64,000 nucleotides of DNA from contig SVJJ01000009.1 of the NCBI GenBank assembly GCA_015069045.1, positions 1-64,000 of the forward strand, written 5' to 3'. Below the pieces are notes generated by a model that saw only the letters and a list, made by a program, of their open reading frames with translations, had not been told where the DNA came from and ran no database searches. This document shows positions 1-64,000 of this stretch, one piece after another (the stretch's first letter is position 1; every line of letters begins with the position of its first letter). The stretch comes from Oscillospiraceae bacterium. Lineage in GTDB: Bacteria > Bacillota > Clostridia > UBA1381 > UBA9506. A program made the position numbers and the translations under genes.

Positions 1-606
1 AGAAATCTATAGTCTGCCATAAAAACATACTTGTTTTTTTTTTTTTGCAGGGACATAACGTCCTCATCGCACACAGCGATTATTTACGATAAATACCTAC
101 CACCTTTCGAAATTGAGTTGTTATTTGCATTTTTCACTGCAAATAAAATTGAACCGCAACTCCGCAAACCCGCATAAATACTGGGGTTTCGTTAGTAGGT
201 CCTAATGAACAGTGTTCAGGGACAAAAATTATTTGTCTCTTCGGCACAACTCATATAATATAAAAGCAACACCAACAAAAAAACGCAATCGCTATTGTTC
301 CTATTGTTTTTGTTGGTTCGTAAATATAAGATACCTACATAACAAAAGCAAGAGGAACAATAACAAAAAGGCTCCACAAAAATCTCATAACTTTCTCCTT
401 TTAACATAATCCAACAATATGCCTTTATGCAGGACAGACGGTTTAGATGCAGTTTGTTTTGGCGATAGCGAGATGTAAGGTTTAGGTGACAACAGCAAAG
501 CCTCCCTTGCGTAAAGGAGGGCTTTATATCTCGACATCGTTCGACACTCTTTACTATAAAGACTATGTATTTTAGATGTCAATTTTACCAAGAGTATAAA
601 TGCTTG
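1..606. other. gene-free left edge with hairpins
   Basis: No convincing gene. The stretch holds a 13-bp palindrome at 206-218 (TGAACA-G-TGTTCA), an adjacent short inverted repeat at 221-237, and a terminator-like hairpin at 497-525 whose arms read AAAGCCTCCCTT and AAGGAGGGCTTT. The hairpin lies downstream of the pyrophosphatase gene and could end its transcript, although it lacks a long T tract. A 17-codon reading frame on the - strand (388-335) has a good AAGGAG site six bases before its ATG and a hydrophobic sequence, but stops at once. It may be a remnant of a small membrane protein. Confidence 0.5.
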
Positions 607-608
607 CT
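573..608. repeat. dispersed repeat motif, copy 1
   Basis: The sequence TTTAGATGTCAATTTTACCA followed by AGAGTATAAATGCTTGCT recurs almost exactly at 1361-1398, and a shorter relative (CAGATGACAAATGTACCGAA) lies at 11019-11038. This copy runs right up to the stop codon of the pyrophosphatase gene. It looks like the end of a short non-coding repeat family scattered through the genome. Confidence 0.5.
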
Positions 609-1140
609 ATTTACAAAACTTTTCTATATAGTCATCGATAGCCTTATCAATTATCTTAAGCGAAGTTTTATAACCGCTTACTTCATTCACTGCAGTTTCT
701 TTATCTTCAAGATTTTTATACACAGTGAAAAAATGACTCATCTCCTCAAAAATGTGTTGCGGAAGCTCACTGATATCCTTATACATATTATAGTTTGGAT
801 CGCTGAATGGAATGGCAATTATTTTTTCATCATTGCGATCGTTATCTATCATAGAAATTACACCAATAGGATATGCACGAACAAGTGTCATAGGCTCAAT
901 CTGTTCGGAGCACAACAAGAGCACGTCAAGCGGGTCATTGTCATCGCCGTAGGTTCTGGGAATAAATCCATAGTTTGCAGGATAATGCGTTGATGTGTAC
1001 AGAATTCTGTCCAGCATAAGATAGCCCGTTTCTTTGTCGAGCTCATATTTTTTCTTACTTCCTTTTGATATTTCTACAACACAAATAAAATCCTCAGCTT
1101 GTATTCTTTTTGGTGAAATATCATGCCAAATATTGGACAT
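607..1140 (-). CDS. ppa: inorganic pyrophosphatase (family I)
   Basis: Soluble family I inorganic pyrophosphatase, 177 aa. It hydrolyses pyrophosphate to two phosphates, pulling biosynthetic reactions forward in the cytoplasm. The family core is clear: YELDKETG near residue 32, YPANYGFIPRTYGDD near 53-67 and DPLDVLLL just after, which supply the metal-binding Asp residues and the substrate-binding Lys/Tyr/Arg. The length fits the family. The start is preceded by AAAAAGGAG with normal spacing. The gene stands alone on the - strand, with repeats on both sides. A clean -35/-10 pair was not found upstream. Confidence 0.93.
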   Translation of the reverse strand: MSNIWHDISPKRIQAEDFICVVEISKGSKKKYELDKETGYLMLDRILYTSTHYPANYGFIPRTYGDDNDPLDVLLLCSEQIEPMTLVRAYPIGVISMIDNDRNDEKIIAIPFSDPNYNMYKDISELPQHIFEEMSHFFTVYKNLEDKETAVNEVSGYKTSLKIIDKAIDDYIEKFCK

Positions 1141-1239
1141 AAAAATTCTCCTTTTTCATAAATTTTGTATATTTCGATTATAAACTCAACCCATAATTAA
1201 ATGCCAAAAAACAACCTTATCAGGAGTAAACTACTTACT

Positions 1240-1509
1240 GCAAGGGCATTTTTGCGACGCCGTCAATTGACACAGCGGTCAAAAACCGCAAAAAGCCGAA
1301 AGGCTTTAGGAATTTTATGAAATAAAATTCTATATGTGTCAATTATAGAATTCGTGAACGATTTAGATGTCAATTTTACCAGGAGTAAAAATGCTTGCTT
1401 GCAAGGGCATTTTTGCGACGCCGTCAATTGACACAGCGGTCAAAGACCGCAAAAAGCCGAAAGGCTTTAGGAATTTTATGAAATAAAATTCTGTATGTGT
1501 CAATTATAG
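1240..1509. repeat. tandem pair of 109-bp structured repeats
   Basis: Two nearly identical 109-bp units lie at 1240-1348 and 1401-1509 (period 161 bp), differing at only a couple of positions. Each unit contains nested dyads: CAATTGACAC near its start and GTGTCAATT near its end, an AAAAGCC/GGCTTT hairpin, and GAATTTTAT-GAA-ATAAAATTC. There is no coding potential. The pair fills most of the 525-bp gap between ppa and the LysM gene and resembles a non-autonomous palindromic (MITE- or REP-like) element present twice in tandem. Confidence 0.7.
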
Positions 1510-1596
1510 CACATTTGTCATTAATGAGCAATCTAAAAATAATGGGACATTTATTTACATCTTTTTGAATGTTAAGAAAAAAATTAAAAAAAACTA

Positions 1597-1656
1597 TTGA
1601 CACAGTACATTTGTTCTGTTAAAATGAGTTTACGAACATTAGTTCTGTATAAGGAG
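1597..1656 (+). promoter_or_regulatory. promoter with two LexA (SOS) boxes
   Basis: A sigma-A promoter is visible: TTGACA at 1597-1602, a 17-bp spacer and TAAAAT at 1620-1625. A full Gram-positive LexA box, CGAACATTAGTTCTG (1633-1647, GAAC-N4-GTTC), covers the transcription start. A second, one-mismatch box, GTACATTTGTTC (1605-1616), sits between -35 and -10. The ribosome site AAGGAG is at 1651-1656. Repressor bound at either box should block transcription, so the following gene is predicted to be DNA-damage inducible. Confidence 0.8.
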
Positions 1657-1665
1657 TGACTACAT

Positions 1666-1971
1666 ATGACAGAAAGAAAAAAAAGAATCAAATCTTATGC
1701 TCGCCGTGCAAAAGAACAACGAATAAAATTATATATTATTGCATCTGTTATCGCCATTAGCTTTGCATGTACCTTAGCACCGCTGGCAGATGACGGCACG
1801 CACCAGATTACCCTCATTGCAGACACAGGCGATACCCTATGGTCATTATGCGAGCCCCATTGCCCCGAAGCCATGGATCTGCGATTATTTATTGACAAGG
1901 TGCAATACATCAATCAGCTATCAAATTCCTGCTTATCCATTGGGCAGGAAATTGTTATCCCTCTGGATTAA
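1666..1971 (+). CDS. SOS-regulated LysM protein, YneA-like
   Basis: Small protein of 101 aa with a basic N-terminus, one membrane-spanning or signal-anchor segment at about residues 22-42 and a C-terminal LysM-like domain (about 46-101, containing GDTLWSLC and ending GQEIVIPLD). This is the architecture of YneA-type cell-division suppressors, which delay septation during the SOS response. The LexA boxes directly upstream support that role. Unlike the usual arrangement, no lexA gene is adjacent in this window. The assignment comes from architecture plus regulation; sequence similarity to B. subtilis YneA itself was not tested. ATG follows AAGGAG with a 9-base spacer. Confidence 0.75.
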   Translation: MTERKKRIKSYARRAKEQRIKLYIIASVIAISFACTLAPLADDGTHQITLIADTGDTLWSLCEPHCPEAMDLRLFIDKVQYINQLSNSCLSIGQEIVIPLD

Positions 1972-2075
1972 CCCCTTATGTATAAACAAAATTTGGCCCG
2001 CATATACTAAAATATAGTAAAAAATTAAGATTTTGCCACAGGTCATAATTCTGTGGCGGAAACGAGGTGTTATTT

Positions 2076-2573
2076 GTGGGCAACACATTCCGGGTTATAA
2101 ACGCAAAAAACATATTTCGGCTGGTTATTGCTGTTTTAATTCCTTTGGCTGTCGGTGGCTTGGCTGCTTTTTTTACACAAAATAGCCGCGAATTTTACAG
2201 CGCGCTGCAAAAGCCTCCCTTAGCACCACCGGGATATATATTTCCCATTATTTGGACAATTTTGTACATTCTCATTGGAATTGCAAGTTACTTAATCTTT
2301 CGCAACGGCTACTCTAAACCCCATGTTCGGGATGCATTAAACTATTATGGAATCTCTTTGCTGCTGAGTTTTGTTTGGCCAATTGTGTTTTTTCGCTTTA
2401 ACCTCCCCTTTGCAGCCTTTTGGGTGCTTTTACTCCTTTGGCTGATAACCGGAATTGCAACGGCCAAATTTTATCGCATTGACCACACCGCCGGGTTTTT
2501 AATGCTGCCTTACTGGTTGTGGATTACCTTTGCCGGATACTTAAATCTTGCCTTTTGGCTACTAAACCGTTAA
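2076..2573 (+). CDS. tspO: TspO/MBR family membrane protein
   Basis: Tryptophan-rich sensory protein/translocator (TspO, peripheral benzodiazepine receptor family), about 165 aa with five predicted membrane helices. Family hallmarks are the N-terminal segment with KPPLAPPGYIFPIIWTILY near residues 45-65 and several Trp residues in the later helices (FVWPIVFF, PYWLWITFAGYLN). Family members bind porphyrins and related ligands; the physiological role in Firmicutes is unsettled. I chose the GTG at 2076 because GAGGTG at 2064-2069 is correctly spaced for it; an in-frame GTG at 2067 overlaps that site. The gene is followed by a strong terminator. Confidence 0.88.
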   Translation: MGNTFRVINAKNIFRLVIAVLIPLAVGGLAAFFTQNSREFYSALQKPPLAPPGYIFPIIWTILYILIGIASYLIFRNGYSKPHVRDALNYYGISLLLSFVWPIVFFRFNLPFAAFWVLLLLWLITGIATAKFYRIDHTAGFLMLPYWLWITFAGYLNLAFWLLNR

Positions 2574-2577
2574 TGCT

Positions 2578-2619
2578 AAGGGGCCGTTCCTAAAGCACTT
2601 GAGGAACGGCCCCTTTTTT
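2578..2619 (+). terminator. rho-independent terminator after tspO
   Basis: Perfect 13-bp stem AAGGGGCCGTTCC / GGAACGGCCCCTT with a 12-base loop and a following T run. It begins five bases after the tspO stop codon. Confidence 0.92.
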
Positions 2620-2701
2620 ATCATAATCACCAAATTGAAATTCTGGCTCACTAAGTCATATACTCTTTATGAAAAAACAAATTAAAAATCTTATAAAACA
2701 G

Positions 2702-2730
2702 TTTACAAATAGACATTTTCCATTTATAAT
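2702..2730 (+). promoter_or_regulatory. promoter of the VanW-radA-nusB unit
   Basis: TTTACA (2702-2707), a 17-bp spacer and TATAAT (2725-2730), 20 bases before the ATG of the VanW-family gene. The leader is short with a GGAG ribosome site, so no riboswitch is expected here. Confidence 0.8.
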
Positions 2731-2750
2731 ATAAGCTAAGGAGTGGTACT

Positions 2751-4481
2751 ATGCGAACAATTCACGCTGATACAAAATTACCGAATAAAAAGAAAATATT
2801 ATTAATTGTCGCTCTCGCTTTTTTAGCTATTTTGTTTACCTTAATGCTTGTTGCCGGTTACATGTTGAATAATCCCCGCATATACAAAGGAATATTCATA
2901 GGAGATATTGATGTAGGCGGTTTAAGTACCGAAACTGCTTTCACCACTGTAGCAGAGCATTACCATGATAAGCTCTCCCAAACTGTGACCCTCCGTAGCG
3001 GTGACATGAAAATTGAATTAGATTTAAACGCTTTGAATGCGGAACTTGATGCGGAACAAACTGCACAGCTGGCCTATAGGACAGCGCGCACAGGCAGTAC
3101 TTTTAGCCGTTTGCGCGAAATGATAAGCCTGTGGACAAATCCTCTTGTTTTGCCCCCAGTTATCGCCTGTGATGAAACGTTATTGCTGGAAGCTGTACAT
3201 AAAATTGCTGACTCAATTGATGAGCCGGGCCAGGATATGGCCATATCCATTGGCGAAACTGAGTTAATGATTACCCGTGGTGTTCCCGGATTTTCTATTA
3301 ACCAGGATAAAGCAATGCAAGATTTTAAAGCAACCGCTTTGACCTTGTCAGATAACATTTTTTCCATAGAGCCGGAGCGTGTTTTACCTACCGTTCCCAT
3401 TGCCAATGATATATATGACGAAATTTGTGGCGAACCTATAGATGCCACCTACACAATTGAAAATCAACGTCTTGTTATAACAGATGAACAAGATGGCATT
3501 TCCTTTGATAAGGTGGCGGCACAACGTATCATTGATGAAACCTCGGGAGACGTTATTACCATTCCCATTACAAAAACCCCGGCAGCTATCACTGCGCAGG
3601 AATTGGAAGCCAACCTGTTTCCCGACCTGCTAGGAAGCTATAGTACCCGCTATAATGCCGGTGACATAGCTCGTTCCCATAACGTTAGTTTAGCTGCTGA
3701 AAAAATTAATCAAGTTGTATTAGCGCCCGGCGATGTGTTCTCCTATAACACAACCGTTGGTCCTCGTACAGCCGCTCGCGGTTTTCGTACCGCCAATGTG
3801 TACGTAGGTAATAAAATTGAGCCGGGTATTGGCGGCGGAATTTGCCAGGTATCCTCAACTTTGTTTAATGCCGTTGTTTTGGCAGATTTAAAGATTGAAC
3901 AAAGAACCAATCATTCCCTGCCTGTTTCCTATGTTCCCCTTGGGCGGGATGCCACCGTTTCATATGGCAGCGTTGACTTTAAATTTTCTAATAACACCCA
4001 AGCCCCCATTAAAATCGTAGCCTCGGCCTCAGGTGGTGTTAATAAAATTTCTGTATTTGGTACAAAAGCCAATCAAAACAGAACCATTGATATTACCACA
4101 GAATGTACAGGTACAACCACGGCAAAAGTTGTCCAAAAAGAAAATCCCGATTTACCTGTTGGCACTATAGAAGTTGAGCAAAAGGGGTCAAACGGCAGTT
4201 CCCATAATACATATAAAATCATAAAAGAAAATGGTCGCATAATAAAAAGTGAGTTGCTGACCAAAAGTACCTATGTAGCCAGCGACCGCATTGAAATTAT
4301 TGGAACAGCCCCGTTGCCGGAGTCGGTAGACACTGTTGCCGAACCAACTACTGCCCCAGCAGAAGAAACACCTTCTGCTTTAGCTCCCCCAACAGGACAA
4401 CCTGTGGAGGTTACCGATGCGCCGCCGCCGGTTGTGCCCACAGAAACACCTGCCGCACAGGAAGAAGGGACTATATTGTGA
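2751..4481 (+). CDS. VanW family protein with G5 domain
   Basis: Membrane-anchored wall-associated protein, 576 aa. In order: a cytoplasmic basic stretch, one membrane helix (about 15-38), a region like the PG_binding_4 repeats found in VanW proteins (about 85-290), the VanW domain (about 300-430, with GDVFSYN and the GIGGGICQVSSTLFNAV motif), a G5-like domain (about 440-515) and a Pro/Ala/Thr-rich tail from 520. VanW proteins were first seen in vancomycin-resistance clusters, but their biochemical function is unknown. This one is chromosomal and not part of a van cluster. Its stop codon overlaps the radA start (GTGA), so the two are translationally coupled. Confidence 0.88.
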   Translation: MRTIHADTKLPNKKKILLIVALAFLAILFTLMLVAGYMLNNPRIYKGIFIGDIDVGGLSTETAFTTVAEHYHDKLSQTVTLRSGDMKIELDLNALNAELDAEQTAQLAYRTARTGSTFSRLREMISLWTNPLVLPPVIACDETLLLEAVHKIADSIDEPGQDMAISIGETELMITRGVPGFSINQDKAMQDFKATALTLSDNIFSIEPERVLPTVPIANDIYDEICGEPIDATYTIENQRLVITDEQDGISFDKVAAQRIIDETSGDVITIPITKTPAAITAQELEANLFPDLLGSYSTRYNAGDIARSHNVSLAAEKINQVVLAPGDVFSYNTTVGPRTAARGFRTANVYVGNKIEPGIGGGICQVSSTLFNAVVLADLKIEQRTNHSLPVSYVPLGRDATVSYGSVDFKFSNNTQAPIKIVASASGGVNKISVFGTKANQNRTIDITTECTGTTTAKVVQKENPDLPVGTIEVEQKGSNGSSHNTYKIIKENGRIIKSELLTKSTYVASDRIEIIGTAPLPESVDTVAEPTTAPAEETPSALAPPTGQPVEVTDAPPPVVPTETPAAQEEGTIL

Positions 4482-5833
4482 AGGCTAAAACTAAATTTGT
4501 CTGCATATCTTGCGGTTACGAAACCCCAAAATGGTTGGGCAAATGCCCCGGTTGTGGCGAATGGAACTCCCTTGAGGAAGAAATGATTCCTAATGAAAAA
4601 GCAAACACACGCACGGCTGCATCTACCCACAGGGCCAAACCCACGCCCTTGAATCAAGTGGATATAACCGATTACCAAAGATTTTCATCCGGCATTCATG
4701 AGCTTGACCGTGTATTAGGCGGCGGGGTGGTACGGGGTTCCCTTATTTTAGTAGGTGGTGACCCGGGCATTGGCAAGTCTACGTTATTATTGCAATTAGC
4801 CGGTCATTTAGATAAACAGGCAACCCTGTTTTATGTTTCCGGTGAGGAGTCGGAAAAGCAGCTGAAGATGCGGTCTGACCGTTTGCAGGTTGATGGGCCT
4901 GCCTTTATGGTCCTTTCTGAAACCGACATGACCACCATTCAAACAGCTTTAAATACCGTTAAGCCTGATGTGTTGATTATTGACTCTATTCAAACAATGT
5001 ATCATCCGGATATAACATCAGCGCCCGGCAGTATTAGCCAAGTACGGGAAACCACCCTGTCCCTTATGCGCTATGCCAAAGAAACCGGCACGGCTGTTTT
5101 TGTGGTAGGTCACGTAACAAAGGATGGTGCTATTGCCGGTCCCAAGGTGCTGGAGCATATGGTGGATTGTGTGTTATATTTTGAAGGTGACCGCAACCAA
5201 AGTTATCGGATTTTGCGGGCTGTTAAAAACCGATTTGGCTCCACCAACGAAATTGGCGTTTTTGAAATGACAGATGCGGGATTGCATGAGGTAGAAAATC
5301 CGTCTATGATGCTTTTAAGCGGCCGTCCTGACCAGGCTGCAGGCTCCGCTGTGGTATGCACCATGGAAGGTACACGGCCTATGCTCGCCGAAATTCAGGC
5401 TTTGCTTTGCCCTTCCGCCTTTGGTATGCCCCGACGTATGGCCACCGGAATTGATTTCAACCGCGTCAATCTAATGATTGCTGTGTTAGAAAAGCGGGTT
5501 GGTTTGAATTTACAAAACCAGGATGCTTATGTAAATATCGTTGGGGGAATTCGTTTGGACGAGCCTGCTGTAGATTTGGCTTTAGCCTTGGCAATAGTCT
5601 CTGCCTTTCGAAATCAACCGATAGATTCTTCTTTAGCTGCTATCGGTGAGGTAGGATTAACCGGAGAGCTCCGGGCTGTCAGCCAAATTGAACGGCGGCT
5701 TTCCGAGGTGTTAAAACTTGGCTTTTCCACTTGCTTAATTCCCCAGGCTAACGCAAAAAATTTACGAGTTCCCGAAGGGCTGCGGATTCTCCCTGCAAAA
5801 AACCTAACAGAATCCCTAGGCTTTGTTTTATAA
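4478..5833 (+). CDS. radA: DNA repair protein RadA
   Basis: RadA/Sms, 451 aa, an ATP-dependent branch-migration factor that processes recombination intermediates with RecA. Visible elements are a four-cysteine zinc finger (C9, C12, C23, C26), a Walker A GDPGIGKS (94-101), a Walker B-like stretch ending LIIDSIQT, the RadA-specific KNRFGS motif near 250 and a C-terminal Lon-protease-like domain lacking the catalytic pair. The start is GTG at 4478, overlapping the end of the VanW gene by four bases. Length matches the family. Confidence 0.96.
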   Translation: MKAKTKFVCISCGYETPKWLGKCPGCGEWNSLEEEMIPNEKANTRTAASTHRAKPTPLNQVDITDYQRFSSGIHELDRVLGGGVVRGSLILVGGDPGIGKSTLLLQLAGHLDKQATLFYVSGEESEKQLKMRSDRLQVDGPAFMVLSETDMTTIQTALNTVKPDVLIIDSIQTMYHPDITSAPGSISQVRETTLSLMRYAKETGTAVFVVGHVTKDGAIAGPKVLEHMVDCVLYFEGDRNQSYRILRAVKNRFGSTNEIGVFEMTDAGLHEVENPSMMLLSGRPDQAAGSAVVCTMEGTRPMLAEIQALLCPSAFGMPRRMATGIDFNRVNLMIAVLEKRVGLNLQNQDAYVNIVGGIRLDEPAVDLALALAIVSAFRNQPIDSSLAAIGEVGLTGELRAVSQIERRLSEVLKLGFSTCLIPQANAKNLRVPEGLRILPAKNLTESLGFVL

Positions 5834-5857
5834 ATTAACATAGACAGGAGCATGACT

Positions 5858-6262
5858 ATGACAAGAAAAGAGGCTCGAGAGGCCGGATTTATTATGGCGT
5901 TTGAATATGAATTTCAAAAATTGCCTGCCGATACGTTGTTAGAGCTGTATTACACCTATCAAAGCAACATTGGTAACCAGCAAGACTATTTGGAAACCTT
6001 GGTTCATACCACATTAGATCACTTAACAGATATCGATGCTTTAATTGCGCAAAATGCCGTTGGCTGGACGTTGTCACGTTTATCTAAGGTAAGCCTTGCG
6101 GCTCTTCGCATTGGCATTTGCGAAATTCTCTATAATGAAGATATCCCCAATAGCATTGCCATTAACGAAGCTGTGCAATTATCTAAAGATTACGAAAGTG
6201 AAAAGGCCGGCGCCTTTGTTAACGGCATTTTATCCTCCGTTATAAAGTCAATTGAACAATAA
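5858..6262 (+). CDS. nusB: transcription antitermination factor NusB
   Basis: NusB, 134 aa, an all-helical RNA-binding protein that joins NusE (S10) on boxA to prevent premature termination of rRNA transcription. Typical features are the N-terminal RKEAREAGF stretch and the C-terminal INEAVQLSKDYESEKAGAFVNGIL segment. I prefer ATG 5858, seven bases after GACAGGAG, over the in-frame ATG at 5852, which sits only one base from that site. It lies 24 bp after radA and ends at a terminator, so VanW-radA-nusB probably form one transcript. Confidence 0.93.
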   Translation: MTRKEAREAGFIMAFEYEFQKLPADTLLELYYTYQSNIGNQQDYLETLVHTTLDHLTDIDALIAQNAVGWTLSRLSKVSLAALRIGICEILYNEDIPNSIAINEAVQLSKDYESEKAGAFVNGILSSVIKSIEQ

Positions 6263-6307
6263 TAAAAGGCGCGTTTATACTTGAACGCGCCTTTTATTAT
6301 ATTTTTT
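6261..6307 (+). terminator. terminator after nusB
   Basis: Inverted repeat AAAAGGCGCGTT / AACGCGCCTTTT (extended by A/T pairs at the base), loop of eight bases, followed by ATTATATTTTTT. It overlaps the last codons of nusB and precedes xseA. Confidence 0.88.
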
Positions 6308-6330
6308 CAGGTAAAGGAGTGCAAAGGGCT

Positions 6331-7542
6331 ATGGAACAAGAACTGCTAACCGTTAGCGTCTCCCAATTAAATCACTATATTCGCCGCGTAATTGACCATA
6401 ATGGATATTTAAAAAATATTTGTATTCAGGGCGAACTATCCAACTGTAAACGCCACCCCTCCGGTCATATTTACATGACACTAAAGGACGACAACTCGGT
6501 CCTTCGCGCTGTAATGTTTCGTTCCGATGCCACTGCCTTACGCTTTATCCCGGAGGATGGCATGAAAGTGCTGGCACGGGGACGTATTTCGGTGTATGAG
6601 CCGGGCGGTGTATACCAGCTATACGTTGAAGGCATGGAGCCGGATGGGGAGGGTGCCTTATATGCCGCCTATGAGCATTTGAAAAAAAAGTTAGAAGCCG
6701 AGGGTCTCTTTGATGCTGACTTTAAAAAGCCATTGCCTGCCTTTCCAAAGGTTGTTTGTGTTGTAACAGCTCCCTCCGGCGCTGCCATTCGGGATATTAT
6801 CAACGTTCTCCGTAGACGCTGGCCTTTGGCGCAGGTTAAGCTGTTTCCCGTTTTAGTACAAGGAGACGGGGCTGCCGCAGAAATTGCTAATGCCATTACA
6901 CAGCTGAATTTACATCAGCTTGGTGATGTCATGATTGTGGGTCGTGGCGGTGGCTCCATTGAGGATTTATGGGCCTTTAATGAGGAGATTGTGGCACGGG
7001 CTATTTTTAGCTCGAAAATTCCAATAATCTCTGCCGTTGGACACGAAACTGATTTTACCATTGCCGATTTTGTTGCCGACATGCGTGCGCCAACACCATC
7101 AGCCGCCGCCGAACTGGCCGTTCCTGATATAACAAAGCAAAAGACCCAGATGTTAGCTTGTTATAATATCTTACATACAATGGTGCAGCAAAAAATAACC
7201 CTAGCCCGTACAAAGGCACAACAACTAATAAATCACCCCGCTATTACAGGTTTTTCCGACACTTTGGCCGAAAAGAGAATTACCCTGGATACCCTGCAGA
7301 AAGAGAGTCATCGTTCCCTTTTAGCATATATTGAAAAAAAGCAGCATGCCTTTTCTTTACAAGTTGGTAAATTAGATTCCCTAAGCCCATTGGCCGCACT
7401 AAACCGTGGCTATGCTTACGCCAGTCTGCCAAATGGCACACTGTTGCAATCCGTTAATCAACTGGCACCTCATACGGCATTTCACCTTCGTTTGTCGGAT
7501 GGTCAAGTGCATTGCCTAGCCGAAACGGCGGAAAAAAACTGA
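6331..7542 (+). CDS. xseA: exodeoxyribonuclease VII large subunit
   Basis: XseA, about 403 aa, catalytic subunit of exonuclease VII, which degrades single-stranded DNA from both ends. The N-terminal OB-fold (about 5-100, with GELSNCKRHPSGHIYMTLKD) and the catalytic domain (VVTAPSGAAIRDI, VGRGGGSIEDLWAFNEE, SAVGHETDFT) are intact; the C-terminus is a long helical region. ATG 6331 is preferred over an in-frame GTG at 6319, because the AAAGGAG site overlaps that GTG. The small subunit gene xseB usually follows directly but is absent here. Confidence 0.94.
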   Translation: MEQELLTVSVSQLNHYIRRVIDHNGYLKNICIQGELSNCKRHPSGHIYMTLKDDNSVLRAVMFRSDATALRFIPEDGMKVLARGRISVYEPGGVYQLYVEGMEPDGEGALYAAYEHLKKKLEAEGLFDADFKKPLPAFPKVVCVVTAPSGAAIRDIINVLRRRWPLAQVKLFPVLVQGDGAAAEIANAITQLNLHQLGDVMIVGRGGGSIEDLWAFNEEIVARAIFSSKIPIISAVGHETDFTIADFVADMRAPTPSAAAELAVPDITKQKTQMLACYNILHTMVQQKITLARTKAQQLINHPAITGFSDTLAEKRITLDTLQKESHRSLLAYIEKKQHAFSLQVGKLDSLSPLAALNRGYAYASLPNGTLLQSVNQLAPHTAFHLRLSDGQVHCLAETAEKN

Positions 7543-7629
7543 TTGAAATGATTTCCAGTTTATGTCTTTGTCTTGAAAAAAAGCAGGAACTATGATATAA
7601 TGAGTTTAATCGTGAAACGATTAAACTCA

Positions 7630-7808
7630 GCGATATAAATTCCTGACGGAATTTTCGATATACCTAAAGGTGCGATATATCTTCGATGCGATATGTCCCT
7701 TCGGGACGAGAAAAGGAATTTATATCATATCGCAACCGAATAAGATGAGGTTATATTGCATTTGAACAGAGTGAAAATATATCGCACGAGCATGAGCGAG
7801 TATATCGC
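7630..7808. repeat. CGATAT-rich palindromic repeat element
   Basis: About 180 bp of non-coding DNA between xseA and the TtcA-like gene, built from many copies of CGATAT/ATATCG. GCGATATAAATTCC near the left end pairs with GGAATTTATATCATATCGC about 100 bases later, and smaller dyads such as TCCCTTCGGGA lie between. It resembles the palindromic intergenic repeats common in Clostridia. The remaining bases of this 346-bp gap show no gene and no clear terminator for xseA. Confidence 0.6.
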
Positions 7809-7888
7809 TAAAAACTTATGGCATCTAAATCGTGCACTGATTCTACAATAACAGACAGATCTACTCTTCTAGAGAAACGAGGATAGCT

Positions 7889-8596
7889 ATGCAACAAATG
7901 CTCAGCCATATGCGGCGTGCCATTGATGATTATCACATGATAGAGCCTAATGACCGTATCGCCGTGGGAGTTTCCGGCGGCAAGGATTCATTAACTGTAT
8001 TAGCTGTTGCCCATGCACTCCAACGGTTTTATCCCATTCCTTTTCATTTAGAGGCAATCACCTTGGATATGGGCATGGCCGAAATGGACTTTTCCCCTGT
8101 GGCAGGATATTGTCGCCAGTTGAATATTCCCTACACCATTGAAAAAACCGAAATCAAACAAATTGTTTTTGATTATCGCAAAGAAAAAAATCCTTGCGCT
8201 CTTTGTGCTAATATGCGTCGCGGTGCTTTAAATACCGCTGCCAAAGCCCGGGGATGTCATAAGATTATGTTGGGGCATCATTATGATGACGTCATCGAAA
8301 CTTTTTTACTCAGCTTGTTGTTTGAAGGCCGTGTTAACTGCTTTACGCCGGTGACCTACTTAGACCGTATGGAGGTCACCCTGCTCCGCCCTCTGATTTA
8401 TACGGAGGAAAAGGATATTCAAAAATTTGCAACAAAGATGCAACTGCCTGTTGTTCATAATAGCTGCCCGGCTGAAGGCAACACAAAACGCGCCTATGCA
8501 AAAACCCTGTTGACTCAATTAGAAAATGAACATAGTGGCGTTCGTCAAAGACTGTTTACCGCAATAAAAAATAGTGTAAACGGCTGGCACGCCTAA
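7889..8596 (+). CDS. TtcA-family PP-loop tRNA thiolation enzyme
   Basis: N-type ATP pyrophosphatase of the TtcA/TtuA group, 235 aa. The PP-loop SGGKDS is at 29-34 and the CxxC pair at C103/C106 (PCALC), with a further Cys near 194; TtcA-type proteins use such cysteines to hold an iron-sulfur cluster for thiolating tRNA. The GHHYDDVIET motif (near 128-137) is also typical. TtcA modifies cytidine 32, but related enzymes act on other positions, so the exact tRNA target is not certain. Start follows ACGAGGATAGCT. A secreted glycosidase gene follows after 21 bp. Confidence 0.85.
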   Translation: MQQMLSHMRRAIDDYHMIEPNDRIAVGVSGGKDSLTVLAVAHALQRFYPIPFHLEAITLDMGMAEMDFSPVAGYCRQLNIPYTIEKTEIKQIVFDYRKEKNPCALCANMRRGALNTAAKARGCHKIMLGHHYDDVIETFLLSLLFEGRVNCFTPVTYLDRMEVTLLRPLIYTEEKDIQKFATKMQLPVVHNSCPAEGNTKRAYAKTLLTQLENEHSGVRQRLFTAIKNSVNGWHA

Positions 8597-8617
8597 TGAA
8601 TAATCAAGGAGATTCTT

Positions 8618-10951
8618 ATGAAAAAAATTTGCACTTTTTGGCTTTGTACCTGTTTTCTTGTATCATTAATTTTGCCTTGCTACGCCAATGAGCTTTCTGT
8701 AACAGTAGAAGAAAGAACTGTTATTGAGGGTGTTACATATAAGCATGTGCAACAACTGTATGAAAACGGATGGCAGGATATTTATGTAATTCAGGCCGAT
8801 TTAAGTCAGCCTTACTTAAAATTTGATGTATTAAGCCACGAGGACGGAAAAAGTTATTTACAAAATACCTATGAATCAGCTAAAAACGCCGATGCACTGG
8901 CTGCCATTAATGCCGATTTCTTTTCCAAAAAATCCGGTGAATCAGGCCGTGGCAGCGCCATTGGCCTGGAAATACAAGATGGGGTATTAAAAACCTCTCC
9001 GGCAGCCTATGAAAGCATGAACGCATTGTATCAAACCAAGGAAGGCGAAAATTTATATTTTAATCCCTTTACCTACAGTTTTATTATAACCGCACCTGAC
9101 GGCACTACTGCACCCATTTCCGTCATGAATAAATACGACGATATGACGGGTATTGTAATGTACACAAAAGATTGGGGTGACTCTACCCCCGGTTCCGCAG
9201 GAAATGTGTTGGAGTTGGTGGTGGAAAAAGGCATGGTAATAGCTAAAAATCGAGACATAGGTCCCGTTTCTATTCCGGAAGATGGCTATGTGTTGGCCTG
9301 CGATTTAAGCATGCATACATTTTTAGATGATTGTTTTCAACAAGATGATACCATTACGTTGCACATGACTACAACACCTAACTATGAAGATATTGAAACC
9401 GCCGTTGGTGGTGGCGGTATGATTTTAGTTGATGGTCAAATTCCCACTTCCTTTTCCCATATCATTGCCGGTACTCAGCCCCGCTCTGCCGTAGGTTTGG
9501 ATAAATCAGGTAAAAAAATGACGCTGGTCGCTGTAGACGGCCGTCGTGCCGGTGCCACCGGTATGACAATGGCACAATTAGGTTATTTAATGGCCGATTT
9601 AGGCTGTTATAATGCTATGAATTTAGATGGCGGCGGTTCCACACTTATGGCCGTTAAGCAATCCGATAATACCCAACAGGTGGTAAACACTCCCTCTGAT
9701 GGCGGCAAACGCCCCGTTACAAATTCCATTGGCATTATTGCCCAGCATTTGTCAAAGGCAAAAATGAGTGCTATTCGCCTAAAAAGTGACGATACGGCCG
9801 TCTTTAACGGCGCATCCCGTTGGCTTTATGTAGAAATGTTGGACCAATACGGACGAATTATGGATAGTGCACCCACCGACCAAATATCCTGGTCAATAAT
9901 AGAAGGCAGCGGAACTATGCAGCAAGATTTTTTCTATCCCACCGCTGTGGGTAAAGCTGTTATTCGCGCGGAGATTAATGGATTTTATGATGAGATAACC
10001 TTACAGGTGTTAGATACACCACATCGTCTTACCATAACGAACGACACCCTTGCTTTATCCAGCGGTAAAACGGCCACTCTTTGGTTAACGGGCCGGGATG
10101 CAAACGGCTATTCTGCCTCCTTGTATCCAAAAGATGTAAAAATGACTGTTCTTAACCCATCTGTGGCTGTTGTAGAACAAAATACAGTTAAAGCTTTGCG
10201 TCATGGGTCCACCATAATAACCGCTTCCTGGGGCGAAGTTGCAGCTAATGCCTCCATTACTGTAGATGGTGCCAAACCTGTGGAAGCACCTAAAGGTGCA
10301 TTCATCCCCGATGCTGCACATAGGTACGCCGAGGTTAATGATACGGATGGTTTTCAGTTTACCGTATTTGGGAATACGCGTAGCCCCGAGAAATTTTTTG
10401 ATATATATATCATGAATCGAACCGTTAGCACCATAAAAGAAGAAAGCAATATAAACTTTTTCGTAGGCAATAACGTAAATAGCGGTTTACTGACAGGTTT
10501 GGGAAATAACATGAAAACAGCCGATGGTTTTTCGAAATTTACCCATAAAGGAAGCACCTTTATCACTGTAAAAAATAACTATGGTACAACTCTATATGGT
10601 GCTGATAAAACCCAATGGACCAAACTTCAGCAGGCTATTGGGGAGGTACAGGGTGGAAATTTATTTGTGTTTTTAAATGACCATAATCTATCTTCCCTGG
10701 ATGTGGAAATAACCGTATTTAAAAAATTAATGGAACAGGCCGCCGCTAAAGGATGCACCGTGTATGTATTTGCTGGTGGTTTTGTCAATGAAACCCTTGT
10801 GGAAAACGGAGTCCGATATATTACAACAGCCGGTGTTTTCCCCAGTATTGGTGTAAAACCGCCGGCCACTAACATCTCCTATGTCAAATACTACTTGGTA
10901 ACCGTCAATGGTGATCAAGTCACTTATGAAACTAAAGGAATTGTAAAATAA
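8618..10951 (+). CDS. secreted phosphodiester glycosidase (NAGPA family)
   Basis: Exported protein of 777 aa with a signal peptide (about 1-24, ending CYA). Residues about 65-380 form a phosphodiester glycosidase domain like the mammalian uncovering enzyme NAGPA (AAINADFF, GGGGMILVDGQ, RSAVGLD and NLDGGGSTLMAV motifs). A Big2-like Ig domain follows at about 465-550. The C-terminal 200 residues resemble a metallophosphoesterase-like beta-strand module (NLFVFLNDHN, YVFAGGF), but a full catalytic set is not evident. Likely substrates are sugar-1-phosphate diesters in wall polymers or exopolysaccharide; this is inference. The phage amidase at 12129-13331 carries a related NAGPA-type domain. Confidence 0.85.
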   Translation: MKKICTFWLCTCFLVSLILPCYANELSVTVEERTVIEGVTYKHVQQLYENGWQDIYVIQADLSQPYLKFDVLSHEDGKSYLQNTYESAKNADALAAINADFFSKKSGESGRGSAIGLEIQDGVLKTSPAAYESMNALYQTKEGENLYFNPFTYSFIITAPDGTTAPISVMNKYDDMTGIVMYTKDWGDSTPGSAGNVLELVVEKGMVIAKNRDIGPVSIPEDGYVLACDLSMHTFLDDCFQQDDTITLHMTTTPNYEDIETAVGGGGMILVDGQIPTSFSHIIAGTQPRSAVGLDKSGKKMTLVAVDGRRAGATGMTMAQLGYLMADLGCYNAMNLDGGGSTLMAVKQSDNTQQVVNTPSDGGKRPVTNSIGIIAQHLSKAKMSAIRLKSDDTAVFNGASRWLYVEMLDQYGRIMDSAPTDQISWSIIEGSGTMQQDFFYPTAVGKAVIRAEINGFYDEITLQVLDTPHRLTITNDTLALSSGKTATLWLTGRDANGYSASLYPKDVKMTVLNPSVAVVEQNTVKALRHGSTIITASWGEVAANASITVDGAKPVEAPKGAFIPDAAHRYAEVNDTDGFQFTVFGNTRSPEKFFDIYIMNRTVSTIKEESNINFFVGNNVNSGLLTGLGNNMKTADGFSKFTHKGSTFITVKNNYGTTLYGADKTQWTKLQQAIGEVQGGNLFVFLNDHNLSSLDVEITVFKKLMEQAAAKGCTVYVFAGGFVNETLVENGVRYITTAGVFPSIGVKPPATNISYVKYYLVTVNGDQVTYETKGIVK

Positions 10952-10970
10952 TTTTTCGCCTCTTTGTTAA

Positions 10971-11005
10971 AAAAAATCATACGCCCTTGGGCGTGTGATT
11001 TTTTT
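10971..11005 (+). terminator. terminator after the glycosidase gene
   Basis: Stem AAAAAATCATACGCC / GGCGTGTGATTTTTT (one G-T pair), tetraloop CTTG and a T run, 20 bases after the stop codon. The symmetric A/T flanks could let it work in both directions. The rest of the gap to the tRNA (11006-11206) holds another short dyad (CGTAAAAAGG at about 11051 with CCTTTTTACG at about 11121) and no gene. Confidence 0.9.
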
Positions 11006-11171
11006 GGAAAAGCCGAACGGTTCAGATGACAAATGTACCGAAGACACACTCGTAAAAAGGTGATAGCGACAGCGAGCCGTCAAAGAGGGCGTTTACAACC
11101 AAATAGGCGAGCCGAGCGTGCCTTTTTACGAAAAAGGAGGAACAGTGAAGCGGGTGACTGATTTTTTTGCA

Positions 11172-11202
11172 CAAAAAAATCGGAACAAGCATAATTTGTT
11201 CC
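11172..11202 (-). terminator. displaced terminator of tRNA-Lys
   Basis: Read on the - strand: GGAACAAATTATGCTTGTTCC followed by GATTTTTTTG. It lies immediately beyond the duplicated tRNA 3' end at 11207-11225. This suggests that it was the original terminator of tRNA-Lys before the intervening DNA was inserted. Confidence 0.65.
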
Positions 11203-11206
11203 AACG

Positions 11207-11370
11207 TGGTACACCATCAGGGACTACGACTCGCTTCGCTCCCATGCATGCTACGTCCATCCAATCAACCATCGCTATTGCTCGGCTTCTTGGGGACTCC
11301 GCGATCTCACCCTACGGGTTCTCGTCCCTTTGTTTAAAAAAATCACACACCAAACGGCGTGTGATTTTAT
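11207..11370. repeat. about 160-bp element at tRNA-Lys 3' end
   Basis: The 19 bases TGGTACACCATCAGGGACT at 11207-11225 exactly repeat the 3' end of the tRNA-Lys gene (11371-11389), bracketing 145 bp of extra DNA. Read on the - strand, the insert contains CGGAGTCCCCAAGAAGCCG followed by GAGCAA and GGATGGACG. Matching segments occur in the insert next to tmRNA (42352-42507) on the + strand. It looks like a small non-autonomous element that uses RNA-gene 3' ends as attachment sites and brings its own terminator. Confidence 0.6.
11336..11368 (-). terminator. terminator directly after tRNA-Lys
   Basis: On the - strand AAAATCACAC / GTGTGATTTT with a 10-base loop and seven T residues, two bases beyond the encoded CCA. 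It lies inside the inserted element and probably now ends the tRNA transcript. Confidence 0.75.
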
Positions 11371-11446
11371 TGGTACACCATCAGGGACTCGAACCCTGGA
11401 CACCCTGATTAAGAGTCAGGTGCTCTACCAGCTGAGCTAATGGTGC
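11371..11446 (-). tRNA. tRNA-Lys (anticodon CUU)
   Basis: 76-nt cloverleaf on the - strand with encoded CCA. The acceptor stem is GCACCAT / ATGGTGT, the D-arm contains AGCTCAGCTGGTAGAGC, the anticodon loop is CTCTTAA (anticodon CTT, reading AAG) between CCTGA and TCAGG, and the T-arm contains GGTTCGAGTCC. All stems pair, with a G-T at the first acceptor position. Its 5' end faces the phage-like cluster and its 3' end faces the duplicated element. Confidence 0.95.
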
Positions 11447-11471
11447 ATATAAATCTTCTTAACAAAAATGT

Positions 11472-11500
11472 ATTATACCATAGATATAAATGCTTGTCAA
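11472..11500 (-). promoter_or_regulatory. tRNA-Lys promoter
   Basis: On the - strand TTGACA (11500-11495), a 17-bp spacer and TATAAT (11477-11472), about 26 bases before the tRNA: a perfect consensus sigma-A promoter. Confidence 0.9.
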
Positions 11501-11534
11501 GGTTTTTTTCCATTTTATTAAAAATATGGTTTGC

Positions 11535-11578
11535 GGTCGAACATAAGGTTGATCATATACTCTGACCTTAGTTCGACC
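11535..11578. repeat. inverted repeat at the end of the phage-like operon
   Basis: Arms GGTCGAACATAAGGT (11535-11549) and ACCTTAGTTCGACC (11565-11578) pair with one bulged base around a 15-base loop. It lies just after the holin stop codon. It may act as a factor-independent terminator, although the bases after the stem on the - strand (GCAAACCATATTTTT) are only moderately T-rich. A recombination or protein-binding site is an alternative. Confidence 0.55.
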
Positions 11579-11596
11579 ACATGCACAAAACCACGG

Positions 11597-11890
11597 CTAG
11601 TCCTCTTTCCCCGCTTGTTTTACAAGCTGATTCACATATACCGATGCACCTGCCACCAGTACACCTTGGGTAATGCTGGAGAAAAAAGCTAAAAATATGC
11701 TTTGCAAACCGGATAGGTCCGTACTTGCAACCATAAAAAGCAAGCTGAGAACCACCCCTGCAAGACCTAAAGTCCAAGGAATGTATCGGTCAGGTACTGC
11801 ACTCTTTTTCATAGATGCGCCCAATAAATACAAAACCGGAATCAAAATAAGGAGCTCCGGTTTAATAAATTCTTTTAATAATTCATACAT
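11597..11890 (-). CDS. phage holin family protein
   Basis: Small membrane protein, 97 aa, with membrane segments at about residues 13-30, 38-58 and 64-88 and a charged C-terminus (VKQAGKED). Size, topology and position after the amidase and XhlA-like gene identify it as the holin that permeabilises the membrane so that the endolysin reaches the wall. It resembles Hol44-type Firmicute phage holins. Ribosome site AAAGGAG, well spaced. It is the last gene of the cluster. Confidence 0.8.
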   Translation of the reverse strand: MYELLKEFIKPELLILIPVLYLLGASMKKSAVPDRYIPWTLGLAGVVLSLLFMVASTDLSGLQSIFLAFFSSITQGVLVAGASVYVNQLVKQAGKED

Positions 11891-11905
11891 ATCCTTACTC
11901 TCCTT

Positions 11906-12127
11906 TTATAATTTTTCAATATACCACATAAAAAAACCGAACAAAGATGCCAAAGCCGTACCACAAACACCCCACAGAGCTTTGGTTAAGGCCGATAAAG
12001 ATTTTGTTAAATTTTCCATATTAGTTTTTAAAACCGCAATATCTGTCGTGTGTGCCTTTAATACGCCGTCACCTTTTTCCAAACGCCTTTCAATAGCTTC
12101 AAATCGTTCCTTACAAAGTTCATCCAT
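11906..12127 (-). CDS. XhlA-like lysis accessory protein
   Basis: Protein of 73 aa: an N-terminal amphipathic coiled-coil region (about 1-48) followed by one membrane helix (about 50-68) with a short WYIEKL tail. This is the layout of haemolysin XhlA proteins, which in the Bacillus PBSX prophage act with the holin in lysis. It starts one base after the amidase stop codon and precedes the holin, as in PBSX-type lysis cassettes. Confidence 0.8.
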   Translation of the reverse strand: MDELCKERFEAIERRLEKGDGVLKAHTTDIAVLKTNMENLTKSLSALTKALWGVCGTALASLFGFFMWYIEKL

Positions 12128-12128
12128 G

Positions 12129-13331
12129 TCACCACACCCCTACGTTATGTATGCGTCTATTTTCTTCTGTCCCTGTTAGTTCCTTTCCGTCCTTTAAAAT
12201 AAAACTACCACCGCCATCCAGTTTAATAGCATCATATATACCAAGCGCAACCAGCGCCCAACACATTTGATTAAATGCACATTTCATGGCAACATAAACA
12301 AGTTTGTTATGCCTTATGCCTAAAAAACCATGCCAGGTATCATATAACTCATTACCAAAATAGCCTTCAGCCTTAATTTCATCCAAACTCACTTGCTTAC
12401 CGCCAACAATAATCGGAATACCGCTAACTGCTGATTTTAGCCCCTTAATTGTAGAAAGATTGTCTGTTTTTACAATGCCACATTCACCATAATCGGTGGT
12501 GTAAACCGTTGTTAAAGCCTTCCCTGATAAATTCATCCAATTTGCGTTGTCCTTTGCCTGTGCAACGATTTTGCCATCACTTGCAAGATTTCCTACAGGA
12601 ACAGTTCTACCGCCTTTTTCTGTGGCAAAATAACCGCAATTAAAGTAGCTTCCCAAGGGAATGTCCTTCTTCTCCCTGTCGCACACAACAACCTTAAAAT
12701 CCTTTGGCTCAATCTCTTGCACATAAACCTCTTCAGGTAATTTCATAACGGTCTGTTCCACCCATGCGTCCTCCTCTTTTCCTTCAACCTTTTGCCCTGT
12801 AATGCCTTCAAAAATAGCCTTCGCAAATTCCTTTTGGTTGTTTTGTAAGAGCATGGCATCTTCTTTATTATCAATAAACGCAGTTTCCACTAAAAGTGCA
12901 GGCATTGTTGTTTTCCGCAGTACAAATAAATCCGGCCGTACCTTGACCCCCCGGTCTTGAGTGCCCAAATGCCCTACAATTGCCGATTGGATACGCTCCG
13001 CATATTCGCTTGCCTTATTCCCCTGGCTGTAAACAAGGGTTTCTGTTCCCCTGGCCTTACCATTGTAAGCATTACAATGAATAGAGATAAATAGCTCCGC
13101 CTTCCAATCGTTTGCCATTGCTACTCTGTTATGTAAAGATTCCGTCACTGTATAACCACAATTATCTTCTTTACTTGTTCTGCTTAAATGAACTGTATGC
13201 CCTGACTTTTGCAAAAGTTCCGCCAGGCAATTTGCAATTTCAACAGTGACGTCTTGCTCCTTCAGGTCGTTACCAATAGCCCCTGTATCTGCGCCACTAT
13301 AGTTGTGGCCGGCATCAATAAAAATTTTCAT
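12129..13331 (-). CDS. endolysin: amidase_3 fused to NAGPA-like domain
   Basis: Protein of 400 aa. Residues 1-175 are an N-acetylmuramoyl-L-alanine amidase of the Amidase_3 type: IFIDAGHN near the start, HCNA near 85 and LLVETAFIDN near 148 supply the zinc ligands and catalytic Glu. Residues about 205-400 resemble a phosphodiester glycosidase (NAGPA) domain, with VGNLASDG and KLDGGGS. A linker rich in Glu lies between. The amidase cuts the stem peptide from peptidoglycan; the second domain may cut a sugar-phosphate diester such as a teichoic-acid linkage, which is inference. Start ATG 13331 follows GGAGGCTTAAA and overlaps the preceding gene. Confidence 0.85.
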   Translation of the reverse strand: MKIFIDAGHNYSGADTGAIGNDLKEQDVTVEIANCLAELLQKSGHTVHLSRTSKEDNCGYTVTESLHNRVAMANDWKAELFISIHCNAYNGKARGTETLVYSQGNKASEYAERIQSAIVGHLGTQDRGVKVRPDLFVLRKTTMPALLVETAFIDNKEDAMLLQNNQKEFAKAIFEGITGQKVEGKEEDAWVEQTVMKLPEEVYVQEIEPKDFKVVVCDREKKDIPLGSYFNCGYFATEKGGRTVPVGNLASDGKIVAQAKDNANWMNLSGKALTTVYTTDYGECGIVKTDNLSTIKGLKSAVSGIPIIVGGKQVSLDEIKAEGYFGNELYDTWHGFLGIRHNKLVYVAMKCAFNQMCWALVALGIYDAIKLDGGGSFILKDGKELTGTEENRRIHNVGVW

Positions 13332-13332
13332 T

Positions 13333-13533
13333 TTAAGCCTCCGCAAACTCTTCGGCTGGCTCTTCTTCCACAGGAGCGGGACACGCCGTTACAATTTCCT
13401 CTACCTGTGATTCCGTAATGAAACCCTTGGATAGATAGGCTGCCGTCATTTCCGTTACCTTCACAAAGGGTGTATGCCCTTTTTTATACCCGTCAATAAT
13501 ACCTGCCTTTAGCCACTCACTAAAATTAAACAT
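13333..13533 (-). CDS. XkdX family phage protein
   Basis: Small protein of 66 aa with the XkdX pattern: an N-terminal WLKAGIIDGYKKG segment, then KGFITESQVEEIV, and an acidic Pro/Glu-rich tail. XkdX proteins occur between tail-fibre and lysis genes in PBSX-like and many clostridial phages; their function is unknown. The start codon overlaps the stop of the fibre gene, and AGGAGG lies upstream. Confidence 0.85.
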   Translation of the reverse strand: MFNFSEWLKAGIIDGYKKGHTPFVKVTEMTAAYLSKGFITESQVEEIVTACPAPVEEEPAEEFAEA

Positions 13534-15167
13534 TATATTGTACCTCCTAATGAAATAATAGCTTGTTTTAGCGTGTCAAGCTCGCTTTTTATGTTGTTAT
13601 ATGCAATCGTTGTATCTGCCTTATAGGTCACAGAGCAATCTGTATCGCATAAAATTGTTGTACTTGGATAGTTTGAGTGTAACGCCAATAATGCTTGCCC
13701 TGCTTCTGTATCTGTTATGTCGGTTTCGATAGGCGTTCCTAAAACATACTGCGTTTTGTCTGCGATTGATTCTGTAGTACATTCTTCTATGGACTGATCA
13801 ATTCTTTGAATATGCTTTACATATCCTTCCTTACCATTAAGAAAAATCTCATCTCTTGCTATCCAATCCCCGACTGTATTTTGTATCCCTCTTAATGTAA
13901 TGCCTGAAACGGTTACAGACTGTGGCTCTATAAACGGTTCATACTCTGTTGCTCTTTCGCCCACTTCAATTTGTCCTTGTGCTCTGTATGAAACTCTATA
14001 TGCAACATACTTAACGCCTTCGGGTACTGTTCTGTTGACAAAACCCTCACTAACATTTGTCGTCTCTCTGGAGCCATTGTAGGTTTGTACTCCAATGTCC
14101 GGCTCGTCTATAAACCACCCTTCCATATAAGCATAATTACGAGCCCCTTGCATACTTATTTTTGATATGCCTGATACTTTTGCAACGATTAACTTATAAT
14201 TCCCATTACCCGAAGTAATTATTTTACCATTTTCGTCAATACTGCCGTTGATTATTTCCTTATATACAAGGTTTTTGCCATTCACTTGAACAGTTGGATT
14301 TTCTACACTCGAAACTGCAACGGGCGCATCGGTTGTGGGCGTGCCATCCTGTGTTGATTCGCCATATACTTGTAACCGTGACAGATTTTTGTTCGCACTA
14401 TCAGTAATGCTAAAAACCTTCCCCGTTTCTGTTAAAATCTCTAACGCATCAGCCTTATTGTTAATCTCAGCTGCAGCCGTTTCCGCCCTTTCTGCTGAAA
14501 TATTTGCCTGTTCTGCCGCCTGATTGGCCTGCTGTATCGAAGCTTCACCACGATTCATCATATCGGCTGTCTCTGCTTGTCTTACTTCTTCGCTTTGCAC
14601 GCGCTGCAATTCCGCAGCGGCTCTTGCTTCTTCGGCCGAATTTCTCTCTAATTCTGATTGTATTCTGCATGTTTCTGCCGTAACACGTTCCTGCTCTGCC
14701 GGCACACATTCTTCCGATAATAATTCACATCTGTTCCCGGCAGATTCTGCACTTTCAGCAGCACATATTAATCTGGTTAACAAGGGTGATTCATCTTCCC
14801 CGGCCATGTCACCATCGCCATATCCTTTTCTCACATCAAACATCAATTCCTTCGTGGTGATATAGGTTCCCTCATCTGTAGTCAATGCCACCTCCATGCT
14901 AAGAGTTCCTTCTACAGCATAAAGGCTCTCTGCCACCTCATAAAAACCAGTCCCATCTGTATCAATAATGCCTTGGTCCACAAGAATAACATCATCCGCC
15001 CGTTTACCCTTAATAACCAACCGACACCCATCTGTATCATAAGGTTTCCCATCCTCATAAAAGAGGAAACGTAAACCATAGGCTTGCACATCCCCTGTAG
15101 TAAAAACAACGTCGTTATATAAGGTGTGCGGACCCTTTACGTCAACCCTAACTTTATATTCAATCAC
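13533..15167 (-). CDS. BppU-like baseplate/tail-fibre protein
   Basis: Protein of about 544 aa. The N-terminal 120 residues match the BppU (DUF2479) baseplate domain that docks receptor-binding proteins, with YGLRFLFYEDGKPYDTDGC and a repeated D-T-D-G pattern. Residues about 135-245 form a long alanine/glutamate-rich coiled coil (NSAEEARAAAELQRVQSEE, AEQANISAERAETAAAEI), followed by a beta-rich distal region (about 260-520) and a short helical end. Likely an adsorption fibre. GTG 15167 is preferred because GGGGGAG is six bases away; an in-frame TTG lies six bases upstream. Confidence 0.75.
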   Translation of the reverse strand: MIEYKVRVDVKGPHTLYNDVVFTTGDVQAYGLRFLFYEDGKPYDTDGCRLVIKGKRADDVILVDQGIIDTDGTGFYEVAESLYAVEGTLSMEVALTTDEGTYITTKELMFDVRKGYGDGDMAGEDESPLLTRLICAAESAESAGNRCELLSEECVPAEQERVTAETCRIQSELERNSAEEARAAAELQRVQSEEVRQAETADMMNRGEASIQQANQAAEQANISAERAETAAAEINNKADALEILTETGKVFSITDSANKNLSRLQVYGESTQDGTPTTDAPVAVSSVENPTVQVNGKNLVYKEIINGSIDENGKIITSGNGNYKLIVAKVSGISKISMQGARNYAYMEGWFIDEPDIGVQTYNGSRETTNVSEGFVNRTVPEGVKYVAYRVSYRAQGQIEVGERATEYEPFIEPQSVTVSGITLRGIQNTVGDWIARDEIFLNGKEGYVKHIQRIDQSIEECTTESIADKTQYVLGTPIETDITDTEAGQALLALHSNYPSTTILCDTDCSVTYKADTTIAYNNIKSELDTLKQAIISLGGTI

Positions 15168-15179
15168 GCGCAACTCCCC

Positions 15180-16067
15180 CTAACATAAAATAATTTGAAG
15201 GTTCTGTATTAAACCGCTATAGCCTATGCCACCTCTGCCCGTTTCTATCAGCTGTTCATATAATCTTAAAATATTGTCTGTACCTAAAACCAGTCGGAGA
15301 AAAACTTTTTTGAAAGTGCCGCCACTACCGGGGTCATAATACATACTTAAAATAGCTCCGTCTTGACCAATATGTTCGATCCCCGTTTCCATGTGTGTTT
15401 TTAAAACGGAAAAGGATGTGCCGTCTTCTAAATTTACGTGACCACAAGAAACTTGTATGCCATCATTTTGTTCTGCATATATAATAGCACGACGGTAGCC
15501 CAACTGCTCCGGTGTTAATTCACATATTAAAGTTGTTTGGCCAACCACTCGGGTACAAGTATATAGATATGTGAAAACTTCTGTTTTGTTAAGACCGGCA
15601 AAGCTGTTTTTCATCATGGCACGGTCGGGCTGAGCCATCACTTCTCCTTTCTCTGTCACCTGTCCCAGCAATACATAATCCCCCCTTGGGGCATTGGTTG
15701 TACAACAGGGTGTTACAAAACCGGTTACACTGTCATGGTAAAACCATACATAATAACTATTCCCTAATGTAAAGGAAAGAGATACTCCCTCTTCATCAAT
15801 TTCCACACGCTTGCCATCAGGCATAAATAAATTACCAGTTCCCACAGTTACAACACCTTTACCTGTTTCATTCACTGAACTAGATAAAATACACCCATTT
15901 GCAATCCCCTTTGTAATTAAAGTGGCGGATATATCATTTAAATCATCCACCCCATATACCATGTTGTCTTTAAATGCTGAAGCATCCCCCCCAACCGATG
16001 CTGCAACCTCATTCAGGTCTGCAGCCGATATTAATTCGTTGTCTAAAAAATTTACTTTATAGCTCAC
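15180..16067 (-). CDS. phage tail/baseplate protein, uncertain
   Basis: Protein of 295 aa with N-terminal VSYKVNFLDNELISAADLNEV and a glycine-rich beta region; it lies between the Gp37-like hub and the fibre gene. The position fits a baseplate or fibre-anchoring protein, but I do not recognise a named family. GTG 16067 was chosen because AGAGAGG stands eight bases upstream; the longer frame reaching 16151 would overlap the preceding gene by 58 bases. Confidence 0.6.
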   Translation of the reverse strand: MSYKVNFLDNELISAADLNEVAASVGGDASAFKDNMVYGVDDLNDISATLITKGIANGCILSSSVNETGKGVVTVGTGNLFMPDGKRVEIDEEGVSLSFTLGNSYYVWFYHDSVTGFVTPCCTTNAPRGDYVLLGQVTEKGEVMAQPDRAMMKNSFAGLNKTEVFTYLYTCTRVVGQTTLICELTPEQLGYRRAIIYAEQNDGIQVSCGHVNLEDGTSFSVLKTHMETGIEHIGQDGAILSMYYDPGSGGTFKKVFLRLVLGTDNILRLYEQLIETGRGGIGYSGLIQNLQIILC

Positions 16068-16093
16068 ATTCCTCACCTCTCTGTGGTATGTAG

Positions 16094-17047
16094 TTACAAT
16101 ACGCATGTACTCAAAATGGGTTCCTCGCCTATTGTGTCTGCTTCGTACCAAATATGAACGCCGGTTACTCGTTTTTTCTCTGTCAATTGAAAGCCGCCTT
16201 TATCTACTTGAACATATACAAAATCACCTAAATCATAATCCTCACCAAAGTGAACACCTCGCATAATTGCCGTCACTTCTTTGTTGCGAACCTTCTTTTC
16301 CAGTTCTTTACCCGCCTCCTCCGCTGAGCCGCTTTCTAACATACACTCCCATCGGTAAATACCTGTTTTATCATCTCCTGCTAAATAGGTTCGCACAGAG
16401 TCAGCACCATCCCCCTCCTGCTCCTGTTGATACCAGCCTCCGCTATAGCAATTCAATATATCCTCTGAATAAACACTTTCACTGGCATTTCGCCTATTTT
16501 CTGACAGCACCAGTTGCAATTCCCTGCCCGTAAGCACACAATACTTCCATCGGCCGTCAATGACATCAAATAGCACCTTGTGTCCCATATCCCCCTGCTC
16601 TAAACAAGCTTGAACCGCATCAAAGGTCGTCTGATCAGACCGCAATGTATATTGAATCTCTCCATCATTTTCTATTGACGTTCCTATGGTGAGCTCCGAT
16701 ACATCCGCAAATGCATCTAAAACCATGGTCTGCGTCATGTCCTGCACTGTCCCGGTTTTTGTTTCAAAGGCCGGTGTTATTCGCCTTGTCAGCAGCCAGT
16801 TACAAGTTCTACCGTAAAGAATACATTCCTTCCCCAGCTGCCACCCGGTAATGATAGCCTGTTTATCCCCTTGCACAGCTACCATATATGGATGACTACG
16901 CAACATGGAGGTAATCTTGTCCTGAACCGTTGTATGCAGTTCAAAGCTGCCTATGTCATTAAAATATAACTGCCAGTTAACAGAAGTCATGTCGTGGATA
17001 ATCATAAGTGGACGGAAGGAAAAATCATAAAACCAAATATTATCCAT
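16094..17047 (-). CDS. siphovirus Gp37-like tail hub protein
   Basis: Protein of 317 aa that matches the layout of the siphovirus ReqiPepy6 Gp37-like family: N-terminal WFYDFSFRPL, then SFELHTTV, GWQLGKECILYGRTCNWLLTRR and a C-terminal YDLGDFVYVQ segment. These proteins occupy the tail-hub (Tal-like) slot after the distal tail protein and initiate contact with the cell surface. It starts at the stop codon of the Dit gene. Confidence 0.75.
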   Translation of the reverse strand: MDNIWFYDFSFRPLMIIHDMTSVNWQLYFNDIGSFELHTTVQDKITSMLRSHPYMVAVQGDKQAIITGWQLGKECILYGRTCNWLLTRRITPAFETKTGTVQDMTQTMVLDAFADVSELTIGTSIENDGEIQYTLRSDQTTFDAVQACLEQGDMGHKVLFDVIDGRWKYCVLTGRELQLVLSENRRNASESVYSEDILNCYSGGWYQQEQEGDGADSVRTYLAGDDKTGIYRWECMLESGSAEEAGKELEKKVRNKEVTAIMRGVHFGEDYDLGDFVYVQVDKGGFQLTEKKRVTGVHIWYEADTIGEEPILSTCVL

Positions 17048-17899
17048 TTACATCACCGCTTCCAAATATTTTTCTTTAAGCTCGCAAACAATAATAATAT
17101 CGCTACCCACATTGTAATTGGATGTAGTAAATTGGTTTTCTCCTACAACCAAAGCTAAATCACTTAAATATGTATCTTTAGATATATATTCAATCAAATT
17201 CCCTTCATTATTATCTGTTGTTTTCAGGTCGCTATATATCTGACGATTTGGAATATCAACTGTAATGGTTTCGCCTTCCACCATGGTGTAATCCAGCATA
17301 AACTTAGCACCCGTAGTGGTGTTTTCAATGCATATGCCTTGTGTGTCACCACCCGAACCGACACTTTTGCAATAAATAGTAAAAATCGGTTCAGCCTTCA
17401 CATCCCCATTGTTATAAATCGTCGCTGTTGTAAGTCGACTGGTAAATAAACAAGGCATTTTAAAACTGCCCTCCACCAAATCCCGTCGACCATACATGGC
17501 CATGCGTACCGGCTCTTCAGCCCCAAAATAAGGGTCATCACAAGTAAACTGCATAATAAATTCAACATACTCGCCATGATGTTTTTGAATCTCAAAAAGG
17601 CTGCAATAGGCCTCTATTTGTCTAAAAATTCCCTGCCCCTGAATCCATAAGCGGCCTTTTTGATTTAAAATACGCATTCCCTCCGAAAGGGCCTGTCGCC
17701 CGCCACAGCAATCTCCGCGTAGGGTCACCACTCTAGCCTCCGCCCGTTCCTGCATGGTAACTTGCCCCGGCATTTCAGCATATTGAACAACTTGAAAAAC
17801 CTTATTCGGTAACTCAAGCCCTACGCATTCTGTTACATTCCACACACCGCCTCCGCCATAAAGTTGCAAACTACCCCAGTCATTTTCATAACATAACAT
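17048..17899 (-). CDS. distal tail protein (Dit family)
   Basis: Protein of 283 aa with the phage tail family (Sipho_tail/Dit) pattern: an N-terminal beta domain including VTLRGDCCGGRQALSEGMR, QFTCDDPYFGAEEP in the middle, and a C-terminal galectin-like region with EPIFTIY and MLDYTMVEGETITVD. Dit forms the ring joining tail tube to baseplate. It follows the tape-measure gene by one base, the usual siphovirus order. Confidence 0.82.
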   Translation of the reverse strand: MLCYENDWGSLQLYGGGGVWNVTECVGLELPNKVFQVVQYAEMPGQVTMQERAEARVVTLRGDCCGGRQALSEGMRILNQKGRLWIQGQGIFRQIEAYCSLFEIQKHHGEYVEFIMQFTCDDPYFGAEEPVRMAMYGRRDLVEGSFKMPCLFTSRLTTATIYNNGDVKAEPIFTIYCKSVGSGGDTQGICIENTTTGAKFMLDYTMVEGETITVDIPNRQIYSDLKTTDNNEGNLIEYISKDTYLSDLALVVGENQFTTSNYNVGSDIIIVCELKEKYLEAVM

Positions 17900-17900
17900 G

Positions 17901-19061
17901 TTATCCCTCCCTTAACTGTACCACTGCCTCATGGGCACGAGCACTGCGTAGTTGTTGCGATACAGTTTCACCGGCACCATTGAGCACATAAGTGGTTGTA
18001 TAATTGTTGGTTCGCACCGTATTCTCTGTTTGGGAATTACCACTTTGCAACAAAAATCCCTCGCCGGATATAACCTCACTTACCGCCTGTTGTAACATCT
18101 CTTGCATGTTCGCCAAAGATTCAATAAACCCTGCACCAAAAGCCTCGGCTGAAAGGGTACCTTCCTGAAAAAAACCGGAGGGTATGGTTCCATACCAATT
18201 TTCAAGTTCCCCCTCTATCGCATCTAAAGCTAATTTTGTATCTTTAACAAAGCTGTCTTTTGCCGTTTGTTCTGCAAGATTCTGAATCGCTTTCCAATCC
18301 TCAATATAGGCCGCACGTTCAGCATCGCTTAATGTTAAAAGTGCCTCCTGGTATCGAATGGCATCCTCTATGGAAAGCTCCCGGATGCTTTGAAACATCT
18401 CACTTGGTATATCCTCCTGCATCCCTATTTCCCGAAGGAGTGATGCATACTTTTCCAGTTCTACTCTTTCACGGGATAAATCTAAAATGGCATTCTCATA
18501 AATCTCCCGTTCACCATTGGGTCCCGCATTGAGAAAAATCTGCCGCTTTGATTGATACAAACCGCCATAGTCCACCATCTTCTCGGCCATTTTTTCCCGT
18601 GCCTTCTCCAGGTCTTCCAAACTGTCTGCCGCTTTTTTGGCAATTTGGTCAAACTCATCTGTAATACGCTCTCGCTGCGCACGAATTCGTTCTTCAACAA
18701 ATTTCAAATGAGTCTCTAAGGCATCAATATATTCATCATTTGCCTTTTTTTGCAGCCTGAGCTGCTCATTTTGTTGAACAGTCTGTACTTGTGCCGCGCT
18801 TTTGGCCCTCTTTAACCGATTTTGATAATTCCTTTGGGCTTGTGCCTCTTCAGCCGCTTCTATTGCATTTTCCAAACGCTCTTTTTCCTGCATGTATTTG
18901 GTCTGACTATCCAGCAATTCCTGATATAACTGGTCAGATGCGGTCTTTGCCTCGTCTGTTCCCTCTGCAATGCCCAAACCCATGTTTTCCGAAAGCAGTC
19001 GTCCAATTCTTTTAAACGATGAACTAAGCTCTCTTTCCGTCTGTCCTTCTTGCCCTGCCAT
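17901..19061 (-). CDS. short phage tail tape-measure-like protein
   Basis: Protein of 386 aa in the tape-measure slot between Gp15 and Dit. Residues about 45-180 are strongly coiled-coil (many Lys/Glu/Gln/Arg), followed by a helical region with ALLTLSDAERAAYIEDW and a C-terminal amphipathic and Asn/Thr-rich part. It lacks the hydrophobic membrane segments and the great length (often 700-2000 aa) of typical siphovirus tape measures. If it sets tail length by the usual rule of about 1.5 angstroms per residue, the tail would be unusually short, about 55-60 nm. Alternatively it is an internally deleted tape measure. Confidence 0.7.
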   Translation of the reverse strand: MAGQEGQTERELSSSFKRIGRLLSENMGLGIAEGTDEAKTASDQLYQELLDSQTKYMQEKERLENAIEAAEEAQAQRNYQNRLKRAKSAAQVQTVQQNEQLRLQKKANDEYIDALETHLKFVEERIRAQRERITDEFDQIAKKAADSLEDLEKAREKMAEKMVDYGGLYQSKRQIFLNAGPNGEREIYENAILDLSRERVELEKYASLLREIGMQEDIPSEMFQSIRELSIEDAIRYQEALLTLSDAERAAYIEDWKAIQNLAEQTAKDSFVKDTKLALDAIEGELENWYGTIPSGFFQEGTLSAEAFGAGFIESLANMQEMLQQAVSEVISGEGFLLQSGNSQTENTVRTNNYTTTYVLNGAGETVSQQLRSARAHEAVVQLREG

Positions 19062-19078
19062 TTTTATACCTCTTTTCT

Positions 19079-19651
19079 CTAAAATAATGAAGCAAGTGCT
19101 GCGCTTATTTCATGTTCCCGCTCCTTGTCGCTTCGCCTATCCTGTAGACGATATAATTCCTTCATCCTTCTGTAATACTGTTTTTCCTTTGGATTGTGTA
19201 TTTGAGATGGCTCTAAGGATCGATACATCATAACGCGCGCCAACTGTGTTTGCTCCGAAATTCCCTGCATAAGTGCCTTAAACCGCCACCAATGCAGATC
19301 AGCCTCTGCCAAATTAATGCCATACTGTTGATAAAAAGCTGCATAAATTAATGCCTCATCCTGCACAAAGCTATATATAGGCCGACTCTGTCCGCTCGGT
19401 TGTTTACCATATGCATAGGTAGGACCTTCATAAAAGGAAATCATTCCGTCAATTGCTTTCTCTAGCGTAGGCGGAAGAGTCTGATAGCAAAGGGTCAATA
19501 GGGTAGATATTTTTTGAATAAAGGGCCCCGATTGCTCAAATAAAATATGTTCTAGGCGAACCCAACGCCTAAAATCTGTATAAATCAAATATTGTTCGTT
19601 ATCAATAGACACGGTTTCCGGCAGATTCTCCCACAATAAATCCATATGCAC
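19079..19651 (-). CDS. bacteriophage Gp15-family tail protein
   Basis: Protein of 190 aa with features of the phage Gp15 family (YTDFRRWVRLEHILFE, ISFYEGP, DLHWWRFKALMQGIS). Members lie between the major tail protein and the tape measure and are thought to be tail-assembly chaperones. No obvious programmed frameshift partner is visible. The GTG at 19651 and the ATG at 19645 are both possible starts behind AGAGGGG. Confidence 0.78.
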   Translation of the reverse strand: MHMDLLWENLPETVSIDNEQYLIYTDFRRWVRLEHILFEQSGPFIQKISTLLTLCYQTLPPTLEKAIDGMISFYEGPTYAYGKQPSGQSRPIYSFVQDEALIYAAFYQQYGINLAEADLHWWRFKALMQGISEQTQLARVMMYRSLEPSQIHNPKEKQYYRRMKELYRLQDRRSDKEREHEISAALASLF

Positions 19652-19725
19652 AAATCCCCTCTTCCAATCAGGGCTATAACAATATGTAATCCCTCTCCAT
19701 TGTTATAGCCCCTCCTGTCATATAC

Positions 19726-20217
19726 TTATGCCTCTACAAAACTACAGGTTTCCCAATCATCCGTGCTGGTTGCCGTACCAAATACCTTTTCACCCTTTAC
19801 CTTCAGCGCGCCTGAATAGGTATAGGCATCCATAGAATCCCCCTCGCTATCGCAAATAACAGAAAAATCTCGTTTTACTGCCGGATAAGCTCCATTGTCA
19901 GTTTGTCGAGACAAATCCACCATAACAATAGACCGAATTGCCTCAGGACCAACCAATTCCTTTTCTGCAATAGTTACCAAATCATTGTGCACAGCATTAT
20001 CCGTAAATTGGTCAAAAGAATAGGAAATGCTGGGACTATAGCCCACCACATCTGATTGCTCAAACTCTTGGTCCACATATTGTCTTGAATATTCTTTTGG
20101 ACCCTTTTGAGTTGAAATTTCATTAAAACCCTTCATTCTAAAATAAGTAACTGTATTTTCTGCGTCTACAACACCGAAAAACGCTAACTTATCGCTTCTC
20201 TTTACAATTTTGCTCAT
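19726..20217 (-). CDS. major tail (tube) protein
   Basis: Protein of 163 aa, beta-rich, with the sequence features of Firmicute phage major tail proteins (KFAFFG-like start KLAFFGVVD, FNEISTQKGPKEYSRQYVD, SISYSFDQFTDN). It should form the tail tube. Position after the head-tail joining genes and before Gp15 fits. ATG 20217 follows AAAGGAG at 10 bases; an in-frame GTG lies nine bases upstream. Confidence 0.82.
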   Translation of the reverse strand: MSKIVKRSDKLAFFGVVDAENTVTYFRMKGFNEISTQKGPKEYSRQYVDQEFEQSDVVGYSPSISYSFDQFTDNAVHNDLVTIAEKELVGPEAIRSIVMVDLSRQTDNGAYPAVKRDFSVICDSEGDSMDAYTYSGALKVKGEKVFGTATSTDDWETCSFVEA

Positions 20218-20222
20218 CTGTT

Positions 20223-20612
20223 TCACTCTCCTTTTTGATAATATAACAACCTACATGCCATCTCATATTGTGTACTGCTGTAATCTCGTTCCGCCACTGA
20301 CACAGTTTTTAAAACTTCAAATCTCTGTGGTGTTTTCCCATATGCTAACTTCGGCAAGGATGTCTGCATATAGTCACAAACAGCTTGAAAAAGCTCTTCT
20401 GCATATCCTTGACCAAGTATAGAGCCTATATCTCGATACACTATTTTAAATGTAAACTGTCGTATGCTGTCCCCGCCGGTATATTGATGCACAATGGGGT
20501 CGCATCCTACTGCTTGTATACTAACAACATCCGCAGAGTCAGGTAAAAAATCAGCAGATACAACCTGTAGCGCAGAGCATGCCTTGAAAAATTCAACAAT
20601 TGTATAAAGCAT
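20223..20612 (-). CDS. head-tail completion / minor capsid protein
   Basis: Protein of 129 aa starting MLYTIVEFFKAC, with DPIVHQYTGGDSIRQFTFKI and YSSTQYEMACRLLYYQKGE. Its size and place (third small gene after the capsid, directly before the tail tube gene, stop overlapping the upstream region of the next start) fit a tail-terminator or minor capsid protein that closes the head-tail junction. The family name is not certain. The start follows GAAGGGGGCGGAG. Confidence 0.65.
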   Translation of the reverse strand: MLYTIVEFFKACSALQVVSADFLPDSADVVSIQAVGCDPIVHQYTGGDSIRQFTFKIVYRDIGSILGQGYAEELFQAVCDYMQTSLPKLAYGKTPQRFEVLKTVSVAERDYSSTQYEMACRLLYYQKGE

Positions 20613-20626
20613 TTCTCCGCCCCCTT

Positions 20627-20914
20627 CTATCGTTTGCCAATAACTTTCCAATGAGAAATTCCGCTGTTTGCAACACGATTATCCCTTATTTCCACAACGG
20701 TATACCAAAAATGGTCTCCCTGCCGACAAATCTGGTCGCCAAGACATACCTTGGGTTGTAAATGTTGAGGAATACGCACCGTTATTTGCCCACCGCCAGA
20801 AAATCCTGCATTGTCCAGCTCTAAGCCTGCTGTCCTGCGGCAAAAAACACCTGAAAGTATGTTTTGCAAAACAACGCCATTCTCAATACGCCGTACATAG
20901 ATACTGTCTGTCAT
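20627..20914 (-). CDS. small head-tail joining protein
   Basis: Protein of 95 aa (MTDSIYVRRIENG, GGGQITVRIPQHL, GDHFWYTVVEIRDN), short and beta-rich. It lies between the connector-like gene and the completion protein, where siphoviruses encode minor capsid or stopper proteins. No stronger family assignment from sequence alone. ATG 20914 was chosen; an in-frame TTG is six bases upstream. It overlaps its neighbours by a few bases. Confidence 0.6.
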   Translation of the reverse strand: MTDSIYVRRIENGVVLQNILSGVFCRRTAGLELDNAGFSGGGQITVRIPQHLQPKVCLGDQICRQGDHFWYTVVEIRDNRVANSGISHWKVIGKR

Positions 20915-20916
20915 GT

Positions 20917-21249
20917 TCAAGAATGCCGCCCCCTATATAACATGCCGCTGTCCCCTAAATGTCTACGTACCAGCTGTGCAATATCGTGTTCAACTTCATT
21001 ACAATAGGTTACGTCATACCCATCCAGACTTTCCCGGCTCACATCCCGATGACGGTCTTCTTGATAAAGGCGGTCACAAATTTCACAAAGCAGAAAACCT
21101 ATTTCATCAGAATTTCCCGGGGCTGTATCATACCGCACCATATTAGCCAGTAAAATTTCACCACGGCGCAGAAATTGACCAAACACTTCTCGGGGAATCG
21201 TGTTTCCTTCATATTGACAACTGTAAAAGTCATAATCAATCTTACTCAT
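20917..21249 (-). CDS. head-tail connector (gp6-like)
   Basis: Protein of 110 aa located directly after the capsid gene, mostly helical, with GFLLCEICDRLYQEDRHR and DVTYCNEVEHDIAQLVRRHL. Size, helical content and location match gp6-type adaptor proteins that bind under the portal. The start follows GAGGACAAGG. Confidence 0.65.
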   Translation of the reverse strand: MSKIDYDFYSCQYEGNTIPREVFGQFLRRGEILLANMVRYDTAPGNSDEIGFLLCEICDRLYQEDRHRDVSRESLDGYDVTYCNEVEHDIAQLVRRHLGDSGMLYRGRHS

Positions 21250-21301
21250 CCTTGTCCTCCTGCTTCATTCCGGGGCGAAATCGCCCCGGAACATCTTACT
21301 A

Positions 21302-22336
21302 TTAGCCGTTGGTCAAAAGTCGAGCAATGGGAATAGCTTTTGGGTCAAAGGCAACAGACCAGTTGGCAGCGTTGGCCAGTTGTGCATCTGTCGGACTGTT
21401 TGTCCAACCGGTAGAAGGTGCTGTAAAGGAAAAACCATTGGGATGAATTGTCTCTCGAATGCGGGTATATAATGTATCCTGACCACCGTTTTTAGCCGGG
21501 TCACGATAAATTTCCGCAGGTACATCCACACGACCCCGTGCTGTTCTGATAGCGCCCTCACCTAATAGATAGGTAGTATAGGTGGTTAATTCCTGATTGG
21601 CATCACTGCCGCCCACAGCTTGTACCGGAACGCCATCATCAATCACAACTGTAAAACCATTGACCGATGCCAAGGCTGTTGGCCGCTGAACACCATTTGC
21701 ATCCGTATATTTCCAATATTCCAGCATTTGCAGATTTTCCAGGGTCTTAGCCACATTGGAATGCATAATCGCCAATGAAAATAGGTTCTTATTATCCCCC
21801 ATGGCTAGGGTTGCCAAGTCATTTAAATCGGTTGCGCCTATGGTATATGGAGTTGCGGTTGCAGATGTTAAATCAACGGTGTGATTCTCCTTCCATTTTT
21901 TCGCATTGCCGGCAGAACCTGTAATGCCAAAAATTGCACCTAAAATAGAAAGCAATGCCTTTTGCCGTTGCTTAGCCCAATATTTTCCAATAGTCGTCGC
22001 TATATGTCCCATAGGATCTGCGCTGGATAGTTCCGACGCAAAGTTGCGCGCTGTAAATCCTTTACCACGACCATATACAACACCCGTCTGACTGCCACCT
22101 GCCAGTTCGGAAGATGAAATGTCGGTAGCTCCATCATAATTATCCGGTTCTCCCTCTAAAACGCTGTAAAAAGGAATGGTATATAGTCCACCCTCTGCTT
22201 GAATACGAGATGCAATCATAGCATCTTCAACCAAGGCACCGCTATCAATCATTGCCGTTTTTGTTGCATCCGGCGCAGCATCCCAACTCTGTACAAAAAT
22301 CTCTTCATCAAATGGAAAATTTAAATATGTTGACAT
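21302..22336 (-). CDS. phage major capsid protein
   Basis: Protein of 344 aa, predicted HK97-fold major head protein. Recognisable traits are the N-terminal FPFDEEIFVQSW, IPFYSVLEGEPDNYDG, the ARNFASELSSADPMGHI segment and C-terminal TRIRETIHPNGFSF. It is preceded by a Gp20-type scaffold gene rather than a protease, so head assembly should be scaffold-driven without a phage protease. An AGGAGG site precedes the ATG. Confidence 0.88.
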   Translation of the reverse strand: MSTYLNFPFDEEIFVQSWDAAPDATKTAMIDSGALVEDAMIASRIQAEGGLYTIPFYSVLEGEPDNYDGATDISSSELAGGSQTGVVYGRGKGFTARNFASELSSADPMGHIATTIGKYWAKQRQKALLSILGAIFGITGSAGNAKKWKENHTVDLTSATATPYTIGATDLNDLATLAMGDNKNLFSLAIMHSNVAKTLENLQMLEYWKYTDANGVQRPTALASVNGFTVVIDDGVPVQAVGGSDANQELTTYTTYLLGEGAIRTARGRVDVPAEIYRDPAKNGGQDTLYTRIRETIHPNGFSFTAPSTGWTNSPTDAQLANAANWSVAFDPKAIPIARLLTNG

Positions 22337-22342
22337 AATATA

Positions 22343-22951
22343 TTACCTCCTGTTTGTTTGCATTATGGAGCGATATAGCTCCGGCTGTTCTCTTTTTAAT
22401 TTGAGCCGTTCCATATACCCCATTTTTTGAAAGTCTTGTGAAGTAACTGCATGGCTTTTCTGCTCAGAGGGACAAATAAACTGAATGTCTTGATGATTCA
22501 TGTCAAACAGATAGCTGTTTTCCTTTTTCAGTTCCCACAACTGTTCTGCAAGCCCCTGCAGTTTACCATCTTCCAGCGATATAGTCTCAAGATTCAAAAG
22601 AGCCTTAACTGCTGTTAAGTTTCTGGCTCCCGCCTCTGTCAGTGCCCTATCCACAGCGTCACGAAGCTGTTTTTCTGACTCTTGTGCATGGTAGGCTTCC
22701 ATTTCTGCTTCATGTTTTTGCATTTCACATTCCAGCTGCTGACGCAAATGCTCCGCCTCCAGAACTGTTTCCCGCAATGCACTTAACTCCTGTTCTTGGT
22801 AGGCATTTTGCTCACGTAACGTTTTTAATTCCTCGCCACGTTGATTAAAATCTGCCTTAGATACAAACCGTCTTCCAAGCTCCTCATGAAACCTCGCTAA
22901 GTTTTCCTCTGTAACGGCTTCTCCGTACAGTTTTTTTAATACCTCTTGCAT
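22343..22951 (-). CDS. phage scaffolding protein (Gp20 type)
   Basis: Protein of 202 aa, largely coiled coil (about 25-110), with the Phage_GP20 signature in the second half: ALTEAGARNLTAVKALLNLE, then QLWELKKENSYLF, and a basic C-terminus YMERLKLKREQPELYRSIM that would bind capsid protein. It guides procapsid assembly and is then released. ATG 22951 follows AAGGAAAGG; the open frame extends further upstream without a better start. Confidence 0.85.
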   Translation of the reverse strand: MQEVLKKLYGEAVTEENLARFHEELGRRFVSKADFNQRGEELKTLREQNAYQEQELSALRETVLEAEHLRQQLECEMQKHEAEMEAYHAQESEKQLRDAVDRALTEAGARNLTAVKALLNLETISLEDGKLQGLAEQLWELKKENSYLFDMNHQDIQFICPSEQKSHAVTSQDFQKMGYMERLKLKREQPELYRSIMQTNRR

Positions 22952-23064
22952 GTTTTTCCTTTCCTTGTGCTTTCCTTGTTGATAGCCATCTCCACAATAT
23001 CGCGCCCATGGTACGCAATGTAGTGCTTTTCTCTTGGCCATAGCAGCCAGTCCTGCCTCTGCAC
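22936..23064 (-). CDS. possible 42-aa phage protein
   Basis: Short frame beginning with GTG three bases after the stop of the preceding small frame and overlapping the scaffold start by 16 bases; it contains REKHYIAYHGRDIVEMAINK. The tight stop-start packing fits coupled phage genes, but there is no strong ribosome site and no recognised family, so it may be chance. Confidence 0.3.
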   Translation of the reverse strand: MQRQDWLLWPREKHYIAYHGRDIVEMAINKESTRKGKTCKRY

Positions 23065-23067
23065 CGT

Positions 23068-23322
23068 CTATTTATATTCCGCCGCCTCAGGCGGTAATGG
23101 GGCCTCTTCGTTCTCATCATAAACCATTAAATCCTTATAATGGATATCTTGTTTATGACTAAAACCAAAAAAGCCATGGATCTGTTTAACGTCTGGTATC
23201 CAAAGACACGTCCTATTTACTAATGTACTTCCCCATCTTCCGCTCTTCCTTGTTCTATCTCTGCAAGCCTTGCTTTGGCCTGCTCCTCTGTTTCGCCTAA
23301 ATACCAAGTGCGAAACTCCCAT
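23068..23322 (-). CDS. possible small phage protein overlapping portal 3' end
   Basis: Open frame of 84 aa; only the last 50 codons (RTCLWIPDVKQIHGFFGFSH onwards, ending PLPPEAAEYK) lie outside the portal gene. Without it there would be a 268-bp gap in an otherwise packed operon, and the C-terminal half looks protein-like (aromatic and acidic residues, Pro-rich end). The start is unclear: ATG 23322 would overlap the portal gene by 103 bases behind AGGGAG. Family unknown. Confidence 0.4.
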   Translation of the reverse strand: MGVSHLVFRRNRGAGQSKACRDRTRKSGRWGSTLVNRTCLWIPDVKQIHGFFGFSHKQDIHYKDLMVYDENEEAPLPPEAAEYK

Positions 23323-24596
23323 TTACTCATAACTCCCTGTTCCACAAGCTGTTGCATTTCTGTAAATTGAGTTGTTCGGTCAACAATAGTACTATCATCA
23401 AACTCAAACGTAACATCGTATCGTCCAGGCGGTAACAAACCAAATATGGTTGCAATAGCATCCAATCCGTCCACCAAATTACCTAAGGCCTTTTGTAATG
23501 ATTTTTGAATATCTGCCACCGTGGAATAGGAGCGTTGCCGCAGTATCTTCAGTTCAGTTGCAGTTCTGGCTGTGTTGCTGGTGTTTGAAATCGTTCCACG
23601 AGCCAAACCACATAAATCCTCAATACGCACAAGCATTTCATTTAATCCCGCAAGGTAGGATTGATCTCGCAAAGCCGGTGCGTATACACTATATAAATCA
23701 CTATCTCCCGCATCTAAATCAAGAGCACGAAATAACCGACGATTTAAAGAAGGCATTTTCATGTCGCCATTTTCCAAAAGTAAGGCATCAACGCTGGCAT
23801 CAACCGCCAATTCCCCACCTTCATATTCCCATATTAAACGAGAAAATTGTTTATCCGCCTCCTGAATTAGCCCTACACCCCGAGCAAAAACAGATGCACC
23901 TAAAGGAGAATAGGGGTCAACCGTATTTGCCATAGGCAGTTTCATGTAAGAAAATAACGGCTTTGTTAGCCCATGGAGGGTCACACTCTCTGATAATCCG
24001 GACCAAGCAGGAACTTCCGTCAAAGGCACAGCCTTGCCCAATCCTAAAAATCCACCACCACAAAAAGCATAATTTTTAACTGTTACACCGGATGCATCTA
24101 AAACATGTTCTTCTAATCGGCTATACATCCGCCCATTATGTTGTGTCCTGTCCAGAAATACTGCCGAAACCACTTCTCCACGGCTATCCACCGCCAAGGG
24201 GAAAAAGCGACTTGCTCTTACATACTCCACCGCTAATCGATTTTTATCCGGATATGGTTTAAATACCACACCACCATCAGCACACGCATATTCGGTCCAC
24301 TGTCTAATGTCAAACAAAACGTTCTGATAAATCTGATTGTTCATTAAGTCAGCCCGTTTACTACCTGATATGTTAGATTGAAAATCCAACGTTGCTTGAC
24401 AGGCCAACTCCGCCGCTATGGCCGATGCCAAATTCATGCTCTTAACATCTTGCCCGCACCAAGGGGCCTGATTTCTGTATAACTGGTCCCAAAGCACCAT
24501 GGCCGCACTCATGGCATCTGAAATTAAAATTTCCCGCCCTAAGGCCCCTTCTATACTTTTTACCATTAAATAATGATTTGCCTCGTAATTCGTCAT
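23220..24596 (-). CDS. phage portal protein
   Basis: Portal protein, 458 aa, the dodecameric ring through which DNA enters and leaves the head. Characteristic parts are the N-terminal MTNYEANHYLMVKSIEGALG, the central region with VDPYSPLGASVFARGV and the long helical part NEMLVRIEDLCGLARGTIS followed by TATELKILRQRSYSTV. ATG 24596 overlaps the terminase stop (ATGA) and follows GGAGGAGAGG. No MuF-type minor head gene follows it, which is unusual for this kind of operon. Confidence 0.88.
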   Translation of the reverse strand: MTNYEANHYLMVKSIEGALGREILISDAMSAAMVLWDQLYRNQAPWCGQDVKSMNLASAIAAELACQATLDFQSNISGSKRADLMNNQIYQNVLFDIRQWTEYACADGGVVFKPYPDKNRLAVEYVRASRFFPLAVDSRGEVVSAVFLDRTQHNGRMYSRLEEHVLDASGVTVKNYAFCGGGFLGLGKAVPLTEVPAWSGLSESVTLHGLTKPLFSYMKLPMANTVDPYSPLGASVFARGVGLIQEADKQFSRLIWEYEGGELAVDASVDALLLENGDMKMPSLNRRLFRALDLDAGDSDLYSVYAPALRDQSYLAGLNEMLVRIEDLCGLARGTISNTSNTARTATELKILRQRSYSTVADIQKSLQKALGNLVDGLDAIATIFGLLPPGRYDVTFEFDDSTIVDRTTQFTEMQQLVEQGVMSKWEFRTWYLGETEEQAKARLAEIEQGRAEDGEVH

Positions 24597-26050
24597 TGTC
24601 CTCTCCTCCTCCAAACTTCCTCTAATGCATAGCGAATTGCATCAATCGAGTGATTATCCCTGTCCGGATATCCACTAATAACCTCTCCTGCCTCTGTGGT
24701 TTCATATTGATAATTCATAAATTCTTTAGCTGCGCAAGGGCACCGTGCAGGATCAATTACAATCTCTTTTAAGGAAGATAACCATTTCATAGAGTATGCC
24801 ACGCTGCCCGGACCCTTCCTGGCGCGACGCACCTGCAGACCCATTTCTCGTAAATCCGCAATAGATTTAGGGCCCTCGCCCCCCGAATCTGCCGTAATTC
24901 TGTCCTGCTTGCTCAACCCATGGACTTTCAAACGCTGATAAATTTCCCGATTGGGCATTTTATTCCCACTAATTTCATCAAAAACACAAAGCCGTCCCTC
25001 GCCGGCACAATAACTCACTCTGTGAAATCGAAAAGGGTCAGGATACCAGCCCCAGTCAATTCCGTTATATATTCGATCAAAACCCCTAATCTCATCCTCT
25101 GTAATGGATCGCAGGGTCAAATTATTAAACACGCTACCCCCTTCATCATTGGGATTGCCCCCGTATTCATGGTCATAAGCTAAGGGATTTATCTCTTTTA
25201 AGTGAGCGGCTTCTTCCAAAAATACCTTCCCCAACCAGGAGGGAGGAATATCTAAATAACTACTTTTACATAAAAGTCGCGTTTCCTTGGGCACCTTAAT
25301 AAATTGATTTGCCCAATTGCCCGTCGTCCGTGGCGGGTTAAAAGATTTAAAAATATATGCCTCATCTCCGCCCCGAATTACCGATTGTTCAATACTTCTT
25401 ATTTCTTCTTCGCCGCAAAACTGGTCCAATTCCTCAAACCATAAAATGCCGATATACCCAAAGGGTACTTTAATAGATTTTAGCTTAGCCGGGTCATCTG
25501 CTCCTCTAAAATAAATTTTTTGTCCCGTAGTCTTATACACAATTTCCATAGGATTCACCCGGCAATCAAAGTCCCTCTCCAGACCCAGTTCGGCAATCGA
25601 CCATTTCATCTGCGCATATACGCTGTCCCGCAGTGTATCCTTTACGCGCCTGCACAACACCGCATGAAGCATAGGCTTCGATAATAAAAGGTCTAAAATT
25701 ACCAGACTCACAAAGGTAGATTTCGCACTTCCTCGCCCACCATATAGCACATATTCTGTATGTAAACCTTCCTTAATATCTCGCCAAACTGTCAAATATT
25801 TTTCCGTCATCATTCGTGCTGGCATTTCAAAAGGTTGCTCCCTTATATTGCCACCGGTTTCCGCAAGACTGCGCACTTCTTTAATAGCATGTAAATCCCC
25901 TGTTTTAGCCTTATCCACTAAAGCCCTTGCAATGGCCATAGCATTATCTGAATCTACTGTTTTATCCGATTCCGACAATGTGGCTTCGGCCGATTCTTCC
26001 AGTAGCGTCCGCACATAGTGAGCCATACTATTATTGTCTGCTTCCTGCAC
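24593..26050 (-). CDS. phage terminase large subunit
   Basis: Terminase large subunit, 485 aa from the GTG at 26050, which stands seven bases after an excellent GGGGGAGG site; the open frame extends 39 codons further without a better start. ATPase motifs: Walker A GGRGSAKST and Walker B ILWFEELDQF. Nuclease motifs: GIDWGWYPDPF (first Asp), ITADSGGEGPKSI and the C-terminal NHSIDAIRYALEE. The first 80 residues include DSDNAMAIARALVDKAKTGD and LHAIKEV, which resemble a small-terminase tail, so DNA recognition may be fused here. No separate small subunit gene exists upstream. Confidence 0.88.
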   Translation of the reverse strand: MQEADNNSMAHYVRTLLEESAEATLSESDKTVDSDNAMAIARALVDKAKTGDLHAIKEVRSLAETGGNIREQPFEMPARMMTEKYLTVWRDIKEGLHTEYVLYGGRGSAKSTFVSLVILDLLLSKPMLHAVLCRRVKDTLRDSVYAQMKWSIAELGLERDFDCRVNPMEIVYKTTGQKIYFRGADDPAKLKSIKVPFGYIGILWFEELDQFCGEEEIRSIEQSVIRGGDEAYIFKSFNPPRTTGNWANQFIKVPKETRLLCKSSYLDIPPSWLGKVFLEEAAHLKEINPLAYDHEYGGNPNDEGGSVFNNLTLRSITEDEIRGFDRIYNGIDWGWYPDPFRFHRVSYCAGEGRLCVFDEISGNKMPNREIYQRLKVHGLSKQDRITADSGGEGPKSIADLREMGLQVRRARKGPGSVAYSMKWLSSLKEIVIDPARCPCAAKEFMNYQYETTEAGEVISGYPDRDNHSIDAIRYALEEVWRRRGQ

Positions 26051-26193
26051 ATCTTCACCTCCCCCAAAATGACAAAGATATCCTACCACAAAAAAGTTTC
26101 CCAAAACGCAAATTGCAAAATTAGTGAGAGAACAATATATTTTCGTTAACAACTGTCGCTTTTTCATTTAAATCTTTCATCTTGCGCAAGTAT

Positions 26194-26235
26194 AAAAAAA
26201 TGGTCACCAATTGACTCATCATCAATCGGTGACCA
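26194..26235 (-). terminator. terminator of the UPF0210 gene
   Basis: On the - strand a 14-bp stem TGGTCACCGATTGA / TCAATTGGTGACCA (one G-T pair), loop TGATGAG and the run TTTTTTTA. It separates the UPF0210 transcript from the phage-like operon. The 140 bases between it and the terminase start contain a palindrome CTTGCGCAAG (26181-26190) but no convincing promoter. Confidence 0.9.
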
Positions 26236-26307
26236 ACGCCACAACATAATGTTATATAAAATTCTTTTCCTCTATCATTTTCAAAGAAAAACCATGTTAA
26301 ATCATAA

Positions 26308-27669
26308 TCAGTTTCGTAAACTATGAATGGGAGCAGGAATTCTTCCGCCACGAGCAATAAAGGCATCGCTGCTCCATGTATTAACCGCCATCACCGGTCC
26401 GGTTCCCAAAAGGCCGCCAAACTCCACCATATCTCCCACTTTTTTTTCAGGAGCAGGTATAATGCGTACCGCCGTAGTTTTGTTATTAACCATCCCAATC
26501 GCTGCCTCATCTGCAATAATTGCCGCTATGGTCTGGGCATTTGTATCCCCTGGTACACAAATCATATCTAAGCCAACGGAGCAAACACAGGTCATTGCCT
26601 CCAGCTTATCTAAAGAAAGTGCACCCACCTGCGCCGCCTCAATCATGCCCGCATCCTCGCTAACAGGAATAAAGGCACCGGATAATCCCCCTACATAAGA
26701 ACTGGCCATAACGCCGCCCTTTTTCACCGCATCATTTAAAAGTGCCAAAGCCGCTGTGGTTCCATGAGTACCGCAACGCTCTAAACCCATTTCTTCTAAA
26801 ATATAGGCAACACTGTCGCCAACTGCTGGCGTAGGCGCTAAGGAAAGGTCCACAATTCCAAAGGGAACCTGCAACCGTCGGGAAGCTTCTTGAGCCACCA
26901 ATTGACCCATTCTCGTAATCTTAAATGCTGTCTTTTTAATGGTTTCGGCAACCACACCAAAATCAGCACCCTTAACCTGTTCCAAAGCACATTTAACAAC
27001 ACCGGGGCCTGATACACCCACATTAATCACTGCTTCGGGTTCACCAACACCACAAAAAGCACCGGCCATAAAAGGATTATCCTCCACTGCATTACAAAAA
27101 ACAACCAGTTTCGCACAGCCAAAGCCATCCCGCTCCTTGGTTTTTTCGGCCGTTTCCTTAATAATGTGTCCCATTTGCGCCACCGCATCCATATTAATCC
27201 CAGCACGGGTTGTGCCAACATTCACGCTGGAGCAAACCAACTCTGTAGATGCCAGAGCCTCAGGAATAGAAGCAATTAATGCACGGTCTCCACTAGTCAT
27301 TCCTTTATGTACCAATGCCGAGTAACCGCCAATAAAATTCACCCCGGTAACTTTTGCTGCCTTATCTAAGGCTTTTGCCACGCAAACATAATCAGCAGGC
27401 GAAGGAACGCCGCCCAAAAGCATTGAAACCGGCGTTACCGAAATACGCTTATTAATAATAGGAATGCCATATTCTGCCTCAATATCCTCTGCCGTTTTAA
27501 CCAACTTTTCTGCTTGACGGATAATTTTATCATAAACCTTGTCACTTACCTGCTGAGCGTCCTCCCCTGCGCAGGATAAAAGAGAAATCCCCATCGTTAC
27601 CGTACGAATATCCAAATGCTCCTCGGCAATCATTTTAACTGTTTCTAAAATTTCTAATGAATTCAGCAT
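26308..27669 (-). CDS. PFL/UPF0210 family protein
   Basis: Member of the UPF0210 (DUF711, PFL) family, 453 aa, with the family segments [37 protein letters not shown] and the C-terminal [14 protein letters not shown]. Structures in the family resemble formate C-acetyltransferase barrels, but no reaction is established. It is almost always paired with a small ACT protein, as here, where the partner lies 36 bp upstream. GGAGG precedes the ATG. Confidence 0.93.
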
Positions 27670-27705
27670 AAAACCCCTCCTGTTCTAATCCAATATTGTC
27701 TTCAA

Positions 27706-27975
27706 CTAGATTCTGTGCATAGAATGGAACAAATCCTCATGCTGAATACGAATGGAAAGATGCAAAGACTCCCCTAGCTGATGTAACGTTTCTGAAATTT
27801 CCTTAAAACTAACCACAGATTTATCCACATTTACAAGCATAATCATCGTAAACATATCCTGCATAATCGTTTGGGAAATATCCAAAATGTTTATTTTGTT
27901 GTCAGCCAGTACACGGCTAACCTCCGCAATAATACCAATTTTATCCTGACCCACAACCGTAATAACTGCTCGCAT
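27706..27975 (-). CDS. ACT domain protein (UPF0237)
   Basis: ACT-domain protein of 89 aa (UPF0237): RAVITVVGQDKIGIIAEVSR is the classic beta-alpha start, followed by KINILDISQTIMQDMFTM. ACT domains bind small ligands, usually amino acids, so it may regulate the UPF0210 partner. The second ATG (27975) is preferred, eight bases after AAGGAGG; the first ATG (27981) is too close to that site. A TATAAT lies just upstream at about 28007-28012 (- strand) with a poor -35. Confidence 0.93.
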   Translation of the reverse strand: MRAVITVVGQDKIGIIAEVSRVLADNKINILDISQTIMQDMFTMIMLVNVDKSVVSFKEISETLHQLGESLHLSIRIQHEDLFHSMHRI

Positions 27976-28107
27976 TATCATAACCTCCTTACATATATTT
28001 CTTATTATACACCTTATTGTTAAAAAAAGCTACCATAAATCTAATTTTTCCCTCCGTTCATTCTTGCAAAAACGTCTCGCCTATTTAAATGCATTCCCAT
28101 TTTCTTG

Positions 28108-28136
28108 TTTACACCACACAAAATTTATGATATACT
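28108..28136 (+). promoter_or_regulatory. hprK promoter
   Basis: TTTACA (28108-28113), 17-bp spacer, TATACT (28131-28136). The leader is about 80 bases. It is divergent from the UPF0237/UPF0210 pair. Confidence 0.72.
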
Positions 28137-28224
28137 TAAAATGGGTTCTATATAAAATTACAATGGTTTAAACAGGAGAAAAAACTTCCCCTGTATTACA
28201 GTTAATCACAAAGGAGGCATCACC

Positions 28225-29148
28225 GTGAACATTTTTGTAAAATTGGGCACACTGATAGAAGAGCAAGGTCTTGAACTTATATATGGTGCCCATCATTATG
28301 CCGATATTCCCATTACAGTTGCCGAAGTTAACCGCCCCAGTCTGCAGCTGGCAGGTTTTTTTGATTATTTTGATTCTCGCCAAATTCAAATTTTAGGTAA
28401 GGTAGAATACACATATTTAAAAGAACTCACAGCCGAAGAACGCATGAAACGTTTAGAATGTCTCCTGGAAAAGAAACTTCCTGCCGTGGTTGTTGCCCGT
28501 GATTTACCTATTTTTCCCGAATTATTGGCTTGTGCAGAAAAGTACGACACCACCTTAGTCCGCACAAAAGAAAGCACCTCCCGTTTTATGAGCGACCTGA
28601 TTCTATCCCTATCCGTTTGGTTAGCGCCTGTTACCACCATGCATGGCGTTTTGGTGGAGGTCTTCGGCGAGGGTATTCTTTTGGTGGGTGAAAGCGGCGT
28701 CGGCAAAAGCGAAACGGCCATTGAGCTGGTTAAAAGAGGACACCGCTTAGTGGCTGACGATGCCGTAGAAATCAAAAAGGTTTCCCGCAAAACATTGGTA
28801 GGCAGTTCGCCGGAAATTATCCGCCATTTCATCGAACTGCGTGGCATCGGTGTTATTGATGTAAAACGAATCTTCGGCATTGGCGCTGTTAAAGATACGG
28901 AAAATATAAATCTGGTTATCCACTTAGAGCCCTGGCAAGCAGGTAAGGCCTATGACCGTTTAGGGCTAGATGATATGGAAACTGAAATCATGGGCTTGCA
29001 AATTCCCTCTCTTACAATTCCCGTCAAACCGGGACGAAACCTGGCTGTTATTATTGAAGTCGCCGCCATGAATCATCGTCAAAAGAAAATGGGCTACAAC
29101 GCTGCCGAAGAATTAAACAGGAGGCTAATGGAAAAAGTTGAAGAGTAA
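28225..29148 (+). CDS. hprK: HPr kinase/phosphorylase
   Basis: HPrK/P, 307 aa, phosphorylates HPr at Ser46 with ATP and removes the phosphate again, the central switch of carbon catabolite control in Firmicutes. The Walker A loop GESGVGKS is at 155-162 and the HPrK signature ELRGIGVIDVKRIFGIGAV at about 207-225. The N-terminal domain is complete. Start GTG at 28225 follows AAAGGAGG. The 3' end overlaps the next gene by 11 bases. Confidence 0.96.
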   Translation: MNIFVKLGTLIEEQGLELIYGAHHYADIPITVAEVNRPSLQLAGFFDYFDSRQIQILGKVEYTYLKELTAEERMKRLECLLEKKLPAVVVARDLPIFPELLACAEKYDTTLVRTKESTSRFMSDLILSLSVWLAPVTTMHGVLVEVFGEGILLVGESGVGKSETAIELVKRGHRLVADDAVEIKKVSRKTLVGSSPEIIRHFIELRGIGVIDVKRIFGIGAVKDTENINLVIHLEPWQAGKAYDRLGLDDMETEIMGLQIPSLTIPVKPGRNLAVIIEVAAMNHRQKKMGYNAAEELNRRLMEKVEE

Positions 29149-29887
29149 AATTAAAGCTGAATCCCATACACACACCATCGCCAGCACCCATGCTTTTAGC
29201 ACGGTTCATGAAATGATAACTTTCGCACAGGCACGGGGCATTGAACTATTGGCTATTACAGACCACGGACCCGGCATTCCGGATGGGGCACATCTTTTTC
29301 ATTTTGGTTGTATGAAATTTCTGCCTCGTAAGGTAGGGTCGCTTTATGTCATACGTGGCGCCGAAACGAATATAATGGATTATAACGGTACTGTTGATTT
29401 ACCTCAGGAAATTCTACAGAAATTAGACTGGGTCATTGCCAGTATTCATAAATACTGTCTTGCTCCCGGTACTGTGGCCGATCATACTAATACTTATATA
29501 AATGCATTAAAAAACCCTTATGTTGATGCCATCGCCCATAGTGGCTATCCTAATTATGCCTATGATATTGATGCCGTTTTAGAAACCGCAAAAACATATA
29601 ATAAGGCCATTGAATTAAATAACCACACCTTTAGCGATCGCAAAGGCAGTATCGAAAACTGCAAAAAAATCGCTCGACGCTGTGCAGAATTGGGAGTAAA
29701 AGTCATCCTCTCCTCTGATGCTCATATTGCCTACCAATTAGGACACACCGATCTCTGTTGGGAATTGGCTATGGAAGCCGGAATTAAGGAAGAACAAATC
29801 ATCAATCTAAATGCCGAAACCTTCTTAGCCCACCTATGCTGTCGTCGCGGTTACAGCCGGGATGAATTTGAAACTACCACCCTCTGA
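29138..29887 (+). CDS. PHP-domain phosphatase/phosphoesterase
   Basis: PHP-fold metal-dependent hydrolase of the YcdX type, 249 aa. Metal ligands are evident: SHTHT near residue 9, ITDHGPG near 43, RGAETN near 73, SIHKY near 106, AHSGYPN near 135 and SSDAH near 194. The family includes phosphatases acting on small phosphates; the substrate is not known. The only in-frame start is TTG 29138, inside the 3' end of hprK, so translation is probably coupled. It lies between hprK and murB. Confidence 0.85.
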   Translation: MKSKIKAESHTHTIASTHAFSTVHEMITFAQARGIELLAITDHGPGIPDGAHLFHFGCMKFLPRKVGSLYVIRGAETNIMDYNGTVDLPQEILQKLDWVIASIHKYCLAPGTVADHTNTYINALKNPYVDAIAHSGYPNYAYDIDAVLETAKTYNKAIELNNHTFSDRKGSIENCKKIARRCAELGVKVILSSDAHIAYQLGHTDLCWELAMEAGIKEEQIINLNAETFLAHLCCRRGYSRDEFETTTL

Positions 29888-29905
29888 ATATAAGGAGAAA
29901 CCATT

Positions 29906-30820
29906 ATGCTGAAACAAATCTGTGCCGAGTTACAAAAAAGAGGGGATATCACTTGTTTGCAAAACGCATCCATGGATGCGTACACCTCCTTTCAAATCGG
30001 CGGCCCGGCTGATCTTTTGCTTCTGCCTGAGACAATAGATGGTCTAATAGCTTGCCGTTCCTTGTTGCAACAGGCTCAAATCCCTACCACCATCATTGGC
30101 GCTGGCTCAAATCTTTTAGTAGCCGACCAGGGCATCTGCGGTGCTGTAATCCGTTTAGCAAAGCCCTTAAGCCGCATTACTTGTGAAGGAAACACCTTGA
30201 TCGCAGAAGCAGGTGTATCTTTAGCTCGTCTTTCTGCTGTTGCTTTAGATGCTTCTCTGTCTGGGTTAGAGTTTGCTTCCGGCATCCCCGGCACCTTAGG
30301 CGGTGCCGTATATATGAACGCAGGTGCCTACGGCGGTGAAATGAAGGATGTTGTCGTGGAAACAGACTATCTGGATGCGTCTGGCCGTCAGCATACCTTA
30401 GTCGGCGAAGCCCACCAATTTTCATACCGCAGCAGCGCCGCATCTGGTCAGGATTGGATTCTTATTCGCTCCCGACTATCTTTAGTCCCCGGCAATCCCG
30501 AAACCATTCGCGCTACCATGCAAGACCTTAATGGTCGTCGCAGAGATAAACAACCTCTCCTATATCCCAGCGCAGGCAGTACCTTTAAACGCCCCACTGG
30601 TTACTATGCTGCCAAACTGATTGAAGACGCCGGCCTAAAAGGCTTCTCTGTGGGTGGTGCGCAAGTGTCAGAAAAGCATGCCGGCTTCGTAATTAACACA
30701 GGTGGAGCAACCGCCGAAGATGTCCGTTCCCTAATAAAACAAGTACAAGAACAAGTACAACAGCATTTCGGTGTTTTCCTGGAACCAGAGGTACGATTTA
30801 TAGGAGAATTTGAGGAATAG
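29906..30820 (+). CDS. murB: UDP-N-acetylenolpyruvoylglucosamine reductase
   Basis: MurB, 304 aa, FAD/NADPH enzyme that reduces the enolpyruvyl group to form UDP-MurNAc in peptidoglycan synthesis. The FAD domain shows TSFQIGGPADLL, GAGSNLLVAD and SGIPGTLGGAVYMNAGAYGGE; the catalytic region has YPSAGSTFKRP and DAGLKGFSVGGAQVSEKHAGF, and the C-terminal Glu lies in PEVRFIG. The sequence is a type II MurB, as usual in Firmicutes. The gene follows the PHP hydrolase by 18 bp with AAGGAG, completing the hprK operon. No obvious terminator follows within 200 bp on the + strand. Confidence 0.96.
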   Translation: MLKQICAELQKRGDITCLQNASMDAYTSFQIGGPADLLLLPETIDGLIACRSLLQQAQIPTTIIGAGSNLLVADQGICGAVIRLAKPLSRITCEGNTLIAEAGVSLARLSAVALDASLSGLEFASGIPGTLGGAVYMNAGAYGGEMKDVVVETDYLDASGRQHTLVGEAHQFSYRSSAASGQDWILIRSRLSLVPGNPETIRATMQDLNGRRRDKQPLLYPSAGSTFKRPTGYYAAKLIEDAGLKGFSVGGAQVSEKHAGFVINTGGATAEDVRSLIKQVQEQVQQHFGVFLEPEVRFIGEFEE

Positions 30821-31038
30821 ATGTAATAACGCTAATAAAAAGGACAAAAAAGTTTTTAGGTTGCAAACATGTGTAAACAATACCTGCAGCCTTATTTATG
30901 CCCATTTTAGTTATAAACAGCCTCTTCCCATCACCAACTCTCTAAACCTGTTGACTATTCGCACTATGTAAGTTGCATTAGAAATTCCTCCAATTTTTTT
31001 ATATAAACAGTATATCGCTTTATAGGATTTTTTTATAG

Positions 31039-31068
31039 AAAAAAGGTATGCAATCGCATACCTTTTTT
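31039..31068 (-). terminator. terminator, possibly bidirectional
   Basis: Stem AAAAAAGGTATGC / GCATACCTTTTTT with a short AATC loop. It lies immediately after the stop codon of the - strand aminotransferase gene and could also stop transcripts coming from murB. Confidence 0.88.
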
Positions 31069-31070
31069 GT

Positions 31071-32543
31071 TTACTGCTGTTTATAGTAACTTAAGAAATC
31101 GGTAAGTTTATCCGTTGCATCTTCTAAAACTTCCACACGGGGGAGATATACTACACGGAAGTGATCGGGGTCTTTCCAGTTAAAGCCACGCCCGTTAATT
31201 AAAAGAATTTTTTTGTCACGGAGAAGGTCCAGAGCAAACTGCTCGTCATTTTTAATATTGAACTTCTTTATATCAATTTTAGGAAAGATGTAAAATGCCG
31301 CTTTGGGTTTTACTGCGGAAATTCCGGGGATGTCATTCAAAGCTTTATAAATATATTCTCTCTGCTCGTAAATTCGTCCGCCGGGAACAATATAATTCCT
31401 CACGCTCTGATATCCGCCCAAAGCCGTCTGCACAATAGACTGCGCCGGCACATTCGAGCAAAGACGCATATTGGAAAGCATATTGATGCCTTGGATATAA
31501 TCTTTTGCAATCGCCTTATTGCCGCTTAAAATCATCCATCCCACGCGAAATCCTGCAACCATATGGGATTTGGAAAGTCCGCTGTAAGTCACACAGAAAA
31601 GGTCGGGGGCAAGGGATGCAATGGAAACATGTTCTTCCTGATCCATCACGAGCCGGTCGTAAATTTCGTCCGAGAAAATGATTAACTGATGCTCTCTTGC
31701 CACTTTTACAATTTCTTCTAGAATCTCCCTCGGGTAAAGAGCCCCTGTGGGGTTGTTGGGATTAATCACAACAATTGCTTTTGTTTTGGGGGTAATTTTA
31801 CTGCAAATATCCCCAATATCAGGATTCCATTCCGATTGCTCGTCACAAAGATAATGAACAGCTTTTCCGCCTGCTAAAGTTACACAGGCGGTCCACAAAG
31901 GATAGTCTGGTGAAGGAATCAACACCTCATCACCATCATTTAAGAGGGCCGACATACTGAGGTTAATAAGTTCACTTACCCCATTTCCGGTATAAATATC
32001 GTCAATCATTACACCCGGAATATTTTTAAGCTGCGCATACTGCATAATGGCTTTTCTTGCAGAAAAAAGACCTTTAGAATCAGAATATCCTTCACACTCA
32101 GTAAGCTGATGGCGCATATCAAAAATCACTTCATCCGGCGCCTTAAAACCAAAGGGAGCAGGATTGCCGATGTTTAAGCGAAGCACCTGGATGCCTTCCG
32201 ACTCCATTCGTGCTGCCTCTTCTACCACAGGTCCGCGCACATCGTAAAGCACATTGTCCAGTTTCGTAGATTTTTGAATATAACGCCCCATAGTAGCCTC
32301 CATTTTCGTATCATTTATTTTTTCCTCACCAAGGAGCCATGCCTCACTTGTTTCCAATACGGATGCCAAAAAACGAAGGGTATCTTTACGGGGTACAGTT
32401 TTCCCGGAAAGATACTGGGAAATATGGCTTTTTCCTATCTTAATGCCCTTTTCTTCCGCCAGGCGTACAAGTTCAATTTGTCTAAACCCTTTTTCCCGGA
32501 TAGCCACCTGCAATCTCTCAGAAAAAATTGAACTTTCCATCAT
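31071..32543 (-). CDS. XRE-HTH / PLP aminotransferase fusion
   Basis: Protein of 490 aa. Residues about 5-70 are a helix-turn-helix of the XRE/Cro type (LVRLAEEKGI, KSHISQYLSGKTVPRKDTL). Residues about 85-490 are a class I PLP aminotransferase similar to AlaA-type alanine transaminases: NPNNPTG near 263, FSDEIYD near 290 and the Schiff-base Lys in SGLSKSHMVAGFRVGW near 325, with the C-terminal FRVVYLPR. MocR regulators pair GntR helices with an aminotransferase; here the helix is of another family and the enzyme motifs look intact. A palindromic operator lies upstream. It may both transaminate and sense amino acid or PLP status; that is inference. Confidence 0.85.
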   Translation of the reverse strand: MMESSIFSERLQVAIREKGFRQIELVRLAEEKGIKIGKSHISQYLSGKTVPRKDTLRFLASVLETSEAWLLGEEKINDTKMEATMGRYIQKSTKLDNVLYDVRGPVVEEAARMESEGIQVLRLNIGNPAPFGFKAPDEVIFDMRHQLTECEGYSDSKGLFSARKAIMQYAQLKNIPGVMIDDIYTGNGVSELINLSMSALLNDGDEVLIPSPDYPLWTACVTLAGGKAVHYLCDEQSEWNPDIGDICSKITPKTKAIVVINPNNPTGALYPREILEEIVKVAREHQLIIFSDEIYDRLVMDQEEHVSIASLAPDLFCVTYSGLSKSHMVAGFRVGWMILSGNKAIAKDYIQGINMLSNMRLCSNVPAQSIVQTALGGYQSVRNYIVPGGRIYEQREYIYKALNDIPGISAVKPKAAFYIFPKIDIKKFNIKNDEQFALDLLRDKKILLINGRGFNWKDPDHFRVVYLPRVEVLEDATDKLTDFLSYYKQQ

Positions 32544-32575
32544 GTTTCTCCTTTAAAAGTTAATTTTCTATTACT

Positions 32576-32645
32576 ATTATACTATTTTTCTCTCCCTTGT
32601 CAAGTTTTTAAGAGCTTATTTTGAACTTTTTTGCTAAAAGTTCAA
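32576..32645 (-). promoter_or_regulatory. promoter and 25-bp palindromic operator
   Basis: On the - strand TTGACA (32603-32598), 16-bp spacer, TATAAT (32581-32576). A perfect dyad, TTGAACTTTT-TTGCT-AAAAGTTCAA, lies at 32621-32645, 17 bp upstream of the -35 box. Related half-sites occur in the leader (AAAAGTTAA, 32556-32564) and within the first codons (GAAAGTTCAATTTTT on the - strand). The pattern fits autoregulation by the XRE domain of the downstream gene. Confidence 0.75.
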
Positions 32646-32824
32646 TTTTTGCATAAAATAAATATTCCCCACATATAACAGGTGGGCATTTCGAACATAT
32701 CACTAATGCTACTGGCTACGCACAACTGCATTTTCTATTGACCTGCCAGCCATGCAATGATTGCTTGCTACCCATAAATGGGTCATTGCAGTGAACATCT
32801 TGGTAAATTTTGTTGGATAAAAAT

Positions 32825-32987
32825 AGGCTCCCTTGTGTAAAGGGAGCTGTCGAACGCAGTGAGACTGAGGGATTGTTTTTCTGCTTTCATTGTCAGATAT
32901 TATTTTTAACAATTACAATCCTTCCGGGTTTGCTGCGCAAACCCACCTCCCTCCCGTGTCCAGCATGGGTATTACACAGGGGAGGCT
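32825..32987. repeat. 163-bp inverted-repeat element (MITE-like)
   Basis: Terminal inverted repeats AGGCTCCCTTGTGTAA (32825-32840) and TTACACAGGGGAGGCT (32972-32987) match at 14 of 16 positions. Inside are smaller dyads, e.g. GGGTTTGCTGCGCAAACCC. There is no coding capacity. It occupies the middle of the 627-bp gap between the aminotransferase gene and rplL. The flanks (32646-32824, 32988-33122) hold only short A/T-rich dyads, including AACCAC/GTGGTT near 33090-33115. Confidence 0.65.
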
Positions 32988-33122
32988 TTACTCTTTAATT
33001 TTTCTACTAAATTTCTCATTTCTACAATACAACTAATTTTGCTTATGTTTAGACTGTATTATTTTTGTTCATCGGTTATCCTTTATTGAACCACGGGACA
33101 ATCGTGTGGTTTTTACTATACA

Positions 33123-33154
33123 AAAAGACCACAAGCAATTGCTTGTGGTCTTTT
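33123..33154 (-). terminator. terminator of the rplJ-rplL unit
   Basis: Perfect 32-base palindrome, AAAAGACCACAAGCAA followed by its complement, about 16 bases after the rplL stop codon, with a further T-rich stretch on the - strand. Confidence 0.92.
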
Positions 33155-33170
33155 ATTGCACAAAATAAAA

Positions 33171-33548
33171 TTACTTCAAAGTTACTTTTGCGCCAACTTC
33201 TTCTAACTTAGCTTTGATAGCCTCAGCATCCTCTTTGCCAATGCCTTCCTTCAGAACCTTAGGAGCACCATCAACGGCATCCTTAGCTTCTTTCAGACCC
33301 AGACCGGTGATCTCACGAACAACCTTAATAACCTTGATCTTCTCAGCGCCAGCATCAGTCAGCTCAACATCAAAAGAATCCTTTTCCTCTGCAGCAGCAG
33401 CACCAGCAGCAGGAGCAGCACCAACGACTGCAACAGGAGCAGCAGCGGATACGCCAAATTCTTCCTCAATAGCCTTTACTAACTCAGATAATTCTAATAC
33501 AGTTAAAGATTTGATTTCTTCAATCATAGCAGTAATTTTTTCACTCAT
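33171..33548 (-). CDS. rplL: 50S ribosomal protein L7/L12
   Basis: L7/L12, 125 aa, the stalk protein that recruits translation GTPases. The N-terminal dimerisation domain (about 1-35), an alanine-rich hinge (about 38-56, [14 protein letters not shown]) and the C-terminal factor-binding domain ([20 protein letters not shown], ending VGAKVTLK) are complete. It follows rplJ by 34 bp and precedes a strong terminator; rpoB is not next to it in this direction. Confidence 0.97.
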
Positions 33549-33582
33549 TTTATGTTCCTCCTAAATTGTTATTTTTAAAAAT

Positions 33583-34095
33583 TTATGCAGTTTCCTGTCC
33601 TTTGTCTGCAACAGCTTGAATTGCGCGGGCCAAACCAGCAATTGTAGCATTTAAGCCACCAGCCAACATAGCATACAAAGTATCCTTTGATGGAATCTTA
33701 GATAACGCATCAATCTCAGCAACACCGCATGCTTTGCCATCCATAAAGCCGGCCTTAACTGTTAAACCGGATTCATCTTTATATTTAGCAATAAAGTCAC
33801 ACAAAACCTTTGCAGGAGCAACAACATCATCCTTATGTGTAGCTAATGCTGTTGTACCATTTAAGATTTCGTCAAACTCAGTGTAACCAATTTGTTCAGC
33901 AGCACGACGTGTTAATGTATTTTTTACAACACTATATTCAACACCGGCAGCACGCAAATTGTTACGCAACTCCGTATCCTTTTCAACGGTTAAACCACTG
34001 TAAGATACAAATACACCTGCAGAAGCATTCTGCATTTTTTCAGCTAAAGCAGCAACAATATCTTGTTTTTCCTTAAGAATCTTTTCACTGGGCAT
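33583..34095 (-). CDS. rplJ: 50S ribosomal protein L10
   Basis: L10, 170 aa, anchors the L7/L12 dimers to the ribosome. Typical parts are KILKEKQDIVAALAEKMQNA, VVKNTLTRRA and the C-terminal L7/L12-binding helix GLARAIQAVADK. ATG 34095 follows GAGGTGAAAAGG; the frame extends 13 codons upstream into the leader RNA without a better start. It sits behind a dedicated promoter and L10 leader. Confidence 0.96.
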   Translation of the reverse strand: MPSEKILKEKQDIVAALAEKMQNASAGVFVSYSGLTVEKDTELRNNLRAAGVEYSVVKNTLTRRAAEQIGYTEFDEILNGTTALATHKDDVVAPAKVLCDFIAKYKDESGLTVKAGFMDGKACGVAEIDALSKIPSKDTLYAMLAGGLNATIAGLARAIQAVADKGQETA

Positions 34096-34270
34096 CCTTT
34101 TCACCTCACTTATCAGGTTCTCTGTCTGAAGCATAACAGAAAAAATATAAAGGCTTTTCCCGCATCACACAAGAAAAGCCTTTTCATCGCTTCAAAATGC
34201 TCTCCTCGGCGGGCGCTTTACGCGTTAGTCCCAAACGGGAACCTGCTGTCTGCGGAAATATTTAACTAAC
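34096..34270 (-). ncRNA. ribosomal protein L10 leader with attenuator
   Basis: About 175 nt between the promoter and the L10 start. On the - strand it contains CCGCAGACAGCAGGTTCCCG and later CGCCCGCCGAGGAGAG, the conserved segments of the Firmicute L10 leader, which the L10(L12)4 complex binds. A terminator-like hairpin at 34149-34183 (AAAGGCTTTTC / GAAAAGCCTTT, then ATATTTTTT) follows and can act as the attenuator. This should give feedback control of rplJ-rplL. Confidence 0.88.
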
Positions 34271-34276
34271 AAAATC

Positions 34277-34305
34277 AGTATAACATAGGATTTTGACTTT
34301 GTCAA
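34277..34305 (-). promoter_or_regulatory. rplJ-rplL promoter
   Basis: On the - strand TTGACA (34305-34300), 17-bp spacer, TATACT (34282-34277), directly after the rplA stop codon. It makes rplJL a separate unit from rplKA. Confidence 0.88.
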
Positions 34306-34311
34306 GCAAAA

Positions 34312-35007
34312 TTAATCTAAAACTTTTGCCTGAGAAATTTTAATACCGGGGCCCATGGTAGACGCAACAGCACAGCTCTTAATATACTGTCCCTTTGCAG
34401 CAGCAGGCTTAGCTTTCACAATTGCTTCTAGCAATGCTTTAAAGTTTTCCTGCAACTTCTCAGCACCAAATGAAACCTTACCGATAGGGCAGTGAATAAT
34501 GTTAGTCTTATCCAAACGATACTCAATTTTACCGGATTTAATCTCAGAAATTGCCTTTGCAACATCCATAGTAACCGTGCCGGCTTTCGGGCTTGGCATT
34601 AAACCTTTAGGACCTAATACCTTACCTAAACGACCAACAACGCCCATCATATCCGGTGTGGCAACAACCACATCATAATCAAACCAGTTGTCATTTTGAA
34701 TACGGGGAATTAGTTCCTCGCCCCCAAAGAAATCTGCACCGGCTGCTTCAGCTTCATTTAACTTATCGCCTTTAGCAAATACCAACACCCGTGCTACCTT
34801 ACCTGTACCATGGGGCAGAACAATGGCGCCACGCACCTGTTGGTCAGCATGTCTGGAATCAACACCTAACTTAATGTGAACCTCTACGGTTTCATCAAAT
34901 TTAGCCTTTGCGGTTTTAGTAACCAACTCCATAGCTTCTCTGGGTTCATATAAATTGGCTTTATCAACCAATTTTGCACTTTCTTTATACTTTTTGCCTC
35001 TGAACAT
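34312..35007 (-). CDS. rplA: 50S ribosomal protein L1
   Basis: L1, 231 aa, forms the mobile L1 stalk that helps release deacylated tRNA and can bind its own mRNA. Conserved stretches include [32 protein letters not shown] and the C-terminal [17 protein letters not shown]. Start follows AAAGGAGGAAATGTA. Downstream of rplK in the usual order. Confidence 0.97.
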
Positions 35008-35065
35008 TACATTTCCTCCTTTTGTGGTCTTGCAAGCTTTCGCTCTCCCACTAATTCAATCGAAA

Positions 35066-35491
35066 TTAGTCCTCAACAACAATTCCCATACTTCTGGCCG
35101 TACCGGCGATCATGCTCATAGCGGCTTCAATGCTTGCTGCATTCAAGTCGGGCATTTTCTGCTCAGCAATCTGACGAACCGCATCCTTAGACACAGTTGC
35201 AACCTTAGTCTTGTTGGGAACACCGGACCCGCTTTCGATTTTGGCAGCCTTCTTTAAAAGCACTGCTGCAGGCGGAGTCTTGGTGATAAACGAAAAGGAT
35301 CTGTCTGCATAAACAGTAATAACAACCGGAATAATTAATCCGGCATCTTTAGCTGTCTTTTCGTTAAATTCCTTGGTAAACTGCACAATATTAACACCGT
35401 GCTGACCCAAAGCAGGGCCTACAGGTGGAGCCGGGGTTGCTTTTCCGGCCGGAATCTGCAGTTTAATGTAACCTGTGATTTTTTGAGCCAT
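35066..35491 (-). CDS. rplK: 50S ribosomal protein L11
   Basis: L11, 141 aa, part of the GTPase-associated centre. [20 protein letters not shown] and [19 protein letters not shown] mark the N-domain, and the rRNA-binding C-domain runs from about 75 ([12 protein letters not shown]) to [15 protein letters not shown] 35491 follows GAGGAACTTTTACA; the open frame continues 30 codons upstream but lacks a normal start. Confidence 0.97.
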
Positions 35492-35591
35492 TGTAAAAGT
35501 TCCTCCTCTTAAAAAAATGTGGTTTTGGCGAACATATTGTTCTCCCACCCGGCGGCAATCATGCCGCAAAAATAAAGCCAAAAGGCATTAT

Positions 35592-36113
35592 TTACTGCAA
35601 TACTTCAACTTGTGAAAAATCTAATTCCACAGGCGTTTCTCTACCAAACATAGATACAATCACCCGTACAGATTGTTTCTCTATGTTAATTTCATCCACA
35701 GTACCAACAAAATCTGCCAAGGGTCCCTCGCATACACGCACACTGCTACCCACCTCAAAGTTCAGGGAAACGACCTTGCGCTCAATACCCATCGTATGAA
35801 CCTCCTCCTCAGAAAGAGGAACAGGTTTAGAACCCGGACCAACAAAACCGGTAACGCCCCGGGTATTGCGAATCACATACCAGCTCTCATCTGTCATAAT
35901 CATCTTAACCATGACATAGCCCGGAAACACCTTGCGCTGCACAACCTTTTGCTCTGTTCCCTTTGTTTCAACAACTTCTTCCATAGGAACCTTAATATCC
36001 AAAATCAGATCATGCAAATTGCGGTTTTCTACTGATTTTTCAATATTAGCCTGTACTTTTTTTTCATATCCGGAAAAGGTATGAATGACATACCATCTTG
36101 CATCATCAGCCAT
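35592..36113 (-). CDS. nusG: transcription termination/antitermination factor NusG
   Basis: NusG, 173 aa, binds RNA polymerase and modulates pausing and termination. The NGN domain begins RWYVIHTFSGYEKKVQANI and contains VFPGYVMVKM and RNTRGVTGFVG; the KOW domain covers the last 50 residues (VRVCEGPLADFVGTVDEIN). ATG 36113 is preferred on family length; an in-frame ATG lies two codons upstream, and the ribosome site is weak (AGGCGAAGGAAGCG). Confidence 0.96.
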   Translation of the reverse strand: MADDARWYVIHTFSGYEKKVQANIEKSVENRNLHDLILDIKVPMEEVVETKGTEQKVVQRKVFPGYVMVKMIMTDESWYVIRNTRGVTGFVGPGSKPVPLSEEEVHTMGIERKVVSLNFEVGSSVRVCEGPLADFVGTVDEINIEKQSVRVIVSMFGRETPVELDFSQVEVLQ

Positions 36114-36173
36114 ATACATATAGAAGCGACATCGCTTCCTTCGCCTCCCTTGTTAGAGTCTCCGCAGGTGTTA

Positions 36174-36392
36174 CTATTGAAGGATCCAAGCAAACAAAGA
36201 CTGGAAGCCAAAATCCAAAAGTGCCACTAAAACGCCCACGAAGATAATAGCTATGATAACTATGCTAGTATTGTTGCGAACCTGCTTTGCCGTAGGCCAT
36301 GTAACCTTCTTAAGCTCAGATTTAAGATCACGAAAATATCCGCCGATTGACCTAGCCGCTCTGACGAAGATATTAGATTTTTTCTCGCTCAT
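36174..36392 (-). CDS. secE: preprotein translocase subunit SecE
   Basis: SecE, 72 aa, the single-spanning Firmicute form, clamps SecY in the protein-export channel. The amphipathic segment with LKSELKKVTWPTAKQ is the family signature, followed by one membrane helix (about 42-64). ATG 36392 follows GGAG at six bases; the longer frame upstream has no good start. It lies between rpmG and nusG as in most bacteria. Confidence 0.96.
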   Translation of the reverse strand: MSEKKSNIFVRAARSIGGYFRDLKSELKKVTWPTAKQVRNNTSIVIIAIIFVGVLVALLDFGFQSLFAWILQ

Positions 36393-36495
36393 AATACTCT
36401 CCATTCCGCCACCACACGCCGACCTTTTAACAAAGCTCCATTTGTACACAAAGAACAAACCGAGATTTTATAAACTGCCAGCTTCGGGGGACGTA

Positions 36496-36645
36496 TTATT
36501 TTGTTTCCTTATGGGTGGTGTGTTTCTTACAGAATCTGCAATACTTGTTCATTTCCAATCTGTCGGGATCATTTTTTTTGTTCTTCATAGTATCGTAGTT
36601 TCTCTGTTTGCACTCAGAACACGCTAATGTAATTTTGGTTCTCAT
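36496..36645 (-). CDS. rpmG: 50S ribosomal protein L33
   Basis: L33, 49 aa, with the two zinc-type CxxC pairs (ACSECKQ and YCRFCKK) of the zinc-binding form. [19 protein letters not shown] is highly typical. ATG 36645 follows AGGAGG. First gene of the rpmG-secE-nusG-rplK-rplA unit. Confidence 0.96.
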
Positions 36646-36715
36646 GTGTTTTCCTCCTACTATATATTCTTTTTTTGCGCAGCAAAAAAAAAGACCTTCC
36701 ATTCAGGTACACTTA

Positions 36716-36744
36716 AATATATCATATCTTTTGTCATTCGTCAA
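36716..36744 (-). promoter_or_regulatory. promoter of the rpmG-secE-nusG unit
   Basis: On the - strand TTGACG (36744-36739), 17-bp spacer, TATATT (36721-36716). The leader contains a palindromic stretch TTTTTTTGCTGCGCAAAAAAA about 40 bases before rpmG that could fold into a hairpin. Confidence 0.8.
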
Positions 36745-36777
36745 GAGAATTTTTAAAAATTTTTTTATTTTTTAAAA

Positions 36778-36819
36778 AAAGTCGATTTTGTCTCTTGCAT
36801 ACAAAACAAAATCGACTTT
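36778..36819 (-). terminator. terminator after the uridyltransferase gene
   Basis: On the - strand AAAGTCGATTTTGT / ACAAAATCGACTTT, 14-bp perfect stem, followed by a T run. It lies 50 bases after the stop codon and just before the rpmG promoter. Confidence 0.92.
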
Positions 36820-36871
36820 CATATAAGCCTTCCTTTTTAATGGAAAATTGTCTTGCAGAACTTAACTCCTG

Positions 36872-37606
36872 TTACGCCTCTCCTTTTAGCTTTGCCTCGC
36901 AAAATTGTAAATCCTCAACCGTATTAACCCCAAAAATCTCTGAACTGTCACAAACGGTACATGTGGTCACCTTAGCACCTTTAGCCAGCAATATCTTAGG
37001 AATGTCAGTTAAATAATATTCCCCCTGGGCATTATTATTCTTTAATTCTTTTAAGTTGTCAAATAACAACTTAGACCGAAACACATAAACGCCTATATTC
37101 ATCTCCTGAATTTTCAGCTGCTCCGGCGTACAATCCTTCGTTTCCACCACATCAATGAAATTTCCCTGCTCATCCTTAATAATGCGTCCATATGGCAGTG
37201 CTTCCTCCACAACAGCTGTCATAACCGTGCAGTCTGCGCCGCTGGAAACGTGCTTTTGAATAATCTTTTCGTATGTAGCCTTAGAAAGAAGAGGCATATC
37301 GCCATATAGAACTAAAACATCTCCCTCATAACCTTCAAAGTGCTCCCTGGCACAATTGACGGCATGGCCGGTACCTAACTGTTGGTCTTGGTCAGAAAAA
37401 AGATATTCCGAGGATAACGCCGTCTTTACATCCTCCTTTTTATACCCCACAACCACAACTGTGTCCTTTTTAGGAATAAAGTTAATATGCTCCAAAACAT
37501 AATCTATCAAGGCGCGACCATTTGCTTTTCTCAGCACTTTAGGCAATTGAAACGCCTCCGATTGAAGACGTGTTCCCTTGCCGGCACCCAATACAATTGC
37601 TTTCAT
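36872..37606 (-). CDS. GlmU-like N-terminal uridyltransferase
   Basis: Nucleotidyltransferase of 244 aa matching only the N-terminal half of GlmU: GAGKGTRL near residue 7, PKVLRKANGRALIDYV, QQLGTGHAV and LYGDMPLL. It should make UDP-GlcNAc or a related UDP sugar from a sugar-1-phosphate. The left-handed beta-helix acetyltransferase domain of full GlmU (about 450 aa) is missing; the protein ends cleanly after a typical NTP-transferase C-terminus and the gene is followed by its own terminator, so this seems to be a natural single-domain form. ATG 37606 follows GGAGGG. Confidence 0.82.
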   Translation of the reverse strand: MKAIVLGAGKGTRLQSEAFQLPKVLRKANGRALIDYVLEHINFIPKKDTVVVVGYKKEDVKTALSSEYLFSDQDQQLGTGHAVNCAREHFEGYEGDVLVLYGDMPLLSKATYEKIIQKHVSSGADCTVMTAVVEEALPYGRIIKDEQGNFIDVVETKDCTPEQLKIQEMNIGVYVFRSKLLFDNLKELKNNNAQGEYYLTDIPKILLAKGAKVTTCTVCDSSEIFGVNTVEDLQFCEAKLKGEA

Positions 37607-37662
37607 ATAAAATCCCTCCAAGTTGTATATACATACCTAATAATATAGCACCAATATCCTCT

Positions 37663-38355
37663 TTAATCCCGTCGCCTGTTTGCCAACAAAACTAACCGTA
37701 GTAATTGCATAACAGCCACTAAGGTAGAAGCCACGTAGGTCATAGCAGCAGCTGACAACACTTTTTTAGCACCAACCAATTCGTCCTCTTCTAACATATT
37801 GCCACTCCGCAAGGTATAAATGGCTCGTCGACTGGCATTAAACTCAATCGGTAGCGTAATTAACTGAAATAATACCAAAGCCGAAAACAACACAATGCCG
37901 GCTGTTACTAACGGCTCCGCACTCACAAGTAAGCCCAGTAATATGAGGGGCATCGCCAAATGCGAACCTAAGTTGGCAACGGGTAAAATACTGTTCCGTA
38001 ATCGAATGGGTACATACCCGATCCCATGCTGTACCGCATGACCTGCCTCATGAGCTGCCACACCTAAAGAAGCCACCGACGTACTGTCATAAACCGAATC
38101 CGATAACCGAATCACATTAGTCTTGGGGTCATAATGATCCGTTAAACTGCCGCCGACTCGCTCTATAGAGACTGCGGTAAGACCGTTTTCATCCAGAATG
38201 CGCCGCGCTACCTGCGCTGCCGTTCTCCCTTGTCGGCTATGAACCGTCCCATATTTTTGAAATGTATGCTTTACCTTAAATTGGGCATAAACGGCAACCA
38301 ATAAGGCCGGAATAACCAATAACAAATAGTAAGAGTCATAATAAAAAAACGGCAT
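37663..38355 (-). CDS. YugP-type zinc metallopeptidase
   Basis: Membrane zinc peptidase of the YugP (neutral zinc metallopeptidase) family, 230 aa. The HEAGHAVQH zinc motif is at about residues 102-110; a membrane helix lies at the N-terminus (about 8-25) and others at about 130-165, with ASRRAIYTLRSGNML between the last ones. The natural substrate is not known. Start follows GGGAGGATGAAAA. Confidence 0.88.
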   Translation of the reverse strand: MPFFYYDSYYLLLVIPALLVAVYAQFKVKHTFQKYGTVHSRQGRTAAQVARRILDENGLTAVSIERVGGSLTDHYDPKTNVIRLSDSVYDSTSVASLGVAAHEAGHAVQHGIGYVPIRLRNSILPVANLGSHLAMPLILLGLLVSAEPLVTAGIVLFSALVLFQLITLPIEFNASRRAIYTLRSGNMLEEDELVGAKKVLSAAAMTYVASTLVAVMQLLRLVLLANRRRD

Positions 38356-38447
38356 TTTTCATCCTCCCACATCTAACCTTATGTTTATTGTGCCCTCTTT
38401 CCTCTCAGTCATTCCTCTTAAACATCAAAAAAACAACGCCCTCTTGC

Positions 38448-39815
38448 TTATGCAATTCCTAAAATTGAGGTTGCAAGCTCAAAATAAATCAATAAAGAAA
38501 GAGCATCCAAAATTGTCGTAATAATCGGGCTTGCCATCAATACAGGATCTAAATGAATCCGTTCCGCTAAAATGGGCAGCATCCCCCCCACAACCTTTGC
38601 CAAACAAACAATGCAAAACAAACTCAAACAAACTGTCACAGCCACCCAAAGTGTAACCTGGTCAAACAATATGATGCGGGCAAAATTAACTATCGTCAAT
38701 AACGCCGCCGTAGTGGCGCCTACACGAAACTCTTTCCAAATAACCTTCAGCAAATCGGAAAATTCTAACTCGTTGAGCGCCAAACTACGAATTATCATAG
38801 TAGAGGATTGTGCCCCTGCGTTACCCGCTGTTCCCATCAGCATGGGAATATAGGTTGTCAACACTACCATTTTCCCTAAGGCACCCTCAAAGTGACGAAT
38901 AATAAAACCGGTAAAGGTGGCAGAAATCATCAGCACCATGAGCCACATCACCCTGTTTTTTGCCAGGGTGAATACCCCTGTTTTCAAATAGGGTGCTTCC
39001 GAAGGGGTAATAGCTGCCATTTTATGAAAATCCTCTGTGTTTTCCTGTTCCATAACGTCCATAACATCGTCAATGGTAATAATACCCACCAGCCGATTTT
39101 CTTGGTCAACCACAGGCATGGACAAAAGGTCATATTTACGGAACAAATAAACCGAGCGTTCTTGGTCATCCAAAGTACAAATACACTTCACTTGTGTATC
39201 CATCAGGTCTGCAACTTTCGTATCCGGCGCGCTTAAAATCAGAGTGCGAATAGAAACAACGCCCTCCAATTCCTGTCGCACACTCACCACATAACAGTTA
39301 TTAATCGTTTCCTTATCAACACCGGTCTTGCGAATATGCTCCAATGCTTCTCCGGCCGTCATTGCCTTTTTTAAATCTACATATTCTGTAGTCATCAGGC
39401 TTCCTGCACTATCCTCGGGATACCGCAAAAGCTGATTAATGGTTTTACGGGTTGCTTCATCTGTATTTCGCAGAACACGTTTAACCACATTTGCCGGCAT
39501 TTCTTCAATAAAGTCAACCGTATCATCCATATACATTTCATCCATAATACGGACAACCTCAGAATCAGTAATGGATTCAATGATATACTGTTGCATGTCA
39601 CTATCCATTTCTGCAAAAACCTCTGCCGCTATTTCCTTGGGAAGCATGCGGAAAATACGAAGGGTCTTATCCGGCGCAAGTTCCGCCAAAAGTGCCTCAA
39701 TATCCACATGATTCATATCCTGCAAAAGATTGCGAATTTGCACATATCGATTATCTGCCAAACAACTCTCTACTGTCTCCCGAAGTGTTGCCTCTAAAAT
39801 TTTGATTTCTTCCAT
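38448..39815 (-). CDS. mgtE: magnesium transporter MgtE
   Basis: MgtE, 455 aa, magnesium channel/transporter gated by cytoplasmic magnesium. The N-domain (about 1-125) contains the helical repeats LLAELAPDKTLRIFRMLP, two CBS domains follow (about 130-255, PEDSAGSLMTTEYV and GIITIDDVMDVM), and five membrane helices fill the rest (GTAGNAGAQSS near the pore, LDPVLMASPIITTILDALSL). ATG 39815 follows AAAGGAA. The upstream leader carries short overlapping frames and a hairpin. Expression may respond to magnesium or translation state. Confidence 0.95.
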   Translation of the reverse strand: MEEIKILEATLRETVESCLADNRYVQIRNLLQDMNHVDIEALLAELAPDKTLRIFRMLPKEIAAEVFAEMDSDMQQYIIESITDSEVVRIMDEMYMDDTVDFIEEMPANVVKRVLRNTDEATRKTINQLLRYPEDSAGSLMTTEYVDLKKAMTAGEALEHIRKTGVDKETINNCYVVSVRQELEGVVSIRTLILSAPDTKVADLMDTQVKCICTLDDQERSVYLFRKYDLLSMPVVDQENRLVGIITIDDVMDVMEQENTEDFHKMAAITPSEAPYLKTGVFTLAKNRVMWLMVLMISATFTGFIIRHFEGALGKMVVLTTYIPMLMGTAGNAGAQSSTMIIRSLALNELEFSDLLKVIWKEFRVGATTAALLTIVNFARIILFDQVTLWVAVTVCLSLFCIVCLAKVVGGMLPILAERIHLDPVLMASPIITTILDALSLLIYFELATSILGIA

Positions 39816-39981
39816 AGCATTCCTTTCCGGGAACGCCACAAACATCAAGCAAGTGTCAGCCGTTCCCTGATTGTTATTAAATTATACCATCGCCCGGGAA
39901 CTGCGTCCATACACTCGCCTCCTCTTTTTTAACATAATAAAGCTTCCTTTATATTGTATCGTAATTCCTATTAAAATGCAA
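39816..39981 (-). promoter_or_regulatory. mgtE promoter and leader with short ORFs
   Basis: On the - strand TTGCAT (39981-39976), 17-bp spacer, TACAAT (39958-39953) give a start near 39946 and a leader of about 130 nt. It contains two overlapping short frames with ribosome sites (39935-39882 and 39910-39845). A hairpin GGGAACG / CGTTCCC encloses about 25 bases directly before the mgtE ribosome site. A second TATAAT at 39886-39881 could be an internal promoter. No M-box riboswitch is recognisable. Confidence 0.55.
39845..39910 (-). CDS. possible mgtE leader peptide (21 aa)
   Basis: Frame of 21 codons beginning MDAVPGRWYN and ending RERLTLA, behind GAGGAGG at about seven bases, a much better ribosome site than that of mgtE itself. 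It ends 29 bases before mgtE, and the 5' arm of the leader hairpin lies in its last codons, so ribosome stalling or termination there could alter access to the mgtE start. A second 17-aa frame (MLKKRRRVYG, 39935-39882) overlaps it. Function not demonstrated. Confidence 0.4.
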   Translation of the reverse strand: MDAVPGRWYNLITIRERLTLA

Positions 39982-39986
39982 CATTT

Positions 39987-42152
39987 TTATTTCTTTTTTT
40001 CCGCCATAGCCTTCTCGAAGGCTAATTGCATAGCTGTTTTCTCCTCTTTTTGTTCCTGGTTCTGCCGACGCAAATATCCTTGCACAAACTGCTTGGAAAC
40101 ACCATTCCCTTCGTTTTTACGCCGTTTTTCAACAGAAGCAAATTTCTCCCTATATCCACAGGGACAAATATAAATCCGTTTATCTCCTTCTCCAAACAAC
40201 TCCATAGTCTTATGACAAGTGGGGCATCGCATGCTCGTCTTCATGCTCACATATTGTCTGTGCCCGCAATCCCTGTCCTGGCACACTAACATTTTTCCCT
40301 TTTTCCCATTAACAGATAATAGCATTTTCCCGCAAACTGGGCAAGGCGTCGTGCTTGCATTATCGTGAACATATTTTTTATTTTCGGAAGTCACCGTTTT
40401 AACCAGGCTGCTTGTGTAACTTCGAATTTCCTGAATAAATTCTTTTTTACTTCCAACACCGCGACTAATTGCATCAAGCTCTTGTTCCCACTTCGCCGTT
40501 AAAAGCGGCTCCTTTAAATCCCTTGGCACCAACTGAATCAGTTGTATTCCTTTAGATGTAGGCACCAAGCTTTTCCCTGATTTTTCTATATAAAAGGAGG
40601 AAAACAGTTTTTCAATAATATCGGCTCGTGTGGCCGGCGTTCCCAACCCGCCGCCAATGTAAGCCCGCATAGTTTTATCCTCAATAAAGGCAGCCGGATT
40701 TTCCATAGCCGATAAAAGTGTGGCTTCCGTGTATCTGGCCGGCGGCGTTGTTCTTCCGCTTTTCACCAGAACATTTTGGCAAACAAAAACTTCTCCCTCA
40801 GCAAGGGTGGGTAAAACCTGTTCCTCTGCCTCGTCCTCATCCGCTATATCATATACCCGCTTCCATCCCTTATCTGTAATTTCACGGCCGGTGGCATCAA
40901 AGGCCATGCCCTCGCAATCCAGTTCCGCCTTAATAGAGCAATATTGATAGGCACTAAAAAAGTTGGTTAGAAACCGCAAAACTACCATGCGATATATTTT
41001 CCGTTCATTATCCGTTAAATCAACATAGTTTACGCCCTGCTCAGTGGGGATAATGGCATGATGGTCGCTTACCTTACTATTATTGACACAGCTTTTTGCG
41101 ATATCTCTTTTTTCCTTTAAAATAGAGCCCGCAATAGGAGAAAAATCACCAAAGGACACGGCGCGAACACGGTCATAAAGGGTCGGTACTATATCCTCGG
41201 TCAAATAACGAGAGTCCGTTCGGGGATAGGTCAAAGCTTTGTGTCGTTCATATAAAGCCTGCATAATAGACAAGGTTTCCTTAGGCGAAAAGCCAAATTG
41301 TTTGTTGGCATCACGTTGTAATTCCGTTAAATCATAAAGAGCCGGTGGTGATGTTTTTTTATTGGTTTTAGAAAGCTTCTGCAGGGTAAATTTCTTGCCC
41401 TTAATGGCAGTAGCAATTCTTTCTGCTTCTTCTCTTTCGCTAATTGCTGTTTGATGGTTGGCATCCCTGTAGGTCACTGTAAAGCTTCCCAAATCGGCCT
41501 TAACATTGTAGTAATCCTTGGGCACAAACCGACGAATCGCCTCCTCCCGTTCCACAATCATGGCCAGCGTCGGTGTTTGCACGCGTCCGGCAGAAAGCCG
41601 GGCATTGTAACGGCAGGTTAAAGCCCGCGTCACATTAAGTCCCACCAGCCAATCAGCTTCCGCCCGGGCCTGGGCTGAATGATACAAATTTTCATATTCC
41701 TTTCCATCTTTCAGGTTTTGAAAACCCTCTCTAATGGCCTTGTCTGTCTGGGAGGAAATCCACAATCGTTGTATTGGTTTTTTAAATCCCGCCTTTTGAA
41801 TAATCCACCGTGCAACCAATTCTCCTTCTCGTCCGGCGTCTGTTGCAATAATCAAGGAGTCAACCTCCTCGCTCTTTAAAAGGCCTCGTACAACGGCGTA
41901 TTGCTTTTTCGTGTCTGCAATTACCTCCAGAGCCATCTTATCCGGCAGCATAGGCAGATCCTCTAACCGCCAGCTTTTATATTGTTTTCCGTAATGTTCA
42001 GGGCTAGCCAAAGTAACCAAGTGCCCCAAAGCCCAGGTCACAATATAGGTGTCCCCTGTCAAATACCCGCCGCCCGACCTACGACAACCCAGCACCCGAG
42101 CTAACTCCTTGCCCACAGATGGCTTTTCCGCTAACACTAATATCTTTGACAC
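39987..42152 (-). CDS. topB: DNA topoisomerase III
   Basis: Type IA topoisomerase TopB, 721 aa. The Toprim domain carries LAEKPSVGKELARVLG and the acidic IATDAGREGE motif; the catalytic tyrosine is in TYPRTDSRYL; GYHAIIPT-like DHHAIIPTE and GLGTPATRADIIEKL follow. The C-terminus has zinc-finger modules (CPVCGKML, CQDRDCGH, CPTCHKTM, CPCGY) and a basic tail. GTG 42152 is chosen for GAGGAATGCAAC upstream. It resolves catenated or hemicatenated DNA. Confidence 0.93.
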   Translation of the reverse strand: MSKILVLAEKPSVGKELARVLGCRRSGGGYLTGDTYIVTWALGHLVTLASPEHYGKQYKSWRLEDLPMLPDKMALEVIADTKKQYAVVRGLLKSEEVDSLIIATDAGREGELVARWIIQKAGFKKPIQRLWISSQTDKAIREGFQNLKDGKEYENLYHSAQARAEADWLVGLNVTRALTCRYNARLSAGRVQTPTLAMIVEREEAIRRFVPKDYYNVKADLGSFTVTYRDANHQTAISEREEAERIATAIKGKKFTLQKLSKTNKKTSPPALYDLTELQRDANKQFGFSPKETLSIMQALYERHKALTYPRTDSRYLTEDIVPTLYDRVRAVSFGDFSPIAGSILKEKRDIAKSCVNNSKVSDHHAIIPTEQGVNYVDLTDNERKIYRMVVLRFLTNFFSAYQYCSIKAELDCEGMAFDATGREITDKGWKRVYDIADEDEAEEQVLPTLAEGEVFVCQNVLVKSGRTTPPARYTEATLLSAMENPAAFIEDKTMRAYIGGGLGTPATRADIIEKLFSSFYIEKSGKSLVPTSKGIQLIQLVPRDLKEPLLTAKWEQELDAISRGVGSKKEFIQEIRSYTSSLVKTVTSENKKYVHDNASTTPCPVCGKMLLSVNGKKGKMLVCQDRDCGHRQYVSMKTSMRCPTCHKTMELFGEGDKRIYICPCGYREKFASVEKRRKNEGNGVSKQFVQGYLRRQNQEQKEEKTAMQLAFEKAMAEKKK

Positions 42153-42309
42153 GTTGCATTCCTCATTTCGTTTATCTCGGTAGATTGAGTATAACATATT
42201 TTTACAAAAAAGAAAAGAAAATCATGACAAAACCCTCTCCCACAAAACTTCCTTTTCACGAAAAGCCAAGGGATTTTTAGAAAAAAAGAACAAGGGCTGC
42301 CCATATAAG

Positions 42310-42348
42310 AAAAGAGATAATTTTACTGACAGTAAAATTATCTCTTTT
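42310..42348 (-). terminator. terminator-like hairpin beyond tmRNA
   Basis: Stem AAAAGAGATAATTTTACT / AGTAAAATTATCTCTTTT around GAC, followed on the - strand by CTTATATGG. It probably ends the tmRNA transcript, from which it is now separated by the repeat element at 42352-42507. Between it and topB (42153-42309) nothing else is visible. Confidence 0.75.
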
Positions 42349-42351
42349 TCT

Positions 42352-42507
42352 TGGTGGAGCAGATGCTTTGATATCCGAACTTTCTCCGTTAGGACTTCCG
42401 GAGTCCCCGAAAAGCCGTTGGCTTTTTGGGGAGAAGGAAGAGCAAGGGAGTGGACGGATGTTTTCGCCATACGGCGGAAACGGAGTCAAACGCACTTTGC
42501 TCTGACG
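42352..42507. repeat. about 156-bp element at tmRNA 3' end
   Basis: TGGTGGAG at 42352-42359 repeats the 3' end of the tmRNA gene (42508-42515), and looser similarity continues (…CCGAAC against TCGAAC). The inserted DNA contains on the + strand CGGAGTCCCCGAAAAGCCG, GAGCAA and GTGGACGGATG, related to the insert next to tRNA-Lys (11207-11370) in the opposite orientation. It also contains the dyads AAAAGCCG-TT-GGCTTTTT and CGCCATACGGCGG. Confidence 0.6.
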
Positions 42508-42854
42508 TGGTGGAGACGAGGAGAATCGAACTCCTGTCCGAAAACACCGCAAATTCAGGCTCTCCGAGTGCAGCTTGTGATTAGGATTCCCCCATCTGCC
42601 AGCTCACAAGCAAGCCCACAGCTTCGGTAGCTTCATCAATACCTGGTCGGCGCAAAGCTTAACCGACTCATGTTCACTGCTTAATGATGCCCTATCCCCG
42701 ACCGCAGTCCTTCAGGGTAGGACAGCTGCCTATAATTAGGCAGCAGCTAATTCAGTGTTAGCGTTTAAATTTAAAAATTGCGGCTTTTATAGCGGCACCG
42801 CACCGCTACTCGCTCCCAAACCCTTAGTGTCCCCGTCGAAACCGTTGCGTCCCC
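42508..42854 (-). ncRNA. ssrA: transfer-messenger RNA (tmRNA)
   Basis: tmRNA of 347 nt on the - strand. The 5' end GGGGACGCAACGGTTTCGAC pairs with the 3' end CGTCTCC-A-CCA; the T-arm GGAGTTCGATTCTCC is present. The tag frame reads GCT AAC ACT GAA TTA GCT GCT GCC TAA, giving ANTELAAA if the resume codon is the first Ala; in-frame codons continue upstream, so a longer tag is possible. It rescues stalled ribosomes together with SmpB (not in this window) and tags proteins for degradation. Confidence 0.95.
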
Positions 42855-42863
42855 GACTTTTTT

Positions 42864-42892
42864 ATTATAATCTCCCTATCAACGTTTGTCAA
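42864..42892 (-). promoter_or_regulatory. tmRNA promoter
   Basis: On the - strand TTGACA (42892-42887), 17-bp spacer, TATAAT (42869-42864), ten bases before the mature 5' end. Perfect consensus, as expected for an abundant RNA. Confidence 0.92.
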
Positions 42893-42962
42893 GAGAAAGT
42901 ATTTACCAATACCCTCCCTTATCCTTTCCTATAACATGAAAGATTATGCATTACAAAAAATA

Positions 42963-43865
42963 TTACAGTAAAAATCTACTCTCAAAACTGTGCCCGCATA
43001 GATTCTCAAATCCTTCAGTAGGTGATGTAAATGCAAAGGTCAGCTTATATGCACACAAAGCCTGATAGGCATATTTTGCGTCCCGAGGTGCACCATATTT
43101 TGTATCCCCTACTAAAGGGTGTCCCGCCTCCGCTAATTGTACCCTTATTTGGTGCTTTCTGCCGGTCAACAATGTCACATGCAGCAAACTCCGTTCTCCC
43201 TGCTCATGTAAAACCTCATAAAGCAGCTGTGCCGTAACAGAACCCTTAGTCCCCTCAGGCACAACATGCACCCTGTTTTCTGTTGTACTAATTGCCAACC
43301 AGTTTTCCAGTTCGCCTTTTGATTCTGTAAACCTGCCATGAACAAGACAACGATATTCCTTCCGAATCTCCCCGGCTTTAATTTTTTCGTTGAGCACCCG
43401 TTGCGCATGGGCATTTTTTGCCGCCAACACAAGGCCACAGGTGTTACGATCAATGCGATTCGAAAGAGCAGGGGCAAAACTATGCTCTTTCTCAGGATCA
43501 TACTCTCCCTTTTGATACAAATAACTTTGTATTTGAGAAAGAAGCGAATCCTCTCCCCCATGTGCTTTTTGTCCCACCGGTTTATCAGCAATTAAAATGT
43601 TATCATCTTCATACACAACAGAAAGCCCTTCAAAATTACCCACCGGAGCCTTTCTCTCTGTAAAAAACTCATCGCAAATATATAAATACAGCTCGTCTCC
43701 TGCATGTATAATATCCTGAGCAGACAGAGCTTTTCCGTTTCGTTTCACTCGTTTTTTTCGCAACTGTTTATAAAGCAGGCTCTTGGGCATGGCAGGTAAA
43801 TATTTGGACAAAAATTTATCTACTCGTTGTCCGCTGTCATTTACGTTAATCTTTACAATTTTCAC
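42963..43865 (-). CDS. RluA-family pseudouridine synthase
   Basis: Pseudouridine synthase of the RluA group, 300 aa. An S4-like RNA-binding domain lies at about 8-75 (DKFLSKYLPAMPKSLLYKQL), and the catalytic domain follows with the Asp-containing motif NRIDRNTCGLVL near 140, LTGRKHQIRVQLAEAGHPLVGD and KYGAP. The family usual HRLDxxTSG reads NRIDRNTCG here, with the catalytic Asp kept. The rRNA or tRNA target cannot be told from sequence. GTG 43865 follows GGAGG at seven bases. Confidence 0.88.
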   Translation of the reverse strand: MKIVKINVNDSGQRVDKFLSKYLPAMPKSLLYKQLRKKRVKRNGKALSAQDIIHAGDELYLYICDEFFTERKAPVGNFEGLSVVYEDDNILIADKPVGQKAHGGEDSLLSQIQSYLYQKGEYDPEKEHSFAPALSNRIDRNTCGLVLAAKNAHAQRVLNEKIKAGEIRKEYRCLVHGRFTESKGELENWLAISTTENRVHVVPEGTKGSVTAQLLYEVLHEQGERSLLHVTLLTGRKHQIRVQLAEAGHPLVGDTKYGAPRDAKYAYQALCAYKLTFAFTSPTEGFENLCGHSFESRFLL

Positions 43866-43909
43866 TGTCTGCCCTCCTTCCATGAACAATACAAATAATC
43901 AAGTATCAA

Positions 43910-45034
43910 TTACAAAAATTCACAAAACACTCTATTAGAAACATCAATTCCTCTGTCCGTCAGTCGCAATCTGTCATGTACACACTCCAACAAACCCTGT
44001 TCACAGAGTTTTGCAATAGAAGGACCATAAATCGACTCAACCGTTTTTCCAAAGGTCTTGTAAAATTCCTGCTTCAAAACCCCTTCCTCTGTCATGCGCA
44101 AACCCAAAAACATAAATTCTGCCATAGCATCCTGCCAACTAATGCTTTCTCCTGGCCGCTCTTCCTTTCCGCAAACCACCCGATAGTAGTCCGAAAGTCC
44201 TACGGGGTTTTCAAACCGGCAATTTTTATAAAAGGAATGGGCCGCTACCCCAAGGCCTATATAAGGGGCCCGTTTCCAATATTTTGTATTATGGCGGGAT
44301 ACGGCTCCACCCCGTGCAAAATTTGAAATTTCATATCGACAATATCCATTTTGCTTTAAATGTTCGCATACCATGGCATATAGCTCTCTGTCTTCCTCAT
44401 CCTCGGCCATCATCACCTTCCCCGCTTTCACCATCTCATATAGGTGTGTCCCCTCACACAATGTCAAGGAATAGCAGGATACATGATTAGGCTCTAAAGC
44501 GTATAACCTGTCTAAGCTATACCTGAGGCTTTCCTTTGTTTGCCCCGGTAATGAGAACATTAAATCTAAGCTAATATTAGAGATGCCGGCGCTGCGAACC
44601 GCCCCTACCGCCTCTGCAATTTGTGCGGCCGTATGTATCCGACCTATAGTCGCCAGTTCAGCATCTACAAAGGATTGGGCTCCCAGGCTGACCCGATTCA
44701 CACCAACCTCTGCCAATTGTGTCATAAAAGCGGCATCACATGTCCCCGGGTTAGCCTCCACTGTAATTTCTGTATTCGGGGCCAAAACAAAGGAATTTTT
44801 AATGCCCTGCAAAAGACGGACAAGTAAATGAGGCGGAATCGCTGTCGGTGTTCCGCCTCCTATATACACAGTATCTGCCTGCACCCCTCGATAGGTTTCC
44901 ATTTCACAAAGCAAAGCTCTCACATAGTCCTCCGCCTCGCAAAGCCGATTTTCATAGGAAACAAAATCACAGTAGGTACATTTTTTTACACAAAAGGGAA
45001 TATGCACATAAATTCCGTTCATAGCCTTATTCAT
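43910..45034 (-). CDS. hemW: radical SAM heme chaperone HemW
   Basis: Radical SAM protein of the HemN/HemW group, 374 aa. The cluster motif is CVKKCTYC (C15, C19, C22), followed by [13 protein letters not shown] and SLGAQSFVD. It lacks the extra N-terminal cysteine pattern of true coproporphyrinogen dehydrogenases, so HemW (heme chaperone) is the better call. The ATG overlaps the end of lepA, the common lepA-hemW arrangement. Confidence 0.92.
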
Positions 45035-46832
45035 CCAGCTTCAAAACAGACATAAATGCCTCCTGCGGCACCTCAACGCTGCCCACCTGACGCATCCGTT
45101 TTTTACCCTCCTTCTGTTTCTCCAATAACTTTTTCTTTCTGGTAATGTCACCTCCATAACACTTGGCTAATACGTCCTTGCGCATGGCTTTAACCGTTTC
45201 TCTGGCAATAATCTTGTTGCCAATGGCTGCCTGAATAGGAATTTCAAAAAGTTGTCGTGGAATAGCCGCCTTCAGTTTTTCCGCAATTTTACGGCCACGG
45301 GCATAAGATTTCGTGCTATGAACAATAAAGGAAAGCGCATCCACCATATCCCCGTTTAATAAAATATCCAATTTCACCAATTCCGATTTTTCATACCCGG
45401 AAAGCTCATAATCAAAGCTGGCATAACCACGGGTACGGGATTTTAAAGCATCAAAAAAATCATAAATAATTTCATTTAGGGGCAAATCATAATGAAGCTG
45501 CGCTCTATCCGTGTCAATATAGGTCATGTTGTGATACACCCCTCGACGGTCCTGACACAATTCCATTACACTACCAACGAACTCCGTAGGCGTCATAATA
45601 TCTGCCTTTACCATTGGCTCTTCCATATACAAAATTTCACTGCCGGAAGGCATGTTGGTAGGATTGGAAATCGAAAGCTCCTCTCCATTTGTCTTTTTCA
45701 CCTTATATACAACGCTGGGAGCTGTTGTCACCAAGTCTAAATTATATTCACGTTCTAAGCGTTCTTGAATAATTTCCATATGCAAAAGCCCTAAAAAGCC
45801 ACACCGAAAACCAAATCCCAAAGCCACAGAGGTCTCCGGTTCATAGGATAGGGAAGCATCATTCAATTGTAATTTAGCCAATGCATCCCGCAAATCATCA
45901 TAACGGGCACCATCTGCAGGATATATACCGCAGAACACCATTGGTTGCACCTGCTTATACCCTGCCAAAGCTGTTTTCACAGGGCGAGATGCCAAGGTAA
46001 TCGTATCACCAACACGGGTGTCTGACACGTTCTTAATGGAGGCTGTTAAATATCCAACCTCCCCGGCAGATAGAGATTCACTCTTTAAAAAGCCATTTGG
46101 ATGCAAATACCCCAACTCTATCACGTCAAATTCCTTCCCTGTAGCCATCAATCGGATGGTATCTCCAATTTTCAAAGTGCCATCCATAATACGAAAATAA
46201 ATAATAACACCTTTATATGGGTCATAAAAACTATCAAATATTAAGGCCGAAAGAGGGGCCGAAGCATCCCCTTTAGGTGGCGGAATCAATGTAACAATCT
46301 GTTCCAACACATCCTCAATACCAATACCGTTTTTAGCTGAAATCCGCGGTGCATCCTCTGCGGGTATGCCAATAATGTTTTCAATTTCACCAATAATTTC
46401 CTCCGGTCTGGCCGCAGGTAAATCAATTTTATTCACAACAGGCATAATTTCCAAATTGTGGTCAAGGGCCAAATACGTGTTTGCTAAGGTTTGTGCTTCA
46501 ATCCCTTGCGCTGCATCCACAATTAAAATGGCACCTTCACAAGCCGCCAAGCTGCGAGACACTTCATAATTAAAGTCCACATGTCCGGGCGTGTCAATAA
46601 GATTTAAGACATACTCCTCCCCATCTGAGGCTTTATATAAAAGACGAACAGCACGAGCCTTAATGGTAATACCACGTTCCCGTTCCAAATCCATATTATC
46701 CAACACCTGTGCTTCCATTTCCCGCTCAGTTAACAAACCGGTCTTTTCTAAAAGCCGATCTGCCAAGGTGGATTTGCCATGGTCAATATGGGCGATAATC
46801 GAAAAATTCCTGATGTGTTCCTGATTTACCAT
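45027..46832 (-). CDS. lepA: elongation factor 4 (LepA)
   Basis: LepA/EF4, 601 aa, a ribosome-associated GTPase. G1 [10 protein letters not shown]2 ERGIT, G3 DTPGH and G4 NKID are intact, and the LepA-specific C-terminal domain is present ([42 protein letters not shown]). Start follows GGGAGGCGTGT. It is in a run of closely spaced genes from purL to the pseudouridine synthase. Confidence 0.97.
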
Positions 46833-46849
46833 ACACGCCTCCCGTGATA

Positions 46850-47650
46850 TTACAGTCTTTTAAGCATGGCGCAAATGAGCGCCGTAAAATTATCAATTGC
46901 AATTTTTGTAAAATTCAAATGTTTTATTTCTTCACATATCCCTGCTGCCATGTTAACACAAAAGGATAACCCGAACACCCTCATACCTCCATGAGATGCG
47001 GTCAAAACCTCAGGCACGGTAGACATGCCCACAACATCCGCACCCAAAACACGTAACATGCGAATCTCGGCCGGCGTTTCGTAGCTGGGGCCGGGCATAT
47101 ACGCATACACCCCTTCTTTAAGGGGAATATGTAGTTTTTCCGCCTCTTCTGCCGCTATCCTGCGAAGGGCCTTGGTATAAGCATCAGACATATCATTAAA
47201 TCGTGGCCCAAAGGCATCAATATTGGGTCCTCGCAAGGGTGAATCGTTAAAAAACTTAATATGGTCGGTAATCATCATAAAATCACCCACAGAAAATTGT
47301 GGATTAATGGCGCCGACTGCATTGGTTACAAACAAGGTCGTAACCCCTAAAAGTTTAAGCACCCGAATAGGGAATACAACCTCCTCCATGGTGTAGCCCT
47401 CATAATAATGAACCCGACCCTGTAACAGCAAAACCGATTTTCCTGCCAGAGTCCCTGCCACAAGTTGTCCCTTATGATACGGTGCCGTGCTTACAGGAAA
47501 ATGAGGAATTTCTCCATAGGGAATGGTCATTACATTTTCCAAAAGGGTCGCAAAATCCCCCAAACCCGTACCTAAAATCATTGCAACTTCCGGCTGCGTC
47601 ACCAAGCGATTTTGCAAATATTCCGCAGCTTGTGCCAAGCGTTCCATCAT
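46850..47650 (-). CDS. purine nucleoside phosphorylase
   Basis: Purine nucleoside phosphorylase of the trimeric PNP/MTAP family, 266 aa. LGTGLGDFA near 27, GRVHYYEGY near 78, [14 protein letters not shown] near 106, [13 protein letters not shown] near 185 and [15 protein letters not shown] follow the family order. It splits inosine or guanosine with phosphate to give the base and ribose-1-phosphate, supporting purine salvage. It lies 23 bp after purL, linking salvage and synthesis in one operon. Confidence 0.92.
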
Positions 47651-47673
47651 AGTGGCTATTTCCTTTCCTATCT

Positions 47674-50600
47674 TTATTTAAAATACTGAACACCGGAACG
47701 GAAAATCCTCTGGTCTTGCTCTCCATATATATTTTTAGCAATATTATTCCCACGGCGCTCTGAATGTGCCATCTTGCCCAAAATACGACCATCCGGACTT
47801 GTAATTCCTTCAATTGAACATACAGAACCATTGGGGTTAAAAGCTGTTTCATAAGTGGGCGCACCGGATAAATCCACATATTGCGTAGCAATCTGTCCGT
47901 TTTTGGCTAGTTTTTCAACCCAGGCATCGCTTGCCACAAACCGACCCTCACCATGGGATACAGGCACAGCATGAATATCTCCCACTTCGGATAAGGAAAG
48001 CCAGGGAGATAAACAAGAGGCCACTCGTGTATAGGCCATTTGTGAAACGTGTCGACCAATAGCATTATAAGTTAAGGTAAGTGAATCCTCATCCAAATCA
48101 AGAATTTTACCATAGGGCACCAACCCTAATTTAATCAAGGCCTGAAAGCCATTACAAATACCTAACATCAACCCGTCTCTTTGCTCTAAAAGCTCTGTTA
48201 CCGCCTCGCAAATAGCGGGATTACGGAACACGGTTGCAATAAATTTACCGGAACCCTCCGGCTCGTCACCAGCAGAAAATCCGCCGGGAATCATAATCAT
48301 TTGACTTTTTTGTATGCGCTTTGTCATATCAGCCACAGATGCTATAATATCTGCCGGTGTCAAATTTTTCAATACAAAAACATCACACTCTGCCCCAGCA
48401 TCACGAAAGGCTTTTTCCGTATCATATTCACAGTTTGTCCCGGGGAATACGGGAATAAACACCCGGGGACGGGCAACTTTAGATTTAGCCACAACAGGGC
48501 ATTTCTCCACACCGTTAAAGGTGGGAATATCTCCCTGGCCGGCATCTGCACGGGTAGGAAATACTTTTTCTAATGGTGCTTGCCAAGCAGCAAGGAGTTC
48601 CTCAATAGAAAGAACACAATCCCCAACAGAAATAGTAGATTGAGCACAAGTATGTCCAATTTTTTCACCAAAGGGCACTGCCACATGCGCTGCTGTTTCA
48701 ATAATAATGGCACCTAAATTTGGTGTAAACAAATGCTCCTGTTGTGCTTCACAAAGCACAACACCAATTTTATTACCAAAGGACATTTTGCTAACAGCGG
48801 CTGCTATGCCTCCTTCTTTCACGGTATAGGAAGCACGCACATCCCCTGCAATCATTAATGCATGTAGGTCATCATATTTTGCCATCATATCTGCAAAATC
48901 CGGGGTGCCGTCTGCCAATCTGTCGGGCGCAACCAACCATAATATGCTATCTTTTTCCTTAAGCGCACCGGATACAACTGTTTTGGCTAAGGTAGGGGCT
49001 ACGGCAAAGGAAACCAGCGTAGGAGGCACATCCAAATCATTAAAGGAGCCGGACATTGAATCCTTACCGCCAATAGCCCCAATCTTTAAGGCCGTCTGCG
49101 CTCTGTATGCACCCAGTAAAGCCGCAAAAGGCATTCCCCAACGCGCAGGATCAGCGCCGGGACGGGCAAAATATTCCTGGAAGGTAAGATATACTTCCCG
49201 ACGGTCTCCACCGCCAGCCACAATCTTAGCCAGGGATTCCACAACCGCATATACAGCACCATCATAAGGACTTTCCTTGGCCAATCGGGGTTGATAGCCA
49301 AAGGACATTAAGGTGCCGTCATCCGTCTGACCCAAGGTAGGAATTTTAGCTGCCATCAAATCCTCCGGCGTTAACTGATGCTGTCCGCCAAAGGGCATCA
49401 GCACCGTACCGCTTCCAATGGAAGCATCAAATCGCTCTGCCAATCCTTTTTGGGAACAAACATTCAAACCGGAAAGTGTTTTAAGCCACGCATCCTTCAC
49501 GTCTGCAACAGGTTTATCCTTAAAATACTCTAATGTGGTCGGACCGGAGAGTGCAACGTCCGTTTGCTTAGATGCGCCATTGGTATTTAAAAATTCTCTG
49601 GAAATATCACAAATTAACTTACCCCGCCACTGCATTTTCAGACGTGGTTCTTCCGTTACAACGGCTACCCGGGTTGCCTCTAAATTCTCTTCTGCGGCCA
49701 GAGCAAAAAATGTATCCTCATCTTTGGGTGCAATAACAACTGCCATACGCTCCTGAGATTCGCTAATAGCAAGCTCCGTTCCGTCTAAGCCTTCATACTT
49801 TTTAGGCACCTTATCAAGGTCAATAAACAGTCCGTCAGCCAATTCACCTACAGCTACCGAAACGCCACCGGCACCAAAGTCATTACAGCGTTTAATCAGT
49901 CGCGCTGCCTCTTCCTTGCGGAATAAACGCTGGAGCTTTCTTTCTACAGGTGCATTACCTTTTTGCACCTCAGCACCACAAGACTCTAAGGAGTGGTCAT
50001 CATGGGCCTTTGAAGAACCTGTAGCACCACCGCAACCATCTCGGCCGGTACGTCCACCTAACAAAATGACCAAATCTCCCGGTGCAGGTCGCTCCCGTAC
50101 CACATTTTTCTTTGGTGCCGCCGCAATTACTGCACCAATTTCCATCCGCTTTGCAACATAACCTTCATCATAAATTTCTGTTACCTGTCCGGTGGCTAAT
50201 CCAATCTGGTTGCCGTAGGAACTGTAACCGGCTGCTGCACCGGTAGTAATTTTCCGTTGCATCAGCTTGCCCGGCAAGGTTTCGGCCAAGGTCTTGCGGG
50301 GGTCACCGGAACCGGTCACACGCATAGCCTGATAAACATAGGACCGCCCCGATAGGGGGTCGCGAATCGCACCACCAAGACAAGTTGCCGCACCGCCAAA
50401 GGGTTCAATCTCAGTAGGATGATTATGGGTTTCGTTTTTAAACATAATCAGCCACGGTTCTTTTTTACCATCAATCTCCACCGTAACCTCAATACTGCAA
50501 GCATTAATTTCCTCCGATTCATCCAATCGGGTCAAATAGCCTTCTTTTTTCAACTGTTTTGCACCAATCGTGGCTAAATCCATTAAACATAATGTCTTGT

Positions 50601-51399
50601 TGCGTCCTTGATACAACACGCGACGTGCTTCCTGATAATCTGCTAAAGCATCCTTTATACGCTGAGGTGCATCAGATAAATCAATGTGCTCAATTTCAGT
50701 TGAAAACGTTGTGTGACGGCAATGGTCTGACCAATAGGTATCAATCATGCGCAACTCCGTTAAAGAGGGGTCACGCTTCTCCGTATTTTTAAAGTAATCA
50801 CGACAGAACCGTAAATCGTCATCGTCCATAGCAAAGCCATATTGCTTCTGCATCGATGAAAGCGCTTCCTCTTGCATAGAAATAAAGCCCTCTACCGTGG
50901 CAACATCTGCGGGAGCTTCCGCTTTAATATCCAAGTTTTCCGGCTTATCTGCCGACACTTCATGGGCTTCTACAGGGTTAATATAGTACTTTTTAGCAGC
51001 ATCACACTCTGCCTTTGTCACTGCGCCTTCCAGCACAATCACGCGAGCCGTCTGCACTGTCGGACGTTCTGCCTGAGTCAATAGTTGCACACATTCAGCC
51101 GCAGAATCCGCCTGTTGGTCATATTGTCCGGGCAGATATGCCACAATAAAGCTACATTCTTCCTCAGAAACAGGACAAATCTCGTCATAAACCATGTCCA
51201 CCGGGGGTTCACTAAAAATAGTGGTGCGGGCTGCAGCAAACGCTTGGTCAGATACGCCCTGCACATCATACCGCTGCAAAATCCTAACACCGGTCAGCCC
51301 TGTTAGATTCAGATTCTCCCTTAAATCACGAAAAAGGCGGTTCGCCTCAACGTCGAACCCCTTCTTTTTTTCTACATAAATTCGTCTGACAGTATCCAT
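47674..51399 (-). CDS. purL: phosphoribosylformylglycinamidine synthase
   Basis: Single-chain FGAM synthase, 1241 aa, fourth step of purine synthesis: converts FGAR, glutamine and ATP to FGAM. The layout is N-terminal PurS-like region, linker (EKRDPSLTELRMIDTYWSDHCRHT), two AIRS-like domains (NHPTEIEPFGGAATCLGGAIRD) and a C-terminal class I glutaminase (about 980-1241) with nucleophile in LGICNGFQAL and the His of VSHGEGRF. This long form is common in Clostridia, whereas bacilli use separate PurS/PurL/PurQ. Confidence 0.96.
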   Translation of the reverse strand: MDTVRRIYVEKKKGFDVEANRLFRDLRENLNLTGLTGVRILQRYDVQGVSDQAFAAARTTIFSEPPVDMVYDEICPVSEEECSFIVAYLPGQYDQQADSAAECVQLLTQAERPTVQTARVIVLEGAVTKAECDAAKKYYINPVEAHEVSADKPENLDIKAEAPADVATVEGFISMQEEALSSMQKQYGFAMDDDDLRFCRDYFKNTEKRDPSLTELRMIDTYWSDHCRHTTFSTEIEHIDLSDAPQRIKDALADYQEARRVLYQGRNKTLCLMDLATIGAKQLKKEGYLTRLDESEEINACSIEVTVEIDGKKEPWLIMFKNETHNHPTEIEPFGGAATCLGGAIRDPLSGRSYVYQAMRVTGSGDPRKTLAETLPGKLMQRKITTGAAAGYSSYGNQIGLATGQVTEIYDEGYVAKRMEIGAVIAAAPKKNVVRERPAPGDLVILLGGRTGRDGCGGATGSSKAHDDHSLESCGAEVQKGNAPVERKLQRLFRKEEAARLIKRCNDFGAGGVSVAVGELADGLFIDLDKVPKKYEGLDGTELAISESQERMAVVIAPKDEDTFFALAAEENLEATRVAVVTEEPRLKMQWRGKLICDISREFLNTNGASKQTDVALSGPTTLEYFKDKPVADVKDAWLKTLSGLNVCSQKGLAERFDASIGSGTVLMPFGGQHQLTPEDLMAAKIPTLGQTDDGTLMSFGYQPRLAKESPYDGAVYAVVESLAKIVAGGGDRREVYLTFQEYFARPGADPARWGMPFAALLGAYRAQTALKIGAIGGKDSMSGSFNDLDVPPTLVSFAVAPTLAKTVVSGALKEKDSILWLVAPDRLADGTPDFADMMAKYDDLHALMIAGDVRASYTVKEGGIAAAVSKMSFGNKIGVVLCEAQQEHLFTPNLGAIIIETAAHVAVPFGEKIGHTCAQSTISVGDCVLSIEELLAAWQAPLEKVFPTRADAGQGDIPTFNGVEKCPVVAKSKVARPRVFIPVFPGTNCEYDTEKAFRDAGAECDVFVLKNLTPADIIASVADMTKRIQKSQMIMIPGGFSAGDEPEGSGKFIATVFRNPAICEAVTELLEQRDGLMLGICNGFQALIKLGLVPYGKILDLDEDSLTLTYNAIGRHVSQMAYTRVASCLSPWLSLSEVGDIHAVPVSHGEGRFVASDAWVEKLAKNGQIATQYVDLSGAPTYETAFNPNGSVCSIEGITSPDGRILGKMAHSERRGNNIAKNIYGEQDQRIFRSGVQYFK

Positions 51400-51421
51400 A
51401 ATTTTCTCCTTACCTCAGTTG

Positions 51422-52018
51422 TTATATTTCATTAAACGCCGTTAACACACCATTTGCTTTTTCGTCAATCCGAAGCCGACAAAGGGCACCGGTATTAACT
51501 TGAAATCGCCAAAAGCCGTCAATGCCCATGCCTAATAAATAGGCCAAAATACTCCGAATGCATCCTAAATGGCTCACCACCACAATGCTTCCCTCTTTAT
51601 GTATGGCAAGCAACTCATCCACCGCACGGGTACAACGGTCATATACCTCTTTAGTACTTTCCCCTCCGGAAATTACGTAGTTCGTCAAATCCTGTTGCCA
51701 TGCCGTATATTCTTCCTCAAAATCCCGCTTAATATCAGCAACAGATTTATTTTCCCAAATACCAAAATGTCGCTCACATAAGTCAATCATAGGCAAAGTA
51801 ATCATCCCATGAGGCTTTGCAATGGCTGCTGCCGTATCAACAGCACGCTTTAGGGGACTTGTGTAAATAGCTTCCGGTTTTTGCAAGGCAAAAATCCGTC
51901 CAAGGGAATGACTTTGCCTGCGCCCCCGCTCTGTTAAAGGCAAATCTGTAACGCCTAAAGCTGTCGGCCGCAAATTTCCCTCTGACTCTCCATGTCGAAC
52001 TAAATTTAACTCCAGCAT
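51422..52018 (-). CDS. histidine phosphatase family protein
   Basis: Phosphoglycerate-mutase-like histidine phosphatase, 198 aa. The catalytic RHGES motif is at the N-terminus (LVRHGESEGN), with SPLKRAVDTA near 58, GESTKEVYDR and the second His in VVVSHLGCIRSI near 150. It resembles alpha-ribazole phosphatase (CobC) and other small phosphatases; no cobalamin genes are nearby, so the substrate is open. ATG 52018 follows AAGGAGG; the frame extends 24 codons upstream. Confidence 0.85.
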   Translation of the reverse strand: MLELNLVRHGESEGNLRPTALGVTDLPLTERGRRQSHSLGRIFALQKPEAIYTSPLKRAVDTAAAIAKPHGMITLPMIDLCERHFGIWENKSVADIKRDFEEEYTAWQQDLTNYVISGGESTKEVYDRCTRAVDELLAIHKEGSIVVVSHLGCIRSILAYLLGMGIDGFWRFQVNTGALCRLRIDEKANGVLTAFNEI

Positions 52019-52275
52019 ATGTAACGCCTCCTTACAATAATGCACCATACATAATGAAGAACGAAAATACACAAATGACAGGATTGTCACAAGGCGACCT
52101 GCCTATAAAATAGGCCCTCGTTCCTTGTCCATATATCATATCATAATTTCGCCATAACTGCAAGACTTAGACTCATTTATTTTGGTGTTTTATGCTGTGA
52201 TAATACCTAATGAAATGGCGCAGCCAGTATCACCGCAAGCAGCCCTCTCTGCCACCACTTTACCATCTGTAAATT

Positions 52276-53568
52276 CTATTTATAAAAATCTCTGCGAAAT
52301 TGCTGACGGCGTTTTTCACGGGCCATGCGTTGTTTTTTGCTTTCATTCATAGCTCGTAAAATAAGAATTAAAACAATAATGGCCAAAGGGGTCATAACCC
52401 AAACACTAAAGATTGTGTTCCAAATTGTCCCAAGAATCATTTTTGTAAAACTGCGACTTACACCATTAATCGCCACTAAATCCACACTATCTAAAGAAAC
52501 ACCATCGTAGCAATAGGTCAGACGTCCTAAAATGTCTCCTTCCTTCACCGGTGCAACAACATGTTCCTCTGCGATAATTTCCTTTGTCAACTTTTGGGCA
52601 TCATAACCTCTGGGTAATAGAATTTCCAAAGGCTCCTTAGCCGACAACACCACTTGTTCATCGCCACGGGCCCACTTAGCCTGACAGATAGAAACAATTT
52701 CATTGGTGTCAGACATTGTTTTTAAATAAAAGTCGTTAAATCCATAATTAAACAAAGCGATAGAATCCAAAAAGGAATAATTGCCTTCATATTCTACCGG
52801 TGCCGAAAAAGTAACACAATAATATCCAAGTCCATTCCGTTCCGCATAAGAAACCAAACAAGAACCGGCATCTTGTGTATATCCCGTCTTAATGCCGGCG
52901 GCACCATCGTAGGCATAACGGTGATCCCTTATTCTATTCACCAGCGCATTACTGTTAGATAAAATTCTGGTTTCTTCATATTTATTAGTCGGGGGAATTT
53001 CATATGTTGCCGTGGCGACTACCTGTCTGAATAAAGGCTGTTCCATGGCACAAACCGCCAGTTTCATCATATCCCGGGCTGTTGTATAATGCTCTTCATC
53101 ATGATATCCGTGGGTGTTAACAAAATGCGTACCTGTCATACCCAGCTCTGTAGCACGAAGATTCATGGTATCTACAAAAGTGGCAATATCTCCGGAAACC
53201 GCCTCCGCCAGTACATTAGCTGCATCATTGGCCGAATGTACCAGCAAACCATATAAAAGTTGCTCAACCGTCAGAACTTCATCCCGTAAAAGCCCCATAT
53301 TGCTGCCATCGCGATCTATCATAATAGCAGATTCACTCACGGTTAATTCTGTGGACGGTTCTAAAGCCTCAATAGCTAAAAGAGCCGTCATAATCTTGGT
53401 TGTGCTGGCAGGATACACCTTAATATCCGGATTTTTTTCATATATAACCCGATTTGTTCCCGCATGTATCATAATGGCTGAAGCAGATTGTATCTCCGGC
53501 TCCTCAGCCCAGACAACATTTGGCATCAAGCACAAGAAAAGTAACAACAAAACAGCAACTTTCCGCAC
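52276..53568 (-). CDS. D-alanyl-D-alanine carboxypeptidase (DacF-like)
   Basis: Serine-type penicillin-binding carboxypeptidase, 430 aa. Signal peptide (about 1-21, ending VWA), active-site STTK (S55-K58), SAN motif near 113 and KTG near 230, then a PBP5-like C-terminal domain and, at about 375-400, a membrane anchor followed by a basic tail (KKQRMAREKRRQQFRRD). It trims the terminal D-Ala from wall pentapeptides. The membrane anchor is a true helix rather than the usual amphipathic end. Start follows the promoter by about 30 bases. Confidence 0.92.
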   Translation of the reverse strand: MRKVAVLLLLFLCLMPNVVWAEEPEIQSASAIMIHAGTNRVIYEKNPDIKVYPASTTKIMTALLAIEALEPSTELTVSESAIMIDRDGSNMGLLRDEVLTVEQLLYGLLVHSANDAANVLAEAVSGDIATFVDTMNLRATELGMTGTHFVNTHGYHDEEHYTTARDMMKLAVCAMEQPLFRQVVATATYEIPPTNKYEETRILSNSNALVNRIRDHRYAYDGAAGIKTGYTQDAGSCLVSYAERNGLGYYCVTFSAPVEYEGNYSFLDSIALFNYGFNDFYLKTMSDTNEIVSICQAKWARGDEQVVLSAKEPLEILLPRGYDAQKLTKEIIAEEHVVAPVKEGDILGRLTYCYDGVSLDSVDLVAINGVSRSFTKMILGTIWNTIFSVWVMTPLAIIVLILILRAMNESKKQRMAREKRRQQFRRDFYK

Positions 53569-53599
53569 AACAAATCCCCCTAATTATATTCTTTATATT

Positions 53600-53628
53600 A
53601 TTGTACCATAGGTCAAAACATCTGTCAA
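53600..53628 (-). promoter_or_regulatory. promoter of the carboxypeptidase gene
   Basis: On the - strand TTGACA (53628-53623), 17-bp spacer, TACAAT (53605-53600), 32 bases before the start codon. Confidence 0.85.
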
Positions 53629-53790
53629 CAAAAGCCATAGAGTCTTATCGTCGAAAAATACAAGAAAAAAAAGTATCTTATCAATTCCTGTCGACAATTT
53701 AAGACAAATTGCACAAAATTTTTACAATTTCTCTATTGTGTTTATTCATTGTGTGTATTGCAAAATTGGTCGGATTATGGTATTATATTA

Positions 53791-53892
53791 GTACACCACA
53801 ACAAACACCAACCAAAACTTTTTTCATTTTCCCTCCTTTATGATGATAAAGGAAACCCAATGAAAAGGACCGCGTCGGGCGGTTCTTTTTTT
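53791..53892 (+). ncRNA. candidate small RNA
   Basis: A + strand promoter (TTGCAA 53758-53763, 17-bp spacer, TATTAT 53781-53786) is followed after about 75 bases by a terminator hairpin (AGGACCGC / GCGGTTCT, 53866-53886) and a T7 run. The predicted transcript of about 100 nt begins with a C/A-rich single-stranded stretch and has a small stem, CCTTTAT-GATG-ATAAAGG, flanked by UUUUCCCUCC, an anti-Shine-Dalgarno-like sequence. No protein-coding frame of note. It lies between the carboxypeptidase and hemolysin III genes. No known RNA family was recognised. Confidence 0.55.
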
Positions 53893-53902
53893 GTGTCGAA
53901 AC

Positions 53903-53946
53903 AAAGCGGCTGTAGTAAAACGAAATGTGTTTACTACAGCCGCTTT
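53903..53946. terminator. strong hairpin downstream of hemolysin III gene
   Basis: Perfect 17-bp stem AAAGCGGCTGTAGTAAA / TTTACTACAGCCGCTTT with a 10-base loop. It could end - strand transcripts coming from the hemolysin III gene, but neither side carries a clear T run, so the role is open. The remainder of 53569-54020 contains the carboxypeptidase promoter and the sRNA candidate. Confidence 0.5.
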
Positions 53947-54020
53947 ATTAACATACCGCTATAATTTTTATCAGCTTTTATACCCCAAACAATAACTATT
54001 TATCTCTAAATTTATCTACT

Positions 54021-54665
54021 TCATGTTACCGGTAACACATAAAATAAAATAGAAAAATAATGAAGCAGGCTACCGGCTAAAACAAACAAATGCCAAACAC
54101 CATGCATGTAGGGTATCTTTTTTATAGAATAGAAGATAATCCCCACGCTGTAGGCAATGCCCCCTAAAAGCAATAACAGCATAGCAGGCATAAATCCCAA
54201 AGCACGCACCATGGGCACCGTGGCAATTACAATCAGCCAACCCATGATAACATAACACACAAGAGAAAATTTTTTAAATTTTTCAATACTAATCCCATTA
54301 AACACAATACCCAGTATCGTTAAACCCCAAATAATGCCAAACAATGTCCACCCAAAGGCACCACGCAATGTCACTAAGGTAAATGGGGTATAGGTTCCGG
54401 CAATCAATAAAAAAATGGAACAGTGATCAAAAACACGAAATACCTTCTTAACTATTTCATTTGTAAAAGCATGATACAAGGTAGACATGGTGTATAAAAT
54501 AATTAACGTTGCACCATAAATAGAGGCAGCCACCACACTATAGATATCTCCATATAAAGCCGCCCAAACAATAGCAATCGCCGTGCCGGCCACGCCCAGG
54601 CACGCCCCTAAACCATGGGTAATGGAGTTAACCAATTCCTCTTTCGTGTTGATAGATAGTTGCAT
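54021..54665 (-). CDS. hemolysin III family membrane protein
   Basis: Seven-helix membrane protein of the hemolysin III/PAQR family, 214 aa. Family marks: EELVNSITHGLGACLG at the N-terminus, STLYHAF near 78, DHCSIFLLIAGTYTPF near 97 and the C-terminal HGVWHLFVLAGSLLHYFSI, with Ser, His and Asp residues expected to bind zinc. Despite the name, bacterial members probably act in membrane lipid homeostasis. ATG 54665 follows GAGGAGTAGG; the open frame continues 26 codons upstream over the preceding gene. Confidence 0.92.
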   Translation of the reverse strand: MQLSINTKEELVNSITHGLGACLGVAGTAIAIVWAALYGDIYSVVAASIYGATLIILYTMSTLYHAFTNEIVKKVFRVFDHCSIFLLIAGTYTPFTLVTLRGAFGWTLFGIIWGLTILGIVFNGISIEKFKKFSLVCYVIMGWLIVIATVPMVRALGFMPAMLLLLLGGIAYSVGIIFYSIKKIPYMHGVWHLFVLAGSLLHYFSILFYVLPVT

Positions 54666-54669
54666 AGGC

Positions 54670-54996
54670 CTACTCCTCAAAATCAAACTCGTCCTGCATG
54701 CGAATTTTAAACTCCTCAAAAGCCATATCCAGCTCTGCTTCATCTTCTACCAGCAGGAGTGCTTCATTGCCTTCTTCATCTGCATGCAAGGTGAAAATCA
54801 GTACCTCGTCAGCCTCTCCTTGCTCCACTTCCTCCTCTGTGGGAATTAAAACAACATATGTTTCCCCGTTTAAAGGAAAAGAATCAACATGTTCAAAAGT
54901 GTGCTCGTTTCCCTCTTCGTCCATCATGGTCACAAGAGAGCTTTCCTCCTGGCTCATTTCTTCAGAACCGGTGTTTTTTGTTTCAAAATCGCTCAT
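54670..54996 (-). CDS. DUF1292 family protein
   Basis: Acidic cytoplasmic protein of 108 aa with the DUF1292 (UPF0473) pattern: VTMMDEEGNEHTFEHVDSFP, YVVLIPTEEE and a C-terminal EEFKIRMQDEFDFEE. The family is widespread in Firmicutes and has no assigned function. ATG 54996 follows AGAGGATAAGTA. It starts just after valS ends and may share its transcript. Confidence 0.88.
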   Translation of the reverse strand: MSDFETKNTGSEEMSQEESSLVTMMDEEGNEHTFEHVDSFPLNGETYVVLIPTEEEVEQGEADEVLIFTLHADEEGNEALLLVEDEAELDMAFEEFKIRMQDEFDFEE

Positions 54997-55016
54997 ATTA
55001 CTTATCCTCTTTTCTA

Positions 55017-57647
55017 TCAGCAATACATATTTATGCTTTCTTCTACTTTTGCCAACATTTCGCGATATTTTTCTTCTTTTTTCCGTTCCTCTTCCACAAC
55101 CTGAGCCGGCGCCTTGGCCATAAAGCCTTGATTGCTCAGTTTGCCCTCTACCCGCTTAATTTCAGAAAGTAGACGTTCTCTTTCCTTTGTTAACCGAGCT
55201 AACTCTTTATCCCTATCCACCAAATCATCTAAAGGCATAAAAAGTTGTGCCCCTTCTACAACGCATGATATAGCATTTTTCGGCGGAATAAAATCTGCTC
55301 CTGCCACAATGGCTTCTGATGCGCTGGCTAATTTTTCAAAGAACAAGGTGCCCTGAGAGAACACATCCTCTTTATCTGTTTTAATATAAACGGTTGCCTT
55401 CTTTGATGGTGGTATGTTCATTTCTGCACGCTGATTACGAACAGCCTTTAAAGCAGCTTTAATCATTTCCATATCGGCTGCATCTGTTTCAAAATTCAAG
55501 GCACTATTATAAGTAGGCCAGGATGCAATCACAATGCTCTCACCCTCGTGAGGTAACTTCTGCCAAATTTCCTCGGTAATAAATGGCATAAAAGGATGCA
55601 ACAATTCCAAGGCGCCGGATAACACATAGGAAAGGGTATACTGTGCAGCCTTGTTGGTGGGACAATCCTCATCATAAAGACGAGGTTTAATCAATTCAAT
55701 ATACCAATCGCAAAATTCATCCCAAATAAAGTCATAGAGCTTACTTACGGCAATACCCAACTCAAAACGATCTAAATTATCCGTTACCCCTTGCACCAAG
55801 TTATTATATTGATGTAAAATCCATTTGTCCTCAATTGTTAATGACCTTTCATCCGGTAGTTTCCGCTCCGTAATGGTCAGGTTCATAAGAACAAACCGGG
55901 ATGCATTCCATATCTTGTTGGCAAAATTGCGGCTTGCCTCTACACGCTCATCAGAATACCGCATGTCATTACCCGGGGAATTGCCGGTTGCCAGCGTAAA
56001 GCGCAAAGCATCAGCACCATATTTGTCAATAACCTCCAGAGGATCAACGCCATTCCCTAAGGATTTCGACATTTTACGTCCCTGAGAATCTCGAACCAAA
56101 CCATGAATCAAAACATGACGGAAAGGCTCTTTCCCCATGTGCTCCATGCCGGAGAAAATCATACGCGCTACCCAGAAAAAGATAATATCATAACCCGTTA
56201 CCAACACGCTGGTAGGATAGAAGTAAGCTAAATCCTCTGTCTTATCCGGCCAACCTAAGGTTGAAAAAGGCCATAAAGCTGAGCTAAACCAAGTATCCAA
56301 CACGTCTTCGTCCTGTCGAACGGGTGCACCACACTTAGGGCAAACCTCAACATGGTCACGACTTACAACCGTTTCACCGCAAGCATCACAATAGTAGGCA
56401 GGAATCCGGTGACCCCACCAAAGCTGACGCGAAATACACCAATCATGCACATTTTCCATCCAATTGATATAGGTCTTGGAAAACCGTTCCGGAACAAACT
56501 GAATTGTGCCGTCCTTTACAACCTCTAAAGCCTTTTGAGCCAATGGTCCCATTTTTACAAACCACTGCCGCGAGGTAATGGGCTCAACGGTCGTACTGCA
56601 ACGATAGCATTGACCAACATTATGAACATGGTCCTCAGTTTTTACTAAAAAGCCCTCTGCTTCTAAATCACTGATGATTTGTTTCCGGGCCTCAAAACGG
56701 TCAAGTCCCTGATATTTTCCGCCATTTTCATTAATCTTGGCATTATCATCCAACACTTTAATGATGGGCAGGTTATGACGAGCACCCACCTCAAAGTCGT
56801 TGGGGTCATGAGCCGGCGTAATCTTAACTGCACCGGTTCCAAATTCTTTGTCTACATATTCGTCAGCTATAACGGGAATTTCCCGGCCAACCAAAGGTAA
56901 AATCAGTGTTTTCCCAACCAAATGGGCATATCGCTCATCTTCAGGATGCACAGCAACCGCTGTATCACCCAATAAGGTTTCAGGACGGGTTGTGGCAATC
57001 ACAAAGGATTCGTCGCTATCCTTAACCGGGTAGCGAATATGCCAAAAACACCCATTCTGCTCTGCATATTCTACTTCTGCATCAGAAAGGGCTGTTATGC
57101 AACGGGGACACCAGTTGATAATTCTCTCTCCCTGATAAATCAAGCCTTTTTCATATAATGTAACAAACACTTCCTTAACGGCTTTAGATAAATTTTCATC
57201 CATGGTAAACCGTTCTCGTGTCCAGTCGCAGGAACTACCTAACTTTTTCAACTGATTAATAATGCGAGTACCAAACTTGTGTTTCCAATCCCAAACCCGC
57301 TCTGTAAAAGCCTCACGTCCCAAATCATAACGAGTCAGCCCTTCTTCCTTGCGCAAGGTTTCTTCCACTTTAATCTGGGTTGCTATACCTGCATGGTCCG
57401 TACCGGGCACCCACAGGGTAGAATAGCCTGCCATACGCTTATAACGAATCAAAATATCCTGCAAAGTCTCATCCATGGCATGACCCATATGCAACTGCCC
57501 CGTCACATTTGGTGGCGGTATCACAATCGTAAAGGGTTCTTTTTCCGGATCAGGGGAAGGCGTAAAATACCCTTGTTCCACCCAATTGGCATATAGCCTG
57601 TCCTCAACCTCTTTTGGATTATATATTTTATCTAATTGCTCCGACAT
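55017..57647 (-). CDS. valS: valine--tRNA ligase
   Basis: Valyl-tRNA synthetase, 876 aa, class Ia. The HIGH-type motif is in [19 protein letters not shown], the KMSKS loop reads [16 protein letters not shown], the editing domain is present (about 190-340, [17 protein letters not shown]), and the C-terminal coiled coil is intact ([19 protein letters not shown]). Zinc-type cysteines ([15 protein letters not shown]) are present. The start overlaps the small membrane gene upstream by 20 bp. No T-box leader is visible, so expression probably comes from the pgsA/alaS side. Confidence 0.97.
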
Positions 57648-57834
57648 CTACTTTACCCCCTGCAACAAAAATCATAATGGCGCCAAAAATAACAAGCCAC
57701 ATAGCAATTATTTTTCCAACGTATAGCGCTTTTTGATTAATCTCTCCGTCCACTGCTTGCTTTTTTAGCAATGGTCCCAGCAAAAAATTAATAATAGCAC
57801 CAATTACAATGAGTATCCAACCCAAAGCCGTCAT
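57628..57834 (-). CDS. small two-helix membrane protein
   Basis: Unrecognised protein of 68 aa with two hydrophobic helices (about 3-22 and 42-61) separated by a charged loop ([13 protein letters not shown]). GAAAGGGGAATAAAG gives it a good ribosome site, it begins two bases after the pgsA stop, and its end overlaps the valS start, so it is a true member of the operon. Function unknown. Confidence 0.75.
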
Positions 57835-57836
57835 CT

Positions 57837-58403
57837 TTATTCCCCTTTCCTATCGGGCGTATATTGTTTAAATTGTTTATCTTGCACAAAATATAAGTAT
57901 AAATAGCTAACTGCGGCCAAAAGCGTCAGCGCAGCCGAAAAACCAATCAAAATGTTAATCAACGCATCAGGCATGTCGGGAACTAAAAGCAACAGCGTCA
58001 TGATTAAAAATAAAATGACCGTATTCATTTTGCCGGCAAAGTGTGCCTTAACATAGGTTTTTTTACTATATAAAAATGCACTGCCTACAATCATCATAAC
58101 TTCTTTCACTACCAAAAGCATAAGGTACCAAAAGGGCAATTGACCTGCAATGAATAAAGAAACAATAACCGCCAGTTGCATGCATTTATCTGCCAACGGG
58201 TCCATCAGTTGCCCCCACCGAGTAATAATGTTTAGCTTTCGAGCTATATAGCCGTCTGCCACATCGGTTAAACTGGCTAAAACAAAAATAAACGCCGCAA
58301 ACCAGTGCATGCCCTCCTCGCTGTGAAACACAACAATAAACAAAGGCACCAAGCACAGCCTAAACAATGTTAAAATGTTCGGAATATTCGTCTTCCAACG
58401 CAC
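57837..58403 (-). CDS. pgsA: CDP-diacylglycerol--glycerol-3-phosphate 3-phosphatidyltransferase
   Basis: PgsA, about 188 aa, makes phosphatidylglycerol phosphate in the membrane. The CDP-alcohol phosphatidyltransferase motif DVADGYIARKL followed by GQLMDPLADK (D-G-x2-A-R-x8-G-x3-D-x3-D) is complete, and several membrane helices follow. The N-terminal NIPNILTLFRL is typical. GTG 58403 fits GGAG at eight bases; another GTG lies at 58412. Confidence 0.93.
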   Translation of the reverse strand: MRWKTNIPNILTLFRLCLVPLFIVVFHSEEGMHWFAAFIFVLASLTDVADGYIARKLNIITRWGQLMDPLADKCMQLAVIVSLFIAGQLPFWYLMLLVVKEVMMIVGSAFLYSKKTYVKAHFAGKMNTVILFLIMTLLLLVPDMPDALINILIGFSAALTLLAAVSYLYLYFVQDKQFKQYTPDRKGE

Positions 58404-58425
58404 CTTCGTCACTCCAAATCTGTTC

Positions 58426-61074
58426 TTATTTCCTCAAAGACTCTTGCACCAACCGTTGTGCCTGTGACAAAGCCTCATCGGTGCGGGAAGCATCCTTGCC
58501 ACCGGCCTGTGCCGAATCAGGACGTCCACCGCCACCACCGCCAGCAATCTTTGCAATTTCCCGAATAATATTTCCGGCATGAACACCCTTTGCAACCGCT
58601 TCCTTGGTTGCCATGGTCACAAAAGTCACCTTACCCTCAGACACATCTGCTAAGGCAACAAAGGAACAAGGCAACTGTTCTTTAATCGAATCTCCCAGGG
58701 CACGCAGTCCATCAACCCCGGCATTTTCCAACTTGCCCGTTACAACAGATACACCATCAATCTCCACAGCACCGGCTAATAAATCCCCGGCAGCATTGTT
58801 GGCCATTTTGGCTGTAAGTGCCTCAATTTGTGAACCAGCTGCTTTTAGATTTTCATGGAGTTGCTTTACCCTTTGTGCTACATCACGAGATGCACATTTT
58901 AACACAGATGCAGCATCTGCCAACTGATTTTCCAATTGATATAGCTCATGTATAACACCCAAACCTGTGGTCCCTTCAATACGACGCACACCAGCGGCCA
59001 CGCCGCTCTCGGATAAAATTTTAAATAACCCAATTTCAGCTGTGTTTTTTACGTGACAACCTCCACACAGTTCCATGGAATAGTCACCCATAGTTACAAC
59101 ACGAACCACATCGCCGTATTTGTCCCCAAACATGGCTGTAGCCCCTAAAGCTTTCGCTTCATCAATAGGCATATGACTCCATTTCACTGCCATCGCATTT
59201 AAAATCGATTCATTAACCTCTAATTCCACAGTCTTTAAATCCTCGGCCGTAATGGGTTGAGTCAAAGTAAAGTCAAACCGCATTCTATCCTTCTCAACCA
59301 AAGAACCGGCCTGTCCAACCTCAGCACCAAAGCGATGCTGCAATGCCTTGTGTAACAAATGGGTCACACTGTGATTGCGAGAAACAGCCCCCCGATAAGC
59401 ACCATCAACCTGCGCAGTCACCAGGGCATTCATCTGCAGTTCGCCTTCGCAAACCTCCACAATATGATAGTATTTTCCATCTGCCGTTTTCTTTGTATCC
59501 AAAACCTGCACACGGCACAAATCATTGGTCAAATATCCAACATCACCGACCTGACCGCCACCTTCGCCATAGAAAGGTGTTTTATCTAACACAACAATAC
59601 CTTCCTGGCCGGCCGCCATACTCTCGACGGCTTCTTGATCACAAATCAACAAGGAAACCTTACCTTCTGCCGTTAAAGCATCATAACCCACAAAATCAGT
59701 AGGTGCTAAGGGCGCCAACAGGTCTGCAACCTTATCATCCCAGCCTGCATCACCAACATGAGCGCGAGTAGCTGCTCTGGCCCGCTCCCTCTGCTGTTCC
59801 ATTTCTCTGGTAAAGCCCTCTTCGTCAACCTCAATGCCTTTTTCAGCCAAAATCTCACGGGTCAAGTCAATAGGGAATCCGTAGGTATCGTAAAGCTTAA
59901 ATGCCTGTTCACCGGAAAACAGCTCATTGGCCTCCTCAGGCTTGCGGCTCTCAATAAAACCATTCAGCATTTGAAACCCTGCATCAATGGTTTGCATAAA
60001 ACGTTCTTCCTCTAAACGAATCACGTTTTTAATCATATCTCTATTTTCTGCCAAAACGGGATAAGCACCCTGAGATTCCTCAATAACTGTATCCGCTAGG
60101 TCTGCTAAAAAGGCATGGGTTAACCCTAGCAATCTGCCATGGCGTGCCGCACGACGGAGCAGGCGACGCAACACATAGCCCCGACCCTCATTAGAAGGAC
60201 GAACACCATCAGATACCAAAAAGACTGTGCTACGAATATGGTCCGTCACAACGCGAATCGAAATATCAGTCTTTTCATCCTGCTTGTAGGTAACACCGGC
60301 CATTTCACAAACTTTCTCCGAAATTTTGTAAATGGTATCAACATCAAACAAAGAGTCAACATCCTGCATAATGCAGGCAATCCGCTCAAGACCCATGCCG
60401 GTATCAATATTAGGATGTTCAAGCTTTAAATAAGTGCCATCCTCCTGTCTGTCAAACTGGGTAAAGACCAAATTCCAAAATTCAATAAAACGGTCACATT
60501 CACAACCAACCGTACAATCGGGAGAGCCACAGCCCTTTTCCGGCCCACGGTCATAATAAAGCTCAGAACAAGGACCACAAGGACCTGTACCAATTTCCCA
60601 GAAATTATCCTCCTTGCCCATACGAACCACATGGTCAGGGGCTACGCCAATCTCCTTAGTCCATATATCATAAGCCTCATCATCCTCTAAATAAACGGTA
60701 ACATAGAGCCTGCTTACCGGAATTTCCATAACGCGAGTAGCAAACTCCCAGCCCCAATTAATGGCTTCCCGCTTAAAATAATCACCAAAGGAGAAATTGC
60801 CCAACATCTCAAAAAATGTACCGTGACGTGCTGTTTTGCCCACTCGCTCAATATCTGGTGTACGGATACATTTTTGGCAAGTCGTTACCCGATTTTTAGG
60901 TGGCTTTTGACGACCCGTAAAAAATGGCTTAAGTGGCGCCATGCCTGCGTTTATTAGCAGTAGGCTGGGATCATTTTCCGGCACCAGCGAAAAACTCGGC
61001 ATTCTGTAATGCCCTTTTCCCTCAAAAAAAGATAAATATTTTTCTCTGATTTCGTTTAATCCCAGTTTTTGCAC
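58426..61074 (-). CDS. alaS: alanine--tRNA ligase
   Basis: Alanyl-tRNA synthetase, 882 aa, class II. The catalytic domain begins FFEGKGHYRMPSFSLVP, with RTPDIERVGKTARHGTFFEM; the editing domain has HSVTHLLHKAL and CGGCHVKNTAEIG (zinc ligands); the C-terminal DHHA1-like region ends GGGGGGRPDSAQAGG. The GTG start follows AGAGGAAGATTGTC. Confidence 0.97.
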   Translation of the reverse strand: MQKLGLNEIREKYLSFFEGKGHYRMPSFSLVPENDPSLLLINAGMAPLKPFFTGRQKPPKNRVTTCQKCIRTPDIERVGKTARHGTFFEMLGNFSFGDYFKREAINWGWEFATRVMEIPVSRLYVTVYLEDDEAYDIWTKEIGVAPDHVVRMGKEDNFWEIGTGPCGPCSELYYDRGPEKGCGSPDCTVGCECDRFIEFWNLVFTQFDRQEDGTYLKLEHPNIDTGMGLERIACIMQDVDSLFDVDTIYKISEKVCEMAGVTYKQDEKTDISIRVVTDHIRSTVFLVSDGVRPSNEGRGYVLRRLLRRAARHGRLLGLTHAFLADLADTVIEESQGAYPVLAENRDMIKNVIRLEEERFMQTIDAGFQMLNGFIESRKPEEANELFSGEQAFKLYDTYGFPIDLTREILAEKGIEVDEEGFTREMEQQRERARAATRAHVGDAGWDDKVADLLAPLAPTDFVGYDALTAEGKVSLLICDQEAVESMAAGQEGIVVLDKTPFYGEGGGQVGDVGYLTNDLCRVQVLDTKKTADGKYYHIVEVCEGELQMNALVTAQVDGAYRGAVSRNHSVTHLLHKALQHRFGAEVGQAGSLVEKDRMRFDFTLTQPITAEDLKTVELEVNESILNAMAVKWSHMPIDEAKALGATAMFGDKYGDVVRVVTMGDYSMELCGGCHVKNTAEIGLFKILSESGVAAGVRRIEGTTGLGVIHELYQLENQLADAASVLKCASRDVAQRVKQLHENLKAAGSQIEALTAKMANNAAGDLLAGAVEIDGVSVVTGKLENAGVDGLRALGDSIKEQLPCSFVALADVSEGKVTFVTMATKEAVAKGVHAGNIIREIAKIAGGGGGGRPDSAQAGGKDASRTDEALSQAQRLVQESLRK

Positions 61075-61111
61075 GACAATCTTCCTCTCAATTGTATATA
61101 TTTGAAATATT

Positions 61112-61140
61112 ATTTTACCATAAATATACTTTTAAATCAA
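61112..61140 (-). promoter_or_regulatory. alaS promoter
   Basis: On the - strand TTGATT (61140-61135), 17-bp spacer, TAAAAT (61117-61112), about 38 bases before the start codon. No T-box element fits in the short leader. Confidence 0.72.
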
Positions 61141-61244
61141 TAGCTTTTACGGATTATTTACGGAAATAAAATTCTTCTATACATCCTTTTCTAATTAAAC
61201 AGCAAACATTTATGAGCCTGTCTCCCTGCTCTCTGCTACAGGAG

Positions 61245-62594
61245 TTAAATGAAAAGTCCCCATATAAGAGATAATAAAAGAGAAACCACTACAGGGATAA
61301 TACAGGAAGTCACACAAACATCAATATATGATTCCTTATGCTTACAGTTTGAAACGGCCAGAAGTGTTAGCACAGCACCGTTATGGGGCAGGGTGTCAAG
61401 TCCACCGGATGCCAAGGATGCAACTCTATGTAAAAGTTCGGGGTTCATGCCAAGGTCTAAGGCTTTTTCCAAATATTGCGGCGCTAAAGCCTCAAGGGCA
61501 ATGGACATACCACCTGATGCAGAACCGGTTGCCCCCGCAAGAACATTCACCGCAACAGCTTCTGAAAAAAGTATATTTCCGGGCATGTTTAACATCGCCT
61601 TTTTAAGCAAAGCAAATCCTGGAACAACCTTAATAACACTGCCAAAACCTACAGCACAAGCCGTGTTCATAATGGCAAGCAAAGAGCCGTTAGAGCCCTG
61701 GTTAATGGCCGGTAACAAAATCTTAAATTGCTTTATATTCATCAAACAGGCCACAACAATGCCCCCAACTAACGCAACAACAATCGCCTGACTGGATGAC
61801 CATTCCACAATGCCTGCATCAGCTAAAAGTTTGGGAAGAACATTGAGCATAAGTACAACAACAATCAACGGCAAAAGTCCACTGAGCCAATGCCAGGATG
61901 GAAGTTTAACTTCGTCGTTATTGGTTTCCACATACTTAGAATCCTCAACAAAACCTAAACCCTTCTTTCGCGCTTGACGACAACGCCATTCTAAATAGAT
62001 ATATCCTGGTACCGCAATTAAAATTGCTGCAACAATACTCATTAAGGGAGCAGCAGTAGCTGTTGTTCCGTAATAGGTTGTAGGTATAATGTTTTGTATC
62101 TGCGGTGTTCCGGGAATAGCTGTCATCGTAACGCCAAAGGCACCAAACGCAATAGCGCCCGGCAAAAGAGTTCTTGGCAGATTAGCCTCTCTGTAAATTG
62201 CATAGCCCATGGGATAAATTACGAATACAACAACAAACAACGAAATACCGCCATATGTCATTAATAAAGATGGTATAACCACCGCAGCCACTGCAAACTT
62301 AGGTCCAATCAAGGAAACCACTTTGTTTGCAAGGGAGCGAGCAGAACCGGTCATATCCATAATTTTACCATAGACTGCACCTAAGAAAAATGCGGGGAAC
62401 CAGGAAATTATATACTCTGCTGTTCCTTTTATGTAATCCCCCAAATACGCATCTAAGATGTTAAGTCCGCTTAATACTGCAACAATAATAGCACAAAGGG
62501 GCGCAACCCAAATAATTGAATGTCCTTTGTATGCCATTAAAATGAGAAGTATTAAACCTAGAACAATACCCACCAATGAAATAGTTGCATACAC
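61245..62594 (-). CDS. GntP family permease
   Basis: Permease of the GntP (gluconate:proton symporter) family, 449 aa with about 12 membrane helices. GTPQIQNIIPTTYYGTT near 178 and ATGSASGGMSIALEALAP near 355 with LHRVASLASGGLDTLPHNGA near 385 are the conserved family segments. It imports gluconate or a related sugar acid or hydroxy acid; the exact substrate is not deducible. GTG 62594 follows AAAGGAG. No catabolic enzyme gene is adjacent, which leaves its pathway open. Confidence 0.9.
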   Translation of the reverse strand: MYATISLVGIVLGLILLILMAYKGHSIIWVAPLCAIIVAVLSGLNILDAYLGDYIKGTAEYIISWFPAFFLGAVYGKIMDMTGSARSLANKVVSLIGPKFAVAAVVIPSLLMTYGGISLFVVVFVIYPMGYAIYREANLPRTLLPGAIAFGAFGVTMTAIPGTPQIQNIIPTTYYGTTATAAPLMSIVAAILIAVPGYIYLEWRCRQARKKGLGFVEDSKYVETNNDEVKLPSWHWLSGLLPLIVVVLMLNVLPKLLADAGIVEWSSSQAIVVALVGGIVVACLMNIKQFKILLPAINQGSNGSLLAIMNTACAVGFGSVIKVVPGFALLKKAMLNMPGNILFSEAVAVNVLAGATGSASGGMSIALEALAPQYLEKALDLGMNPELLHRVASLASGGLDTLPHNGAVLTLLAVSNCKHKESYIDVCVTSCIIPVVVSLLLSLIWGLFI

Positions 62595-62757
62595 AAAAAA
62601 CCACTCCTTTTATTGTATATAAATTTAATTTACGTCATCTCAAAATTTTTATGCACCCTGAATGGTCTTTGCCTTTTCAAACAGACTTTCGCTCCCTACC
62701 GCCAGCATTATATAGCTTTCCCATAGGCAGTCCCAACTGGCAACATTGAGATAAAAA

Positions 62758-63597
62758 TTATTTATATAACCGAAATCCGTTTCCAACAATTTGTTGTGAT
62801 TCTGAAAAGACCATAAAGGCCTCCTTGTCAATTTCATCAACCTTTTTTTGAAATTCAGGGATTTCATATTCCTTCAGTACGCACATAAGCATTAATTTTT
62901 TCTGATTTGTATAGGCACCGGTTACATTGATAATTGTCACACCTCTGCCGGATGTGGCAATGAGCTTTTCCACTATTAAATCTCCTTTTTCACTGATAAC
63001 AAATACAATTTTTGAAACATTTAGGGTCTTCATGAGAAAGTCAATGGAAAAAGTAGAAACAAACAGCGTTATAATGCCATACATAACAAGACTTAAATCA
63101 CGAAAAACAATATAACCCCAAAATATAACTAATCCATCAATAAACAATAAAAGCTTTCCAATGGACATGTAAGGGAAGAAATGCTGTGTAATTCTTCCGG
63201 CTATATCAGTACCACCCGAAGAGGACCCTTTGATTAAAGTCAAACCGATACCAAGACCATAAATAATGCCACCAAATAATGATGCCAATATTCTATCGTT
63301 TGTAAGTGGCGGTATTGCAGAAAAAACTTCAAAAAATCCTGATAAAATCGTAACGCAAACAAGGGTTTTTATGATAAATTCTTTCCCCAATATTCTAATG
63401 CCTATAAGAATTAGCAGGACGTTAATAACTAAATTACTAACCGAAATTGGAATTTCTGATAAATAATATATAACAATGGCTAAACCGGAAACCCCGCCTT
63501 GTACGATCTGGTTTGGTGCTATCAATGTTCGTACAGCAAATGCAATAATCGCTAAACCTAAAACGATAACTAAATAATCTCCAATCCTTTTCTTCAT
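62758..63597 (-). CDS. YitT family membrane protein
   Basis: YitT family protein (DUF161 plus C-terminal DUF2179), 279 aa. Five or so membrane helices cover residues about 8-185 (VQGGVSGLAIVIYYLS, GLGIGLTLIKGSSSGGTDI), and the soluble end has KIVFVISEKGDLIVEKLI, TSGRGVTIINVTGAYT and KKLMLMCVL. The family is widespread in Firmicutes; transport is suspected but not defined. ATG 63597 follows AAGGGG. About 160 bp separate it from gntP. Confidence 0.9.
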   Translation of the reverse strand: MKKRIGDYLVIVLGLAIIAFAVRTLIAPNQIVQGGVSGLAIVIYYLSEIPISVSNLVINVLLILIGIRILGKEFIIKTLVCVTILSGFFEVFSAIPPLTNDRILASLFGGIIYGLGIGLTLIKGSSSGGTDIAGRITQHFFPYMSIGKLLLFIDGLVIFWGYIVFRDLSLVMYGIITLFVSTFSIDFLMKTLNVSKIVFVISEKGDLIVEKLIATSGRGVTIINVTGAYTNQKKLMLMCVLKEYEIPEFQKKVDEIDKEAFMVFSESQQIVGNGFRLYK

Positions 63598-63715
63598 AGA
63601 TATCCCCTTTTTCGTAAAATCTATCCCATTGACAATCCAATATGTTATATGTACACCGTCTCGAACTGCTTCCATGCTTCTTAAGAGCGTATCTAACTAC
63701 ACACCCATAGAATCG

Positions 63716-64000
63716 TCAGATTTCTTTCGAGACAAAAGTGCCACCGTCTCCACATGTGTCGGACAACTGGAACGAAGGCAATATTTTCGCTAATTTTTCA
63801 CGTGTTTCATTTGCAAAAGAAGGCAAATTCATAAACTCTTTCGCCCTTCCATTTTTACGTTCCGGTTTATGATTTTCACTGTTAATTTCATTGGTAAATC
63901 CGGTCTTATAAATGAAGGTTAGCATCTTAGGGTCTGGATTACCTTCTTCATCGTACCCGCCAACTATAACTTTATCGACAATGCTTTCAAACACATATCT
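63716..64000 (-). CDS. C-terminal part of probable serine recombinase (partial)
   Basis: Open frame of at least 94 codons running off the right edge. It contains FESIVDKVIVGGYDEEG, ITFIYKTG-like LTFIYKTGFTN, a basic RKNGRAKE and ends DTCGDGGTFVSKEI. This resembles the extreme C-terminus of the large serine recombinases of clostridial integrative elements. The catalytic N-terminus would lie outside the window, so the call is tentative. If right, a mobile element begins immediately to the right, with its end close to 63.7 kb. Confidence 0.5.
   Translation of the reverse strand, partial: RYVFESIVDKVIVGGYDEEGNPDPKMLTFIYKTGFTNEINSENHKPERKNGRAKEFMNLPSFANETREKLAKILPSFQLSDTCGDGGTFVSKEI

Follow-up and report, generated by a model that had tools for sequence, protein, structure and literature searches.

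The 3′ ends of tRNA genes are classic landing sites of phages and islands, and the elements described at such ends are, to our knowledge, kilobases long and equipped with an integrase. The locus analyzed here raises the question of whether much smaller units also use the ends of structural RNA genes. In a 64,000-nt stretch of an Oscillospiraceae genome (hereafter the window), a short segment without genes separates the tmRNA gene from its terminator. The initial annotation had taken this segment to be an insert bounded by direct repeats, related to a second insert behind tRNA-Lys and belonging to a non-autonomous element that attaches at RNA 3′ ends. The locus comprises the following features.

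42508..42854, minus strand: tmRNA gene (ARAGORN and Rfam RF00023, 158 bits), with the unit behind its CCA
42352..42507, minus strand: putative mobile unit of 156 nt, long form of family B, CGTCAGAG...GCTCCACCA, recurring at tRNA-Ala, tRNA-Met, tmRNA and a partial tmRNA-like end
42352..42359, minus strand: right end of the unit, CTCCACCA, the outer repeat of the initial annotation, kept behind tRNA-Met
42404..42432, minus strand: internal hairpin CCCCAAAAAGCC/GGCTTTTCGGGG of the consensus fold, holding a motif like one in the tRNA-Lys insert
42486..42502, minus strand: 5′ arm of the stem joining both unit ends (consensus fold, alignment columns 6-22)
42357..42371, minus strand: 3′ arm of that stem (consensus fold, columns 138-152)
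42310..42348, minus strand: displaced tmRNA terminator, a 19-bp perfect inverted repeat with a 1-nt loop and a T-rich tail

On the minus strand, the tmRNA gene ends in ...CTCGTCTCCACCA and is directly followed by CGTCAGAGCAAAG...; the sequence ...GCATCTGCTCCACCA then leads into a hairpin with a T-rich tail, 156 nt beyond the tmRNA end. This terminator is missing from a consensus terminator scan because its loop is a single nucleotide. A perfect TTGACA-17-TATAAT promoter is present both at the tmRNA gene (42864-42892) and at the tRNA-Lys gene (11472-11500), and the expected L10 ribosomal protein leader (Rfam RF00557) lies at 34138-34273.

Two copies of TGGTGGAG, at 42352 and 42508, are spaced 156 nt apart, the second being the CTCCACCA 3′ end of the tmRNA gene. 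By itself this 8-nt repeat is weak evidence of an insertion, as the window contains six occurrences of TGGTGGAG or its complement (~0.55 expected). The insert is nonetheless real: relatives carry the 156-nt unit, with both borders unchanged, at other RNA genes. When the segment was used as a BLAST query against 20 genomes of the family (all drafts, with many unit copies near contig ends), full-length copies were found within the genus at tRNA-Ala in G003 and G007 and at tRNA-Met in G005 and G006. G005 carries a further copy behind a 28-nt partial tmRNA-like 3′ end beside an integrase gene, and in G019, from another genus, a copy with 79% identity follows the tmRNA and lacks the final CTCCACCA. 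Within the genus the unit is 90-95% identical to the window copy, while the alsT DNA of these genomes is 70-78% identical to that of this genome, a rough yardstick as this alsT copy may itself be mobile. Outside the window, this genome was read in stretches around such sites.

In the alignments both borders are sharp: at the CCA, gene-specific sequence gives way abruptly to unit sequence, and it resumes just as abruptly beyond the unit's own CTCCACCA. Empty sites were also found. In G013, a hairpin homologous to the window's displaced terminator stands directly after the tmRNA CCA, and in G002 the tmRNA continues straight into a flank that in G009:C2 lies behind two stacked units. The recurrence with identical borders confirms that the DNA between the tmRNA CCA and the terminator is a distinct insert. 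The reading of the outer repeat as a duplicated target is ruled out by the tRNA-Met copies, as these still end in CTCCACCA or CTTCACA; because CTCCACCA is retained there (...GGCCCACCA), this end is part of the unit.

Searching for a head pattern of family B yielded at least 120 stretches in named genomes, and the matches shown are all from Oscillospiraceae, from other Clostridia/Bacillota, or without a name. A tRNA or tmRNA called by ARAGORN directly precedes 53 of the 81 sites analyzed. The head pattern includes CCA and is biased towards RNA-gene ends, so we searched 95 genomes for an internal 22-mer of the wider family, located ~50 nt from the junction and chosen without CCA. Twelve of its 13 copies reside in tRNA/tmRNA 3′ arrays, either next to the RNA gene, in a copy stacked after another unit, or following a tRNA end missed by ARAGORN, and thus show a preference for RNA 3′ ends; the other copy (L248) is truncated, alone and away from any tRNA. 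In Oscillospiraceae, five related units behind tRNAs are uniformly 185-187 nt long and share one right end, after which a hairpin follows. The short heads of family B are strong terminator palindromes directly behind many tRNAs, and the common heads that have no clear right end could be plain terminator-bearing flanks. At L097 (G006:C4:11413-11994), a tRNA-Ala is followed by a family A unit and then by three tandem short B copies ~120 nt apart.

Recurrence at several RNA genes, abrupt borders, an empty site, and a location test free of bias towards tRNA ends together lend strong support to the idea that small non-autonomous elements attach at the 3′ ends of structural RNA genes. The window segment itself is probably such a unit, mobile and site-specific, inserted exactly after the tmRNA CCA and one of several unit families that stack at tRNA/tmRNA 3′ ends.

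As DNA, the 156-nt unit folds back on itself over its whole length, and this holds for either strand. Its ends pair from nt 6 to nt 151 in an imperfect foldback with the outermost 5 nt unpaired. Among seven sequences, four pairs of the consensus fold are changed on both sides, yet the covariation term is close to zero; support for the fold comes mainly from energy, in which no shuffled sequence equals it. The T-run is gone from the front hairpin of the window unit, and judging from the sequence tmRNA transcripts may therefore extend to the displaced terminator.

A foldback structure of both strands, combined with insertion behind CCA and no target duplication, might be expected of a MITE moved by an IS-type transposase, for example one of the single-strand IS200/IS605 kind, whose insertion behind a fixed short sequence leaves the target unduplicated. 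CCA is ubiquitous, yet the copies concentrate at RNA 3′ ends, and no parent transposon with matching ends was encountered in passing; we regard this explanation as unlikely. We give still less credence to the insert being a remnant of an ordinary genomic island at tmRNA, its interior deleted and its two ends left. An island would fit G005, where the integrase gene ends 84 nt before the partial tmRNA-like 3′ end and the 156-nt unit follows, and it would fit the common island-like left flank (CCA directly followed by TAGTAGCGTGATG...) after tRNA-Arg in this genome and after tmRNA in G001 (L108 and L032), from which it follows that one element type uses two RNA genes. However, independent deletions cannot yield an identical 156-nt unit and borders at tmRNA, tRNA-Ala and tRNA-Met, and the recurrence of the unit largely refutes the remnant. 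Finally, we find it hardly credible that the unit serves RNA genes as a functional 3′ trailer or terminator module, passed between their loci by recombination and retained because of its structure. The two-sided changes in the conserved fold and the terminator palindromes of the short family-B heads would fit such a role, but the insertion points have just 3-8 nt of homology, less than homologous recombination needs, the earlier terminator still stands behind the unit and the covariation term is near zero.

The second RNA gene to which the initial annotation pointed is tRNA-Lys, behind which two units are stacked.

11371..11446, minus strand: tRNA-Lys(CTT) gene, the second target in the window (ARAGORN, Rfam)
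11207..11370, minus strand: 164-nt family A unit, with copies of its core at tRNA-Ala, at tRNA-Asn and in C14
11005..11206, minus strand: 202-nt unit stacked behind the A unit, with relatives at tRNA-Cys (G006) and tRNA-Asn (G005)
11005-11027, minus strand: alpha-type right-end site of the 202-nt unit (alpha pattern, 2 mismatches)
10981..10994, minus strand: terminator hairpin behind the stacked units, similar to the hairpin directly behind tRNA-Lys

Family A units generally consist of a terminator, an inverted partial T-arm of the host gene, a conserved core and, in direct orientation, 18-19 nt copied from the host 3′ end; the tRNA-Lys unit has this layout, with a 19-nt copy of the tRNA-Lys 3′ end. 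Related layouts are found behind tmRNA, Ala, Asn, Glu, Arg, Gly, Leu and Lys, and both copies are usually fitted to the unit's own host gene. Complementarity of left and right ends with the own host exceeds that of permuted pairings (8 of 20,000 permutations reach it), although 3 of 13 A units have essentially none. Upstream of tRNA-Lys, at 11597-15173, lie ORFs that by eye, from their translations, resemble phage lysis and tail genes (holin-like, amidase, baseplate-like).

Of the sequences that the tmRNA and tRNA-Lys inserts had been said to share, the CGGAGTCCCC-A-AAGCCG match does exist, in opposite orientation and at 17 of 19 nt; GAGCAA and TGGACG are too short to count. The match beats all of 500 shuffles under strict scoring, and under lax scoring 21 of the 500 reach its score. 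Sister copies of either family do not keep the motif, so it is no evidence of common descent and is probably due to chance. We therefore reject homology of the two inserts as one related family: the tRNA-Lys insert belongs to a different family of like kind. As a whole, then, the initial interpretation is partly supported, and the system is wider than it proposed, in that units stack and gene-bearing segments end in similar sites.

These sites are ~24 nt long and end in CCA. Two conserved right ends, alpha (ATCTAAACCATTCGGCTCTTCCA) and beta (GCATCTATTATGAACRTGAAAGCCA), close gene-less units and in relatives also follow genes, namely those for an N6-methylase, GH3, AlsT and NeuD. The 20 genomes contain 25 alpha and 12 beta matches and no match to the reversed patterns, and 18 of the 37 matches are within 1.4 kb behind a tRNA, on its strand. 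A terminator-like hairpin comes directly after 30 of 39 unique right-end sites (2.4% at random positions), and 11 of the 39 lie 17-63 nt behind a stop codon (6.9% at random), as expected if each gene segment ends, as in integrons, with a conserved site shortly after the stop. At its own right end the window unit has neither an alpha nor a beta site.

The order tRNA-Asn, N6-methylase gene, alpha was found in G007:C1. A GH3 gene with alpha is present in two genomes in differing contexts, and Lrp-AlsT adjoins right-end sites both in this genome and in G007; at its other homologues such a site is absent. We claim no exact left borders for the GH3 and Lrp-AlsT segments, where homology fades before the upstream site. 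A contig end in this genome (L074, G000:C14:128000-140520) contains in succession an integrase C-terminus, alpha, an A unit, Lrp-AlsT, beta, an A unit, NeuD, beta and an A unit; these A units bear tRNA-Asn-like ends, with no tRNA on the stretch. In three genomes, genes for four-helix proteins like 23S_rRNA_IVP (L353:4701-5075, L354:320-661 and L356:7143-7481; PF05635 in L353 and L356, sequence similarity only in L354) come immediately after tRNA-Met and tRNA-Leu, or after an alpha site. Elsewhere, members of this family are known as insertions within 23S rRNA genes. Taken together, the right-end sites and genes suggest a cassette-like, perhaps integron-like, system anchored at tRNA ends.

A candidate recombinase lies beside the alpha site. 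Both in this genome and in G015, from another genus, a tyrosine-integrase C-terminus (the C-terminal 52 aa of a Phage_integrase-family protein) ends ~210 nt before alpha, and the region is 94% identical in DNA over 310 nt between the two. The complete integrases at C20, C22, C25 and C7 of this genome have no right-end-like site within 500 nt of their stops and were rejected as the mobilizer. A phage or plasmid source was likewise rejected: the family-B unit had no match among phages and viral contigs, nor did the alpha-site end among plasmids and viral contigs. The small units and the gene-bearing segments may depend on a common recombinase. Neither an excised circular form nor polymorphism within a species was observed.

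As a non-autonomous, site-specific unit, the window segment would have been inserted between the RNA gene and its terminator, directly after the CCA. Unit ends would be joined to RNA-gene ends in trans by a recombinase, for which a tyrosine integrase from tRNA-targeting elements is the likeliest candidate. Since the two unit ends can pair, folded single-stranded DNA is a possible substrate, as in integrons. With CCA at the end of every unit, the junction that follows would again resemble an RNA-gene end. The front terminator of most unit families would spare the RNA gene; in the window unit it looks weakened, with the displaced terminator behind the unit. Right ends may also mimic the T-loop. 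The pattern [AT]TC[GT]A with 18-nt spacing fits the Oscillospiraceae B ends and the alpha and beta sites, and is off by 1-2 nt in the window unit; we reject mimicry as a general rule and keep it as a suggestion.

More tentatively, these observations could belong to an integron-like system at tRNA/tmRNA 3′ ends, in which a dedicated tyrosine recombinase, possibly acting on folded single strands, assembles gene-less and gene-bearing cassettes into arrays across Clostridia, each cassette being closed by a ~24-nt site that imitates the tRNA end from T-loop to CCA. This is a possible reading that, taken as a whole, we consider less likely than not. Units of ~150-200 nt that pass between RNA genes, spare these genes through the terminators that most of them carry, and share loci with gene-carrying segments would amount to a far smaller mobile system at the landing sites of phages and islands, and would account for numerous unusual 3′ flanks and partial copies of tRNAs in Clostridia. 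The question that they pose, which recombinase joins the CCA end to the unit, is directly testable. A word search of the open-access literature, a weak test of novelty given its partial coverage, returned no description of such units.

Among known systems, the Tycheposons of Prochlorococcus are also tRNA-anchored with variable cargo, and are much larger. MITEs and REP/BIME elements resemble the units in being short, non-coding, foldable, present in many copies and presumably mobilized in trans. Unlike them, the units have insertion fixed at RNA-gene CCA ends and no known parent element; nor is there the target-site duplication of MITEs, as the tRNA-Met copies place the outer repeat inside the unit.

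The units share with the islands of Islander (PMC4383910) their anchoring at tRNA/tmRNA 3′ ends with the RNA gene intact, a tRNA-like end at the far border and tandem stacking. Unlike these multigene, integrase-bearing islands, they are ~150-200 nt long and gene-less. No integrase gene is found between the tmRNA and the displaced terminator, and a 156-nt unit has no room for one. The window unit's far end is its own sequence, as CTCCACCA belongs to the unit, rather than a displaced piece of its target, such as family A has at tRNA-Lys in the form of the 19-nt copy. For Islander (PMC4383910), an element must contain an integrase gene and pass a length filter, and tandems count if every member has an integrase of its own; small gene-less units would therefore escape it.

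With respect to integrons, the anchor differs, being a tRNA or tmRNA gene, and gene-less units are common. Instead of the GTTRRRY/RYYYAAC core of integrons, the junctions read CCA joined to CGTC, or ...TCTTCCA joined to the terminator. What the two have in common is an array behind one anchor, made up of small segments with foldable ends, in which segments finish with a recombination-like site shortly beyond the stop codon.
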